Positions 1 through 64,000 of a DNA stretch of 64,000 nt are shown piece by piece. Position 1 is the stretch's first letter; every line of letters starts with the position of its first letter. The notes beneath the pieces were generated by a model. That model saw only the letters and a list, made by a program, of their open reading frames with translations. It had not been told where the DNA came from and ran no database searches. The translations under genes and the position numbers were made by a program. The stretch is taken from assembly GCF_000340215.1 (NCBI RefSeq), contig NW_006921536.1:198886-262885 (forward strand). The letters run 5' to 3'. The stretch comes from Pseudocercospora fijiensis CIRAD86. Its lineage: Eukaryota > Ascomycota > Dothideomycetes > Mycosphaerellales > Mycosphaerellaceae.

Positions 1-729
1 GCCGGCGACTCTGCAGTTGAACCCAACTTTTGGATGCCGTCTTCTTGCCAGGTGGCAGCCATTTGGGGTCTCACCCATGCCTCTTCGGTATGTACTGTCG
101 CTGCCACGCCAATAATAATGGCTGTCGTTCTGCAGCGGTCGGCGTCGTCCGATGGGCACGACTTGTGCCACATTGCTCCAAGGAACGCGAGTTGCGTGTC
201 AGACCGACATGGCGGAAGACTTGGTTGGCGAGCGTAGCCAAGTACCGCGGATGCAGTTCTCCACTTGACGCTTGGAAACCGCCTGCGCTGGCAACTGGGA
301 AAAGCAGAATAGATGAGCCTGAGGATGATGCAGCAGCAGCGGCTATCTAGCGCAGAGTCCAGATGCGTCGTGACAGCTCAGTCCACTGCTCTGCCCAAGA
401 CCGGGGCCGAAGCGACCCGATTCCCTGCCGTGAGACTTAGGCACAATAATTGGATGACGCCTGCAAGGCTTGCCCAGGACACGAGTGCGAAGTGACATGG
501 CTACTTCTGATCCCGTTCCCAGCTCCCTCCTTGATTCCCTCCAGAGAAGTATCTATACTTGACATATCGCCTCCCACTTGTAGGTGCTTCCCGTTCCCAA
601 CAAGTCAACAGTCCTACTTGCCTTCACCCATACACCCATACACCCATTTGGCGTCTGATATACACATACCTATACAGCTTTGGACAATTCTGGATCCAGG
701 CACGCGACACATCACCACCTATCTTCACA
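1..729. other. Left-edge non-coding stretch
   Basis: No convincing gene is seen. Short open frames exist but they overlap one another, lack family motifs and have no splice-site support. The last 250 bases are rich in C and T and in CAC/ACC runs, as in fungal promoters and 5' leaders, and probably serve the small ORF that starts at 730. Confidence 0.5.
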
Positions 730-1038
730 ATGGCAGTCAAATTCAGCCAATCCTCACTGGCGAAATCAAGCATTACACCACCACATCTCAATCGACAGTC
801 TTCCTACAGCACTAGAAAAGACAGCGGTAGACCATCAGTAGACGCGACCTCCGCACTTTCCAATTTCGCATCAAGAAACGCGTCTCCAGGTCGCAAAAGC
901 TCATCAAGCAGTTCCTCCGGCTCGCCCACAGACAGACGAACCAGTTGGGAAGACTGCAAAGCAACCCGCGAAGGCTACATCAGTTTCCCAGATTTCGATT
1001 CCCTCCAAAGCAACTTCGAATGCCAACGAAAGTCGTGA
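730..1038 (+). CDS. Small Ser-rich hypothetical protein
   Basis: A 103-residue single-exon ORF beginning MAVKFSQSSL. It is rich in Ser, Arg and Pro, with a run of seven serines around residues 58-64, then a more acidic and aromatic C-terminal part (TSWEDCKATREGYISFPDFD) that looks less like random sequence than the middle. A C/T-rich leader precedes the ATG. There is no signal peptide, membrane segment or catalytic motif. I do not recognise the family; its composition suggests a short disordered, perhaps phosphorylated, protein. The start is the first ATG of this frame after the pyrimidine-rich leader. The C-terminus could continue through an intron that I could not place. Confidence 0.5.
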   Translation: MAVKFSQSSLAKSSITPPHLNRQSSYSTRKDSGRPSVDATSALSNFASRNASPGRKSSSSSSSGSPTDRRTSWEDCKATREGYISFPDFDSLQSNFECQRKS

Positions 1039-2057
1039 TTTTTTAGCATCATCATCATGACGATTGAAGAAGTCGAAGGATTCAGACCCATCAACATCAC
1101 CCGACACAAAAACACTTCTAGATCTTGGAATCAGGAATACTACTACATACCACAACTGGGACGGCTTCCTGAATTGGACGCGTGACGGGACGGCTAAATT
1201 GACGAAGTTTTTCCAAACCGCGATACCCCCAAATACGAAGAAAACAGGTTGTACAGAGTGCAATGCACTGCATCGAAAACGCCAGACCACGAGCACGAGG
1301 TTGTAGTCGCACACACACGAGAGAGCGGTCCGAACTCCTGTGCCTCACCGCAGGATTCTAAAGAAAGTAACCGCCACGATTCCGTACAGTACCGACAAGC
1401 CGGCAAGCCGGATCTCGACTCCGCATGCTGAAGAAATAATCTCCATACTTTGCCGAACGAGCTAGGTATATACAACTGCAGCTCGTATTCATTGCCACCG
1501 CGATCAAGCGAGAACCGAAGCGCGAAGCGGCTGGACTCGGTAGAACTATATACCTCGGGATCTTGGTACGAGAGTCGGCACCGTGACAAAGCCGAAAGGG
1601 CTGCATACTTTTACCCAGAAAAAAACGTGGCACGCCTTGTGAGGAGGAGGTTTCTCCTCAAAGGATTTGATTTGGTTTGTTTTCTGGAAGCAGGGATGTG
1701 CAAACAAGGAGGAGGAGTAAGAAGAAAAGAAACGTGCCTCCTACGAGATTATGATGCTAGAAGTTATGCAGTCATGATTAGGATTGGGATTGGGATTATG
1801 TAGTAGGTAGATGGTGGGAGTAATAAGGTACGCTAGGGAGTTGCGCTGGCTTTGTTGGCGTAGCAGATGGAATACATTGTGACTGTGACTCCTTTCTACT
1901 ATCATTCCAATACTGTACTCAAAATCTTGGAGTATGCAATGTGTTGTGCAAAACCTTAGTGAGAACGGCGCTTATTGAGCGACTGGTCTGTCTGTCGCTT
2001 ACTGCTGCACACGTCAGTCAAGAAATTGTATCCGCGGCTTTGGTGGAGTTATATGCC
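1039..2057. other. Intergenic stretch up to the transposon
   Basis: No supported gene. Normal base composition continues to about 2040, then changes abruptly to TA-rich RIP sequence. A GA-rich patch lies near 1640-1730 and a short GGGATT repeat near 1782-1796. The overlapping ORFs on both strands show no motifs. Confidence 0.5.
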
Positions 2058-2124
2058 GCTCGCGAAGCGAGCGGTCTACACCTATTCGTAAACTATCTTC
2101 TAAACCTATCACCTATCCGTAAAT
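2058..2124 (+). repeat. Left terminal inverted repeat
   Basis: It starts with the palindrome GCTCGCGAAGCGAGC and continues with GTCTACACCTATTCGTAAAC, then a second CACCTATCCGTAAA copy. The reverse complement of 5275-5341 has the same order of elements with a few mismatches. The two internal CACCTATYCGTAAA copies look like subterminal transposase-binding repeats. Confidence 0.85.
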
Positions 2125-2599
2125 TTGTGTATGCTGCATTAAATAAATTATTTAACACTATCACAATGCTATTAGGAAAGCGAAAGTCGAAAAAACGCGT
2201 TATACGGCCCTAGCAAAAATCCACTACCGAGAATCGTCGTAAAGACGCCCGAGTCGCGATCGAATTGACTAAAATATAAGTATATAAGCGCACCTGCTAA
2301 GCACTCGTCGACCTAAAGGTATAGTACCGCGACAACCGATGCGAAGATATATATTCTCGCCTCTACTACTGCTATAATAGCCGTAGTAGCCGTAGTAACC
2401 GTACCGCTTTATACGCTCGACTTAATCTATCTCAAAGCTTCGCTCTTCTCGAATACTGCCGTTCTCGAGAACAGATAGACCTAAGCCTTCCTATATTACT
2501 AATCCGCGCTACCGCTAAGTTAATTATACGAAGAGGCCTCCTAGATAATAAACAGGCTTTATTTAAGCTATTAAGTAAGATATAGCACAAGAGATAGAT

Positions 2600-3960
2600 A
2601 TAGAAGAATAGGGTTAAAGAGATTAAGCGGAAGAATATCGAGGCAGTACGGAAGGAAGTATACGACCCTTAGTTTATCGGTGCTTAGTTTAAGAAGCTAT
2701 ATAGCTTAATATAGACCTATAAGATTACTCTCGACAACTGCTAGAATATAGACGAGACTAGCTTCCGGATTAGAATTAGAGGCATAGAATAGGTAGTTAT
2801 AATAGACCTAAAGCGCCGCTTATAGGCTATAACTAATACCTATCGGAAGTATATAACTTTAGTAGAAGCCGTTAACGCTTATAGACGATATATTAAGCTA
2901 ATACTTCTAGTATAAGGCAAGGTCTTGCTAGAAGCATAGTTTAATAAATTGCTAGCGTACTATCTAGTTAGAGTAACTAAGTCTAGTTATTTAAACGACG
3001 ATAGGGCCTTCTACTAGATCTAGCACTTCGAGAGGCTTACGAAGCCTATAGATAAGACACAATATCGCCTGCTTATAATAGACAACTTTAGAAGCTACGA
3101 CTTCTTCGAGTTTGTCGACTTCGCTTATAGATACCGTATTCTAATCTTTATACTGCCGCTATATACCTCTTATTTCCTATAGCCGCTAGATGTAGTCTTA
3201 TTCTAGGTCTATAAGCATTACTACCGGAAGGCTGTTATTAAATACATAAGGCTCGGAACAGGCGAATTTAGCGTCGCTTAGTTTATAGACGCTATCGATA
3301 GTATCCGGCGGAAGACCTTTAAGAATAGCAATATTTAGTTAGCCTTTAGGAAGACCGGTATTGCCCCTATTAACGTATAGCGAGCCCTCGACTTTCTCCG
3401 TAACGAGTACGGTACGTATATAGTCTAGTACGTAGAGCGTAAGGCGGTAGAGAAAGCAGACCTTCTTATAAGGGATCTTAATAGCATCTATAATAGCGTA
3501 GAAACCGGTCGGCTCTTCGAGTTCTCGCATTTACTAGAATTGCCGCCTCTAGTCGATATAGACCTATTTAACCCTACGCTTACTATTCGTACTGCAAAGC
3601 GACAGATTAATGCCCTTAATAAGCGACTTACGAGGTATAAACCGCCTTTATCTCTAATATAAGGCCTTCTCGAAGGAGTTACGAGCTTAGTGCTATTCTA
3701 TACTAACTAGGGCGCTTAGGCATTATATAACCTCTCGGAGATAGAGATTGCTATAGAGGCGAGGAAGGTACGCAAGGCTAATAATAGCAAGCAATAGAAG
3801 ATAGGCATCGCTTATACGTATAAGGTTTATACTCGAGTCGCCTATCGAGAGCTTACTACTATTAAGAAGGCTTAGAAGTTAGTAGATAATAAGGCCTATA
3901 AGATACGGAAGCAATAGAAGTCCTATTATAAGCGATAACGGAAGGAGCTCGGTACGATAA
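2600..3960 (+). pseudogene. Fot1/pogo-like DDE transposase, RIP-inactivated
   Basis: Translating the plus strand and ignoring TAG/TAA recovers the family signature: a block like NIDETGFR (about 2745-2775, first catalytic Asp), a block like LDNFRSYDFFEF (about 3080-3120, second Asp) and SYFLQPLDVVLFQVYKHYY-type sequence (about 3160-3225, third Asp). Stops fall where Gln (CAG/CAA) and Trp (TGG) are expected, exactly the codons destroyed by CpA-to-TpA change on either strand. Less conserved coding-like sequence continues to about 4390. In the Tc1/mariner-pogo superfamily this protein cuts and pastes the element. Dozens of stops make it non-functional. Confidence 0.8.
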
Positions 3961-5274
3961 TAAGTAGAAGGGTACGTATAGAAGATAGGAAGCGGCCCCT
4001 TCTTAAGCGTACTATTTAGTTACTAACTAAGCTATTTCTATTACTTCTAATAGGTATTTATAAGACTAGACCGCTCGCTAGTTGCTATAAGTAGAGGCCG
4101 ATTAAGAAGGTATATTAGATTAAGAAGCGTAAGCAATAGCTAGTTTAATATAAGTTAGTTAGCCGCTATCTTCCTAACGACCTTAAAGACCGAGCGCCGC
4201 TAAAGGTCTTTAAACTAGCAAATCTATAGCATAATACTAAGTCTGTTAGTAGCCCCTTCCCCTATTTTACTACCGCTATACCTTCGAGGCTACTACGTAA
4301 GAAGAAGGCGGCTCGATTTATACTAGTAAAACCGTTGCTATTAGTATAGCGAGTAATGCTAGAAGATAGTTAATAGGCGTAGCTTATAGCGAGCGACAAA
4401 GCTATACTAATAGATACGCTCGAAGAAGCTAGTTTCTACGGTTGTTGTCGCTATAACTAGTAGCTAGTTAGCCTCCGCTATAAGAACGAGCCTCTTCTAC
4501 GGCTAGAAGGTAACGAGCGTAGATTATCGGATAAAGAAGATCTACTATGCGAGGAGCATTATAAGAGCCTGTTTCTATTACGTATACGACCGAAGGATAT
4601 AGCTAGAATTACTAAGCAGTAATAGTAATAGCGTACGTACGAGGACATTGTTAAAGAAGAGTCCGATAGTAACGTTAGTAACCTGTTTAATACAACTATA
4701 GGCCTTAGTTCTTAGTTATAGCCGTATAAGTTAGATAACTAGGAGATAGATTTAGGGTAGGTACTCGATCTATTACTCGCGGAGGATACGGAGCTGCCGG
4801 AGATGCCCGAGGATATAGAATATATATAGATACTACCTTATTTAATGCTTCTAAACATATAGTATTATCGCGGTAGAGCCGCTATCTCTCGTATAGATAT
4901 AGGAAGTAAGAAGTCCGTATTCGAGTCCTTTAAAGCCCGCTAAGCCCGAGATACCGGGCTTTACGAAGGTGCACTAAACACTACCTATACTAGCTACTTA
5001 TATATATATACGATACGAGGTATTAATCTACTTACTCCGGGCTTTTATATAATATAAAAATTATATATATACGATGCGTAGTAGTAATATAAATAGTAGG
5101 TGAATGGCGGTAGTAGTATTATATAAAGCTAGTAAGAACTCGAATTGCTAGCACTATATAACAACCCTATTACCTTATATAGTAATAGAACGTTCTAGCA
5201 CTATTGTAATAATATAGAATCGAGCGAGAGGGCTATTTACTATATAAAACACCTGTTTTCACCGACTATAGGTC

Positions 5275-5341
5275 ATTTCCGGATAGGTGATAGGTTTAGT
5301 TAGTGGTTTACGGATAGGTGTAGACTGCTCGCGTAGCGAGC
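5275..5341 (-). repeat. Right terminal inverted repeat
   Basis: The inverted partner of 2058-2124. It contains two CGGATAGGTG copies, then GTAGAC and the terminal palindrome GCTCGCGTAGCGAGC. The loop triplet differs from the left end (TAC against GAA). Confidence 0.85.
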
Positions 5342-5713
5342 CGCGTTTGCCTCCAATTCAGCTGCGGATAGCTGTCCAAGAGTTCAGTCACGGACACGAT
5401 CAATCCAACTCGGTGCTTCAAAGTGCTTTCCTAATGCGCATGCATGCATATAGCAAAGACAAACGACCACGAAACATGAAAAGAAAAGAACAAATTTGAA
5501 CAGCCATCGCATTCACAGGTCCAGCCTGCTCAATTACAAGTTAACTGCCCATTACAAAACCCATCCTCTCCTCGCCCAGAAATCCCACAACTCCCAAACA
5601 TCGTCAATAATCATGTCATGGCATCCTCTCCTCACCTCACCTCACCCAAAAATCCCACAACTTCCCCAACACCATCAATCATCATATCATATCATGACAT
5701 TGCTCTCCATCAC
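5342..5713. other. Short intergenic stretch right of the transposon
   Basis: Normal composition returns immediately after the inverted repeat. There is an imperfect local duplication: CATCCTCTCCTCxCC followed by CCAAAAATCCCACAAC-like sequence occurs near 5561-5600 and again near 5622-5670. No gene seen. Confidence 0.4.
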
Positions 5714-6118
5714 TCATCCTCTCCCCCTCCCTCCTGGACACTGCTCATTCCGCAACCAAAGCCTGGTCCGACAATTCGCACAACACTCCATGCCACACTT
5801 CTCGCATTGCAAAACGAAGCGATTCAGCCAACGTCTGCCATACTCGCAGTCTGACCGCGGACATCTCCTTCGGCTCCCAAGTTTCACCTTTCTTCCCCGA
5901 CATCTCTGCAACCTGATGGGGGTGAATTTATGTCGGGAAGGTTTTGTTGCGCGCCGGACTGGTGCTGCTGGCGGTGCTGACGGTGCTGACGGTGCTGGCT
6001 CTGGTGGAGACGTGGGTGGAGATGTGTTGGGTGTGTTTGTGGTGCTGCCGGATGAAGGACTGCTGGTTTCTGACTCGTTCCCCGGGTGTTGGGAACCTGA
6101 ACTGCTGTGGTTGGACAT
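5714..6118 (-). CDS. Small protein with C-terminal cysteine cluster
   Basis: A 134-residue ORF starting at ATG 6118. Residues 1-60 are Ser/Pro/Thr/Ala-rich and look disordered; an AP/SA repeat is encoded by tandem nine-base units. The C-terminal third is basic and holds cysteines arranged CPRSDC, then CEKCGMECCANC, reminiscent of a treble-clef or zinc-ribbon site. The family is not recognised. Overlapping frames are also open across the repeat, so the exact exon structure (possibly an intron near 5890-5930) is uncertain. The cysteine spacing argues that this strand and frame is the coding one. Confidence 0.5.
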   Translation of the reverse strand: MSNHSSSGSQHPGNESETSSPSSGSTTNTPNTSPPTSPPEPAPSAPSAPPAAPVRRATKPSRHKFTPIRLQRCRGRKVKLGSRRRCPRSDCEYGRRWLNRFVLQCEKCGMECCANCRTRLWLRNEQCPGGRGRG

Positions 6119-7309
6119 GTTTTCGGGAGGGTTTGATCTGCGTTGTTCGTGGGTCGCTTTTTGGTCCTGTCCTGCAGGTATTGGCTTGACAAAAGAAAAT
6201 GGTAGAGATCGTAGAAAACTGAAGAAGAGGGAGAGACCTGCTCAAGGAAATGGAAGACTGGCCTGCAGTCTAGTCTTGAAGATGGATGTGCAAGAAGCTG
6301 ATGATCTGGCTGCAGTGGTGATATGACCTGCCTTTTATCTTGCTATAGATGACGGTCCTTGAAATGTGAGACGAGACATCCACGCGATATCTCAGACATC
6401 GTCTTCATCGTGGCAGCCACGTGCAGGTGCGACAGCCATGGAGTCGCGGTCTCAGCGACGGTCTGGAGACCACGACTTCCAGGAATTCGAGACAGCCGTG
6501 GCTAAGACAATGCTTGCTCTTGGAGGCATCAAAGAGTGATGCCGATGTCAGTGTCCATGATGTGAATGTAAGTCAATTGTATGGCAAAAGAGAAACCTGA
6601 GAATAGCGGGAAAACTTTCCATACCTGCCAGAGTGCCTACCTAGAGGACAAGCTGTTGAACGATGTGTTTGCATTCAATGCTCAGACACCGCAATAGCAT
6701 CGCATCTCTTAAGCAGCTTTTCTGGTCTGTCTCGATCGAGTTCTTGGCGACCGTTCACTGCTCGGTGCAAGAATACCCCGACCGTGGTCTAGGAGTGATT
6801 CTAGCCGCACATGAAATGCCGTGCCTGCCGTCTGAGTGCTCTATTCTTTGGTGGAACTACTCCGCATTGCTTAGGCGAGGATTACCCCAGTGCATCTCAT
6901 AATCGAGAGTGTCTAGAACACTTAGATGAGGCAGATAAATCATGCGTTTCCGGACCATAATTGCGCGCTGCAGGTGTCCGTCTGACTGAGACAAGATACA
7001 GTCGCTCGTGCAAGCCGTAGAGTCTGAATCAGCATGCTGTGCTACCAGACTGAAAGCTCGCACGTGAATACAACAGAGTGGGCCGTCGAGTTTGAGGTGT
7101 CGTCCGCAACCGATGCAGCCACGAGGTGGTCGAACGGCTTCTCCGATCGACCAGGATAATATGCTTCTGCGTAACGATGGCGTTTGAGGAGTCTATTCAG
7201 CCAGCCTCGTGAAGGTGTCGTAGGGTTGTAATTCCAGCAAGGCGCGTACCACTTAAGACCGCAGGTAGTACGACGACCAACGTCTGTAATGATAAGCTGT
7301 ATTTGGGCA
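6119..7309. other. 1.2 kb intergenic stretch
   Basis: It separates two minus-strand genes. Several overlapping ORFs of 68-98 codons exist on both strands but show no motifs or convincing splice sites. I see nothing else. Confidence 0.5.
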
Positions 7310-9553
7310 TCAGTCCCCATCCTCAGCAGGGCCACCACCTCCGAACGTGCCAGCTGCTTTTGCCTTCTTGCTTTTTTTCGATCGCTTGGCCTTATCTTTT
7401 TCCTTCTGCTTTTCTTTCTCGCGCTTCTCTGCCTCGAGCTGCGCTTCTTTCTCGGCGGCCGTTGTCATGGCTTCCTGCTTCTCCTTCATGGATTCGTTGA
7501 TGACTTGTTGAGCGTGTTCGAGGCTTTCGTACTTGGTGAAGACCGAGACGTCTCTGGAGGTCTCCCGAGCATAGTGGTTGAGATCCATTCGGACAGTTTG
7601 CTTACCGAGTAGAGCATCAGTCACACGTTGCGGATCCAGCTTCTCCTCTCGAGTGAATTTCGATTTGATCATGCGCCGAGTCTTTGGCGGGAACATTTTG
7701 CTGATGACGAGAAAGTCAGTACCAAACATGCGAAGCGCGTCGTAAAAGCGATCCGTCTCCTCTTCAGACCAAGGATCACTCTTCCATTTCCACAGCGGTA
7801 CTCGATCCGTAGCTTCTCGCCGGTTGTTGTTGATCCAGCTAGTTCGATTGATCTGGGTGGTCAGGTCATTGACCTCCTCCACAGGCCTGTCAGCAGCAGC
7901 CGCCATCGCCGCAGCAGTACTGTCCACCTGCATCGTGCTCTCATCTTCGACAATCTGGCCCTCGTCGTTGAGAAGGAATTCAATGTCGCCGTCGTCAGCA
8001 TCTGGGGCGGGTGTCGCTGATGCTTCGGCTGCAGGCTCTTCGCCCTCTGCCGCGCCTTCAGCGTGGCCTTCAGTCGCACCACCTGCTGCCTCTGTCGATG
8101 CTACGGTGCCTGGTGGAGCTGTTTGTTCTGCGCCACCAGCCGCGATCAAGTTGGCCTCCGCTTTCCGCTTTGCAGCAACCTCCTCCCAGTCAATTTCATT
8201 CATCTTTTTGCCACGCTCCGACATTTTGCCATTCTTCGAGTCATAACTCAGATCCCACATGGAAAGAGTGTTTGGATCAATTTCGTGCAGCTCGGCATCT
8301 GACTCTTCTCCTGCTTCTTCTTGTGCAGCTTGCTCGGCCTCGTTCTGGCCTTCTATCGCTGCAGCTTCCTCGGCTATCGTAGGCATTCTTCTCTTGCGAC
8401 CTCTCTTGGGCTTGTTTGAGTCTACCTTTGCTTTCGGCTTCGCTCTGGATTTTCGCTTCGGAGCTGCCACCTCGGCCTCTCCAGCCTCGTCAGCCTCTGC
8501 ACCTTGCTGCGGTTGCCCTTGAGTGGACGCTGTACTCTCTACGCCCTCCATCTCATCATCAGAATCGACGATTGTTGATGCGCTCTTCTTCTTCGCAGAG
8601 TCTTTTTTCGTCCTCGTCGAGCGCCTGGTGGCGGTAGTCGACTCTGGGGCTTGTTTCTTGCCCTTCTTCGACTTTGGCGTGGCCTTGACGAGAGCTGCGG
8701 CTGCATCTTGATTTGACCTTTTTTGTTCTGTCACATCTTGGGTTGCTACATCTTGGGTTTGCACATCTTCCCCATTTACAGCGGCTGCGACCTTCGCATT
8801 GCTCCGCGCAGATGAGCGCTTTGCCTTTTTAGCAGGTCGTGATACTGCAGACTCTTCGACATCTGGTGCTGATCGCTTTGCTGGGCGCGTTGTTGCGGCA
8901 CTGGCTGCTTGGAGGACATGTGCAGCGCTGACCTGCCTGAATTCCTCTAATCGTTGCTCCTGCAGTGTGCGGGTTGGAGATTCTGTCTGCTTCTCAGTGC
9001 CGGCTTGTATTGGCTCGGGAAGAGGGGTAAGATTTTCGTCGTGCTGAGATGTTTGCACAGCGCTCTCGTGCCTGGCATGGACGATATCAGAGTGTGCCTG
9101 TTGCGGCTGCTCTGCGGTAGAATGAGTCGACTCTGGAGTAGGTTGGCGGACTGGCTCGGGTTGTGGTATCGGCTGCTTCTCTACGACTGGATCACGTGCG
9201 GGCTCAACATGGTGCTCAAGACTAGATTGAGGAGTCGGTAGAGGTTGTGTAGTAGTCTTCACGAGTTCCGGCTCTGGCTGGATTTGCTCAACTTCGGGCT
9301 CTCGCACAGGCTCAGATGGTGGCTGATCTGGCTCTTTCGCTGGAGGCAACTCGTGACGTACGGGCTCTGCATCTTCCGCTACGGGTGGCTGTGGAGCTGG
9401 AGGGGACGGCGGGGCTACATTCGTCGCAGGCGTGGACTCTGGCTGTGCTGACGGCGGCGGTCCAGATGGCGGTGGTGCTGGTCGTCGTCGCGCAGGTGCT
9501 TTAGGCGCCGCCTTTTTGCCTGGAGCTGCCGATGTGAAGAGCACCGGCGCCAT
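7310..9553 (-). CDS. BDP1: TFIIIB subunit Bdp1 (B'')
   Basis: Component of TFIIIB, which recruits RNA polymerase III to tRNA, 5S and U6 genes. The ORF is 747 residues from ATG 9553. The N-terminus (GKKAAPKAPARRR) matches the basic start of fungal Bdp1. About 450 residues of low-complexity Pro/Glu/Ala-rich and basic (KKAKR, KRGRKRR) sequence follow. The extended SANT/Myb domain lies at about residues 585-650 (PLWKWKSDPWSEEETDRFY, then FGTDFLVISKMFPPKTRRMI), the Bdp1 hallmark contacting TBP-Brf1-DNA. The tail is a Lys/Glu-rich coiled coil ending in Gly/Asp. No intron is needed. Divergent from BRE1, with about 390 bp between the start codons. Confidence 0.93.
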   Translation of the reverse strand: MAPVLFTSAAPGKKAAPKAPARRRPAPPPSGPPPSAQPESTPATNVAPPSPPAPQPPVAEDAEPVRHELPPAKEPDQPPSEPVREPEVEQIQPEPELVKTTTQPLPTPQSSLEHHVEPARDPVVEKQPIPQPEPVRQPTPESTHSTAEQPQQAHSDIVHARHESAVQTSQHDENLTPLPEPIQAGTEKQTESPTRTLQEQRLEEFRQVSAAHVLQAASAATTRPAKRSAPDVEESAVSRPAKKAKRSSARSNAKVAAAVNGEDVQTQDVATQDVTEQKRSNQDAAAALVKATPKSKKGKKQAPESTTATRRSTRTKKDSAKKKSASTIVDSDDEMEGVESTASTQGQPQQGAEADEAGEAEVAAPKRKSRAKPKAKVDSNKPKRGRKRRMPTIAEEAAAIEGQNEAEQAAQEEAGEESDAELHEIDPNTLSMWDLSYDSKNGKMSERGKKMNEIDWEEVAAKRKAEANLIAAGGAEQTAPPGTVASTEAAGGATEGHAEGAAEGEEPAAEASATPAPDADDGDIEFLLNDEGQIVEDESTMQVDSTAAAMAAAADRPVEEVNDLTTQINRTSWINNNRREATDRVPLWKWKSDPWSEEETDRFYDALRMFGTDFLVISKMFPPKTRRMIKSKFTREEKLDPQRVTDALLGKQTVRMDLNHYARETSRDVSVFTKYESLEHAQQVINESMKEKQEAMTTAAEKEAQLEAEKREKEKQKEKDKAKRSKKSKKAKAAGTFGGGGPAEDGD

Positions 9554-9942
9554 CACTCCGCCTGCGACTATCCTCCGCTATGCACCACTGGGATCAGTAA
9601 TAATTCGCCTTTTCTGGTGTGGTATGGAAGTGACTGCACTGCCTGCAGAGTAGAATCGCGAAATCGCCAATGCTCGGCAAGTCCCGCTTTCGCTTCGCTT
9701 CAGGCTCTTTCAACGCCTGTAGCCTCTCGTTCTCCTTTTGACTCGAACACACACGCTTGACTTCTGCTCTGCACCTACGACCAACTCAGCCCGTTCAACC
9801 AGCGCTCTGCATCCCCACCAGCCACCTGCAATTACTCCGGAGTGCATTCATTCTCATGTACCAATAATTTGACGGCACAGCTGGGCGCTGATGAGTGCCG
9901 ACGTGGTCGAGCCTTACTCTGACACTGCGCCTGGTCTTTTCA
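9554..9942. promoter_or_regulatory. Shared divergent promoter of BDP1 and BRE1
   Basis: 389 bases between two start codons pointing away from each other. It is C/T-rich on the plus strand (about 9680-9840), typical of fungal core promoters. No clear TATA box is seen. Co-regulation is inference. Confidence 0.5.
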
Positions 9943-12278
9943 ATGACCGCCACCAAGGCCGCCGCTCCTCTGTCTGTCCTTCCGTCTCATAAATTCGAGA
10001 TGGAGGATCGCAAGCGGTCGCTGGCTGTCGACGCCGAGGATGTTGCTCCCAGTCGGAAGCGGGTCAAGGACGAGAATGGCGCAACCATGCGCATGTCTGA
10101 TGAAAAGGAGAAAGAGGTTGAAGTATGTACAATCGAGGTCCATGTCACTATTGGACGTGTGCGTGTGCTGTGATGCTGACTTATGTGCCCAGGACTACCA
10201 AAAGGATGCCATCATGCGCCAGATGAAGGAGTACAAGCGCCAGAAGAAAGACGCCGATGAGCGCCTGGCCGAACTCCAGCAACGCTCGAAGTACCACGAT
10301 GAGCACCTGCGCGCAATCGATGGCTGGTTCGCCCAGCTCCTCGATGAAGTCCGCGTCCTCGCCTTAGAAACCCTCCCGACTCCTCCACCTAGCGCTACTT
10401 CCTCGACCGGTATGACAAGCCCTGCACATCACGTGAAGATAATCCATACTGAGAATGTGACTAGGACAAGAGCTGTACAACTCGGCATTGTTATTTGAGG
10501 ACAGCCCGACATTCTCTGAACATCTCAAAGCCAGAACCGATAGCATCAAGTCCGCCATATCAGATCTCTTTGGCCGCATCCCCTTAGCCTCACCTGAAGC
10601 TGAAGTCCTGAGGAAGCAGCTCAATGAGTTGCTTGCTAAGGAGAAGGAGCATGCTGCCGAGCTCAGGAGGACTATTGATGAGAAGGACTCCCTTTATCAG
10701 CGTCTTGAACAGGCTATGGAGCGTTACATGCTCGCTGAAAGAAAGCTTGACAGGGCGAAGAGCTTACAGGTCTTGAAGTTGGAGAAGCAAGCCACGCTGG
10801 GCGGAAATGCTGATGCCGTGTCTCCAACCACTTCCAAAGCTGCTGCGACCCCCAAGCGCGAGCACCCCGAGACTAATGGGGAACTTGAAAATGGCGTTGC
10901 TACCGCTGAGGCCGAGACCCAACGTAGAGAGGCTTTGGCAGCTGCAGAACAGCAGAAAGCACAGCTTGAGGAGATCGAAGTCGAAAACGAGAGATTGACC
11001 AATGAGCTGAGCGCCGCCAGGACCAAACTTGCTAGCCTTTCGGATGACGACTATGCTGAGACCTCGCTGTTCAAGACGCTGAAATCTCAGCATGAGAATG
11101 TGATCAAGCGCATCAATGATCTGGAGGCGACTAATATGCAGCTGCGGGAGGAGACGCAGAAATTTGCTGCGGAACGCACCTCATACCGCTCCTTGTTGGA
11201 CGAGGAGAGCCGCCAGCAGACAAGTGAGACTGAATCCGCAAATGCGCGCGCAGAGACCGACCTTGCACGTATTAGACACACTCGAGATCAGCTGCAGTCT
11301 GATCTAGCAATACTGAAGTCGAGTGAGGAGAGCACGCGAGTCTCGGCGGCACAAGCGAAAGAGCTTGCGGAAGCTCGAGAAATGAGAATTGCAGCTCTAG
11401 AATCACAGGTCCAGCGACTTGAGCTGCAATTGGGAGAATCCGATGCCACTGCGATGGACGTGGATGAGATGGACGTTGATGCATTAAAGGCGAAATTACG
11501 GACTCTCGAAAGCCAATACTCACTACTCAGCAACGAATTGCCCTCCATGGAGTCAGCCTGGAAGAAAACACAAGCTCTTGCCTCCAAGAAGATTGAGGAG
11601 ATTTCAGGCTGGGAAGAGACTATTGGTCGCTTGAACGCCGAGAAGGCGAAGGCTGATCAGAAGTACTTCGCTGCGATGAAAGCGAAGGACATGCGTGAGA
11701 ACGAGTTGCGAACGCTCAAGTCGCAAAATGCGCGCTCGGGCGAGATCGTGACGCAGCTGAAAGACGCCGAAGCAAAGACCAAAGAACTTTGTGCGAATCA
11801 CGAACGCCAGCTTGCGGACGCGAAGGAAGCTTTGGCCAAGATTGAGCACCAATACCGGATCAACGAGCAGAAGCTGAAGGAATCCACTCTTTCCGCCGAA
11901 GGACTTAAGAAGTCCGTCGAGGAGCTCAAATCACTGATCAGCACCAAGGACAAGGACAACTTGGCCACGGCAAAGGCGAAGCGACAAGCCGAAGAGGATC
12001 TTGCACGTTGCAAGACGAAGCTGGAGGACTCGAAGAAGCAGTACGACACTCTTAAGAAAAGCAAGACTGCCATTTCGCAGACGAGCGCAGACGACTGGCG
12101 AAGAGTCGCGATTTGTCCTGTCTGCAACAACAACCTGCGCAACACAGTCCTCAAGCTTTGCGGCCACGTATTCTGCGACGGATGCATCAAGGAGCTCATT
12201 TCTAATCGCAATCGAAAGTGCCCAAGCTGTAGCAAAGGCTTTGGCTCAAACGATCACATGCATATTACGTTGACATGA
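9943..12278 (+). CDS. BRE1: E3 ubiquitin-protein ligase Bre1
   Basis: Ubiquitinates histone H2B together with Rad6, a mark needed for H3K4/K79 methylation during elongation. Three exons: 9943-10122, 10193-10409 and 10465-12278, with introns GTATGT...CCCAG and GTATGA...CTAG; phases join cleanly to 736 residues. The N-terminal MEDRKR motif is typical of fungal Bre1 and an alternative ATG at 10000 starts exactly there. Then come the block DYQKDAIMRQMKEYKRQKK, long coiled coils to about residue 670, and a C-terminal RING C3HC4 finger at about 683-721 (CPVCNNN, CGHVFCDGCI, CPSC) that binds the E2. Length is normal for the family. Confidence 0.95.
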
Positions 12279-12938
12279 GCAAGGTTTGAGGGCCAGGGCT
12301 GGCCATGGAGATCTCATAGATGTTCACTGGCTGCACTCAGCACCCATCGAGGACCACCACTCGTTCGACGCGAAGGCAAATCTTGGATTCCTACGACGAG
12401 ATACCCCTCTTGGAATCAGCGCGAACAGCATAGCGCCGAGATGCGCGGAAGTAGGTGGAATGCTGCCATACCGAGCAGCAAGTCTGGGGTGGCAGAAGCA
12501 GTGTCTTTCTTTCGGCTGGAGCATGAATTCAGGCACGCCGAGGTGTAGAACTAGTCGGTAGCAAGTTGCGTAATGGTCAGAACTGGCTTTTCAATGAACG
12601 AGGAGAAGGAGGATGATAATGAAACCAGAAAATGAAGAACCACCCAACACTCTCCTCATTCTCCTCACAGCCCTCTTCACCACCAGTTAAAATTTGACAA
12701 TTCTTGCCTTGCCTTCCCGGTTGCCTTGCCTTCCCGGTTGCCTTGCCTTCCACATCGCAAACAGGGCGTATTATCCATAATTTTTGTGAAGTTTTGAATT
12801 CCATCCATCTCAATAGAATGATACCAGAAGTCAAGAAAAGAGCAGGGCAGGCAGGGAATATTTCAGCACCACTAGTACTACAACTAATAAAACAATAGCG
12901 AACGCCACACACATAAATCCACTGACATCTATCTTACA
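12279..12938. other. Intergenic stretch between converging genes
   Basis: It holds the 3' flanks of BRE1 and of the C2H2 gene. It contains a short tandem repeat (12704-12751). ORFs at 12577-12912 and elsewhere lack motifs and are judged chance. Confidence 0.5.
12704..12751 (+). repeat. 17-bp tandem repeat, 2.8 copies
   Basis: The unit TTGCCTTGCCTTCCCGG occurs perfectly at 12704-12720 and 12721-12737, and as a 14-base partial copy at 12738-12751. It lies in the 3' intergenic region. Confidence 0.95.
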
Positions 12939-13217
12939 TCATCTGAACTCCTCCCCCCATCCGAACGACCGTGGCGTTCGAGTCATTTCGTTCAGACGCC
13001 GACGTCTTTCTTTCCTTTCCTCGATCTTGCTCTTGCTCTTGCTCGGAGTCTCTTTTCCAACAGAATTCTTCTGTGGATTAACGATCGCTTTCTCCGTCTC
13101 TGTCACCGGAGGATTGTCATGTGTCGATACACTCTCCTCTTTCTCATGCCGTAACGCCGAGGTCATTCCTCTTGGCAATCGACGTCTTTGCTTTCTTTTT
13201 CTCTCCGCAACACCATC
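12939..13217 (-). pseudogene. In-frame extension of the C2H2 gene beyond a TAG
   Basis: Immediately after the TAG at 13218-13220 the same reading frame stays open for 91 more codons, to a stop at 12939. The extension is strongly basic and charged (AERKRKQRRRLPRG; IEERKERRRRLNEMTR) and ends FGWGEEFR, which looks like a genuine nuclear-protein tail. It has no ATG until codon 18. Either the TAG is spliced out or read through, or the stop is a recent mutation and this is its now untranslated tail. No consensus donor is visible; a weak GTGGAT...CCATAG pair would give an intron of only 36 nt. Confidence 0.45.
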
Positions 13218-15128
13218 CTATGGCTCAGCATTCTTAGGAGCATCAGCATCCACGATCGATTTCTGTTCCTCGTTCTCGACGCCGCCAGGACCCGAGGCAG
13301 GACGTTTTCGAGGCTTCGTCACGGTGGGAGCATTACGTGCTGGATCCGGCGATCTGTTCTCTGAAGCTGTAAGATTCGGCGGAAAGTTGGTATCGAACTG
13401 CATCGCCAACAATATTCTTGCAGCCTCCTCCATCTGAGCAGCGTCATCATCTGGTAACTTGAACCCCATAGTCGGAGAATCCTTCGGGTCCGAAAGCGTA
13501 GTAGAGCGTTCACGATGCCGCGAAAGATCAGGATCGAACGGAGTCGTCGATGCTGTCGTCCTTCCATGCTCGAATTCATCCTCACGATCCGGGTGTTGAC
13601 TTCTTTGATGTCGGTTCAACGTGCTGTTACTCGAGAAGTCACTTCCACAGAATTTACAGACCACTCTGTCATTTGTTGTGGTTGGCAATGTGAAGCTTTC
13701 GAGACTGCTTTGCGATTGTCCGGGGTGAATATTCCTGTTATGGCGGCGTAGACCGTTCTTGTCTGCGTATTTATTTCCGCAGATCGAGCACTGGAATCCT
13801 GGATGTGAGCTGGAAAGACTTTGCTTCGGAGTAGCTCTGCCGTGCTGTTCCTGAAGCTCGGCCCTCAATTTTATCGAAGGCTGAGTAGCGCGAGCGCTTC
13901 GACGACTCGTTTGGGAGTCACGGACTGATGATTCTTTGTTGACATCGTCATTCATCGCGTGTTCCGGTACCAGTCGCTTGTGAGTGCCAAGATGGTCCGC
14001 ATTAAGAGTTGCAGACTGTTCGGTATCGAGTGTCAGGCTACTAAAGGACAAAGTCACGCTGCCACCCGAGTGCGTGACGGGCTCCGACGGACTAGGATCG
14101 CTAGTATCGTCTTGCGCGCCGCGTACGTTCGACAGTGTTATGTTCTGGTCCAAGGTATCCACCTTCGTTGATGCTGCTCTCAAAGCCTCCCACCGGGCAA
14201 GATGTTGCTGCTCTTTAGGACCGCAAGGATTAGGAAGACCATTTCTGTTCTTCACTGAAGCTGGCAAACGCAAGAATTTATCTTCTATCAGTTCTGGCAG
14301 CTCATATCCTTTCGACAGCCCAAAGGCATTATCATCGGTGTCAGTACGCCTTCCCAAGAATCTTCTCCTCGAAGGCGTGCGATGTTGCGGGCGGGTGTAA
14401 GTCGAGGTTGGCGAACGTGGCTCCTCTATAGCTCCTGTCGACCGAAGCTGTAAACGAGAATCCACGAGACTGTCATCTTGGAACAAAGCTTGAAGGGATT
14501 CAGGACGACCAACCAAGCGTGGACCCACTGCATCTGAAGTCCATGCGAGCGCCTCACGCGGAATGTCGTGCGCCTCGCCAGGTTGAGATTCTCTATGTCG
14601 AGGGTGAAGGATCATTGACAGTGCTACATCATTGTCGATGCGTTTCGTCGATTTGCTGAGGCTCTCGTTCGGGATATCTGCGTAAGCGGAATTCATGTCC
14701 AGCACCGCATCTCTCCTCTGGGCGACACGATAATCCGTCTTAGCCTCAGGAGAAAGATGTTGAAGTGTGCGTGTTTGCTCGTCCTCGGGTAGTGGTCCAT
14801 CTTTGAGGGCCTGAGCTTGAAGCATTTGTCCCATTCTGGCCTGCTTCGGATCGTCTTGTGCCAGCCTGGCCTCCCGGCGTGCCCGAGCCGCCGCGTCAAT
14901 GTTAGTCTGAATATCCTTGAAAGGTGCTGCGTTGCGGAGCTTGTTCAAAGGTTGCTTGGCGTCTATTACTTGATTAAACAGGCGGTCCACCCGTTCAGCA
15001 TCCTTCCAATTGGGCTCGATGTATTCGCGCTCCATGGTTATTGCTGTCCCCGATCTGTAATTGTGCGAGGTTTTTGAGAGATCGTGTGCGAAACCTGATC
15101 GCGACCTGTGGGCAAAGTGCAGGTCCAT
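13218..15128 (-). CDS. C2H2 zinc-finger protein
   Basis: 636 residues from ATG 15128; a second ATG at 15035 (MEREYIEPNWKDAERVDRLF) may be the true start, because the first 31 residues are not obviously conserved-like. Residues 32-150 form an Ala/Arg/Gln-rich helical region, the middle is disordered, and two C2H2 fingers stand at about 455-515: CSICGNKYADKNGLRRHNRN with IH, and CKFCGSDFSSNSTLNRHQRS with QH. A basic KPRKRP cluster near the C-terminus may act in nuclear import. It is probably a DNA-binding regulator, but the target and family are not recognised. The frame continues beyond the terminal TAG (see 12939-13217). Confidence 0.82.
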   Translation of the reverse strand: MDLHFAHRSRSGFAHDLSKTSHNYRSGTAITMEREYIEPNWKDAERVDRLFNQVIDAKQPLNKLRNAAPFKDIQTNIDAAARARREARLAQDDPKQARMGQMLQAQALKDGPLPEDEQTRTLQHLSPEAKTDYRVAQRRDAVLDMNSAYADIPNESLSKSTKRIDNDVALSMILHPRHRESQPGEAHDIPREALAWTSDAVGPRLVGRPESLQALFQDDSLVDSRLQLRSTGAIEEPRSPTSTYTRPQHRTPSRRRFLGRRTDTDDNAFGLSKGYELPELIEDKFLRLPASVKNRNGLPNPCGPKEQQHLARWEALRAASTKVDTLDQNITLSNVRGAQDDTSDPSPSEPVTHSGGSVTLSFSSLTLDTEQSATLNADHLGTHKRLVPEHAMNDDVNKESSVRDSQTSRRSARATQPSIKLRAELQEQHGRATPKQSLSSSHPGFQCSICGNKYADKNGLRRHNRNIHPGQSQSSLESFTLPTTTNDRVVCKFCGSDFSSNSTLNRHQRSQHPDREDEFEHGRTTASTTPFDPDLSRHRERSTTLSDPKDSPTMGFKLPDDDAAQMEEAARILLAMQFDTNFPPNLTASENRSPDPARNAPTVTKPRKRPASGPGGVENEEQKSIVDADAPKNAEP

Positions 15129-16549
15129 CTTCTGTGTTGAAGCGATTCTGTTGATCCCGAAATTGCAGATTAAGCAATGGCTTGAGATATCCCGGCTCCC
15201 TTGCTAAGATGGATGGTATTCGAACGCGAATGTATTGCTAGCGATGTTGAAGCATGAAATGGGCGGTTGGAAAGTTATTCTCAGAGTGCGAGAAGAATAT
15301 ATGAGAGAAAAAGTTGACGGGTCGTGAGGACTTCGGAAAGTATCGTATTGGACGCGGCAGAAGGCAGGCGGGTCCTGGAGCGCAGGAGGAGCGGTCGATA
15401 TGCGATTACTAGATCAATTTTTGCAGTCTCTGGAACATGAGTGAATCTGAGGACGCTACTAGTCTCGTTTCGTCAACTCTGCCCCAGCGGCTTCGAGCAG
15501 GTGAAGGTGGAGATGAGCCAGTCTTCGCGTTCAAGTCCTCAATCAGGCTGTGGAGAAGCAGTACGCTCGGTTGACCACAGCCGAACAAGCTACATAGGAC
15601 GGAAGTCTATGCACAGGCTGGAGGATATGGTAGCACGAGGAGTAACGCTTTTCCTGATGGAACAACCCACGTACCGCTGCAAGGCTATGCAACCGTCGCA
15701 TGCGGCAGCTAGCCATGAAATGCCGCCATATCACTTCCAGGTTCGAGGAGACGCAGCACTTCTTGTCTGCTCCCAGGGTAGCACTTTCGCGCGCCCGCGC
15801 CCGCGAACGTGGCACTCGACTAATTGCAGGCACCACGTGGACACCCTGACGATCTCTGACAGCGAGTTTAGCAGTGCGAAAGTCTCATGGAGCCGCGTCG
15901 AAGAACACGTGAAGATAAGAATATGGTGGGTCTTCTAATCGTAGTCCCAATTCGTGCTGCGGTGTTGCAGATTCTGCTAAGAAGCAAGAGTTTGGCCAAT
16001 GAATTCGGACATCTAGGTTCTCCCGTAAGCAATATTATTGAACATTGAAATTGCATGATGAATGCTCCTTCTATCACCGCTCGCACGTATTGATAGTTAG
16101 CCTGGCCGTCCTCATGGCTCTGAGCTGCACGTTGGCCTTGGTCAGATCCGCTGTCTTATCAGCAGAGGTTGAAATGGTGTTGGGTAGACTGGTGGCCATC
16201 TGGGCTGACCAAATTCACCTTTCTTGTTCACCTACGAAGCTGCGGCAATAGGAAGACATTGTTGCGTGAGTGTTCGCGCCGTATCATTCTCCTTCGACGG
16301 GAATTTTGGTCATGACGCAGCAGAGCTTGGGAGCTGAAGTCAGGACGGCGAAGAGCTCGAAGTCGTGAAGTCTTGGCACTCAATCCCTGAACGCCTTCGC
16401 GCGATCGCGTGCCAGATTTCCAGCACAAGAAGGGAAGGGGCATTCGGGGGCCTATCGCCAACTTGCATTGATGCGCTAGCGACTGTTCACTTCGACACAT
16501 TATTCTCTTGCAATTGCATGATCCGAGCGACGACGATACGACTTCCAGC
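15129..16549. other. Intergenic stretch with a possible broken or multi-exon small gene
   Basis: At about 15437 an ATG opens a plausible protein start (MSESEDATSLVSSTLPQRL) that closes after 43 codons. A coding-like stretch in another frame (AVEKQYARLTTAEQA) overlaps its end, then others follow (near 15600-15830). I could not join them with consensus introns, so this is either a small multi-exon gene or a frameshifted relic. The rest is promoter-like sequence for the p24 gene at 16550. Confidence 0.35.
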
Positions 16550-17357
16550 ATGATCTCCTTCGCACCCGCTGTAGCCCTGCTTGGGCTTCTGACAGCTTTC
16601 ACATCGGCCACCGCGCTCACGTACAGGCTTACGCCCAACGAGAAGGAATGTTTCTACACGCATGTCGGCCAGCAGAATGCTAAGGTTGCATTCTACTTCG
16701 CGGTGCAGAGTGGTGGTGAATTCGACAGTATGCGAAGCCAATACCGACAAGAGTCAGCATTGAAATGCTAATCCCTGCTATAGTCGACTATACGGTTTAC
16801 GGCCCCGACAAAGAGCCAGGACGTGAGCGAGTGATTCTTGATGGACAGAAGGAGAGACAAGGCGACTATGTCTTCACGGCGACTGAGACTGGAGAATATC
16901 GCTTCTGCTTCGACAACTCGATATCAACCTTCTCCGACAAACTTGTAGACTTTGAGATTGCTGTAGGCAGAGGACTTGCGACAGGATACGTTCTAGTACT
17001 GATAGTCGTCCCAGGTCGAGAATGAGAAACGAGCGAACCTCCCACAAAAAGCCGGCGCAACCCCAGAGCAACTCAGCGGAGTCGAAGAGACGATCCTCAA
17101 GCTTTCAGGACAGGTGTCTACCTTGACCAGACAGCAAAAGTACTTCAGGACACGAGAGAACAGGAATTTCAGCACTGTGAGAAGCACGGAGAAGAGAATC
17201 TTCAACATGGGCATGATTGAGACGGCACTTATGGTTGCGATGGCAGGACTTCAGGTCTTTGTGGTCAAGATGTTCTTCACAGGCGGCCGAAAGGGTAAGC
17301 TACATGCAAAACGACTGTCAAGATTATATGCTGACCTGCCATGTAGCCTACGTATAG
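16550..17357 (+). CDS. p24 family cargo receptor (emp24/gp25L, Erp-like)
   Basis: Type I membrane protein cycling in COPII/COPI vesicles between ER and Golgi. Four exons: 16550-16727, 16784-16962, 17015-17294 and 17347-17357; introns of 52-56 nt with GTATGC/GTAGGC/GTAAGC donors, together 215 residues. The signal peptide covers residues 1-22 (MISFAPAVALLGLLTAFTSA). A GOLD domain with two Cys follows (NEKECFYTHVG; YRFCFDNSISTFSDK), then a coiled-coil neck, a membrane segment near 183-205 (MIETALMVAMAGLQVFVVKM) and the short tail GGRKAYV. The last exon encodes only four codons including the stop, and recreates the usual p24 C-terminus, which supports the splice model. Confidence 0.93.
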
Positions 17358-17467
17358 ATCTATGCGCTGGCCGCTGCAACATAGACACAACCCAAATGAT
17401 ACATGCTCTCCAGGATATACAGTACCGAAAACGCTTCTCTGTCGATGTCATCTTTCATGCCCCCTCC

Positions 17468-17959
17468 TCAGCCGACCTTGACTCCCTCTTCTATCACCAT
17501 ATACTCATCTCCGACCATCATCTTCATCTCTTCCTCAACCATAAAATTCTCATGATCTGGCGTAAGCGCCTTCGAAGCAGGATCATACATGAACCTGGCA
17601 AAGTCCTTGTAGTCTTTGAACACGAACGTACATATCGCATCGTAGTCCAACATCCCCGCCGACTTCCCATGCAACATATCCTGGATGATGGTGCGGTCCC
17701 TCTTCAGGCAATAAGTCTAAGCCATTCTCAGCCCAGATCTTTCTCCTGTACAGTGATAGTGATATCAGTGGCTCCCTACAAGACTGTATGTGATCACGTT
17801 GTGCTTTTGCAAGACCGGCGCGGCCATTTGAGCATGTTTGTGATTGTAATGCTCCATGAAGTCCTCGTCGCTCATTCCTGGTTTCTTTTTGACCAGGATT
17901 GTAGCCTTGACGACTTTTCGAAAACCTGTCGTGTTTGGATACCCTGCTTCAAGTACCAT
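17468..17959 (-). CDS. EthD-domain protein
   Basis: Two exons, 17959-17780 and 17701-17468, joined by a 78-nt intron (GTAGGG...GAAG) in phase 0, give 137 residues. The pattern KATILVKKKPGMSDEDFMEHYNHKHA is the typical start of the EthD dimeric alpha-beta barrel (x-R/K-K-P-G-hydrophobic-S-x-E-x-F-x-x-H-Y-x-x-x-H). The second half (DAICTFVFKDYKDFARFMYD; FMVEEEMKMMVGDEY) matches the family's second strand-helix unit. Members of this superfamily include dehydratases of polyketide pigment pathways and proteins of unknown function; no cluster is visible here, so no substrate is proposed. Convergent with the p24 gene, 110 bp apart. Confidence 0.85.
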
Positions 17960-18523
17960 TTCGACGACTTATGCTCACAGGTGGCAAGCCAAGATGACCG
18001 TGGTCGATGTTATTATTATAAGGCTCAAGATACTGCCGAGAGAAGTTGAAAGTTTGCCCAGGATGTGGAGTACGCCTGCGGCCAGGCATCTCGATTTGCT
18101 GCCGTAACAAAGGATGTGCAACTGTAAACTACGAATGTGATGCTCCTTTGATGCTCACGGGAGAGTGTATATCAGCTGCTGACAAGAACGAGACGATAGA
18201 TAGCACAGTAGTTACACAGCTCAATACGAGGGCAGACTTGAGTCTATTGGCGCCGTCGAACCGGTACCAAGATATTAGCCTTCTGGAGGAACCAGTGGCT
18301 TGAGGGCTGTGCTTCGAGATGCGCGTCGCCGCGTCCTCCCTCCTACGACTTCATCTTTGACATCTACATGGGCTGCTAATATCATTGATAGTGCCCCCCC
18401 CCCCCTCCCCCCGCGCCTGATCTCCCCTCTCATCATTTCCGCGCGATGGACTAAGTTTTGACACCTATCTAGCCGTAAACGCAAAATTGGAGGGACCCAG
18501 CACCTCCTTTTGCCGAAGAAGAA
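17960..18523. other. Intergenic stretch with poly-C tract
   Basis: A C12-T-C6 run lies at 18394-18412. A plus-strand ORF at 18046-18303 has some Cys pairs but lacks an ATG. The final ~100 bases should be the leader of the GT90 gene. Confidence 0.45.
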
Positions 18524-19930
18524 ATGCAGTCTTGTCTTTCTTCACTACCTATGTCTCGATGGGGACGCCTAGGTCTTCTCGTCGGTATCGTATGCTCGGC
18601 CTTCTTGATCTTGACCTTCTGGTACGCGGCGAACTCAGATCAGGATAATATTCCGCCTCTCTTGACCCAGATGATTCCAGCTGGCCATGCGACCTGCCAG
18701 AGCGCAACAGTTTTCCAATGTTCTAGCTGCCTTGAGCAGCACTATTCTTCTGTCAATGATACCGGTGCCGAGCTTTGGACCTATGAGTACGCCCGCGACG
18801 GCCAGAACGAAGGGTTGAGTGAAGCGCAATGCAACGTCGCTTTTCCTGGACTCTTCGAAGACATCAACCTAGCCACGAAACATTGGACTTCAAATGGCAA
18901 GATCAGCACGCAAAGGCTAGACCGCGTTCATCTCGAAAATGGTATGACGCGCGCAATGATCTTCGAGGGGAATCTGTACGTGGTACAGACGAGATCCAAA
19001 GCAGAGGACCACCGTCGCAAGACTATTGCAACTCTGAACTCGATACATCGAGCACTATCCGCGGCGCCGGATCGTCGAAGCATGCCGAATATCGACTTCA
19101 TCTTCTCCATCGAGGATAAGGCGACAGATGTGACAGGCAGCAAGACTCTGCCACTTTGGGTCCTTGCTCGCAAGGCTTCTGAGCAGTCGTACTTCCTCTT
19201 TCCCGACTTTGGCTATTGGGCTTGGGACAATATGATCGGCAAGATGAACAACGAGATTGGGCCTTACGATGAAGTCGTCGACAAAGCCTTGGCCCGTGAG
19301 CGTGATATCACCTTCCGCGACAAGGTTCCTGAGCTTGTTTGGCGCGGAAAACTTTCTTTCGCGCCCAAGTTAAGGAGAGCGCTTCTTGACGCTGCGAGGC
19401 GAAAGCCATGGAACAATGTCAAGGAGCTGAACTGGATGGTCAAAGACAACTACCTGGCTCTGGATGAACACTGTAAATACCAGTTCATTGCTCACGTCGA
19501 AGGCCGATCTTATTCCGCGTCGTTAAAGTACCGACAAGCATGTCGCTCGGTAATAGTTGCGCACAAACTGCAGTACATTCAGCACCACCATTATCTGCTC
19601 AATCCATCTGGACCACTGCAGAATTACGTCGAAGTCGAACGAGACTTCTCGGATCTAGACGAGAAGATGAACGCATTGCTCGCGGATCCAGCCCGCGCGC
19701 AGACAATCGCCGACAACAGCGTTCGAACATTCCGAGAGCGGTATTTAACTCCCGCCGCAGAGGCTTGCTATTGGAGAGCGCTTTGGCGAGGCTACGGGCA
19801 GGTTTCTGAGGAGGCCAGACTCTTCCATCACACTCGAGCGGACAACAAAGTCAAGCGAGGCCTTCGATTCGAGACCTTCATGCTTCTTTCGAGCGACGAA
19901 ATGATGGACTACAAGAGCAGCGAAGGGTGA
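18524..19930 (+). CDS. CAP10/GT90-family glycosyltransferase
   Basis: 468 residues in one exon. Type II topology: short cytosolic tail, membrane anchor at about residues 15-36 (LGLLVGIVCSAFLILTFWYA), then a lumenal domain. The C-terminal half has the CAP10 pattern: FPDFGYWAWDNMIG, VPELVWRGKLSFAPKLRRAL, then YQFIAHVEGRSYSASLKYR (the conserved K/Y-x-x-G-x-S-x-R-x-K block) and a terminal DNSVRTFRERYLTPAAEACY. In Cryptococcus CAP10 is required for capsule, and plant and animal relatives are O-xylosyl or O-glucosyl transferases. The fungal acceptor is unknown. Length and motif order fit a complete Golgi enzyme. Confidence 0.9.
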   Translation: MQSCLSSLPMSRWGRLGLLVGIVCSAFLILTFWYAANSDQDNIPPLLTQMIPAGHATCQSATVFQCSSCLEQHYSSVNDTGAELWTYEYARDGQNEGLSEAQCNVAFPGLFEDINLATKHWTSNGKISTQRLDRVHLENGMTRAMIFEGNLYVVQTRSKAEDHRRKTIATLNSIHRALSAAPDRRSMPNIDFIFSIEDKATDVTGSKTLPLWVLARKASEQSYFLFPDFGYWAWDNMIGKMNNEIGPYDEVVDKALARERDITFRDKVPELVWRGKLSFAPKLRRALLDAARRKPWNNVKELNWMVKDNYLALDEHCKYQFIAHVEGRSYSASLKYRQACRSVIVAHKLQYIQHHHYLLNPSGPLQNYVEVERDFSDLDEKMNALLADPARAQTIADNSVRTFRERYLTPAAEACYWRALWRGYGQVSEEARLFHHTRADNKVKRGLRFETFMLLSSDEMMDYKSSEG

Positions 19931-21587
19931 AGCGGTGTCATCACTGAAACAGTCACTTCTCGTCACCCAGAGCGTGTTCCTATACGCAAACTGCCGTCCT
20001 CTCGACAGCAAGGAAAGGCATGGCATGAAGCTGGCGTCGATCATGAAGTTTGTAGCTATGCCGGCAACCCGGGAGCTGGATTTTGTTGGTCATGTGTTAT
20101 TAGGTGGGTTCGGCAGAAGATTATTGAGCCTGAGCCGCAAGTCAGCGACTTCTTTGGCAGCGTGGAATCTGCATCAACTCCAGAGTCTATATCATCAGTC
20201 AAGATACAGCTCAGAGATGTCCTTCCAAGTCATCACGGCTTATTAGGTGAAATTGAAAGTGCGAGGCGAGCAATCACACAGCAAGCCAAAGAAGAGCCAG
20301 ATAATTTCAGTCATCAGGGTGGTGCTATGCCTCAAAACATGGTCTGTCTCCGAATAATACAAGTTATACAACCACGTCGATCATCAGACCCAACTTCCAA
20401 CATCTATGACCTATCCAAGGAAAGAAAATCGACATCCTTGATCCATGTAAAATAACACCGTCATCATGCTTTTCACTCTGAGATGAAACCCCAGGGCCCA
20501 AACTCTCCTTTCGCAGTCAGCAACCCTCCACAACCAACCAATCTTCTGTCTCATCATCACAGCCCTATTTTTCATTTTTGTTGTCTACAGTGCCAGCCAT
20601 TCCCCCGAACCTATCGGCTTCGCATCCCACCTTTCCAGCCCAGCCCAGCTCTTTACTCCGGTCGGCTCTGTCGCCACTTTCGGGACACCTCCCGACCACC
20701 CCGTTCTTCCACACGTTTACTCATAGTAGAAACCAACGCCGTAGCAGCACACACCCATTAGCTGCCGTCTCGCACGTCCAGTGAGATTTCGATACGAAGG
20801 TATTAAGGTTCCATGCGCGGCGTCGAACCGGTCTGGGATCACTCCTGTTTCGAGTACTCCAACACGCATCGCATCCTGCTAACTAGCTTCCTTATTACAC
20901 TTCTTCTGCACAGTTACCTATATAGCAGGAATCCATCTCCGGCAGTGTGCTCAGCCGGAGGTGAAGTTTCCAGTCGGAGGACGAGCTGCTCGCCTGTAAT
21001 CATACTAGAATAAATACGGCCTCACATATTCATGTTTTGGACTGACTTGGAATCTTCTTCACAGTTACTCTTCCTAGTAATCCATCTCCGAACGAGGAAC
21101 ACCCGTTAGCGTAAGCTTTGGAGGAGACCATACGCGAGAGGTTCATTTATGCAATAATATATATATAAGCTATTCGACCTAGTTATATATATATAGATTA
21201 AAATAACTTCACCTTCCGACTCAATTGCGGCTCAGCTCCGTAACGACGAAACTGTCCATATCTCGAATGTAGAAGTAAAGAAGGTCAAGCTCTTAAGGTT
21301 ATACACCACAAGCCACTATGTGAATGATTTGCTTTTCTAAGACGACCTTCAAGACACATACACATAACATATCCAAGCGTTCCCGGAACACTTGTAGACT
21401 TCGTCGGCGGCAGTGTGGAATAGCTTTGATCGAAATAATCAGCAAGACGCTTGAGCTTGGTATCATATGGCTGAGTGCCTAGCTCAGAATGACTTCTCAG
21501 GATCGATCATACAGTCATTTGTGGCGTCCGCATATCTAGCGATTCCAGTTCCCAAACACCTTTCCCACCCAAACACACACGTAATCA
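19931..21587. other. 1.65 kb intergenic stretch with partial duplication
   Basis: No supported gene. It contains a C/T-rich block (20480-20770), a hairpin at 20937-20960 (CTCCGGC paired with GCCGGAG) and two related ~40-bp segments at 20900-20942 and 21054-21090. A short TA-rich patch lies at 21145-21200. An unrecognised non-coding RNA or the far 5' region of a neighbour are possible. Confidence 0.4.
20937..20960. repeat. 7-bp stem hairpin in intergenic DNA
   Basis: The inverted repeat CTCCGGC / GCCGGAG encloses a 10-base loop. It sits at the end of the first copy of the 40-bp direct repeat and is not followed by a T run. Confidence 0.5.
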
Positions 21588-22490
21588 TCAAACACAACCC
21601 CCAACCCCATCCCCATCCCCATGCTCATGAAAAACACACCTCTGCATCCTCACCGGATCCCCCAACCTAACCCCCCGATCATGCGCCCCAGCAAAAGCAC
21701 AAACAACATCCGACAAAAACCTCGCCGGCAAAACTCCCGCATGCTCTTCCAACCACCTCATATCAATCCTATAACAATACATAGCAACCAAAGCCTCTCT
21801 CAACCGCGAACCCGGCAACGTAGCAGTATACGCACGCGTAATCTCCTTGGCGGTGGGTAAAAGATCCAAACGTGTATATTCCTCCATCAGCACATCCATA
21901 AGCCCGTTCTTGAAAGTCGGATCGGCGAGCATGTCGCCGAGAGTATAGGCTTGGACGAGAGCAGTCATGAGTTTTCTGAAGGATTCGACTTTGGCGTCGT
22001 CTTTTTCCTCTTCTATGTCGAGGATCACGACGTCGCCGGTATAAATGTATTGTTGATAGATTGCGAACGTTTCGGGGAGAGCCCAGGGGAGTCTGATTTT
22101 GGCGTCTGCTTCCAGGTTGGAAAGCTCGGAGCATGTGGATTGGAGGAAATTTGAGGACTTGGTGAGGATTGTTTTGGGGATGTTGATGACTTGTTGGTCT
22201 TGGCCGACGATGACTTGGACTTCGCTGGTGAAGTCTAGTCTGGGACTTTGTCAGTGCCCTGACGAGATGGAGAGGGAGAGTATCTACCTCTTTCGCTTCA
22301 ATGGTGCTTGGCTCGACCTAGACGGCGAGCGTGAGCGCTTCTTCTGAGTGACGCGTGACTCCTGCTCGAGATTGAGTGGCGACCGAGCGGATTGCGTGAG
22401 AGCAGGAAGTGAGGGTGATGTGTCTCTCACGAATGTTGAACTCAACGTACGTGATCGCGAGTCCATCGTGCCAGAGCCCGGCGTAGCCAT
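21588..22490 (-). CDS. BTB/POZ-domain protein
   Basis: Two exons, 22490-22288 and 22239-21588, with a 48-nt intron (GTAGAT...CCCAG) and a matching split Arg codon, give 284 residues. Residues 1-68 are disordered, Ser-rich, with a basic KKRSRSPSRSS...KRKR segment that could be a nuclear import signal. Then comes a BTB fold: DFTSEVQVIVGQDQQVINIP, LTKSSNFLQSTC and FAIYQQYIYTGDVV. The C-terminal helical part (YTLGDMLADPTFKNGLMDVL) is the BACK-like half common in fungal BTB proteins. It may be an adaptor for Cullin-3 or a dimerisation protein; no other domain is present. The His/Asp/Gly C-terminus (HEHGDGDGVGG) is unusual. Confidence 0.85.
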
Positions 22491-22803
22491 ATGGTATGGG
22501 ATGAGCAGGACCACATCGAAATTCGAGACAGATTGTGCTGCCTACAGCGATCGCGGGAAGTCGCTCGCACCTGAGGCAGGTGCACCTCCCAAACAGCGAG
22601 GCAGTCGCAAATCCTCATATCGCCAAAGATCGCCCTGGAGAGATTCAAACACGCTTCAACGCCAATGAAGCAGATCAGGTCCATGTCTTCGATCATGCAA
22701 TTTCATGCATCTCGCAGTACCGTTTTGCCTAGGTTATCGTGTACAATGTCGTCTAATTGTAGCTCAAGCCATGGAACGCATACAATCACTCTTCACCATC
22801 TCC
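22491..22803. other. Short intergenic stretch
   Basis: It lies upstream of the BTB gene and downstream of the Pmp3-like gene, both on the minus strand. No motif or gene seen. Confidence 0.5.
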
Positions 22804-23261
22804 TCAAGCCTTCGCATAAGCCGGCGGCGGCGGTACTCCCTGGGCATGTGCATGCGCATTCACGGGACCAGCATCATAATACCCCTGCTGTGCTGGCGGC
22901 GGCACCCCATCCACACCACCCCTCCCATAATCCCTTCCATACCCACCCGTATTCGCCTTCCGACTAAAAACCCCCGGCGCATCCCTCTCCTCGTATATCC
23001 CCCTCTGCGCCAACTCTTTCCGATGGAAATACACATATTCCACATAAAACGCATGGATATGTCCGGGAAAGAAACCCAGAATTGTGAGACAGATGTTGAT
23101 GAGCAGGTCTGCGCCGCAGCCGGCAACGAGGAAGACGCCGATGGGTGGGACTAGAGATGAAAAAAGAAAAGGGTTAGTTAGTTGGCAACAAGTGGTGGAT
23201 TTGTGGGGCAGAGAGACGTACGGAAGATGGTGAGGATGATGAGGATGATAGCTGAGATCAT
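22804..23261 (-). CDS. Pmp3/UPF0057-family membrane protein with long tail
   Basis: Two exons, 23261-23222 and 23150-22804, intron 71 nt (GTACGT...CTCTAG), together 128 residues. The first 55 residues are the Pmp3/RCI2 double hairpin: MISAIILIILTIF, then LPPIGVFLVAGCGADLLINI and CLTILGFFPGHIHAFYVEYV. In yeast Pmp3 this small plasma-membrane protein affects membrane potential and salt tolerance; Sna-type relatives have cytosolic tails and go to the vacuole. Here a ~70-residue tail rich in Gly, Tyr and Pro ends PPPPAYAKA with PPAQQGYY, resembling Sna2/Sna3-like proteins with PPxY-type sorting signals. No exact PPxY is visible (PPAY is close), so Rsp5 binding is only inference. Confidence 0.88.
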
Positions 23262-23838
23262 TTTTGCGATTGCGACTGCGACTTCTTCTTTTTGTGGAAG
23301 AGTCGTTGGGGTATTAGTCGTTTCAATGCTTGTCGCTTGGACTTTTCTTCGAGGACTGGGTCGGATTCCTACTCGACTGGTCGCGGGGAAAGGATTGTGA
23401 GTTCAGAAGTTGGTGTTTGGATGAAGTCGATGGATGGTCGGGTTCGTCTTCTTCGTCTTCGTGATACTTTTGAGGTGAGAGAACGCGCGAGTTTTGATTT
23501 CATGGCGCAGCAATAGTAATAAAGCTTGCGAAAGATTGTTGTCCAGGATGTCAGGGCAGGTGACGCGTTTGCGTCACTGGAAACAAGCTTCTTTCTCGCC
23601 CTTGCCTTGCCGATGCCGCTCTCGATTCGATTCTCTTGTGAATTGTGGCGTAGCTGCACTTGTGGCGTTGCTCTTGCTGCACGAATCAGATGGTAGACGT
23701 GGGAGATGGTACAATAATGCACGTATGATACCAATTCAATTCAATACCAGCTGTGTCATACAGCTCCAGACCTACATAGCTCATGCTATTCATTAATGCC
23801 TCTGAATCAACCATAACTCTGCTAACCGGCCTACCTGC
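23262..23838. other. Intergenic stretch
   Basis: It contains the promoter of the Pmp3-like gene and the 3' flank of the next minus-strand gene. Small ORFs on both strands lack motifs. Confidence 0.45.
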
Positions 23839-25641
23839 CTAGACCTCCATTCCATCAAAAACATTCATCCATGTTGGAGGGTCCGGTGTGATATCTTCTG
23901 CAACTGGACTCTTGAGTGGACTGCCCTCATCAGAAGCATCACCCAGCTCACCACGACGATTGATATGAGTTGTGAAACGTGGTGGTGTGCGCATAACCGT
24001 TCTTGGCCGCTCGGCAGTGTCGCTCCATAGACTGCTGCACGGGCTCGGACTTTCGAGTTGCATGTCACGGCGCATGTGCATTTCCAGATCGCGCATGCGC
24101 ACGGAAGGCGTTTGCCGCTTGTTTGAGATCAGTCCTCGGAGAGGAGAGGGAAGTGACTGGTCGCCTCCCAATTGATTGCAGGCATCTGGCCGCCTCCTCA
24201 TAGTAAGCGGCATAGCGCACCGCATAAAGGTCTCATGCCGGACTCCGTCTAAATAGTGTTTCGTGACTTTCGCGCTCAGCTCTAGGGGCATGGTGAAGAC
24301 GTCTTGGCGTTGAGCTCCAATTTGCGAAGCCATTACGGATGGGACTCGACCGCGGAAGCACTTGTCTTCGTCGATCCAATGTAGCCAGTCTCCTGATGGC
24401 CCTGCGAAGTACTTAATCTCGACGGACGACATGGATGAGAACGGTCGTTGTGAGGAGATTGTTGGCTTCAGAACGAAGCATTGAGTCTCTGCAACCACGT
24501 TTTGCAGATCGTTAAAACTGATGACGGGAGGGTTCCAGCTGTAGTGCAGATGTAGCGTAATGCGATGGTCTCGACGAGTTCTGGCTAGCGTGGAGAAGTT
24601 GACCTCAACAGTTGGGTAGCGTCCAGGAGAGTAGTTCCTAGATGAAAGCCTCAGCAAGTGTTTGGCCAAGCGACAGCTTAAACTGCCGCGTTAAACATCG
24701 CGATCTCGGCCACTTCCACGTCCCGGAGGTGTCTTAACTACACTTACCAGCAGTGTTGAGCGAGGCAGAACTCTTCGAGAGCAGTCTCAAAGTCCGCTGA
24801 CGATTTCCAATGAAGTTGATGATTGCCAATGTGCTGCTGCCGTTCGATGCGATCCTTCATGTCTTCAACGATGCTCGAGACCGTGATCGTCATGGGCTGC
24901 GTTCCAAGTCCTGCGAGGAAATCGTGCAGGGTTCGCATCAATTCGTCGGGTTGAGCTTCCACTGCGAATGGACCGTAAGCATTTCTTTCAATGCTTTCAA
25001 CGCTTTACTCACTGATACCCGGTCCCTGCCTCTCAATAAAAGCCTCCACAGTCGCATACAAAGTCTCACGACTAATCGCATCCTCGAACGCCTTCTCCTA
25101 GAACAAAACTTCGTATCCACTCCGAACGTCCGGAAGCCTCCACGTCGTTGTAATGTCTCTGTCATAGACGATGGCCCGACCATTCTTGGCGTGTGAGCTT
25201 GCCACTATGCGAGGGCAGGATCCGGGCACAACTTCCGCCATAGCCACGTCCACCTGTCTCTGATCGGTGTTCTTCTCCGCTCGATTGTATGCGGCGTGGA
25301 AGGGATGCCAGCATTCTATCTGTAGGAAATGGGTAGAATCATTAGCGAAATTCAAATACTCTGGAAACAGATCTGGAGAGGATAGTGCTGTCTTCCACGC
25401 GCAGAGCGAAGTATGGTTCTCGCGAGTGAGTCGTCCAAAGACCAATGTGTGGAGCTTCAAGCTTGAATTTACTTACCGCATCACTCCGGGGTGGCCATTG
25501 TGCTCCTGATGAAGTAAGATTGATCCGATCGTGAATAAATTGATACAGCTCTTCCAACTGCGCCACCTGGTGGCGTGATGATGAGTCCGAATCGCTTCCA
25601 TTCAAGGTCGTTTCGTCACTCGCACGGGTTGCTGGTCGCTG
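23839..25641 (-). CDS. Unrecognised multi-exon gene with an in-frame TAG
   Basis: Exons by splice signals and frame: 25641-25477 (donor GTAAGT), 25418-25013 (donor GTGAGT), 24961-24748 (donor GTAAGT) and 24682-23839, together about 540 codons. All junction phases agree. Exon 2 contains one in-frame TAG at 25098-25100; the reading continues naturally after it (EKAFEDAISRETLYATVEAF). The 5' end is unresolved: the first listed exon has no ATG but follows an acceptor (ATTATAG); an upstream exon ending at 25807 before GTACGT, with ATG at 25899, would join in phase. The protein is globular in its first two thirds, with a disordered Arg/Ser/Pro C-terminus. No family recognised. Confidence 0.6.
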
Positions 25642-26090
25642 CTATAATCATGAGCAACGCGATCGGGACTGAAGCCGTGTCTTGCAAGGATGTCCAAACC
25701 TCGGGAGATGCCATGCTGCTGATATTGATGCTTGCCAAAGTGATGTGTTGTGCGCGGCTCGTTGCTCATTCTTCGAGGTCGGGATTTGAAGTCGATGGAT
25801 ACGTACATGTAGAGTCATCAGCAGGCGCTGATCATCCGCCTGCTGTGATGGCTCCTGCCAGTCGCAGCCAGTCTGTTGGCAAGAGCGATTCTGCAACATC
25901 GACCGTCCCAGAGGGGCGCTTGCAGGCAATGCACCCTGTGGAGGCACTTGTGGTCACCAGCTTAGTATCTAAAAGACGAGGCCGACATGGTCACGTCTCA
26001 ACATGAGATTTTTGAAACTGCAACATTTCCAAAGGTGAACGCAACTGGTTAGCGAAGAAAAACCGATCCAAAACCTGGGCATCCACTGCA
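25642..26090. other. Region with possible 5' exon of the preceding gene
   Basis: A candidate first exon (25899-25807, minus strand, MLQNRSCQQTGCDWQEPSQQ...) is followed by a strong GTACGT donor and could splice over 165 nt to 25641. Otherwise it is the 3' flank of the mitochondrial kinase gene. Not proven. Confidence 0.35.
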
Positions 26091-27425
26091 TCACAGAGCA
26101 TCCATGGCAGCCCTCGTGCTCAGCCTCTCATTCTGATTGCCCAGCCTGTTGATCTGCAGAAAAGCATCGCAGCCGTAGCCTTCCAGACTGTGCACCTCTA
26201 GCGAACCAGCCCAGTACTCTGCATAGATCTTGCTCATTGGAAGGCCCATTCCCAGCTTCAGATCAGGCGGTCGCTCTGAGAGTGTCGTCAGAGAGCTGTC
26301 TCTCTTTTTGGGAACATGGCTTTCGTCGGCTGGTGAAGGACGTAACTCCTGCATAGTCCCTGCTAGCTTCGGTACCTGGCCCAGATTATGCAAACGGGTG
26401 TTGCGTCGAGGACCTTTGGCAAAAGACCATAGGTATGGCAGGATGTCCCTATCAATACCGCCTCCCTGGTCGGAAACGCGGATAATGGCATGCTGCGCCG
26501 TTCCGCATATCAGTACCTCGATCGGCGGCGGCTTCTCCAGTCCTCTCTGCTCCACTGCGGCCTGTATACTATTCCTCAACAACTCTCCGATGATGTATTC
26601 GAGATGTGACGGGACATATGGGAAAGTGGTATCTAGATGGCCTTGCAGTACGATGTCAGGAATGGCAACATGTGATCCATATGCTTGGGAGCAGAGCTCT
26701 CTGGCCATTTTGGCACACTTTTCAACAACCTCCTTGGCATTACACTTGAGAAAGATTTCGCCAACGAACTCATCGTCGGGTGATGTGGTCGACTTCCCGG
26801 GAAAGTGCCAGAGCGAGTGGAAGGTATGGGTCAAAGCCAAATGCTGCTCGGCAATCGTCCTACGACTGATTCGAGATCGCAAAAGGTTGATCATGAAGCG
26901 ATCGCACTCGTCGCTGCTGATTGAGTCCTGGATTTCAAGAATTCCGATGGCAAGCTGCGGAATGACGGCCAAGTGCTCGTTGAGCGTGAGCTTCAGAAGC
27001 TCACAGTAACGATGATTGTCTTCAAGAGTGCGCACTTCGGGCACTTTGCGGAATCGCTCGAAGGCAGCGTGGTACAGGGCGTAGACTTGGCTGATGTGCT
27101 GATTGGTCACGGCGGTATATGGCAACATTTGGATGTTACGCAGCCTGTGCGCGATGCGCGTTGGCAGCTCAACACGAACATAGTTGGCAGATTCGATGAG
27201 CCGCTTCTCGGTCAATGTTCGTCCAAAAAAGGTCAGTTGGCGTAGACTGATGGGTCTGGCTTCTCGTGCGACCCATTCGTCGAGGGCGTTTGACGGTCCG
27301 CAGGGCGGCGGCACTGCTCCGGGATGCAGCGCGTTGATTGTGGGCGAGGCTGCTGTGGCGAAGGCTCTCGCGCGGATGGCTGGCGGTAGTGCGAGCAGGG
27401 AGCGGGCATTCAGGGATAATGGCAT
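26091..27425 (-). CDS. Mitochondrial PDK/BCKDK-type protein kinase
   Basis: Phosphorylates and inactivates the E1 subunit of the pyruvate or branched-chain 2-oxoacid dehydrogenase complex in the mitochondrial matrix. 444 residues from ATG 27425. The N-terminus MPLSLNARSLLALPPAIRAR is an amphipathic mitochondrial presequence. A helical domain follows (ARPISLRQLTFFGR; VRVELPTRIAHRLRNIQMLP, typical of the family). Then comes a GHKL ATPase fold with the N box (IIGELLRNSIQA), the G1 box (VSDQGGGID) and the G2 box (GMGLPMSKIYAEYWAG). An Arg/Ser-rich insert lies between G1 and G2. Yeast has two such kinases (Pkp1, Pkp2); I cannot decide which one this matches, so no symbol is given. Confidence 0.92.
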   Translation of the reverse strand: MPLSLNARSLLALPPAIRARAFATAASPTINALHPGAVPPPCGPSNALDEWVAREARPISLRQLTFFGRTLTEKRLIESANYVRVELPTRIAHRLRNIQMLPYTAVTNQHISQVYALYHAAFERFRKVPEVRTLEDNHRYCELLKLTLNEHLAVIPQLAIGILEIQDSISSDECDRFMINLLRSRISRRTIAEQHLALTHTFHSLWHFPGKSTTSPDDEFVGEIFLKCNAKEVVEKCAKMARELCSQAYGSHVAIPDIVLQGHLDTTFPYVPSHLEYIIGELLRNSIQAAVEQRGLEKPPPIEVLICGTAQHAIIRVSDQGGGIDRDILPYLWSFAKGPRRNTRLHNLGQVPKLAGTMQELRPSPADESHVPKKRDSSLTTLSERPPDLKLGMGLPMSKIYAEYWAGSLEVHSLEGYGCDAFLQINRLGNQNERLSTRAAMDAL

Positions 27426-28275
27426 AGCAGCGGGAGAGAAGGGGTGAGTCGATGTGGACGTGAAGACGATGTACTGTACCACGGCCGACGGGCTGCCAGA
27501 TATTCTATCCCGACCAATGCCAAGACATGGAACCGGAGCTGTCTACGAGCTCGAGGGCAGCGATGGTGGGGCTGACGCTGTGCTGTTCCTGAGGCACACG
27601 TCTCTGCCATGCCATGCCACACCACAATGTGACAGCCGCCTTTGTCGCCTGCCAAAGCCAAAACGTCATTCTCCAGACTCTAGCAGACAAGCGGCCAGCA
27701 CTGCACTCCACCGCATCTCATCTGCTGCCTTCACCTCATCGAGCAATTGCTGCGCAGTGCAGTGCATTTTAGACGTCCTGCCTGCCGCCTTCCTCCCCAT
27801 CCGACACATTGCTTCCGCCCACACATACACACAATCGCCGCCTGCCCACGCGCATCGCATCGCCGGCACACGCACACGCACACGCACACGCGCACGCACA
27901 AGCACAAGCAGACATCCCATCCAGCAAACCTGGACTGAACGGCGCGCAGTGTCTGCAGCCACTTCCCGCAGCACACGCACCCCCCTTCGCCGCAGCAGCT
28001 GCAGCTGCAGCCTGCGCACACACTGGCTCTGGCAATGGATAATGTAAGCTCCCACACCATTGTTCTTCCACCAACACTCCACTCCCACACCGCATACCGC
28101 CCCCCTACAATCCGCCCTGCCGCCTGCCGCCTGCCGCCTGCTGCTCCGTGCCCCCCCCCGGCTACGCACATCCATCGTCACAACTCACATGCATGTATGC
28201 GCATGCGCTACTGCTGTCCTCGTTGTTAATCAGAAACAAGGCTGACGTAATGATGCCAAACAGCTAGGAAGTGAC
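27426..28275. promoter_or_regulatory. Divergent promoter region with CA-rich repeats
   Basis: Shared upstream region of the mitochondrial kinase (minus) and the USP7-like gene (plus). It contains a CACACG/CACAAG repeat at about 27865-27910 and C-rich CCGCCTG repeats near 28110-28145. A potential mini-exon ATGGATAAT|GTAAGC occurs at 28035, but I could not join it in frame to the main exon. The long, stop-poor CA/CG repeats explain the chance ORFs here. Confidence 0.5.
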
Positions 28276-31200
28276 ATGCTACTAGACTCCGACTACGACG
28301 AGAAGCGCCTGACCCCGAGCGAAGACACCGATAACGTCGCCATCATATCGCCAGACGACGCCGACAGCATGGACGCCGACGCCGACCCCGATCCCGCATC
28401 TGAGCCCGCCCAACCCCTCGCCGACGACCACGACGCTATGCTCGCCCGCTTCATGCCGGCATCGCCAGACTACGAGACAGAAGCTGAAGCCTGGCACACA
28501 TGGGACATCGTCGACTGGACAAAGCAGCCCAAGCGGACACATGGCCCAGTCTTCCACTGCGCTGGCCATCCCTGGCGGGTGCTGTTCTTTCCAGCAGGTA
28601 ATTCCGCTTCGGAGAGTGTATCCTTCTATCTCGAACAGGGCTTTGAGGAGGAGAAGGGCCAGAAGCCGCCAGAGGACTGGTACGCATGTGCCCAGTTCAT
28701 GCTGGTGCTGTCCAACCCCAACGACCCGTCAATATACATTCATCATGAGGCGAACCATAGATTCACAGCAGACGAGGGCGACTGGGGCTTCACACGCTTC
28801 GCCGACAAGAATCGCATATTTGCCTCCAAATTCGACAACCACACACGGCCGCTCGTCGAAAATGGCGTCGCTCGCATGACCGCATATGTGCGCGTGCTGA
28901 AGGACCCCACTGGAGTGCTATGGCACAATTTCGTTAATTACGACAGCAAGAAAGAGACTGGCATGGTTGGTCTACGCAACCAGGGCGCCACGTGCTATCT
29001 CAATTCGCTGCTCCAGTCTCTATACCTCACCGGTGCCTTCCGCAAAGCCGTCTACCAGATTCCTACCGAGACCCAAGCCGATCGAGAAGCATCGGCTTCT
29101 GCATACTGCCTACAGCGCTTATTCTACCGTCTCCAGGCCGACTCAGTGGCCGTCGGCACGCAGGAGCTCACCCATTCCTTTGGCTGGGAGAGCAGGCAAA
29201 TATTCGAGCAGCAGGATGTGCAGGAGCTTTCTCGAATCTTGATGGAGAAGCTGGAGGCGCGCATGAAAGGCACAGAGGCGGAGAACGCACTCAATAACAT
29301 GTTCGTGGGCAAGATGAAAACATACTTGAAGTGCATCAACGTGGAATACGAGTCGAGCCGGATTGAGGACTTTTGGGACCTTCAGCTCAACGTCTCGGGA
29401 TGCAGGAGTCTCGATGACAGTTTCCGAGATTACATCCAAGTGGAGACATTGGAAGGCGACAACAAGTACGCGGCCGAGGGCTTTGGCCTGCAGGATGCCA
29501 AGAAGGGTGTCATTTTCGAGAGTTTCCCTAATGTGCTGCATCTCCAGCTCAAGCGATTCGAGTACGATTTCCAGCGGGATGCGATGATGAAGGTCAACGA
29601 CCGATACGAATTTCCAGAGGTCTTCGATGCATCGCCATATCTGGACGAGACTGCAGACAAGTCGGAACCATATGTCTACCATCTACATGGCGTGTTGGTG
29701 CACTCTGGAGACCTCAACGCTGGACACTACTATGCTTTCCTGAAGCCCGAGAAGAACGGCCAATTCTTCCGCTTTGACGACGATCGAGTGACGCGCGCGA
29801 CAAAGCGCGAAGCGATCGACGACAACTTCGGTGGTGACTATCAGAATGCCAACGGCGTGGCGAAGGGCCAGAATCCATACACGCGCCAGTGGAGTACGAA
29901 GCGATCGAACAACGCATACATGTTGGTCTACATCCGCGAAAGCCGGTTAGACGAGATTCTTCTGCCAGATGATCAAGTCAAGCCGCCCGAGCACCTCCCG
30001 GCCAAGATCGCAGAAGAACGCGCGCTCGCAGAAAGGCGGAGAAAGGAGAGAGAAGAGGCGCATCTCTACATGACCGTTCAGGTGGCATCGGAGGAGAACT
30101 TCAAGGCTTACCAAGGTGTAGATCTGATTCCGTGGTCGCCGGACAGTCCGGACGACCCAGCAGCGCCAAAGAGCCATCGCATTCTCAAGTCAACTACTGC
30201 TCGCGAGTTCACAGCCATGATGGCAAAGGATCTCGGTGTTGACGTTGACCTTATCCGGCCATGGGTCATGGTGAATCGACAGAACGGCACGATTCGGCCC
30301 GACCAGCCGCTGTCCTGGCCAGATATGACTTTGCAAGAAGCGTCTGACAAGTTCAGCACGCGTTCGGCAGGCTTCCGAGTTTTCATTGAGCAAACGACAC
30401 GCGACGAGGACGGACGTCCCAAATGGCCCAGCGAGAGCGATCAGCTGCCAACAGCACCCATGGTGAATGGTGCGCAACCGCACAGCAACAAGCCCATCAT
30501 CCTCTTCCTGAAACACTTCGATGTCGACAAGCAGCAACTTCAAGGCATCGGCCACGTCTACATGTATCCGCTCGAGAAAGCCGTCGACCTTGTGCCTCAC
30601 ATCATGAACATCATGGGATGGGAACCCGGCGTCGCGCTTGAGCTCTACGAAGAAATCAAGCAAAACTATATCGAGCCGATGAAGCCGAAGAATACACTTG
30701 TGGCATCGGAAATCCAGGACGGAGACATTATCTGCTTCCAACGCTCGCTGACAGAAGCGGAGATTGTGGCGATGAGACAGACGAACCCGACCGCATCATT
30801 GAAAGCGGACCAGTTCTACGACTACCTGATGAACCGACTCTTCGTCAACTTCACTCCGAAGACACTTGCCAATCTCAGATTGCGAAACGAGGAAGATCAG
30901 CGATTTTCCCTTGCTCTATCAAAGAAGGACGGCTACGATGTACTCGCCCGCAAAGTCGCAGAACACCTTTCATCCATCAACGAAACGCCCGTGGATCCCT
31001 CACACATTCGTTTTACGACCACGAATATCCAATCAGGCAAGCCACGGACGGCGGTGAAGCGGCAGCAAGGAGCTACAGTGAACACCATCCTTTTCGGCTC
31101 CACTGGCTACGGTGGATACACGTATGCGCCAACGCAATCAGCAGATCACCTCTTCTACGAAGTCCTGGACATGAGTCTTACGGATCTTGAACAGCGTAAG

Positions 31201-31853
31201 ACGCTCAAGCTGACGTGGCTCTCCGAAGGCATTACCAAAGAGGAGCCTGTCGAACTCCTCGTGCACAAGCAATCCAACTTCATTGCTGTCCTGGAAGTGA
31301 TGCAAAAGCAACTACAACTCCCCGAGGATGTCGCGGTTCGATTCTACGAGGTGCATAGCAACAAGGTCTACAAAGTTTTGACGCCCACTCAAGGCATAGT
31401 GACACTTAACGATTTCATGAGCCTTTATGCAGAGAAGGTGCCAGAGGAAGAAAAAGAGCTTGATCCGGCCAAAGGAGACCGCCTGCTCTCCTGCATGCAC
31501 TTCGAAAAGGAACCCTCAAAGTCACATGGCATACCATTTGTCTTCCTCATGAAGGATGGCGAGGTCTTCAAGGAGACGAAAGAACGGTTATCCAAGCGAA
31601 CAGGCATCAAAGGCAAGAACTTTGAGAAAGTCAGGTTTGCTGTGGTCAAGGGGGGCCAGAATTACAGCAGACCTGTCTGGATCGATGACGGTAAGCCTTA
31701 CTTCAGTGCACGCGATCCGATCAACACATACTAATTTTGCTCATAGATGACATTCTTTCCGAAAAAATCGGCCCCGAAGATCACCTTGGTCTCGAACATC
31801 CTAACAGGAATCGAAACAACTGGGTGCGTTATGAGAGCTTGAATATCCGTTAG
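28276..31853 (+). CDS. UBP15: Ubiquitin carboxyl-terminal hydrolase, USP7/Ubp15 type
   Basis: Cysteine protease removing ubiquitin from substrates, in yeast Ubp15 acting in endocytosis and cell-cycle entry. Two exons: 28276-31690 and 31747-31853; intron GTAAGC...ACTAAT...CATAG, 56 nt. The second exon restores the expected C-terminus (DILSEKIGPEDHLGLEHPNR); unspliced reading ends at 31734 with an unrelated tail. 1,173 residues. Domains: acidic N-terminus, MATH domain about 65-215 (WHTWDIVDW; GVARMTAYVRVLKDP), UCH catalytic domain with Cys240 in GLRNQGATCYLNSLLQSL, His484 in GDLNAGHYYAFLKP and the following FRFDDD, then the tandem ubiquitin-like C-terminal domains to about 1150. Complete for the family. 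Confidence 0.95.
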
Positions 31854-32297
31854 AAGCAACATCTTTCTCGTGCTTGGCATGCATGCATCAATTCGGATTT
31901 TGCGCAGCGATACAGAAGGAAGGAAAAGCTGAAGGCAAGGACAAGGCCTTACAATGGCAAGGCTCAATGGCATTAAGATCGGGCGGGCGTGAAACTTTTT
32001 GCGGTGTCATGCATAATGCATCTCGTTGGATTATGATGTACAGATACCTCCTCTCGCATGCGGCGTCATGGAAGGAAAGAAAGGAGACAGCAGAGCAGCA
32101 GCAGCAGCCCGCCGAAGAAATCTTCCTTCCAGTAGGACCTTTTGGTGGCTGGATTTCTTTTCTAGAAGGTCTCAATGTCAGCGCGCTTGCTTGCTTTGCT
32201 CTTCTTTTGCATGATGTTCTTCAGCGAGCATTGGAGAAAGCTAAAGTGGAGAGCATGCGGTGCGATTGCTTTATGTCCTTGTGCTGTTTCAAGGTTG

Positions 32298-32332
32298 TTG
32301 TCTGTCTGTCTATCTATCTGTCTGTCTGATAC
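32298..32332. repeat. Tetranucleotide microsatellite (GTCT/ATCT)
   Basis: About eight tandem GTCT or ATCT units, then GATACAGATA. No coding context. Confidence 0.8.
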
Positions 32333-32394
32333 AGATAACGAGCGAGCTGGAAATTTCGAAGTCAGACAACCGTTATTCTTGCAATGCACCCTGT

Positions 32395-32800
32395 TAAAGA
32401 AGGTTAGTATAGCAGAAGCTATAGTAAGAGAAGAAGAAGAAGAAGGGGAGGCTTCTGTTTAAAGATTTTACTAATACTCGTACTTTCCCTTTCCTTTTCT
32501 TTTCTTCTCTCTAATTCCTACCTTACTAAGGAGGGTAGTATTATTATATATCGTAAGAGAGAAGTTCAATCTTACAAGCTTACTAGCTAGCTAGCTACTA
32601 TAATAATTATTCCCGTCGTAAGGCTAAATAGAAATAGCAGACTACTACCTAGAGACTGCAGCGGTTAGTAGGCAGGCACCTCTCGAGTCTATACTTAGAT
32701 CGATTCCTATTATACCTAGAAGCCGATCTCCGAACGAAACGTTAAGTCTATACGTGTATCCTCCTCTTCCTTCCTATCTCCTACAAACTATTACCCTCGT
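32395..32800. mobile_element. Short RIP-affected relic, identity unknown
   Basis: The composition changes abruptly to TA-rich sequence with CTAGCTAGCTAG and TATTATTATATAT motifs and scarce CA/TG, as in the three large elements. No inverted or direct terminal repeats are visible and no protein can be read. It is likely a fragment of a repeat family that was once multi-copy. Confidence 0.45.
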
Positions 32801-33314
32801 TATCAAAAACAAGAACAAGATAAAAAGCCCGAATTTTCGAAAAAAAAATCAAGGCGGAAACAGAAACGTAGGAGGATCCCACCCCGGTCAGTTAGCTAGC
32901 TAGTCCTATCACACAACTGAGAACATGTTGTTGCCTTGCCTTGACAGTGTCACAAGTGAAGTGGGATGAAAAACGCGGCTCTGCAAGAAAGTTTCGCAAA
33001 AAGTGAGGGGTCAACGGGTATTCTACGGCATGACGACAAGGATGTGGGTGGAAAGAAAGTGTGAGTGGACGACATGTTGCGGCGCGAGAGAGGATGGAAA
33101 AGTGTTTGTCATGAGCTTTACTCAAAAGTGAAAAAATGGCATTTGAGATTGTTTCGTGGGTTGTAGTTTGAATTGAAAACAGCAGTATACAGTCTTCTTG
33201 TCTGTCTGCTAGGGTATCTCAATCGCGTCACGCATCGCGCTCCCAAATGTGCCCGCCAACACACCGCCCATATTGCCGAAGCATCCATCACACCTCTTCA
33301 TGAATCGCCTTGGC

Positions 33315-34601
33315 TTATTGGTGCATGGTGCCAGTCAGTGAATCTCGCCTGGCTTGCATTGCCAGCCCTTCTCCGCCTGAGCATTCTGCGGAGACCATGC
33401 TATCCCTCCTCTGAGCCGCACCTAGCAAAGTAGTGCTGATCCGTCGGTCTTTCCCTCGGCCTTTGATGCCTTTGTTGCAGTTCTTGTACAGACCTGCAAA
33501 GTACTCCCACATATCCTTCTCCCACTTCTCCACAACGTCGCCTGCTTTGATATCTTCGAACCGAGACTTGAGACGTCGAATCGTCTCAACATGGAATTTA
33601 TTCTGATGAGATTTGAGGTTGCCCAGCTGCGTGAACTGCTTGTTACAGTTGTCGAGCTTGCATGTAAACGGCTTGGCAGCAGTGTGCACAATTTTATGCG
33701 CACGAACATTGCCGTGTTGCGCGAAAGTCTTGCCGCAGATGTCGCAGTGATAAGGTCGCTCTCCCGTGTGCCTTCGTTCGTGTGTCTTGAGATTACCAAG
33801 TTGACTGAATCTTTGGCCGCAGGATGGTTCCTTACAGAGGAACGGTTTGATGCCTGTATGTGCTCGTGTATGTATCTCGAGGTGGGTCTTTTGGTAGAAG
33901 GCTTTGCCGCAATCGGGTACATCGCAGGTATATCGCTTTTTTGCTCTGTTATTGCTCGCCGCCGGTTTCGGCTTTGGTGCTTCTCGTTGCTCTGCAGGCT
34001 GCGTCTTCATCTGTATAGCTTTCATGAGAGTATCAATTTCAGTCGAGAACACAACCGGCTTCGTCTCTTCTGATGAATCCGTCGCTGTCTGCGACTCTGG
34101 GCTTGATGCATACGCAGTTGCATCGAAGTAGACCTGAGAAGGGTGAATCGGAGACCGGTCTTCAGTCTTGATACTGGGTTCGCTGCCTTCCACACTGCTA
34201 TAGCTTTCATTTCGGACTAAAGGCAGCACCGCCATGGTATTCGGGTTGGTGACTATTGAGGCAGGCCAGGCGAGACTCCCAAAGGTAGCGTTGTTCATGC
34301 CGACTGGGATGCTGTAAGAGTTTTGAAAAGCAGAGTGATCCATGTACATTGAGTTGTTCATTGTTTGTGCTGGATGAGTGTTGAGAAGCTCGCTAGGAGC
34401 TACTGAAGCCGCGTGCATGGCCAATGTTTGTTGCTCTTGTGCTTGGAGCATTTGTAAGGGGATGGTAGCTGCTGAGTCGGGTCTGAAGGCCATGTTGAAC
34501 TGTGCCATCATGCCTTGGACTTGCATTGCATTGAAATGTGCTTGTGACAGCCGTCGTTGCAAAAGCTGGCTAGGCGCCTTCGCTGGAAGCACATCGGCCA
34601 T
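33315..34601 (-). CDS. C2H2 transcription factor, Azf1-like
   Basis: 428 residues, single exon, ATG 34601. The N-terminal half is Gln/Ala/Met-rich (an activation-domain look) and contains SIKTEDRSPIHPSQVYFDA. Four consecutive C2H2 fingers stand at about 243-355: YTCDVPDCGKAFYQKTHLEI, FLCKEPSCGQRFSQLGNLKT, YHCDICGKTFAQHGNVRAHK and FTCKLDNCNKQFTQLGNLKS, the last followed by HQNKFH. The linkers HTGIKPF and HTGERPY are canonical, so it should bind DNA. The motif LGNLKSHQNKFH and the four-finger array match fungal Azf1-type factors, which in yeast respond to glucose and cell-wall state. The C-terminus ends in a basic segment (KGRGKDRR) and a Ser-rich tail. Confidence 0.88.
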   Translation of the reverse strand: MADVLPAKAPSQLLQRRLSQAHFNAMQVQGMMAQFNMAFRPDSAATIPLQMLQAQEQQTLAMHAASVAPSELLNTHPAQTMNNSMYMDHSAFQNSYSIPVGMNNATFGSLAWPASIVTNPNTMAVLPLVRNESYSSVEGSEPSIKTEDRSPIHPSQVYFDATAYASSPESQTATDSSEETKPVVFSTEIDTLMKAIQMKTQPAEQREAPKPKPAASNNRAKKRYTCDVPDCGKAFYQKTHLEIHTRAHTGIKPFLCKEPSCGQRFSQLGNLKTHERRHTGERPYHCDICGKTFAQHGNVRAHKIVHTAAKPFTCKLDNCNKQFTQLGNLKSHQNKFHVETIRRLKSRFEDIKAGDVVEKWEKDMWEYFAGLYKNCNKGIKGRGKDRRISTTLLGAAQRRDSMVSAECSGGEGLAMQARRDSLTGTMHQ

Positions 34602-36563
34602 CGTGCTGTGGATTGTAGGGCGGGATGGAGCTCGAAGGCTCGCACGGTGATGAGGAAGCGGTCAGAAGGAGTCGAGTGCGCAATCGAAGCGGTTCAGTGT
34701 CAGGCAGATGAATACCTCAAGGATGTGTAGAGCTTGGGGTTCACGAAAAGGATTGAAGCTGATTGAGACGGGAACAGCTCCCGCCTATACATACCAGGCC
34801 TCTGGATAGCAATCGTGCTACCGATGATATTATATACATCTCGGATGACGAAAACGCAGTGGAAACAGCTCTATCCCGCAAGAGATGCATCTTGCAGCCG
34901 TCCATCACCAGAAAGGTAAGCTCGAATCAAGTCGGGCGGGACGTGTGAAGCGAAGAAAGTCTAAAGCGACTTGGATACATGGTGGGATCGAGATGGAGCT
35001 GTGATATCGCGGCTCAAAGCTCAAGGCTCTGCGGGACGGGGGATGTGAGGTGTGGTTCGGGAAGTCGGATATGTGCGAAGGTTCGATCCGTCGCCAGCCA
35101 CTCCAGGTCTTGCTCCACAAGCGCAGGGTGATCGATGCCAAGCTCACGATTGCATGTATCATACGCCTCTCACGAGCAATCTGCTTTCAGTCTCAACCGA
35201 AGAGGCATCACGAGGCTGAACGCCTGCAGGGAGAGGGCAATGCAGAGCTGAAGCTAACGCGAGCCAACAAGCCAAGTGGAGTGGCCATATGTCTGGATTG
35301 AGATCATTGCGGTGCAATTGCTTCGATGAACATAGCAGATCCGTAATAACAGAAATGGTCCATGGCAGTCATCTCGTATGTATTTGGTGTCGCATCCATG
35401 CATGGGAATGCTGCAAATTGGAGTCGGTGGCGCCCGACGAGCGTGGGTGGGCAATCAACGTCGGCTCCCAGCTTTGAGGTGTGCGGCGCGGCTTCCACGC
35501 CCTGGGCAGCCACGAAGCGTGACTGGCGGACTAGAGCAGGAACAAGCGAGACACGCAGCGTGGAAGAAATTCCCGAGCTGGCGACGATCTCAGCTGTGGT
35601 GTGGAGGCCGGTTATTATGTGGTGTCGTCGAGATTAGTCGCCGTAGCTTCTGTGGACTGACCAGGTCGCCGGAATTGTTCTCCATCGCTGTGAGTGTATG
35701 TAAATGATAACGGAGACGCCAGAGTCCATCCAGGTCAATATTATTAGGAATCGTATCCCAGCTGGAGTGAGGCGTCGCTGATGCTCGGTGTTGCCTTGCC
35801 CAAGGGTATATCCCACGCATGGAAGGCCATGTCTGCCAGACGCCGCCCTCCACAACAATGGTATAGTTCTCCATCATCACCGGCGAATTCGGCCACGCCG
35901 GCTTCGACCTTCGAAAGACTGCAACATCTCGATGTCGCGATACGAATGGCCGTAGATCCCGTGCTCGTGCTCGTGCAACAAATGTCCAGGTAGGACCTTG
36001 TCCCGTCGCCGTCGCCGTCACCGGTTGAGCCGGTAGAGTCCGAGTGCAGACACAATGTTGAGGCAATGGGATTGCTGATGAGTTGTTTGTGCTCTCAGCC
36101 CGTGTTTGAAGCGAAATTGTGCGACCTGGCTGACTCAGCGCCAAGAACGACATGTTCAAACCACCACATCTTGGCTGAAGACATTGTATGAACCCACCCT
36201 GAACCTCACCATCCTCGGCGGCTCCGACGTCGAGACGATATCTACTGAAAATCCGTGGCTCATTCATCAATGCGAGAGAGCGACTATTGGCACCCCATAC
36301 ACAGACACTACTGCTCTCCGCTCAAGTAAGGATACGAGAGAGCAATTATTCATATGCCGTATCCCGAAACTACTCCTCTCCGCTCAAAAAAGGAGACGAG
36401 TGAGCAACTTTACACCTGATTCACAAGGCACGAGATCGCTATACTTCCGCCCATCCTTCCTCAACCTCATCAACTCCTCCCTCCCATATCCCACTTGATC
36501 CTTCCCACACGCTAACCTTCTCAGATCACAATGATATTTCACGCAGGCACTGCAATATTTCCA
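34602..36563. other. 2 kb intergenic stretch
   Basis: No confident gene. A plus-strand open block (about 34766-34915) encodes a SUMO-interaction-like motif (DDIIYISDDEN) and ends at GTAAGC, but has no ATG. A minus-strand ORF at 35590-36270 is long (226 codons) yet has no motif and overlaps open frames on the other strand. An imperfect direct repeat lies at 36308-36411. Confidence 0.4.
36308..36411 (+). repeat. Imperfect 42-bp direct repeat
   Basis: Segments 36308-36350 and 36370-36411 share CTACTxCTCTCCGCTCAA, then GGAxACGAGxGAGCAA. They start 62 bases apart, in the 3' flank of the HET gene. Confidence 0.8.
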
Positions 36564-38780
36564 TCAAGCTATCGTCCACTTCGACTCCTTAAGTTGTCCT
36601 CGATCGAACATGTCCAAAGCTTCACCATACATATATCCAGGAACAAAGACCTCACCAACAAAGCGCCACTGTCCAGGCACAGTTTCCGACCGTCGTATCA
36701 AATAAGGCGTTGGACAATAGAAAATCACGACAATCACATCGCCAGGCTGTGCATCTGAGGATCCCAAACCAATCTTACCACCTCTTGTAGCGAGAAATCT
36801 CCTCCTCTTGCTCATTGCCGCAAGACAAGTAGCAAATCTTTTGGTTTCTCGCGTCATGTTCGCTTTAGGGTCGATTGTCTCTCCAGCATCGATGGTTGCT
36901 TGCATGAATTTTCTCAGGTTGAGATATGGCTCGGCGAAGTCGACTTGCTCATATCGATCGAATATGATCTCGCTGGCATCCTCATCGCGACTCAAGAGAT
37001 CAGATGGGTTCATTGTCACACGGTTCGCTGTCAGCGTGCGAGCATACAAATCGTAGTAAGAGCTCGAGGCTGACGTAGATGATGTCGAGAACGTTTCATG
37101 CGCTAGCTTGAAGCATTGTCGCTCCCAGGCATAAGTTTGCAAGACGCTGTTGTAGGCGAGGAACTTGGCAGATTCTGCGGCTGCGTTGCAATCGACGGTA
37201 TGCGTGACGATGTCGAGCTCGACACCAGTAGCAATGATGCAATCTGTTCCTGGAGAAAGCGCTATTTGTCGTGGGTTGTTGGTGTTGTATTGATTGTCCA
37301 GACTGTGTTTCGCTTGAAGGGCATTGGTGATGTATTTAGCATAGTACAGCTTGCTTCGAGGCAACTTCCATTTCCCATGCTTTTGAAGACCGGCACATGG
37401 CATTTGCTTCTTCAACCAGGCTTGTTCCTGGTAATGGCCTACCCAACGAGAACCGATAGAGATGGTTTCTTCTCGGGAAGCGAAGTTCGGACACCAGCTC
37501 GGAAGGCCAGCCAGCCTCTCAACTGTGGCCGTGTGATTCAGTAGGCATTCTTTAACCTCATTGCGGATGTAATGCTTTGCGAAGCGAGTAAAGACTTCAG
37601 TCTCCGGCATTCTGATATCAAGTGCGAGCTCTTTGATTGTCGCGTTGTCGAGAAGAGCAAGTTGGCCAAAGACCATGTCTTCTGGCTTGGTCGCCATTCT
37701 CCTACGAGTTGCCAGTAGAGTTGCTGACATAGTGACCGCCCAGCCGTACCGCAGCTGGCTTGCACGTCCAGTCCTGACCTCCGACACAGCATCAATCCCG
37801 TGCAGATCGTCGCACGCAATGCCAACCTCACCGGTGATTAGCCATTCTTTCAGTCCTGTCTTGGCTAAAGCCTCGACGAAGTGGTCAAATTTCTCCCACA
37901 TAGTGGTGGAGCTTCCACATAGCACCGAGGCGTTGGGAGCTTTGTAGAAATCCTTGTATTCGATCGTTCCGTCCAGCTCACTGGCCATGACGATTTCTTG
38001 CAGTGTCCACAGCCGTGACCACCAACTCCTCATCATGATGCTCGAATATGCCCTCCAGATCTCATGAGTAGGATCAGGCAATCCAGCCTGAGCAAAGTTC
38101 TGTTCGAGGTTCTCATAAGCATCGGCATCGCACTTCTGCAATTTGGCAGTCACATTCGGCAAGATTCGGAGAGCACCCAACTCCATCTCACTAGCTTGGC
38201 CAAGCCACACATAGACCTCCTCCGCGTATTCATAGACATGCCTCATATGCTTGATCTGATACCCTTTATCATTATCGTCAGCCTGGTCAATACAGATGGC
38301 ATCGATCCACAGAAATCTGCGCTCTCGTCGCCGTCTCAGCTCGAGAAGAAATATCCTCAAATTTGGCGTGATCCAGATGTAGCCATTCCTCTCAGGCTGG
38401 TGATTCATCACAACGTTATCATCCTTGTCCAAATCGCAGCTTACCGTCACGAGGTGAAGTGGAAAGAGCTCATCAGCGTTGCCCCAGCTGTAACTCACTG
38501 CTACATATCCTTTTGAGCCCGACAATTTCTCTCTCACAGATCCAGTATCTTCTCGTGCAGATGGCAGAAATGCTGAAGTGAAGCCTTCTATGCCGAGGAA
38601 TGCGAAAGTGTTGCTCATGATGCGGCCCGAAAGAGGCGCATTTTGACTATCCTCGCCATCGGGGAGGACATCAAGCTGGAATTCGCGGATGAGCGATTGC
38701 TGAGGGTCATCGTATACGAATGGTTTCCGAGGAGGGCTCGCACTGATTGTGACGCCAGGCGGAGGTTTGCGGGAAATCAT
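36564..38780 (-). CDS. HET (heterokaryon incompatibility) domain protein
   Basis: 738 residues from ATG 38780, single exon, intact. The HET domain spans about residues 85-265 with its three blocks: GYVAVSYSWGNADELF, ITPNLRIFLLELRRRRERRF leading to LWIDAICIDQADDNDKGYQI, and HVYEYAEEVYVWLG. The remaining two thirds is helical, of unknown fold, with EDMVFGQLALLDNATIKELA typical of HET proteins. The C-terminus (GDVIVVIFYCPTPYLIRRSE; RFVGEVFVPGYMYGEALDMF) is the beta-rich tail often found in this family. HET proteins trigger cell death after fusion of unlike hyphae; most family members have no proven role. It borders a piggyBac fossil, a common setting. Confidence 0.93.
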   Translation of the reverse strand: MISRKPPPGVTISASPPRKPFVYDDPQQSLIREFQLDVLPDGEDSQNAPLSGRIMSNTFAFLGIEGFTSAFLPSAREDTGSVREKLSGSKGYVAVSYSWGNADELFPLHLVTVSCDLDKDDNVVMNHQPERNGYIWITPNLRIFLLELRRRRERRFLWIDAICIDQADDNDKGYQIKHMRHVYEYAEEVYVWLGQASEMELGALRILPNVTAKLQKCDADAYENLEQNFAQAGLPDPTHEIWRAYSSIMMRSWWSRLWTLQEIVMASELDGTIEYKDFYKAPNASVLCGSSTTMWEKFDHFVEALAKTGLKEWLITGEVGIACDDLHGIDAVSEVRTGRASQLRYGWAVTMSATLLATRRRMATKPEDMVFGQLALLDNATIKELALDIRMPETEVFTRFAKHYIRNEVKECLLNHTATVERLAGLPSWCPNFASREETISIGSRWVGHYQEQAWLKKQMPCAGLQKHGKWKLPRSKLYYAKYITNALQAKHSLDNQYNTNNPRQIALSPGTDCIIATGVELDIVTHTVDCNAAAESAKFLAYNSVLQTYAWERQCFKLAHETFSTSSTSASSSYYDLYARTLTANRVTMNPSDLLSRDEDASEIIFDRYEQVDFAEPYLNLRKFMQATIDAGETIDPKANMTRETKRFATCLAAMSKRRRFLATRGGKIGLGSSDAQPGDVIVVIFYCPTPYLIRRSETVPGQWRFVGEVFVPGYMYGEALDMFDRGQLKESKWTIA

Positions 38781-38984
38781 GCTCGTGAGAGTGAACAGGG
38801 GAGGAAAGATGCTTGTTCGGACTGCCAAGGCCGTTCAAGGCTGGTGCATTCGGGCCGATGTCGGGTTTCTCTCCTAGTCTCCATCCCTTTGAAGGCCAGA
38901 CCGGAGATTCTTGGCGAACTAGTCCCACTAATGGTTCCACTTTCCATGTTAATTTTGGTGGTGCGGCGAACGCCGATTAGGCCT

Positions 38985-41900
38985 TCCTTTATAGCCGACC
39001 TCGCTCCGGACAGGGTATCGATTAGGGTTAGTAAGGAGGGTAGTTTATAGGCCGCCGTACTCTTAGAGATTAACTTTGCTAGTTAAACCTAAGCAAGTAA
39101 AGGAATACAATGCCGCTAAGCACACTAAAGCGAGAGGTTTATAGACTATAGACCTATAGAATGTAGATACTAACTTATATAATAGCTACGTACGCACTTC
39201 CGTACTAGGGAAGAGTCTCGTTAGCGCCGTAGGCTCCGCTCGAAGGGCATTAAATTAAGCGTAGAAGAGGTACGGCAGCTCGTACTACTACGAAGTCTAT
39301 TAAAGTAGCGATTGTCGACTGCTAGTAACTAGTCTAAGGCAATTCTTAAGCGCCTTAACAAGGTAGAAGCGTAGATAAAGGACTTAAGGGTAGATTTAAA
39401 TATATAGCAGTAGTAGCAAGCGTAGGCCGTATATAAGGAGGTTAAGAGCGTAGAAGGCTCTTAAAGTAAGGAAGAGGTTGTTAGAGCCTCCGAGTTTAAT
39501 TAGTTAAAGGCTAATCTAGTAGATTTGACGACGGAAGTAAAGGCAATAAAGGCGTTGTTATTGTCGTTGTTTTAGGCTTAGTAGAAGGCCTTTAAACCGG
39601 CGTTGTAATAGCTGAAGTACTCGTAGAAGTTAAGTATAGTTTATTAGCAAATATAGGCCTTTAAGCCTGTCGATAGCTCCTTATATCCTTAACGTTATAC
39701 TAGTCGTAGAAACATACCTTACAAAGGTTGTATTCCGGTCCGCAAATAAGGCAGGTTTTAGTAGCATTAAACGCTCGAGATCTACCCTTCTTAAGAGGCT
39801 ACTATTTGAGCTTCTAAGCCGTACGAGTAAGACGGTATAACTAGCACCTCTTAGGGCTAACAAGCGTGCGTTTCTTAGTATATAGATAGCTATTATTAAG
39901 GCGAGGCACCTTAGTAGGTAGATCGTCGTCTTTCTTAAACTAATAGCGCCGTAGCTTTAGTAAGCCCGCGTTATAATTAACGTGTATGTGTCCGCCTATA
40001 AAGCAACCTCTATACCGTAGCAAAGTAGACCTTAACTCGATAGCGGCTCTTAGTTCTACGTCTCGGATAGGACCTAATATAGCCGCTCCTTATTAGACTA
40101 AATTCTACGCGAGTCTTATACGGAAGTCGCGTTGCTAAGTGAGTACTAAATCCCTTACATTCTTAGCTATTGCGGCGTTGCGGTAAAGGAGATAGGAGTT
40201 AATAACAGCCGCGTCTAAGAGGAAGTAGAACAGCGAGTGCTACGGCTTAAAGGCCTTATACTAAGTACTATAATAGTACCTAAGCTGGTCGTAGATATCT
40301 ATACCGCCTATATAGTCGTTATAGAAAGCGGCGTATTTAGGTATATATTTGGCTTCTTTGCCTTCTTGCTAGTAGGGGCGTACGTAGGTGCGAATATAGC
40401 TATTAGTGTCTCTCGGCTTCCGTCGTTCCCTTAGTTCTCGGTCTACTAGCTAGTGTCCAGTAGTTAGCATTTGAACTAGATTTCTGTCCTACTAAAGAGG
40501 GGCAGCTACGTTATAAATTGCCCGGCAAAGCTATATATCGAATAGGAAACGCGTCGACTTGCGATATAACTTAATAGTCTTGCTAGAGGGTGTAGAAAAC
40601 TCGGCGCCTACCTATAGCTAACTCTTAGAGCCTATACGCACCGTACTAGTCGCAGTAATACTATAATGCCGCAGTATCGCAAAGAGAGGTATATTATTAA
40701 ACAGATTGTCTAAGTATATATAGTAGAACCGGCGTTAGAAGGGCAATTGTAGCAAGAGAGATAGCACTGCCTTATAAAGCCTCGATAACTAAGACTTTAG
40801 GTTAATAGACTACGCTATAAGTAGCTCGGAGGTACCCGCTAGTGCATTCGCGTAGAGATTGGCGTGCTTGTAAAAGCTCGGCGGTAGGTTAACCTTCTTA
40901 CCTACACTAACATTCTTCGCCCTTCTACGCCGTAATCTACTATTATCGCTATTAGATCTTCTAGTACGACTGTTGCGCTAACTCCGCTACTTTTTTTAAG
41001 TCTTAGAGAGCTCTTTATAGACGAAAACTAGTCCTTCGAAGTTATTAGGCACCCTTACCTTCTCGAACCCCCATTTCTTGGTTAGGCTTAAGAATAGCTA
41101 GTTTATAATAAAGCTAGTATAATACACTGCTAGCATATAGAAGCCAATCGGACACGGCTTGCCCTTTATTATTATTATATAGTAAGAGCGTCTAGTAAAA
41201 CGTACGAGGACTTTATCGAGGCTAACGTTAGTTCTAGGTACGTAGATCTTCGCGATTTGGCTCCTTAGCTTGTTAGCTAACTACTAAACCTACATCTACG
41301 GCGGGTTGCCCTTATTCGACTCGACCGGCTCGCTATACTATAAACAACTCTTTAACTGCTTAAACCTTCGATCGGATATATTCTTAGTAATAGAATGCGA
41401 AGGCTAGTATCTATTAGTCCGCTAGAAGTCCGATTTGTCGCTTATTTAGATAGCGGACATATAAACGATAATTCTAATAAAGATCCGCATCTCGTATAGG
41501 TACGTCTTCTTCTACCTTGCGCCTAATACTACGGTCTTAATAACGCTGCTACTATTTATCTTCTTAAAGCGTAGATCTCGCGTATACTCGTTAGTATAGC
41601 TTACTAACTTCTTATAGACCTCGTTAGTCTACAACTGCTAGAAATAGCGTATAGGTATGTCGAATACGTCCTTAGAAGTTAGCTTCTCGAAGGCCTTACT
41701 ACTATAATCTACGCCTTCGAAGAACACCTTATTCGGTAGTAATAACACCTCCGGCAAGTAGTAAGGCCCTTCTAAAGGCGTGTATCTTACACTATCTATA
41801 AACCTCGACTAATTAGGTGCCTAAGCAAGGCTACTAACGTCTAATTTAGTCTCCTATATCGATATACTATTAATAACCTCTCTAGTAACTAGCGGCTTAT

Positions 41901-42250
41901 CGTCTCGTCTATTCGGCTCGTATTCTATACTATAAGCGGCCCTAATCTTCTTACAACCTGCGACTATCTCCTGCGACTTAATCTCGTCTATTTCCTCTTC
42001 CGGTTCTACGCTAAGCGTACCTATATCGTATACCGCATCGTTATTAATATTAGACTAGTGTCTATCGTCCTCGTCGAATACGGCGGCATTAGAATACTAA
42101 GAAGAAGCTATTATTATATAAAAGAGCTAGGAATAGGCTTCGAGCCTTAAAAGTTAATCGCACCGCTAGCGAGTTAGAAACAGGCCGAATACGGCGGCAG
42201 AACAAGAGGCGGAAGAGTGGACACACACTATCCCAAAAGCGTACCCTATA
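38985..42250 (-). mobile_element. RIP-degraded piggyBac-type DNA transposon
   Basis: About 3.2 kb of TA-rich, CA/TG-poor sequence between normal DNA on both sides. On the minus strand, reading through TAG/TAA, it encodes a piggyBac-type transposase (see 40100-42100). The part from about 39000 to 40050 also has a plus-strand coding-like stretch with Lys/Glu/Gln-rich heptads that I cannot identify. Terminal repeats and a TTAA duplication are not resolvable; TTAA occurs at 38949 and 42357, but the sequences inside these points do not pair. The boundaries given are from composition only. Confidence 0.75.
40100..42100 (-). pseudogene. piggyBac-like transposase, RIP-inactivated
   Basis: Minus-strand translation, ignoring stops, gives family blocks in the right order: WTNEVYKKLVSYTNEYTR, EMRIFIRIIVYMSAIQISDK, VSLDKVLVRFTRRSYYI (first catalytic Asp region) with KGKPCPIGFYMLAVY, and near the end YNDYIGGIDIYDQLRYYYST, then SLFYFLLDAAVINSYLLYRN. 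These match the DDE_Tnp_1_7 domain of piggyBac proteins. Stops fall at expected Gln and Trp codons. Cut-and-paste transposition at TTAA is the family's known function; this copy is dead. Confidence 0.8.
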
Positions 42251-42584
42251 AGCGACTATTTACTATGCTATCTACAGCGTAGTGCGGTCCGGGTACCCTT
42301 GCTGTGTAGGGGACGCTGTATGAACGCTCTTGTTCGTCCAGTTTTCAAAGGGATCTTAATACGAATTTAACTGTCTTTGTGAACTTATGCTATTCAATAC
42401 TTTACATCCACAGCGTCACGGTCTAACAGACTCCGTTCCACCGCCTTCAGCATGACCTATTTTCCGGAAATATGAAAATTTGTAATCGCACATGTACTTC
42501 TGCCAGGCTTCCGGCCACACATATCTCGGCCGTGCATCCTGTCCATCTGAAGTTCTTTCACCTGACCTTTTCAGCGTCTGAGCC

Positions 42585-43676
42585 TCACGAGCAGAGACTC
42601 ATCGTCGGTGGCAACGAGTAATCGTTTATCAATCTCTCCAGCCTGAGACCAAGCCGCCCCCGAAGCTGGCTAGCAAATTGCTTCAAATGCTCCAGTTGGA
42701 CCGCACCGTCCGCACTATCCTGATAACCAAATTTCTCCGGGTGTTCCAGCGTCGAAAGGAGCATAATCGCACGTAAGGTATCTCTGTGGCCGAGCTGCAG
42801 TCCGGGTACGTTCAGCGACAAGATGCTCTCGACTTGTGAAAGCACCGCGAGCAGTAGCAGGAAGCGAGCTTCTCGAGCGTACATGCCTTCGGACATGACC
42901 AGTCGCTCGCAGATGTCGAACGCGCGATCAATCGCCGCCAAACTTTCAGCGCTCCTGTCCAGTTGACCAGTGTCATATGGTGCTGTATGGTTCACGAATT
43001 GCAGCAGGTCTTCAATGTCCTGGTAGTGAGCGTCGGAGCCCAAGAAGTCCGTGTGATTCGGGACAGGGAAGGAAGTCGAGAATGGATTACCATTGAATTC
43101 AATTCCAGGAAAGGAGGCTATACTATTCGAGGCATCTTGCGCCGGCGCAAGGAGACCATCCTCCGGTATCGCGTGCATTCCACGGCCAGTGGAACTTTCT
43201 GAGATGTCCGAGTCGGTTCGCACAGCGTGCAGAGTTCCGCCTGTGGAAATCGGGAGAGCGCCTGGGAATAGTATTTCCAGCGGGTCTTGGAGGGATCCCG
43301 CACTACTGGACACGCTGCATGATGTATGGTCTTTATAGCAAGCAGTATCGTTGGTGTATTGCGAAGATGAATCTGTCAGACGCCCCTCAGAGTCAGCAGT
43401 TGGAGAAAGTAGTGACTGACCACATGTAATCTACGTACTCTTGAGGATTACTCCAGTGTCTCCTTGCTTCAACGTACCTGCCGTCGACCCGAGGAGTGGG
43501 TCTGTTCGAATTTTCCGAGGCCGGCCTGCGGTTCGAGCTTCACTGTAAGTACAGTTGCGTCCATCAATTTGACAACGTCCACAGGTAGGTAGCTCTTTGG
43601 TGCAGGCTTGTTTACGGCGATAGCATTGGTCGCAAGCGTTCGTATGCACTTTGTTCGACGTCGAGGGGAGGCTCAT
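42585..43676 (-). CDS. AflR-like Zn(II)2Cys6 transcription factor
   Basis: Two exons, 43676-43439 and 43372-42585, intron 66 nt (GTACGT...GACAG), split Asn codon, 341 residues. The binuclear zinc cluster lies at residues 15-43: ACDQCYRRKQACTKELPTCG, then RCQIDGRNCTYSEART. It is followed by the basic linker GRPRKIR that in AflR-type factors selects the DNA site. The C-terminal half has an AflR-domain look: FDICERLVMSEGMYAREARF, LLLLAVLSQVESILSLNVPG and a final helix LRGRLGLRLERLIND. Such proteins usually switch on an adjacent polyketide cluster, but no biosynthetic enzyme is seen here. The neighbour is a RIP-degraded piggyBac element 335 bp away, so it may be an orphan regulator. Confidence 0.88.
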
Positions 43677-45376
43677 TCTGCTGTCGAGTGGTTGAGACTA
43701 TCTTCATCCGCACATTAGAGATGGTAGCCGAATTGCTTTTGTGGAACATCGGTAGTGACGTTGCCATCCTGGCTACGTAGCTGTTTAGTGGCACAACGGA
43801 CTAGCAGGAGTCAGTGGGAAAGAGGTCAATATTTCGCAGAGCGAGGTGAGGTGCTGAGACATAAACATGTCAGCCGATTGCCTGAAAAGGACTAGCCTGG
43901 TCTAGATTTCAACCAGCATCTTTCCACAACATTTATACAGATGACGGGCAGCACTGTATAGATCTCGATTGTCTTAGCATCGTCAGATACCAACTGAGTC
44001 CTCCCACGCTTTGTGGGTCGCCTCGTTTGGGTGCGCTGCCATACTTTGCGATCTTCGCCAAAGCCGCCGCTGGGCTTGCAATTCTTCCTTGCGGATAGCC
44101 CACAGGCCGACTGTAATCTACCGGCAAGACTGGAATGGCAGTGCTTGATGTATGGAAATAATGCCATCCTGACTCGTTGCATGTCACACGTCGGGTTTCG
44201 GAGAGTCCTACCTCAGCTGTCATCAGACCAATCGAGGTGTTGGTGGTCGTTGGTTTGCTGTTCAGTCTTGCTGTATCCGAAGCAAAGCAAGGGCAAGCAG
44301 ACCAAAGTAACAGAGATCACAGAGAAGATCAGACCAGTGAAATTCAGACGAGCCCTCAGCTTTTGCCAGTGTCGTGTGAAATCTCCGGCATGTGGTTCTT
44401 GGCGGGTCCTGGCAGTCATGTCACGTCAGCATGTCAGGCTTCTAGGCTTCACAATTTTATTCATCGCAGCTCTCCAGATTGTGCAACTTCATTCGTGAGT
44501 GCCTTGTGTAGAAATGCAATGATCCGTCACGCCGGTACTCGCTGCCGGCGGATTTCCATGCATGTACGCTACCAGCGGCGGATTTCGCGAAGAACCTCGT
44601 CCTTGCATAAGTGTCGACTCAAAACACATGATCGCCATCCATCGATCGATCCTGGAATGCCATTAGTTCTCCGCAAATCATAAAATAAAGCAAGATCTTG
44701 GTCGATTGCTTTGCTGGCTTTTCTTCGATTCCCAACTTCACAAGTGGAGGACTCAAGCTGCATCACCTCGGAGCAACAGCGTGCATTGAGACCGTCTAGG
44801 CAGCACCGGAGAGATGTCTGGCCAGAATAACGTGTGTCGGCTTCGTCAATGGCCTTGCTTTGGAATTCTGCTAAGTCTGAACTGCAGGCTGTGCAAATAT
44901 ATTCGCGTTGCCAGCCGTCGCACTCCGTCCAGTATGGAGAGACGCGGTATCCTAGCAACATTCCATGATCTCGTGCGGTCCACGATTTTGCTCGCACCGG
45001 TCACACTCGTATATTGAAACTTTCAATAGCCGGAGCCGCGTGGTCTTGAGAGCTTCATGATGGTGCCTGAACCTCCAGAAAAGAGAGCGGACTTGCGATG
45101 GGAAGCAATGAGTCATGTATTAGAGATCAATGCATGTCAACCCAAGTCTGTGCTGCGCTGTGCTGAAACGAACACCACCAGCCACGTGTTTGCGCGGCGA
45201 TGCCAATAGCAAGTTTCAGTATTGAACATGGGAGACGCCTGATGACGGTGGAGATGAGGGTGTGTCAGCGTACGCCCAGTTTCAGGTCCGGGCCGGCATT
45301 GGGTGTATATGAGTGTTGTATCGCTAATGTGTTTCTTGATGCATGCATCTGTCTTGCGCAGTGCCATAGTGAGAAG
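43677..45376. other. 1.7 kb intergenic stretch with weak ORFs
   Basis: Nothing is certain. A minus-strand ORF at 44213-44419 (ATG at 44419) encodes 68 residues with one good membrane segment (LIFSVISVTLVCLPLLCFGY). Another at 44569-44961 encodes 130 Cys-containing residues beginning MLLGYRVSPYW. Both are orphans with no splice or motif support, so they are mentioned only as candidates. Confidence 0.35.
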
Positions 45377-46510
45377 ATGGAGTCACCCAGGTGGAAGCAG
45401 CGGTTGAGAGATCGCTTGGAGAATTCAGGGATGCACGTGCCTGATCGCTTTCGCCCGCTCGGCCCCAGCGGATCCTCCCTTTCGTCCATCTTGTCCACCG
45501 AACGCTTCTTACACACAAACGTATCCCTTTCCACCCGCAGATACAGCAGACCGCGAACGAAGCCCTTGACGTGGGCCGCCGAAGTCATGAATGCGCTGCA
45601 CAAAATCGCCGGCGTGCAAGAAGCAGATTCTAGCAGTGAGATACCACCTGTCCCCCAGCCGACCATAGTCAACTACACAGCAATCTCACAACCGCCTCCG
45701 ATTCCGCCCAAAGACAGCAACGACGCCCGCAGCGTAGTCAGTGCCACTTCCGGCAAACGTGCGCCCCTGCCATTGAGACGCCGCCGAAGCCAAAGGTCCT
45801 TCAAGTCAGCCAAATCAGGCCAATCTCAATCTCGAGGCGACCACACGCCCAAACTCGATCCCAAATCTCTAGGTCCAGTTCCAGCACTCCCCGCCTTACC
45901 CTCGCACAGAAGCCAAACCTCAATCCCACAAACAAACCGCACAGACGTTTCAACCGAAGGCGGAGAAGACGATGACTTCGAATGGGGACCCCAACATCCA
46001 TGCTTCCCACACCAGAATCCACACTGCGCACCTTCCTCTGAAGAATTCATCTCCACCCGCATAATCCGCGTAAAGCGAGACTACTTGATCGCAGGAGACT
46101 TGTATCCACAATACGCGAACCTATACCCAGAAATACTACACCCATTAGTCACAGACGAAGAGTTCCGTACTCTGATCGCCGATATCAATTCCATCCTACA
46201 ATCTTCATTTTCGCCATTGACCTGGCGCGCATGGGTCGATTCCATCCTCGGCGTGCTCACAGGCTATATCTACGACGATCTGGGCCTCACGGGCGCTAAG
46301 AGAGGCGAGAGGGAACTGGAAACTTATATCGACGATTGGAATGGTGCGCATGAAGTTCAAGGCAGAGAGGTCAAGATTGTTCAATTGAGGAGGACGGGAT
46401 TCATGAATTTGGATTTCGTGATTCCTGATCCTCAACTCGATGCGCCCGTCGAGGAAGAGGAAGAGGATGGCGAGGAGCAGGATGTCGAGGGAGCTCTGCC
46501 AGCTGAGTAG
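45377..46510 (+). CDS. ERF4: Erf4/golgin-A7 family, palmitoyltransferase subunit
   Basis: Regulatory subunit of the Erf2-Erf4 (DHHC9-GCP16) protein acyltransferase that palmitoylates Ras at the ER/Golgi. 377 residues from ATG 45377 (MESPRWKQRLRDRLENSGMH); an in-frame ATG at 45200 would add 59 unlikely residues. The N-terminal two thirds is disordered and rich in Pro, Ser and Arg, with SQPPPIPPK and PVPALPALP proline motifs. The Erf4 domain occupies about 232-352: STRIIRVKRDYLIAGDLYPQ, LYPEILHPLVTDEEFRTLIA, INSILQSSFSPLTWRAWVDS and LGVLTGYIYDDLGLTG. The tail is very acidic. Fungal Erf4 proteins have this layout, and the length is normal. Confidence 0.92.
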   Translation: MESPRWKQRLRDRLENSGMHVPDRFRPLGPSGSSLSSILSTERFLHTNVSLSTRRYSRPRTKPLTWAAEVMNALHKIAGVQEADSSSEIPPVPQPTIVNYTAISQPPPIPPKDSNDARSVVSATSGKRAPLPLRRRRSQRSFKSAKSGQSQSRGDHTPKLDPKSLGPVPALPALPSHRSQTSIPQTNRTDVSTEGGEDDDFEWGPQHPCFPHQNPHCAPSSEEFISTRIIRVKRDYLIAGDLYPQYANLYPEILHPLVTDEEFRTLIADINSILQSSFSPLTWRAWVDSILGVLTGYIYDDLGLTGAKRGERELETYIDDWNGAHEVQGREVKIVQLRRTGFMNLDFVIPDPQLDAPVEEEEEDGEEQDVEGALPAE

Positions 46511-47035
46511 AATGAGCTGTCGTATGTAGAGAAATTGAGGGCTACGGGTGGGACGTGGAAATCCGATGGAAAGAGGCCGAAGGGAAAGAGGCCGGAGGGA
46601 CGAAAGGAGGCTCCTGTAGGCCAGGAACCAGTGAGAACGGTGGAAGAAACAATTGCGCAAAAGGCAAGCGAAGGAAAAGTTTGTTGGGTTATGCTATGAG
46701 CGAGGCATTGATGGGTTATGGCTATGAGCGAGGCGTTGGATGGGTTCTGCTACTTGAGCAGCTTTCGAATGCGAACTATACCCAGGATTGTTAATTACGT
46801 TTGGGATATCATGGAAGGGGATAGCATTGTACAGTACGCTGCAAAAACACTCGCAACTTGAACAGCACGACATCGCTCCTGTTGTATGACATGCGATCTC
46901 GACGTCTTCAACCTTACTCAAAGATCCTCAGTATGGCTCGGATAGGCTAGTCTCTCTTCTCGCATGGTCTAATGCTGCCACGCCGAAACACAGCCCGCAT
47001 TTCCCGCTAACATATACCTTCATTCACTCATAAAC
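46511..47035. other. Intergenic stretch between converging genes
   Basis: It lies between the 3' ends of ERF4 and ORC6. A GATGGGTT(C/A)TGCTA / GATGGGTTATGGCTATGAGCG near-duplication lies around 46690-46750. No gene seen. Confidence 0.5.
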
Positions 47036-48307
47036 TCATCCCGCAGCCTCAATACCTTCAATCCTCTTCAAAATCCCCTCCTTCCAAGCCCTAAACTCTT
47101 CCCTCCTCTCCTCACTCAACCAATCAACCTCAGGCGAAAACATGGTCCCCAACCCATACTCCAAACCCGCAGCATTACCTCTCCTTCTTCCTCCTCCTCC
47201 TCCTCCCTCAACCTCCCTACCCTCCTTCCCACCCCCTTTCTCCTTCCTCCTCAAAGGCGTCTTAGACGTCCGTTCTTGACATGTACTCTTCCTCGGCGTC
47301 CCCTCCCCATCATCATCCTCCAAATCCTCAAACCCTCCTTCAGGAATATTCTCGTACCATTCCATCTCCAACCAACCAGAATCTTCGGCTTCGAGGATAT
47401 AAAATCCAAGATCTGTTTCCAATTCTTTTTTCCCTGCTCCTGCATAATGACTTTCGAGAACTTTCTCTAGAGCCTCACGTTTCATGGTATGGACGTCTGA
47501 GTTTGAGATGGGTAGGCCTCGCATTCGAGCGCAGGTGATGGTGTGGAGTGCTAGGATGAGAGCTGGCCATTTGATCTCGGGTTTTGTTTCAGGGACTTCT
47601 GAAGGTGGTGGTGGAGCAGATTTGGCGGATTTGGCAGATTGGGGGGTCTTTCGTCGTCTTTTAGATCTTGATTCAGGTTCTGTTTGGGGCGGTGCGGCGC
47701 GAGATTCTATCTCGGCTTTCACTGCTCGGGCACCGACGAAGATGTGAGGTGCTGCTTTGGATGTAGAAGTGGATTGGCATATCGTTCTCACTAGCGTTGC
47801 GACAGATGATGGTAGTCCATCGATGTCTTGCTCCTCACTCGTGCTCTGACGTGGTGTTTTCTCTGCCTCATCTTCTTCAATCGCACGTTTTCTCTTTCCG
47901 CTCGATAGAGTCGTTGCATTTTTACCGGGAGTAACATTCTTTGACGTTGGTGTCTTGCTAGGCGTGCCTTCACCATTCAATGCATCCCTCCTCCTTCCCT
48001 CCACTCCCCTCGTAGGTGTCTTCGGAGTTCCAAGCACATCATCCAGAAACGCATACAACTTCTTGTACACGTTTGGCTTCACGGGCGGCTTGGGCTTGTC
48101 GATATCCAGCTCTAGTCTCTTCGCTAGCCTTTGACATGCGATATGCGCGCAAGCATAACTCCTTCCGATTTCTTCTTCGGGCTTGAGGTGGGCAGCTTTG
48201 GCGCGCGATTGGGATAGTAGTGAATTCGCGAGGGTGAGGAGTTCGGGAGGGAGGAAGGAGACGGTAGGTAGCAATGTCGTGAGAGCGAGTTCAATTGGCG
48301 TAGGCAT
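47036..48307 (-). CDS. ORC6: Origin recognition complex subunit 6
   Basis: Smallest ORC subunit, needed for loading the MCM helicase at replication origins. 423 residues, single exon, ATG 48307. The N-terminal cyclin-like TFIIB fold is recognisable: LALTTLLPTVSFLPPELLTL, SQSRAKAAHLKPEEEIGRSY and ACAHIACQRLAKRLELDI, then PPVKPNVYKKLYAFLDDVL. A long basic, Thr/Pro-rich linker with several TP/SP sites (GTPKTPTRG, TPSKTPTS) looks like CDK targets. A second helical unit is around 255-325 (WPALILALHTITCARMRGLP). The C-terminus (LGTMFSPEVDWLSEERREEF) is conserved in fungal Orc6. A glycine run (GGGGGG) near residue 376 is probably unstructured. Confidence 0.92.
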   Translation of the reverse strand: MPTPIELALTTLLPTVSFLPPELLTLANSLLSQSRAKAAHLKPEEEIGRSYACAHIACQRLAKRLELDIDKPKPPVKPNVYKKLYAFLDDVLGTPKTPTRGVEGRRRDALNGEGTPSKTPTSKNVTPGKNATTLSSGKRKRAIEEDEAEKTPRQSTSEEQDIDGLPSSVATLVRTICQSTSTSKAAPHIFVGARAVKAEIESRAAPPQTEPESRSKRRRKTPQSAKSAKSAPPPPSEVPETKPEIKWPALILALHTITCARMRGLPISNSDVHTMKREALEKVLESHYAGAGKKELETDLGFYILEAEDSGWLEMEWYENIPEGGFEDLEDDDGEGTPRKSTCQERTSKTPLRRKEKGGGKEGREVEGGGGGGRRRGNAAGLEYGLGTMFSPEVDWLSEERREEFRAWKEGILKRIEGIEAAG

Positions 48308-48931
48308 GATTGCAAGAGGTGGAAAGGGGTGTTCATCGCAGTACTACAATCATGAGGGCAAATTGCTGGAGACGCGAAGTCGGCTTCACTTACGCGCCTT
48401 TGCTCACGTCATCAACACACGCGCATGTGCTATTACCAGCTCCTTCATCTTAGCAACGACCAGATAATTCAGATAGTGGAATCTCCACCTGTCGAACGGG
48501 CAAAGCGATACAACAGTAGAGGTTCTCACGAAGCCTCAAAAGCCAACTTAATGCCCAAATCAGTGAAGTATATAAAGGCGTTGACCAACAACGCATAGCA
48601 TTTCAATACACGTTTTGTCATCCTATGAATTTGTTACATCGCCCATCCGCGGGCATACCCCCAACTCCATTGCCATGCCGCCATGAAGTCCCAGGATATA
48701 CCAATACGTTGGCCGCCCTCCAAACTACTCCTCCCTTATCCACCTTTCCAGTCCACCGATCCGATTCGAGATGGCGGCGACTGCGATTGTATCATAATAG
48801 GATTTTGCGATGATTGCCCCAATTGGAACGATCTTTGCACATCTGAAGGTCTATAAAAGTCCAATGCCATGGCTCGGGCTGCGCTACTAGATTCTGAGAC
48901 ATCATCAGTATTTCAGAAGTGAATATTTTGA
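48308..48931. other. Intergenic stretch
   Basis: It holds the promoter of ORC6 and the 3' flank of TUP1 (both minus strand). A TATATAAAGG-like element lies near 48570. No gene seen. Confidence 0.45.
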
Positions 48932-51096
48932 CTATACACGGTGTTCTAAACCACCAGTGTTGTATGGGAAGTAGCGCCAGATCCTAGCCTTCATGTCTCC
49001 AGAGCCGGTGGCGAACAAACCGCCCATTGGCGATGGGGCGACGGAGATGACTAAAAAAGAAATTAGCAGTAGTCTTGCAGACATTGACGCGATAAACCTA
49101 CCAGAGTTCTTATGTCCCTGCAGCATGAGCACAGCCTTTCCGGTCTCGGGATCCCAGAACTGCACTCCACGGTCTTTAGAGCCAGACATCACCCAAGATC
49201 CGTCGGGGGTAAGTGCTACACTCAGGACAAAGTCCTTGTGGCCTTCGAAAGTGCGGATACACTCGCCACTCTTTGGATTTGGCGGTGCGTTGCCCAGTGG
49301 TGCATACTGGCTACGTGGAGTCAATCTCCACATGCGGATGGTCTTGTCGAGAGATCCAGACACGAGGTGCTCTCCAGATGGGGAGAAAGCGACAGAGTAT
49401 ACACTGTCCTTATGACCCTGCTCGCCCTCTGTGCGTTCGACAAGCACGCCGGTCTGCGTGTCCCAGATGCGTACGCTCTTGTCCAAGCTACCAGCTGCAA
49501 CATATCGACCGTTTGGAGACATGGCGACCGTCGTCACTCCGTCTTCAATCGAGAGGGTGAGGACGCACTGATTGTCCTGCAGGTCCCAGAGTCTGATTGT
49601 TCTATCCCCAGATCCGGACGCAATGTATCTACCATCAGAGGCAAAGTCAAGGGAGTAAATGTCCTGGTCATGACCAGAGAATTGGTGACGAATCTGCTTG
49701 GCAGCAATGTCCCATACGCGAATGATCTTGTCTTCCGCGCCTGTAGCGAGGTATCGTCCATCTGGACTGAAGCATACGCTGCGGATGTAAAGATCGCCTT
49801 CGGAATTGGTTTGATTGTCCTGGAGGTGACAGACTTGGTTGCCAGAGTTGACATCATAGATCTGCGCCGATCTGTTGCAACCGGTTGCGACAAAGCGACC
49901 ATCATGACTGAAGCGAACACAGCACACCACGCTCTGGTGAGGAAGGTTGTGGACGAGGTCAACATCCAACCTGCGTGGCATCTGCGGGTTGAATACCGCG
50001 TGCCAGTCATCGCCCTGCTTCTTCAGGTGTGGAGGAAGCTTGTCTGGATCATAATCCGACAGCTGGTTGCCGATTCGGTCCAAGTCAACTGGGGTATAGG
50101 CGAAGTCTGGGGCAATCAATGCATTCGGGTTCGCTGGTCCTGGACCATTTGGTGGCGGCGTTGGGCGCGCGTGGTGTGGCGAGCCTGGGTAGGCTGCTGC
50201 ATGATTCTGCTGAGGTGTTGCAGGTCCACGTACTCCTGGTGGCGCTCCGAGGCGAGGCTTTCCAGCGCCTGGGCTAGCGGTGGGCTGAGGTGGCTGTCCT
50301 GGGTAGCCAACGAGACCTGGAGGACCCTGCTGTGGTTGACCATAGGCGAATGGGTTGTGCGGTGGTCCAGGAGGTGGTTGGGTGAGACCTGGAGGTGCTT
50401 GGCCTTGCATGTGTCCTGGCATGCCTGGCTGGCCTTGAGCTTCTTGAGGCGGAGGTGCAAGGCCTGGTCCACTCTGACCACCGCCGGCCATGATGCCTTG
50501 GAAGAGATTGGCAGGTCCGTGTCCTATGGCTGGAGGCTGCGGTTGAGGTGGTGCAGCGTGTGGGCCTTGCGAAGGACCACCTCGCTGCTCGAGCTCGTGT
50601 CGGAGACGCGCGATCTCGTCCTCATATCTGCAGAGCGTCAGTTGTTGCCGCTGGGTGGGCACTTGCAGGAAAGACTCACTTCTGCTTCATCTGGACGTGG
50701 CTGGTCTCGAGCTGATAGATCTTGGTCCTCACAAGTTCCATTTCCTGAATCTGCTGGTGCACTACTCGTAAACCAGTTAGCACATGTTTGCTGTCATGCA
50801 AGGAGTCCGGCCAATCTGGTGAAGGCCTATGTATATCAAGTTCAGGTGTCACGATGATTCTTGGGGAAAGCTCGATGAAAATGGCGCTGCGTGCTTCTTT
50901 GGCATGCCGACAAGCACACTGAGCTTGTGTCGCCTGCGATAGGGTATGGCGAAAGACAGGAACACTCACAATCGTGCTCATGGGCGGCTGACCGCTGAGT
51001 ATGCTGTTCGAACTCCGCGCGCACCTGGTCCAGCAGCTCCTGCAACCTGCTGCCCGCTTGCGGCCCCGGGGCCATGCCTCGGTGCGCGTTGTACAT
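48932..51096 (-). CDS. TUP1: Transcriptional corepressor Tup1 (RcoA/Groucho type)
   Basis: General corepressor recruited with Ssn6 to promoters. Four exons: 51096-50970, 50761-50680, 50627-49102 and 49050-48932; introns GTGAGT...GAGTAG (208 nt), GTGAGT...TGCAG and GTAGGT...TTTTAG; all phases join, 617 residues. The N-terminal tetramerisation coiled coil (SRLQELLDQVRAEFEQHTQR to YEDEIARLRHELEQR) is split over the first three exons. A Pro/Gln/Gly-rich linker of about 170 residues and LPPHLKKQGDDWHAVFNP precede seven WD40 repeats (e.g. VRFSHDGRFVATGCNRSAQI, VCFSPDGRYLATGAEDKIIR, ATGSGDMKARIWRYFPY). Ends GGLEHRV. Complete for the family. Confidence 0.96.
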
Positions 51097-53170
51097 TGTG
51101 CCGCGTTTGCGATCAGCTCCGTTGGCGATAGCAACGCGCAAATGTCGTCGTGGTCGGCGGTGAGTTGCCGGCGGCTAGACTGCCAACAGCGAGGGCGACG
51201 GCGACGTATGGCTGAGTCTCTTGTGACGAACTTTTCCCCAGCCCTTGCGCTCTGCGATACAACGGAACGCAGTCCGGGCGGCGTGGTGAGATGCGGTTTC
51301 GACTCAATGGGCGGGGATGGCTGATGGATGTTGGTCGATGGGAAGGAGGAGGGAGGCGAGGCGAGGCTTGGGATGGGGATGTTGGTGTGGCCGAGGCGAT
51401 GCTTTGGTGGAGCGCGGCGGCAATCACGACCCTCTCAAGTCTAACGGGGCATGGCAGGCTTTTGTCGTTCACAGTACAGATCTAAGTGTTAGCCAGGTTG
51501 CCAGGGTGGGGTGGGTCCGCGTCCCAGTCCATCGCTGCATTAGTGCAGAGCTTAAGCCCACCGTCTGATGACTCTGATCCTTGCATAGCGTGCCGGAGCG
51601 AGTGGAGCCAAGCTCAGACCCTACCGCTGTATGTATGCGGTCTCACACCTTTGTGCGTCTGCAGCAGCTCGCTTCCTGCTTCGGCCTCGACAGCTACATG
51701 GCCATGGCCCCTTGCTGCAACCACAGCAGTACTGTAGCACAAGTCACTCCATGAGCTTTCCGCATATGTCGCCCTTCCCAACGCCACCTGTCCACTGTGC
51801 TGTCTGCCGCCAAGCCGATTGCATACACCCGTTGCAGACCAGCTCGGTACTGTGCTCTACACTGACCTGAGCGGGCATAACAACGTCGCTTGGCATGGGG
51901 CGCATACGGCTGCAAAGCATGTATCCGCTGGCCGGCGTCTCCAACGCCTCACAACTGCATACACAAGCGATTGCAGGTGGAGTGATGCATATGCACTGCA
52001 CTGCACTGCACAACAGCCAGCACTCCGGCCACGAAGCCGATGCCACAGGCACAAGACAACCGCTGCCGATCTTAAGCCTAGCAAAGCATATACACAGAGC
52101 GAAATTTAGACGGCAATCAGGCTTTTGTGCAGCCATCCTCCCAAAGTCCAGGCCTTTTCCTAGCATGTCGGTTCTGCATTTGCATTTGGCCAAGGGACCA
52201 TTCGAGGAAGTCAGCATCACTTGCGCGTCGCGAGCCTCGATGATCGTGGACGTCAGAGCAAGGAACGTACTTCGGATATAACTGACTCTGAGTCTGTCTA
52301 CCACATCAAGGTACATGGATGCGCCAGATCCAGCACAGCGGTACCCTGAGAGGCCGCACTGTATCAGCTTGAGATTTGAGAAGCACAAAGCGCTTGGACG
52401 ACATCTTCTTTCGCCTCTCCCGGTCGACGAAACCGTTCGCTGCACAGAACCAGGATGACAAGGTTGGACATTCACCACCAAGCTTCTTCTAACGGCCAGG
52501 GTCGGCCCATTGAAGCTCCTCCCCGGTCCTGGCGCCATACAGATTATGCGCCTTTGAAACCCAATCTATTCTCTATGTAGAGGGTCCCAGGCCGGTCCTG
52601 GTCATGTATAAAAATCGCACTTGTGTTCGGAGCAGTGGAGTCACATACTTTCCCAGCGTTGCGGGATGGCGGGCAAAAGAAAGAGCAAGCGCACAGAGGA
52701 GCGAGGCTTTCACTGATGATTCGTGAAGCTTGCGGGAGCAGTGGAGTTCTGAACGTGGGAATGGCGCATCTGCGAGCACAAACTGTCTGGCTCCGCCAAA
52801 CGCTGTGACGATCGACCCGATTGGAGCAACCACAAGGAGTACAAATGCCAACACGTCTCTGCTTATTAACTCACCATGCGCCAGCGTCTCGTTTCTCGTG
52901 CTCCTGAGTCCTGAACCGAGTATGCGAATCGGTGGTTCGGAGACTTGCGTACAATCCCACTCAATGATCTCAATTACACTTCCAGCGTGCTTCTCGATCG
53001 CTCGGCCCGTGTATTGACTCGAAGCTGCCCACCTCCAATGTGTGCCCTGAAAGCAAGCACAAAGTCTATCGCTCGTCTTTACTGCAGCACCGCTCCATTG
53101 ACCAAATTGACATGGTGTTCCTGAGTGACTAAGATAACAAGAATCCCGCGTTCGCAGGATGGACGGGGTT
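51097..53170. other. Long region upstream of TUP1
   Basis: 2.1 kb, probably the TUP1 promoter and long 5' leader plus the 3' flank of the next minus-strand gene. Overlapping ORFs of 130-264 codons run on both strands (51744-52538 minus; 52573-53214 minus); the latter ORF overlaps the last exon of the gene at 53171 in another frame. They have no motifs and I treat them as chance in GC-rich DNA. Confidence 0.45.
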
Positions 53171-54010
53171 TCAAGATGCTGGCAGGATGGTTGGTAGACC
53201 ATCTCCGGGCTCATACAACCACCTCTCTTTATCCAATTTGTGCATCACCTCTTGTCTAAGCACTGCCATCATTTCCGGTCGATCGCGTTCGTACTCTGCA
53301 TGATATTAGTGGATCGCGCCGCTTGCCGCACATCTACCAGGACGAAGCAATTGGCATAAGGGGCTGCGGGAAAGTGGAAGAACTTGGAGAAGTAGAAGAA
53401 GCAAAATGCTCACCGTCTTCTGCCTGTCTGCTCTGCCGGACACCCATGTGCGTTCCTGACGTGAAGTACTTTCTTGCTGTAGCAGCATAGTAGGCATCAA
53501 GTTCGTCTGATTTGTGTCAACTATTGCCGCCGATGACGATGCGTCTTATTAGCCGGCCATACCTGGGTTGACCTCGCCATCTTCATGCCCTGACCCATAC
53601 ATAGGCATCAAAGAAGGCGTTCCCAGAGCAGGTGCACCCAGCAAGTAGCTACCATCAGGTTGTCTGTTCACAATATCTTGGTCCTCAACCTGCTGTCTCG
53701 CCGGCTTCGGTCGTGCATGTCTGCGCTCTGGAGAGCCATGCCTAAAACCTCGCTGTTGTAGCAGCTTCTGCCTTGGTGCCATTATTGTGTCTCTATCTGA
53801 TTCCGAATCCGCGAGCACTCCGTCTTCGAGTCTTGGTGTTGAGCGATTATTAGGTCGTCGCGTACGTGCAGAGGTGAGGAGGCCATTATGACGCGTCGAC
53901 GCAGCGCTCGCATGCGATCGCAGGCTGCTTTGTGAGGGCTGATGCCGCAGGGATGATGCTGTTGGTATGGTCGTCGCAAAAGGGTCGTGCGGTGGTCTGG
54001 GAGGAGGCAT
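53171..54010 (-). CDS. Unrecognised three-exon protein
   Basis: Exons 54010-53563, 53506-53414 and 53295-53171; introns of 56 nt (GTATGG, branch GGCTAATAA, acceptor ATCAG) and 118 nt (GTGAGC...TGCAG); phases agree, 221 residues. Residues 1-145 are disordered, with MPPPRPPHDPFATTIP at the start, an Arg/Pro/Ser core and QPDGSYLLGAPALGTPSLMP. The C-terminal 75 residues look folded and highly helical: DELDAYYAATARKYFTSGTH, RQAEDEYERDRPEMMAVLRQ and EVMHKLDKERWLYEPGDGLP. The last part becomes readable only through the two introns, and its composition strongly suggests real coding sequence. I do not recognise the family. Confidence 0.72.
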
Positions 54011-54458
54011 GCTGCGTATGACATGCGTCGTTTCAGGCGGATGAGAGCCTTGATAGAAGCATGAATCGCGCGACGGACATGTTCGGTTGCGGGTGGGTGC
54101 GATGAAGTAGCTGAAGTGGAAGTCGCTGGCAATGCTCAATTTACAGGCGCGAAGATTGTCTCAAACAAACGCAGATTAGCACTGGACACACTTTGTGCAA
54201 GGTACGGGCGAGTTGGCGGTAGAAACAGGACGTGTCTAGACCGTCCATGATAGCATGTTTGCAAGATAACAACCACTACTCAGTGAAGTCGTGCATCGCG
54301 CGACCGACTCCTCGAATGCTGATCTGATGGTATACAGCGTTTCTCAATCGTCTACGCACCAACCCATCGCCTCGCAGCCTCTCGTCTTCTCGCACACCAC
54401 TGCCTTCTGTTCATTCTTCTCCAGGCGCGGCCACTGGCACACAACTGATGAAAAAAGA
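54011..54458. other. Spacer between U2 snRNA 3' end and next gene
   Basis: It begins downstream of the U2 RNA (minus strand) and ends at the start codon of the 53171-54010 gene, for which it should hold the promoter. A T6 run (minus strand, 54451-54456) follows the U2 3' stem. No gene seen. Confidence 0.5.
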
Positions 54459-54755
54459 GGTCGCGTCAGCTGGAGATAGTGCAATACCAGCGACACGGTG
54501 ACGAGTGACATAGGCAAGCCCAGCGGTCACCCATCCAGGGCCAAAAATAAGTATAATCATTGAAGTGGCCGTAGCCACGTTTCAGAGATTAAACTGAAAA
54601 GAACAGATCTGTGGTGAACGTCAGTCGATGTCGAGAATGGCGTTTGTCAGGTGCGGTACATACACTACACTTGATCTAAGCCAAAAGGCAAAGCTGCAGT
54701 GCTGTTAGCAAAAGTGTCAAAGTGTATGGGTGGTTGGGTGAGTACGAACAGAGCT
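54459..54755 (-). ncRNA. U2: U2 spliceosomal snRNA, interrupted by introns
   Basis: U2 snRNA pairs with the intron branch site in the spliceosome. Exon 3 is 54608 to about 54459, exon 2 is 54693-54664 (30 nt), and exon 1 ends at 54750. Exon 2 has the stem I core TTTGCCTTTTGGCTTAGATC and ends GTGTAGT; exon 3 resumes ATCTGTTCTTTTCAG, so splicing restores the universal GTAGTATCTG. Stem IIa (TTTCAG/CTGAAA), stem IIb (GTGGC-TACG-GCCAC), Sm site ATTTTTGG, stem III (GGTGAC/GTCACC) and stem IV (GCTGG/CCAGC, loop TATTGCACTATCT) follow in order. Intron 2, 54663-54609, is GTATGT...ACTGAC...CACAG, 55 nt. Intron 1, 54749-54694, is GTTCGT...GCTAAC...TGCAG, 56 nt, and is less certain. Spliced length is about 186 nt, close to the 188 nt of human U2. 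Confidence 0.93.
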
Positions 54756-54784
54756 GGTGGAAGAAGAGGGTCTGGGTTTGCAAG

Positions 54785-54835
54785 TCTATAAGTACGAATT
54801 GCGAAGACGCTAAGTGCGGACCGTCATTGGCGTGA
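54785..54835 (-). promoter_or_regulatory. Putative U2 promoter: TATA-like and CCAAT elements
   Basis: TTATAGA at 54791-54785 lies about 30-35 nt upstream of the proposed 5' end (near 54755), and GCCAATGACG stands about 75 nt upstream. The spacing fits a Pol II snRNA promoter starting at exon 1 and would not fit a start directly at TTTGCC (54692). Confidence 0.45.
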
Positions 54836-55344
54836 CTTAACATACCTCCGGCAGTACAGAACCTACAGGGTGAGAGATTGTCGCGTACGAGCACAAAGCC
54901 ACTGGAAAGAGCTCATCTCTGTGCCGTTCTCACAGAGTTGTACAGCCTCACTGACCAGGAACAAAATGACTCAGCTTTCGAAAGCTCGCGGTACTGACTA
55001 TCGAAATGAACTCAACTTCGACTGCCAGAGGCGCTTGGCTCCAGCCAAGGGGGACGCACAGCTTTGACTGCCTTGAGAACTGCATCAATTTGACCTCCTA
55101 CATGCATGCTGCGCCAAGAGCAAATATTTTGAACTTCATGGTGGAAAATCTGTTCAGCTATTGCTACAAATACAGCCCTTACCGTCTACAGATTGCGACT
55201 CGAACCCTCAAAAAGGCCGCAACTTCGATCATGCCGATGCCATGACTTCGACTATTATTAATACCCAGCTTCATTTCTCCCTGGACCGCACAGCCTCGAA
55301 TCTTGATCTGCAGGCCATGAACATTGAGTATCCAGCAGAAGGGC
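54836..55344. other. Intergenic stretch upstream of U2
   Basis: Between the U2 promoter and the 3' end of the next minus-strand gene. No supported gene. Confidence 0.45.
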
Positions 55345-56175
55345 TTATGCTCCAATCCAGACGCCATGAGGGCGACTCAGGTACACGATAGCGCCAAAGA
55401 GAAAGGCCAACACGATCATCCAGAGCGCAAAAAACATCATACACGTAATCGCGCGTCTCGTCTCGATTTCGCTTTCCGACATCCAGGATTCCTCCGACCA
55501 AGCTCGCTGGAATCGCGACCAGTGATGATGTCGCAGAAATTTCATGCCCCGACGACGACGATGAAGGTTGGGACGAGATGCCCTCAAAGACCGGGCGTTG
55601 ACGAATTGCTCTTCAAGTGTAATCGCCCTCTCTAAGTCAGCTTCGTTGGCAGTCCCGCGTGCACACCGGGCGCGGACATTTTGTGCGCATTTTGAGAAAA
55701 ATTCTTGCAGGAGACGTCGTAGTCCCAAAGTGTAGTCAGGAGGCAAATCTCTTGCGCACTCGGAGTACCCTGGCAGCGAGCTGAGTTGGGAGTCTGAAGC
55801 TGAATCGGAATCCACAACCTCCACATTTACGGAACCATAGTTCTCTGGTCCATCATGATTTAGAAGCATGGCATGCTCGGAGGTACTTGCTGTGTCGCTG
55901 GGGAGGTACATCCTTTCCTGCACGAAGCCATCTTGGGTTGTCTGAATTCTGGAGAGACCGGGCATTTCCGGACAAGAGCAATGTCGGTTTTGCTGATTTT
56001 GGCACATCGGCGGCTCGTTGAAAGAGACTGGCAGAATGTGTCGATTTCCACCACGGACCATGTCGTCGACGAAGTGCTTTGTTGCCTTGATGTGCTTGAA
56101 GAAAATGATCTCTGCTCGCTTGGAAATTTCTTGTTGCAGCAGAATTGATGTACCGGCAGTCTCGTGCTCGATCAT
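55345..56175 (-). CDS. Hypothetical protein with C-terminal membrane anchor
   Basis: 276 residues, single exon, ATG 56175. The N-terminal half is soluble and acidic with a short His/Cys-containing stretch (NEPPMCQNQQNRHCSCPEM) and a Ser/Asp cluster (VVDSDSASDSQLSSLPGYSE). PPDYTLGLRRLLQEFFSKCA begins a helical part, an Arg-rich segment follows (RASRPNLHRRRRGMKFLRHH), and one membrane span stands near the C-terminus (ITCMMFFALWMIVLAFLFGA). The basic flank before the span suggests the N-terminus is cytosolic. Not a recognised family. It neighbours another membrane protein of unknown function on the opposite strand. Confidence 0.65.
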   Translation of the reverse strand: MIEHETAGTSILLQQEISKRAEIIFFKHIKATKHFVDDMVRGGNRHILPVSFNEPPMCQNQQNRHCSCPEMPGLSRIQTTQDGFVQERMYLPSDTASTSEHAMLLNHDGPENYGSVNVEVVDSDSASDSQLSSLPGYSECARDLPPDYTLGLRRLLQEFFSKCAQNVRARCARGTANEADLERAITLEEQFVNARSLRASRPNLHRRRRGMKFLRHHHWSRFQRAWSEESWMSESEIETRRAITCMMFFALWMIVLAFLFGAIVYLSRPHGVWIGA

Positions 56176-56629
56176 AAATTGTGTGGCCTATAAATCCTCG
56201 AAGCCCAGAGGGAACCACATTTGTCCTCAGCCTTATCGTTTTGGATTGATCATGCTGACTAGCAGCTACACGAGCAATCCTGAGGACTTGGAATTCACGA
56301 CCCATAGTGGGAACGGTACGAGATATCTGTATCCTCATGATCCAGAATACGGCGAGGAAACTCGATTGAAATGAAGAAATCTAACTCTCAAGCCAAAAAG
56401 ACAGCAAGACGCAGCCTCGCCATTCAAAAAGCTTAAATTATAACCTCACGACCGCCAAGCTTGGTTCCAAACTCAGACTCCAATGTGTCCAGCTACCAGA
56501 CCACAACCTCCAATCGATCAACTGTCAACTCTACAAAAATAAGGTCTAACTGCCTAGAACCGACTCGATTAATCTAGTATACTAGAAATGAGAGGAGAGG
56601 GATCTTGCTTCAAATGAAGGAAGCAGATT
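56176..56629. other. Divergent intergenic stretch
   Basis: Lies between two start codons pointing away from each other and should hold both promoters. AT-rich around 56440-56580. No clear elements seen. Confidence 0.45.
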
Positions 56630-57523
56630 ATGAGGAAGGCGCCAGGTATTTCGATATTTCTGGAGACCTCCAAGTCCAGAACCTCCGTGGACTTCGCTAG
56701 CATTAGCGAGTATCTCGCCGTGGCGAAAAATGGCGAATGTGAAGTAAAAACTTTCCACCTCTTTCCTGCACTATGTGAAACACGCAAAATGGTCCACAAA
56801 GATCCACAAATGACAACAGAACCTCACTTCCGCGACCTCTCTAGTTCGAAGTCTTCTCGCATTTCTGGTCGAACCATCGCCACCTCCTCACAGCTCATCA
56901 TGAACCTCTTGTGCATGCTCGTCGACTGTATCCATGAAGACTGGCAGACAGATAATCCGACTCACGGAAGTACGATACGTCAAGGCCTGTTCCACCTGCT
57001 GCGATTCTTTCTGGCGCTTCTGCTGACAATTTTGATACCGCTCACCATCGACTTGCTCCTGATCGTCTCAAACGTGACGGCACGCTGGTTCTACTCCACG
57101 GACGACCGTGCATCGCTCAATTTCCGCCGCTAACTACGCCTGCTTCTCATCTTTGCGCCGATTGTCAATGTCGTCGCAGCTACAGCCATCCGGTTCTGCA
57201 CGGCGCTTACATTCGGCGAAAGCGTCGTTTACGGCAGCACCGCGACGGTTATCTGCCAAAGTCTTATTGTGGTGATGCCGCTTTTCCTGGCAAGCGTTGA
57301 ATGGATCATGGCTTGCGTGAACGCCATCGACCTCTGGGTTGGAGTGAGATTTGGACCTACGGTTGATGCGGCGACGATTCACAGGTTATCTGAGAACGTG
57401 TCGAGGTTGATTGAGAGACGTCGGGAACAGAACGTCAGAAGAGCAGCAGAGGATGTGGTCACGCAACTGGTACAGGGTGGTCAGCAGGAACAGGAGCCGC
57501 CGCCACCGCCGTACGTGCAATGA
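56630..57523 (+). CDS. Predicted multi-span membrane protein, frame broken by a TAA
   Basis: A frame of 298 codons from ATG 56630 to TGA 57523 has a single internal TAA at 57131-57133 after codon 167. Before it: soluble N-terminus, then hydrophobic LLRFFLALLLTILIPLTIDL continuing LLIVSNV. After it, in the same frame: LRLLLIFAPIVNVVAATAIR, then VICQSLIVVMPLFLASVEWI, and a basic cytosolic-like tail with a heptad helix (HRLSENVSRLIERRREQNVR) ending PPPPPYVQ. The two halves make a coherent three- or four-span protein. TAA lies in GCTAAC, a branch-point consensus; a 72-nt intron 57108-57179 (GTGCAT...CGCAG) would remove it in frame. Otherwise it is a mutated gene. Confidence 0.6.
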
Positions 57524-58184
57524 GCGTTGGATGTCGTTTGGATGCCACTCAGTCTTCGAGTACCACACTCCCCCGCCACAGGAGAATCAGGGATCGTGGC
57601 GAAGATTGAAGACCCACGAGTCTAGGCAGAAGGGCAAGACAGGAAGGCCGATCGCAAGGTTACAGACAGTCTGGAGAAGCACACGGGGGTTCGAAAGGGA
57701 GGGGAAGGCTGCTAGACACGTCAATCTCAATCAAGTGATACATAAGCGAAGGCCAAGGGTATCTTTCAAAGCACTCCACTCGCCTGGTCTTCATTCCAGT
57801 CATAGTCTTCTTATCGCCTGCTCGTGCCTCCGTATCCTGTACTAGTAATGTACGTAATGCTCTCATAAGTAGTGCTTCTCGAACCTGAAGATCGCAGGAC
57901 AGCTGAGAAGGAATTAGTCAGGAATGAAGACTCCGTTGAAGTGCTCTCACATTTCGAGCTCTGGCTTTAAGCCGACGAGGCCGAAGTCCAGATATTGGAG
58001 GATGGACTCGAGCTGTATGGGTTGGTTGTGGAGGTGCTCCAATCGAATGGGTCAAAAACGAAGTGCCTTCTGATGAAGATTGGCGTTTCCTCGAGTGCGA
58101 TCGAGGTCTTGTGTAGTGAGGGCTCGTTGTAGAAGAGGAAGGAGTGCTGCAGTGGCAGATCTGATTGTCCAAAAGAAAGTGCTC
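57524..58184. other. Intergenic stretch between converging genes
   Basis: 3' flanks of the membrane-protein gene and of SARAF. Overlapping ORFs have no motifs. Nothing else seen. Confidence 0.5.
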
Positions 58185-59265
58185 TCAGCGTCGCCTCGTG
58201 CCTCCGAATCCTGTAGATTCATGCCTACTGCTGCTTGGCGTGGAGGAGCCGCCTCCCCAGCTTGACCCTCCTCCGTAGCTAGGTGACCTGTTGCTGCTAC
58301 CGAACCATCCCGAAGGTTCTGTTTCTCGGTAGTCAGGTTGACGGCGGCCTCCTCCAAACCAGCTTGATGGGCCTGGTTGCGGGTCCTCGTAGCGGGTCCG
58401 ATTGTTGCGGTTGGCAAATTGGCTTGCTGCGTATCCTGCTGCTGCGCCGGCGGCTGTGCCAGACCAGAAACCTACAGTTGTATTGATATCAGTATGGCAG
58501 TTCACACAGCAATGCGAGATTTGACCCACCTGGCCGCCATTGTTGATTATTGCTAGAGCTCGAGCTTGAAGATCTGGTATTGCTGTAAGTCTTCGGTTTT
58601 GGCTGGGCTCGAGGCGTGTACGGTGGTGGAGGATCATCGTTACTACCGTCATCACCTCCACCACCTCCCCAGCCACCGCGTCCTGTACGGCGACCAGCAT
58701 TGCCATGATTGTTGCGGCCACCATTCCAGACGCTGTAGATGATCACACCGACCACGAACAAGAAGAATAGCCAGAACAATAGCGTCGGAATCGTATCGTT
58801 AACATCGCTTCCAGAATATGAGTCCGGCTTCGATCGCCATGCTCGCTGTGTGCCGTACTTTGTTTCCCCCTCTGGCGTAAGCATGAGCCGGTACTCGACA
58901 CCACATGATCCTTTGAGAATGTATGGGTCATTCGGAGAGTCGTAGCCCTCACAGATGACGTCTGTGCTTCCCAGCTTGAATTCCGGAGGCAGGCTTGCCT
59001 TGCACGTCCATTGGACATCTTCAGAATCGTACTCAGATCCAGAGTTGGTGCATCTCATGACATCGACTTCGTACTTCCCTCTGGCATTGCCGCCGACGCA
59101 TTTGAGCTGAGGTATGGCTGACACGCGGCGATGAGAGGTTTTGGCGTCACTGCGTAGAGTCAAGGTCTTAACTTGAGAGAGCTTGACCGCATCATTCTTT
59201 TTGGAGTATGCGAGTGCGGTCGTCGTTGTCGCCAAGACGACTGCTGCAATAGTGTCGAAGCGCAT
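58185..59265 (-). CDS. SARAF/TMEM66-like protein
   Basis: Relative of the ER membrane protein that moderates store-operated calcium entry in animals. Two exons, 59265-58530 and 58471-58185; intron 58 nt (GTGGGT...CTGTAG); 340 residues. Signal peptide 1-19 (MRFDTIAAVVLATTTTALA). The lumenal domain carries the family motifs VKTLTLRSDAKTSHRR, IPQLKCVGG, EDVQWTCKASLPPEFKLGST and VICEGYDSPNDPYILKGSCG with conserved Cys. One membrane span follows at about 165-190 (TLLFWLFFLFVVGVIIYSVW). The cytosolic tail is Gly-, Ser-, Pro- and Trp-rich (RGGWGGGGG; PPPPYTP; PSSWFGGGRR), includes an FWSGTAAGAAAGYAASQF hydrophobic stretch and ends FGGTRRR. PPPPY resembles a WW-domain ligand. Yeasts lack a STIM/Orai system, so the role in fungi is unknown. 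Confidence 0.9.
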
Positions 59266-59600
59266 GTTGGCGATGCTGTGGTCGACCGAAGTCAATTATC
59301 GATTGCGATGTTCTGTTGAAGGAATGGTGTTGCGCTCTACAATGAAGATTTCAATATGTCAGTGGCAAGCATTGTCACGAATGGAAAGCTGTTCACAGGA
59401 CAGTTGGCACATTCAAAAGAAAGCTCCAGATGTTGCCTTGCGAAGGTGGCGAGCGAGCAACCTGAGGCAGCAATGCTGAGTCATCCTTGAAGATCGCAAC
59501 TTCCTCGACTTCACAACTTAGGTGTCTGTATATCAGCAACTCGCGCTGATTGGCTCGACCCACTTTTACCCCTGTCCCACCCCCAACCTCGAGTTGCTAG
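59266..59600. other. SARAF promoter region
   Basis: Normal composition up to about 59590, where RIP sequence begins. It should contain the SARAF promoter. No motif seen. Confidence 0.4.
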
Positions 59601-60679
59601 TAACTCCCCTAATGAATTTAGTTAAAATATGCTTTAAATTCTAAAGGGCTTTAGGAATATAGTAATTTCTACTAAGGTTGCTAGCGATAACTTAATAAAG
59701 CTAAAGTTAACGTATAGTATAGCCGTTACGCTAAATTCGAGGTATATCTACTTGCTCTTACTCTTATTGTCTATTACCGCTATATCTACCGCTACTATAT
59801 CTACTACCGCTGCCGCTACTAAAGGTCCTACTATTAAATACTCGTTACCGTTTTTCTAATAGAAATCGGCGGTCTCTAATAAAGGTAGACGCTTCCTCGT
59901 AACTTAGTTATAATATATCGATTAGCGACTATTATAGTATATATTATCGGAGGTTTAATAGCTATAGCGTAGGTATATAAGTAGCGATTATTAAGTAACG
60001 AAAACCGCTTAGTATAGCAGGCGTATATAGAAGTCGCTATTAGTAAAGGATATAGCGCATAACGTCTATTAAACTACCGTCGTTTAAAGAAGGTATATTA
60101 TATCGATAGGTACCGTCGCCTATAGCGTATATATTCTAAAGTACCGAGTTAGTAACCTGCGTAGGTTTAAATAGCGACGGCGGAGGTTACTAGAAGGAAG
60201 GCAGAGGAGGTTAGTAACTATATCTATACTAATTAGTATAGAAACTAGTCGCTATATACTCTAGTACGCGTTAAGTGCCCTCGCCTAGTACGAACAAGTC
60301 CCTTACCTATCGCGGTTGTTATACTTAGTAAGATTGTTATTACTAGTAGTAGTAGTAGTAGATTAATAGTAAGGCGCCTACGCCTATATCGACCTACGCC
60401 TATTAAATAGCAAATAATATACTATCGTCGTATTACTATTAATATTACTAGAGCTATTATAATAGCTCTGCTGCTATTAGGGCTAAAGAGGCTATACGTA
60501 ATTAGCATATAGTTAGGCCGAGTAAAGCCGGGGTCTCGGTGCCTTAGGCAGGGCTTAGCGCTTAGCGTTAGGCTAACTTGCCTGCCTTCCTCCCTTTTCT
60601 CTTAGATCTCTATCGAATACTACCTATACCTACTACTACCCTATCTACCTGCTAATATAACCCTTCTTATATAGTATTC

Positions 60680-62260
60680 GATCTACCCTTTAAGGGCAGC
60701 AGCTAGATAGTCCTTATTTTAAGCTTTTAGCGGTATAGCTACGAAAACTATCGATTTAACTATATTACGCCCGAAGGACGGGACCTATACGTACTATTCT
60801 ACTAAGAACAACCGTACTAATTATTAAGCAAGGCCTTCTATACGGCCTATTATACTAAGTCAATCGTACTAGACTAATACCTACTAATTCCGCTATATCC
60901 GTATCTTAGGGGCTAACAATACATTATTAGCGTTATCCCCTATTATAATAGCCGGCTTATTACGAAGCAATAACAACCGTGCTGCCGCTAGCAGCGCTAG
61001 CAATAACAACACTAGTAGCATAATTCCCGCTGAAGTGCCTACTAAAGTGCCTCCTACTAAAGAGCCTGCCGGAGAGCCTATTAAAGAAAAACCTATAATT
61101 CTAGATAACGACCTAGAATTGCCTATCGACGACATTCTTAACAATATTGTTAACCGTCGATATAGCTAACTAGCCTTTAGGCCCCAACTAGTAGGGAGAC
61201 TCTAAGAAGCTACCTAAAACAGGCTTACTGCCCTACGTTAAGAACAATAGCTAAAGGATAATCTCCTCGAGATTCGCCGCCTATAGGAAGCCCTAACAAC
61301 TACTACTAGACTAGAACTAGTAGCAGGACCTTCTATTTAAAAGAAGGATGCTAAGCTTAAAGACTGTACCGTATTTGATAGCTCTAGCCGCAAGCAGTAT
61401 AATAATTACATACGTGATTATAAACTTAACTAGCGAAATGCACTAAGGGCTCTTCTAGACGACTATTCCTTAGTTATTTACGCTATGCAGTACATTAATA
61501 GTAACCTAAAGCGCACCTAGGACGACTATTTCGATTCCCTTAATAATTAGACTGCTATTTAGTAGAAAACCTATAAGACTATTATGCTAGACACTCTTAG
61601 AAACCCGATACTAAGACAATAGCATACTTAGGACTAATACCTTCGAGCTAAACAAAAGACTAACTAGTCGGCTCGTTTATTTGAGGCCTATTTAAAGACC
61701 CTCGAGGATGACCTTCTAGCTAAGACTAATTCTATATAGATCTCGGAAATACGCCTAAAACTAAGATAGGAATTAGTCCTTAAATTGGACCGCCGCCGTA
61801 TGTTTAAACAGACTAATCTTATACGTATTTAATTCATAGTTAAAGTCGAGACTATAGAGCGTATAGTATAGCTCTAATAACGGTTGGAATCTAAGATACG
61901 CCTAGCTACCTATCGTAGCCGCGGAGGAAACTAAGGTTCCTACTAGAACAATAGTGCTAATAATAGGAACAGTAATAACGACCGAGGAAGAGGCCGTAGC
62001 CGACGGCTATATAGAGGAGGCCGCGATAGGGGCCGTAGAAGGGGCTCGTATCCCTATAGTACTAATCGTTCGGCTAACAATAGCGGCAATAGCTATAGCA
62101 ATCCCCTAACCGGACTAAAGTGCTTCAATTGTAATAGCACTAGCTATCTACTAGGCTAATACGACAAACCTAAGGACTAGGCCCGAATCGACCGCGCTAC
62201 TACTAAGCACCGAAAGCACCTTTTAGTAGCTAACGCTACCCCTATAGGCTAACCTTCTTA
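60680..62260 (+). pseudogene. Gypsy gag, RIP-inactivated
   Basis: Reading through stops gives a capsid-like helical region (about 61370-61870, e.g. YNNYIRDYKLNQRNALRALL, YLRAKQKTNQSARLFEAYLK) and a basic RGRGRSRR/RGGRDRGRRRGS stretch, then a degenerate zinc knuckle CFNCNSTSYLLGQYD near 62120. In the intact family this packages the element RNA. Confidence 0.65.
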
Positions 62261-62299
62261 TTAGTCGAAAAAAGAATAAGCGCCGCACTAACTATTAGC

Positions 62300-64000
62300 C
62301 TTATATAACGTAAGACTATCGATATTGTACTAGCTATTATACGTACCTGTCTCGTATCGGATACGTATAGGACTAACTATAAGACTAAGGTTACGCTAGA
62401 CCTAGGAAATTTAGTTAGCGCCCTTATTAGCTATCGCCTAGCTAAGCAATTAGACCTTCGACAACTGCCTAGGACTAACCTGCTAACCCTTGCTTGGTTT
62501 AATAACGCTCGGCACTTAACCTACGGAGCCTACTATATCTATATAGCTCTAAGAGACGACCTCGGAAATGAACGCCTACTAAACTTTACTACCTACGCGG
62601 TAGACATAGACAGCCTCCTATCCGACATTGTTATTAGCAACCCTATTCTTAAGTACTATACTATAGTTATAGACTTAGGCAGTTAATAATAGCGATTTAG
62701 AATCGCTAGGAAAGAGGACATTAAACACATCGATATTAGCGAGTATCCTAATAATATTAGGGTCCTGTTTATTAGCAACCTAACTCTTGCCTTAGCTAAT
62801 CCAACTGCCGACCTACTCGGTAGTAATAACGATAAACTAGTGCCCCCTAATAGCATAGATCCTAAACAGCTTGCTCGCATACTAGAGCCTATCCGAGAGA
62901 CCTATATTAATGTATTTAAACACTACCTAGCATCGACATTGCCTATATTTAAAGAGACGGATTATAAGGTTAATATTATAGAGGGCAAGGAGGTTCCTTT
63001 TAGTCCCCTCTACAACCTTAGTAAACGAGAGCTTGCTATGTTGCGTAAGTACCTAGAGGAAAACCTAGCTAATAGCCGGATACGGTATAGTAACAGCCCT
63101 GCTAGTGCCCCTATCCTGTTCGTGCTAAAGAAGGATAGTAGCCTACGCCTCTATATCGATTATCGTAGGCTTAATGCTGTTACTATTAAGGATCGCTGTC
63201 TACTTCCTCTTATTAATAAGACCCTTAATCGCCTTTCTAGTACCTACTACTATACTATATTAGACATTAAGGACGCCTATTACCGCATCTGTATTCGTAA
63301 GGGCGATAAATGGAAGACAGCCTTTTATACTCGCTATAGCTATTTCGAGTACTTAGTTATGCTATTTAGGCTAGCTAATGCCCCTACTATATTCTAGTCC
63401 TACATTAATCGGGCCCTATTAGGCCTATTAGATTACCTCTATATAGTTTACCTAGATAATATCCTAGTTTACATACACTCTCCTAATATTGCGGAATACT
63501 AGGCTATAGTCCGTAAGGTACTCGATCGCCTAAGGGCCTATAGCTTATATTGCAAGCCTTCTAAATGCACCTTTGCTACTAAGGAGGTAGCCTTCCTTAG
63601 TTTTATCGTATTAACTAAGGGTGTTAAGGCTAACCCTAATCGGATCAAAACTATTACTAAATAGCCTGTTCTTACGTTAATTAAGGAGCTGTAGTCGTTC
63701 CTCGGTTTTGCTAACTTCTATCGCCGATTTATTAAGGGCTATTCGAGGTATGTAATGCTACTAACTAAGCTTACTAAAACTAAGGCCAACCCGACTAGAG
63801 AGTTTAAATAGACTAATAGAGTACAAGCTACTTTCGACGGTTTAAAGCGGCGCTTTACTAAAGTCCCCTTATTGCACTATTTCGTACTAAGTAAACAGAT
63901 CCGCATTGAGACTAACGCTTTACAGTTTGCTATATTAGCTATTATGTTACAATAGGCTAATAACAATTACTAGCACCCGATTGCCTTCTTCTCGAGGAAG
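62300..64000 (+). pseudogene. Gypsy pol (protease, reverse transcriptase), RIP-inactivated, cut by the edge
   Basis: A protease-like block (LDLGNLVSALISYRLAKQLD, about 62400) and then an RT domain: SPLYNLSKRELAMLRKYLEE, SASAPILFVLKKDSSLRLYI-type sequence, DYRRLNAVTIKDRCLLPLIN, LDIKDAYYRICIRKGDKWKT and, after a TAG for Gln at 63397, the catalytic box at about 63447-63470, which reads VYLDNILV instead of YxDD. The GAT GAT to GAT AAT change is itself a TpG-to-TpA RIP event. RNase H-like sequence (IRIETNALQFAILAIML) starts near 63900. The longest uninterrupted part is 62840-63397. Confidence 0.8.

Follow-up and report, generated by a model that had tools for sequence, protein, structure and literature searches.

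Does a U2 snRNA gene that is interrupted by an mRNA-type intron, within the very sequence that recognizes the branch point of pre-mRNA, make the spliceosome dependent on its own activity for renewal? An earlier note on this DNA had drawn that conclusion from a single U2 locus in the window, by which we mean the whole 64,000-nucleotide stretch that was analysed. The answer depends on whether the intron is real, on whether other U2 genes carry it, and on a second class of introns in this and other small-RNA genes. Table 1 gives the anatomy of the locus.

Table 1. Features of the U2 snRNA locus in the window, with transcription start and splicing as predicted from the sequence.
Feature	Position	Strand	Remark
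U2 snRNA gene	54755-54454	minus	with 3' element, 54755-54415
TATA-like TTATAG	54786..54791	minus	36 nt upstream of predicted start; weak alone
U2 exon 1, AGCTCT	54750..54755	minus	equals 5' end of spliced L001 and L003
Intron 1, 56 nt, GTTCGT...GCTAAC...CTGCAG	54694..54749	minus	donor weak
Intron 1 branch site CTAAC	54704..54708	minus	
Element CCACCCATACACTTTG in intron 1	54718..54733	minus	offset 22 from predicted start
U2 exon 2, CTTTGCC...GTGTAGT	54664..54693	minus	stem I, then GUAGUA up to its fifth base
Intron 2, 55 nt, GTATGT...CTGAC...CACAG	54609..54663	minus	within branch-point recognition sequence; absent from L001-L003
Intron 2 branch site CTGAC	54620..54624	minus	12 nt upstream of 3' splice site
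U2 exon 3, ATCTG..., to 3' element	54454..54608	minus	mature 3' end approximate
Sm site ATTTTTGG	54541..54548	minus	
3' element TTTCATCA-hairpin-GGAGAAGA	54415..54453	minus	common to U1, U2, U3 and U4 genes

The locus scores 94.4 bits with the covariance model for U2 in Rfam, RF00004 (gathering score 46; E 1.4e-17), although its 5' part is displaced by the introns; no other RNA match in the window reaches gathering level. Beyond this score, the copy has the U2 recognition sequence once spliced, an Sm site and the U2 stems, and in spliced form its 5' end pairs with U6 (helix II). A predicted fold of 51 pairs is common to five spliced U2 copies of the genome; eight of these pairs are changed on both sides and nine are broken in at least one copy. 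In the window copy none of the 51 is broken, despite letter changes, and pair 117/141 is changed on both sides. Transcription would start at 54755, the starts of all genes discussed here being deduced from the known 5' ends of these RNAs; the TTCTTC initiator lies 4 nt farther upstream than in the other copies. The neighbouring genes, at 47036-59295, encode ORC6, a WD40-repeat protein and a SARAF-family protein, and the SARAF-family gene has one probable protein-coding intron of 58 nt (58472-58529).

On the minus strand the U2 sequence runs to ...GATCAAGTGTAGT, where the exon ends at 54664, and is followed by the 55 nt of intron 2 (GTATGT...CGACTGACG...CACCACAG), after which U2 resumes with ATCTGTTCTTTTCAG from 54608. 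Excision of these 55 nt gives exactly GUGUAGUAUCUGUUC, and the branch-point recognition sequence GUAGUAUCUG is regained. Because both ends of the insert are defined by uninterrupted copies elsewhere in the genome (L001, L002 and L003), its boundaries were not picked for convenience. Intron 2 fits a strict consensus for donor, branch site and acceptor, and contains a second CTGAC at 54646-54650. With the exact restoration and the three uninterrupted copies, the description in the earlier note of a 55-nt GT-AG intron in the branch-point recognition sequence is confirmed.

The same three copies count against what had been concluded from the intron, namely that U2 renewal must pass through its splicing: judging from their sequences, L001, L002 and L003 are uninterrupted at this place. 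The earlier note had itself named a U2 copy free of intron 2 as the observation that would speak against it, and our search of the genome (73.9 Mb, 30 contigs) found three in sequence. The U2 model finds at least seven places, at least six of them above the cut-off. L001, L002 and L003 score 140-146 bits and have an intact branch-recognition sequence and a probable 5' intron; the window copy resembles L001 most closely (92%) and L005 less so (77%). A 19-base piece taken from the U2 5' domain is present without change at five places (the window, L001, L002, L003 and L005), at none with one mismatch and at one, L015, with two; L015 was rejected as a U2 by eye. Among the three-mismatch matches, the 19-mers CTTTTGACTTAGTTAAAGT and CTTTTGTCTTAGTTAAAGT lie on many contigs (e.g. 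C1:11688319, C2:3701432) and probably represent a dispersed repeat. L006 (C1:4686045-4686240) is a diverged, intron-free U2 that reads GUAGUAAUCUG, with one extra base after GUAGUA; it has the 3' element, and the computed pairing between its 5' end and U6 is only -5.8 kcal/mol. L007 is U2-like in its 3' half only.

We also searched collections from other species. A 20-base U2 pattern had no match in genome_contigs or viral_contigs, and a 23-base pattern matched four stretches in genome_contigs and none in viral_contigs. All four belong to records that bear bacterial names and are probably contamination of eukaryotic origin. Of the places inspected, L093, L094 and one in L095 have a continuous branch-recognition sequence, and the second in L095 is a partial U2 match. 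These foreign stretches are too distant for dating the introns, and we dropped that use of them.

L005 is split as well, by a different 55-nt intron inserted two bases upstream (GTGTA|GTAAGT...TTCCAG|GTATCTG). Given sites 2 nt apart and no similarity between the two introns at p < 0.02, the branch-recognition introns look like independent gains. Two gains would make a simpler history than the exact loss of one old intron from several copies, a reading that is uncertain because gene conversion among copies or intron sliding is possible.

The window copy has a second probable intron near its 5' end, which the earlier note overlooked. In all five conserved U2 copies, an intron-like stretch lies upstream of CCTTTTGGC, and its excision brings GCC directly behind AGCTCTCTTT or a close variant of it. 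Exon 1 of the window copy is then only AGCTCT; the GTTCGT donor is poor, and intron 1 fits only a loose consensus. Spliced in silico, the window U2 shows no difference from spliced L001 in the first 108 nt or from spliced L003 in the first 106, a restoration that is judged against copies themselves spliced in silico and is less independent than that of intron 2. The boundaries of the first introns of U2, U3 and U4 were chosen to restore known 5' ends; only those of the U2 branch-recognition introns, the U1 Sm-site introns (L035, L036) and the U1 5' introns are fixed by uninterrupted copies.

Base pairing with U6 bears on intron 1 from another side. Its excision restores 10 bp of U2/U6 helix II in the window copy. 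With L008 of this genome as the U6 partner, the computed pairing of L001, L002, L003, the window copy and L005 is -14.1, -9.9, -14.1, -14.1 and -9.9 kcal/mol when spliced and -5.0, -7.8, -4.9, -4.5 and -3.4 kcal/mol when unspliced. As a control, 160 upstream windows were joined in place of exon 1; 3, 6, 3, 1 and 7 of them, in the same order of copies, pair as well, counts that take in windows overlapping the true exon. The three U2 genes without intron 2 thereby appear still to carry a probable 5'-proximal intron whose excision restores helix II. The Rfam alignment suggests something else, that there is no intron 1 and that U2 starts inside it with a mature 5' end ...ATCTTCACAGGCC, since RF00004 aligns end to end in L001-L003 at their 140-146 bits. 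We consider this very unlikely: helix II would be weaker (-3.4 to -7.8 against -9.9 to -14.1 kcal/mol spliced), the letters at that place differ in the window copy and in L005, and the same layout is found in U1, U3 and U4, whose 5' ends are well known.

We found U1 at seven places, all below the family cut-off, and at an eighth (L052) through the 3' element; this count of eight copies leaves out L071 and L072, which match U1 weakly (E 0.64 and 0.057), and L070 and L073 (U1-like by eye). Six of the eight have an intron within the 5'-splice-site recognition sequence (e.g. ATACTT|GTAAGC...ACAG|ACCTTG), with GC donors in L036 and L037. In the other two, L034 (diverged and intron-free) and L035, the sequence continues without a 5' intron precisely where the junction is predicted. 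L035, L036 and L052 have an intron at or just upstream of the Sm site. Once spliced, all eight begin, within 4 nt, with ACUUAC and end with AAUUUUUGCUGGC. In both U4 copies found, an intron after AUCCRAGUGCACG interrupts the U6-pairing region; the pairing is -21.2 and -20.1 kcal/mol spliced against -11.5 and -7.2 unspliced, and in the control 3 of 160 upstream windows pair as well in each copy. A 5' intron is also present in both U3 copies found.

U6 is different. Only two copies were found (L008 and L009), on two contigs and without an intron; they share about 2 kb of identical sequence, the U6 RNA included, and unusual letters in the U6 internal stem-loop region pair with the 5' end of spliced U4. 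One search pattern for an intron-split canonical U6 matched 10 places, two of them the known U6 copies, against 6 in the control; a second matched 17 against 3, and none of the six inspected by eye was a U6. The sole U5 match, L030 (43.4 bits), is without the 3' element, and we do not accept it as settled; introns may interrupt the true U5 and have kept it from being found.

The census comes to 21 introns of 52-67 nt in 17 genes, one of which is in the candidate Sm-type RNA L061 and is without an uninterrupted relative. Twenty of the 21 fit the loose consensus and 15 the strict one. Stretches that combine a donor, a branch site at suitable spacing and YAG are rare: the 64-kb sequence taken on both strands at eight lengths gives 7 strict and 24 loose fits in 1,023,078 windows, counts that include the introns under study and any protein-coding introns. 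We infer that the two in the window copy are ordinary U2-type GT-AG introns that the spliceosome would remove.

Introns in spliceosomal RNAs have been taken for relics of reverse splicing close to the catalytic centre, and the earlier note found that the position of intron 2 fits this idea well. Extended to the whole set, this explanation has introns reverse-spliced at contacts with pre-mRNA and copied back into the genes, and gives the first introns no special function. The recognition sites fit it: the U2 branch-recognition sequence is split in two copies, 2 nt apart, by introns without detected similarity, and U1 is split where it recognizes the 5' splice site. The set as a whole is left unexplained, because the pairing region of U4, the U1 Sm site and U3 are also split and are not catalytic contacts. 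Nor does it predict the sequence element described below, which is placed by its distance from the start and not from the donor. While reverse splicing may be right for the branch-recognition introns, as an account of all of them it seems to us rather unlikely.

A further feature ties these genes together. Downstream of U1, U2, U3 and U4 lies TTTCATCA, followed by a small hairpin and GGAGAAGA, an arrangement found at 28 places (L050-L077) against 3 for a reversed control. Thirteen of the places are behind listed U1, U2, U3 or U4 genes and one is behind L007; the other 14 are variants, unnamed loci or chance. L002, L006, L033, L034 and L037 have the 3' element with one or two letters changed. 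A relaxed form gave 39 places (control 12), of which three new ones (L097-L099) were read and matched to no known RNA. The 3' element is probably a 3'-end processing signal of polymerase II small RNAs, and at the level of sequence it marks the window U2 as a gene of the same class. Several of the candidate or snRNA-derived loci with this element (L060, L061, L064, L070-L073 and L007) have Sm-like sites.

An internal element, CCACCCCTACACTTTG or close variants, recurs in the first introns of U1, U2, U3 and U4; in 14 genes it lies 22-24 nt downstream of the predicted start regardless of the length of exon 1. We scanned 25 loci with matrices drawn from 12 element instances picked by eye, leaving out of each matrix the RNA family that was being tested. 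In 14 loci the best match fell at offset 22-24, all of them first-intron genes and from four families, with p <= 0.015 against shuffles in 13 of the 14 and a weak match in U2 L002 (p 0.21). Eleven of the 25 lack the element at that place: L006 (intron-free), L034 and L035 (without a 5' intron), L036 (a first-intron U1 with a truncated element) and seven variant or unnamed loci. Unless these copies are silent, such genes therefore have no strict need of the element. Nothing comparable was seen in the introns at the branch-recognition sequence or the Sm site. Across the genome, the 16-mer with up to two mismatches occurs at 38 places against 24 for its reverse, a modest excess; eight of the 38 are in small-RNA genes, and of the other 30 we inspected seven by eye and saw no small-RNA gene. 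With at most one mismatch it occurs five times in the genome, four of them within these introns, which contain four more at two mismatches.

What do these introns share, ancestry or a function? Among cross-family pairs of first introns, 15 of 36 align at p < 0.02, compared with 1 of 36 pairs involving other introns, in a test that used two of the six U1 and four of the five U2 first introns. Internal sequence common to introns of unrelated RNAs could be due to common descent, that is, to an introner-like spread among small-RNA genes that owes nothing to promoter function. The local alignments, however, cover only 13-37 nt of introns that are 52-67 nt long, and the snRNA introns compared, to which this test of introner-like spread is confined, have mainly the element in common. 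Common descent should also keep the distance from the donor, yet this varies from 10 to 17 nt (mean 13.8, s.d. 2.6), whereas the distance from the start hardly does (22.6, s.d. 0.63; both sets of values were entered by hand from the intron list and the matrix scan). We find common descent unlikely. Column information over the best 16 columns in 15 genes is 13.7 bits when the genes are aligned by start and 12.2 when aligned by donor, and 500 controls with jittered starts had a mean of 10.1 and a maximum of 13.1 bits. Intron boundaries that drift around a position fixed to the start are predicted by a downstream promoter element, and not by intron descent or reverse splicing. We infer that the element is core-promoter-like, acts downstream of the start and is housed in the intron.

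We weighed one more possibility for the window copy itself, that it is a dead gene whose introns are never removed, functional U2 coming from L001-L003. The weak donor of intron 1 and the existence of three copies without the branch-recognition intron would agree with this. Its spliced form, however, is identical to other copies over 106-108 nt, 0 of 51 pairs are broken despite changes, and the Sm site, the element and the 3' element are all present. A dead gene seems quite improbable to us, and even if it were one, the 5' introns of the other copies would remain.

The reading that we prefer, to which we give a probability of roughly 0.7, is that the genome has at least five conserved U2 genes, that the window copy is split by two spliceosomal introns, and that the class of first introns houses a start-fixed, promoter-like element. 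Intron 2 would be specific to the window copy, with a different intron 2 nt away in L005, and intron 1 would be one member of a genome-wide class of short first introns that begin 6-13 nt after the start of U1, U2, U3 or U4. Transcription would use the element 22-24 nt from the start. The finished snRNA could not contain it, as the 5' end must pair with its partners, and splicing would cut it out of the RNA. We propose that nearly all conserved copies have retained their first intron because it houses the promoter element.

A more general form of this proposal is that the polymerase II small-RNA genes (U1, U2, U3 and U4) use a downstream intronic core promoter, that splicing of its own U1, U2 and U4 feeds the spliceosome, and that intron loss is selected against because the promoter would go with the intron. 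We think this could equally well prove right or wrong. The broader claim of the earlier note, that spliceosome renewal needs the spliceosome's own splicing, is not supported as far as intron 2 is concerned, and judging by the other genes likely holds through the U2 5', U4 and U1 introns. If it does hold, renewal would be self-dependent in a filamentous fungus, and blocked splicing should deplete mature U4 and U2. It is tempting to speculate that the start-fixed element, if a promoter, gives selection a reason to retain introns in snRNA genes. Such genes may have been overlooked elsewhere, because the Rfam U2 model puts the 5' end of L001-L003 in the intron and U1 falls below its cut-off.

The closest parallel is Rhodotorula hasegawae, a basidiomycete yeast, in which the U2 intron is said to be about 60 bp long and to lie just downstream of the branch-site recognition sequence, and in which U1 and U5 reportedly have introns too (Takahashi et al. 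1996), in the case of U1 in conserved sequences. Both fungi have an mRNA-type intron in a U2 gene near the branch-site recognition domain and introns in conserved U1 sequences. The R. hasegawae U2 intron reportedly lies beside the recognition sequence, whereas here the intron is inside it, in two of several copies and at slightly different sites, and a second intron is present. U4 introns and a shared internal element are not known to occur in R. hasegawae, and we found no report of either in one open library that is thin in older papers. Introns in snRNA genes are as such known, both in U2 of R. hasegawae (Takahashi et al. 1993, as cited in PMC2586383) and in fungal U6 (Tani and Ohshima 1991; Canzler et al. 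2016, as cited in PMC9789556 and PMC5832005); the U4 introns, the scale and the shared element appear to be new. Fungal U6 offers the same situation of a spliceosomal intron in a spliceosomal RNA, but here both U6 copies found are intron-free and U1, U2 and U4 are split instead. The passage of PMC5832005 that names often interrupted RNAs gives only U3 and U6, with introns in 138 of 310 fungal U3 snoRNA genes, and three U3 genes with introns are described for N. crassa (PMC2780460). Both U3 copies here conform to that pattern, in which a small RNA with its own transcription unit has a spliceosomal intron close to the 5' end; unlike in the fungal U3 case, the layout and the internal element extend to U1, U2 and U4.
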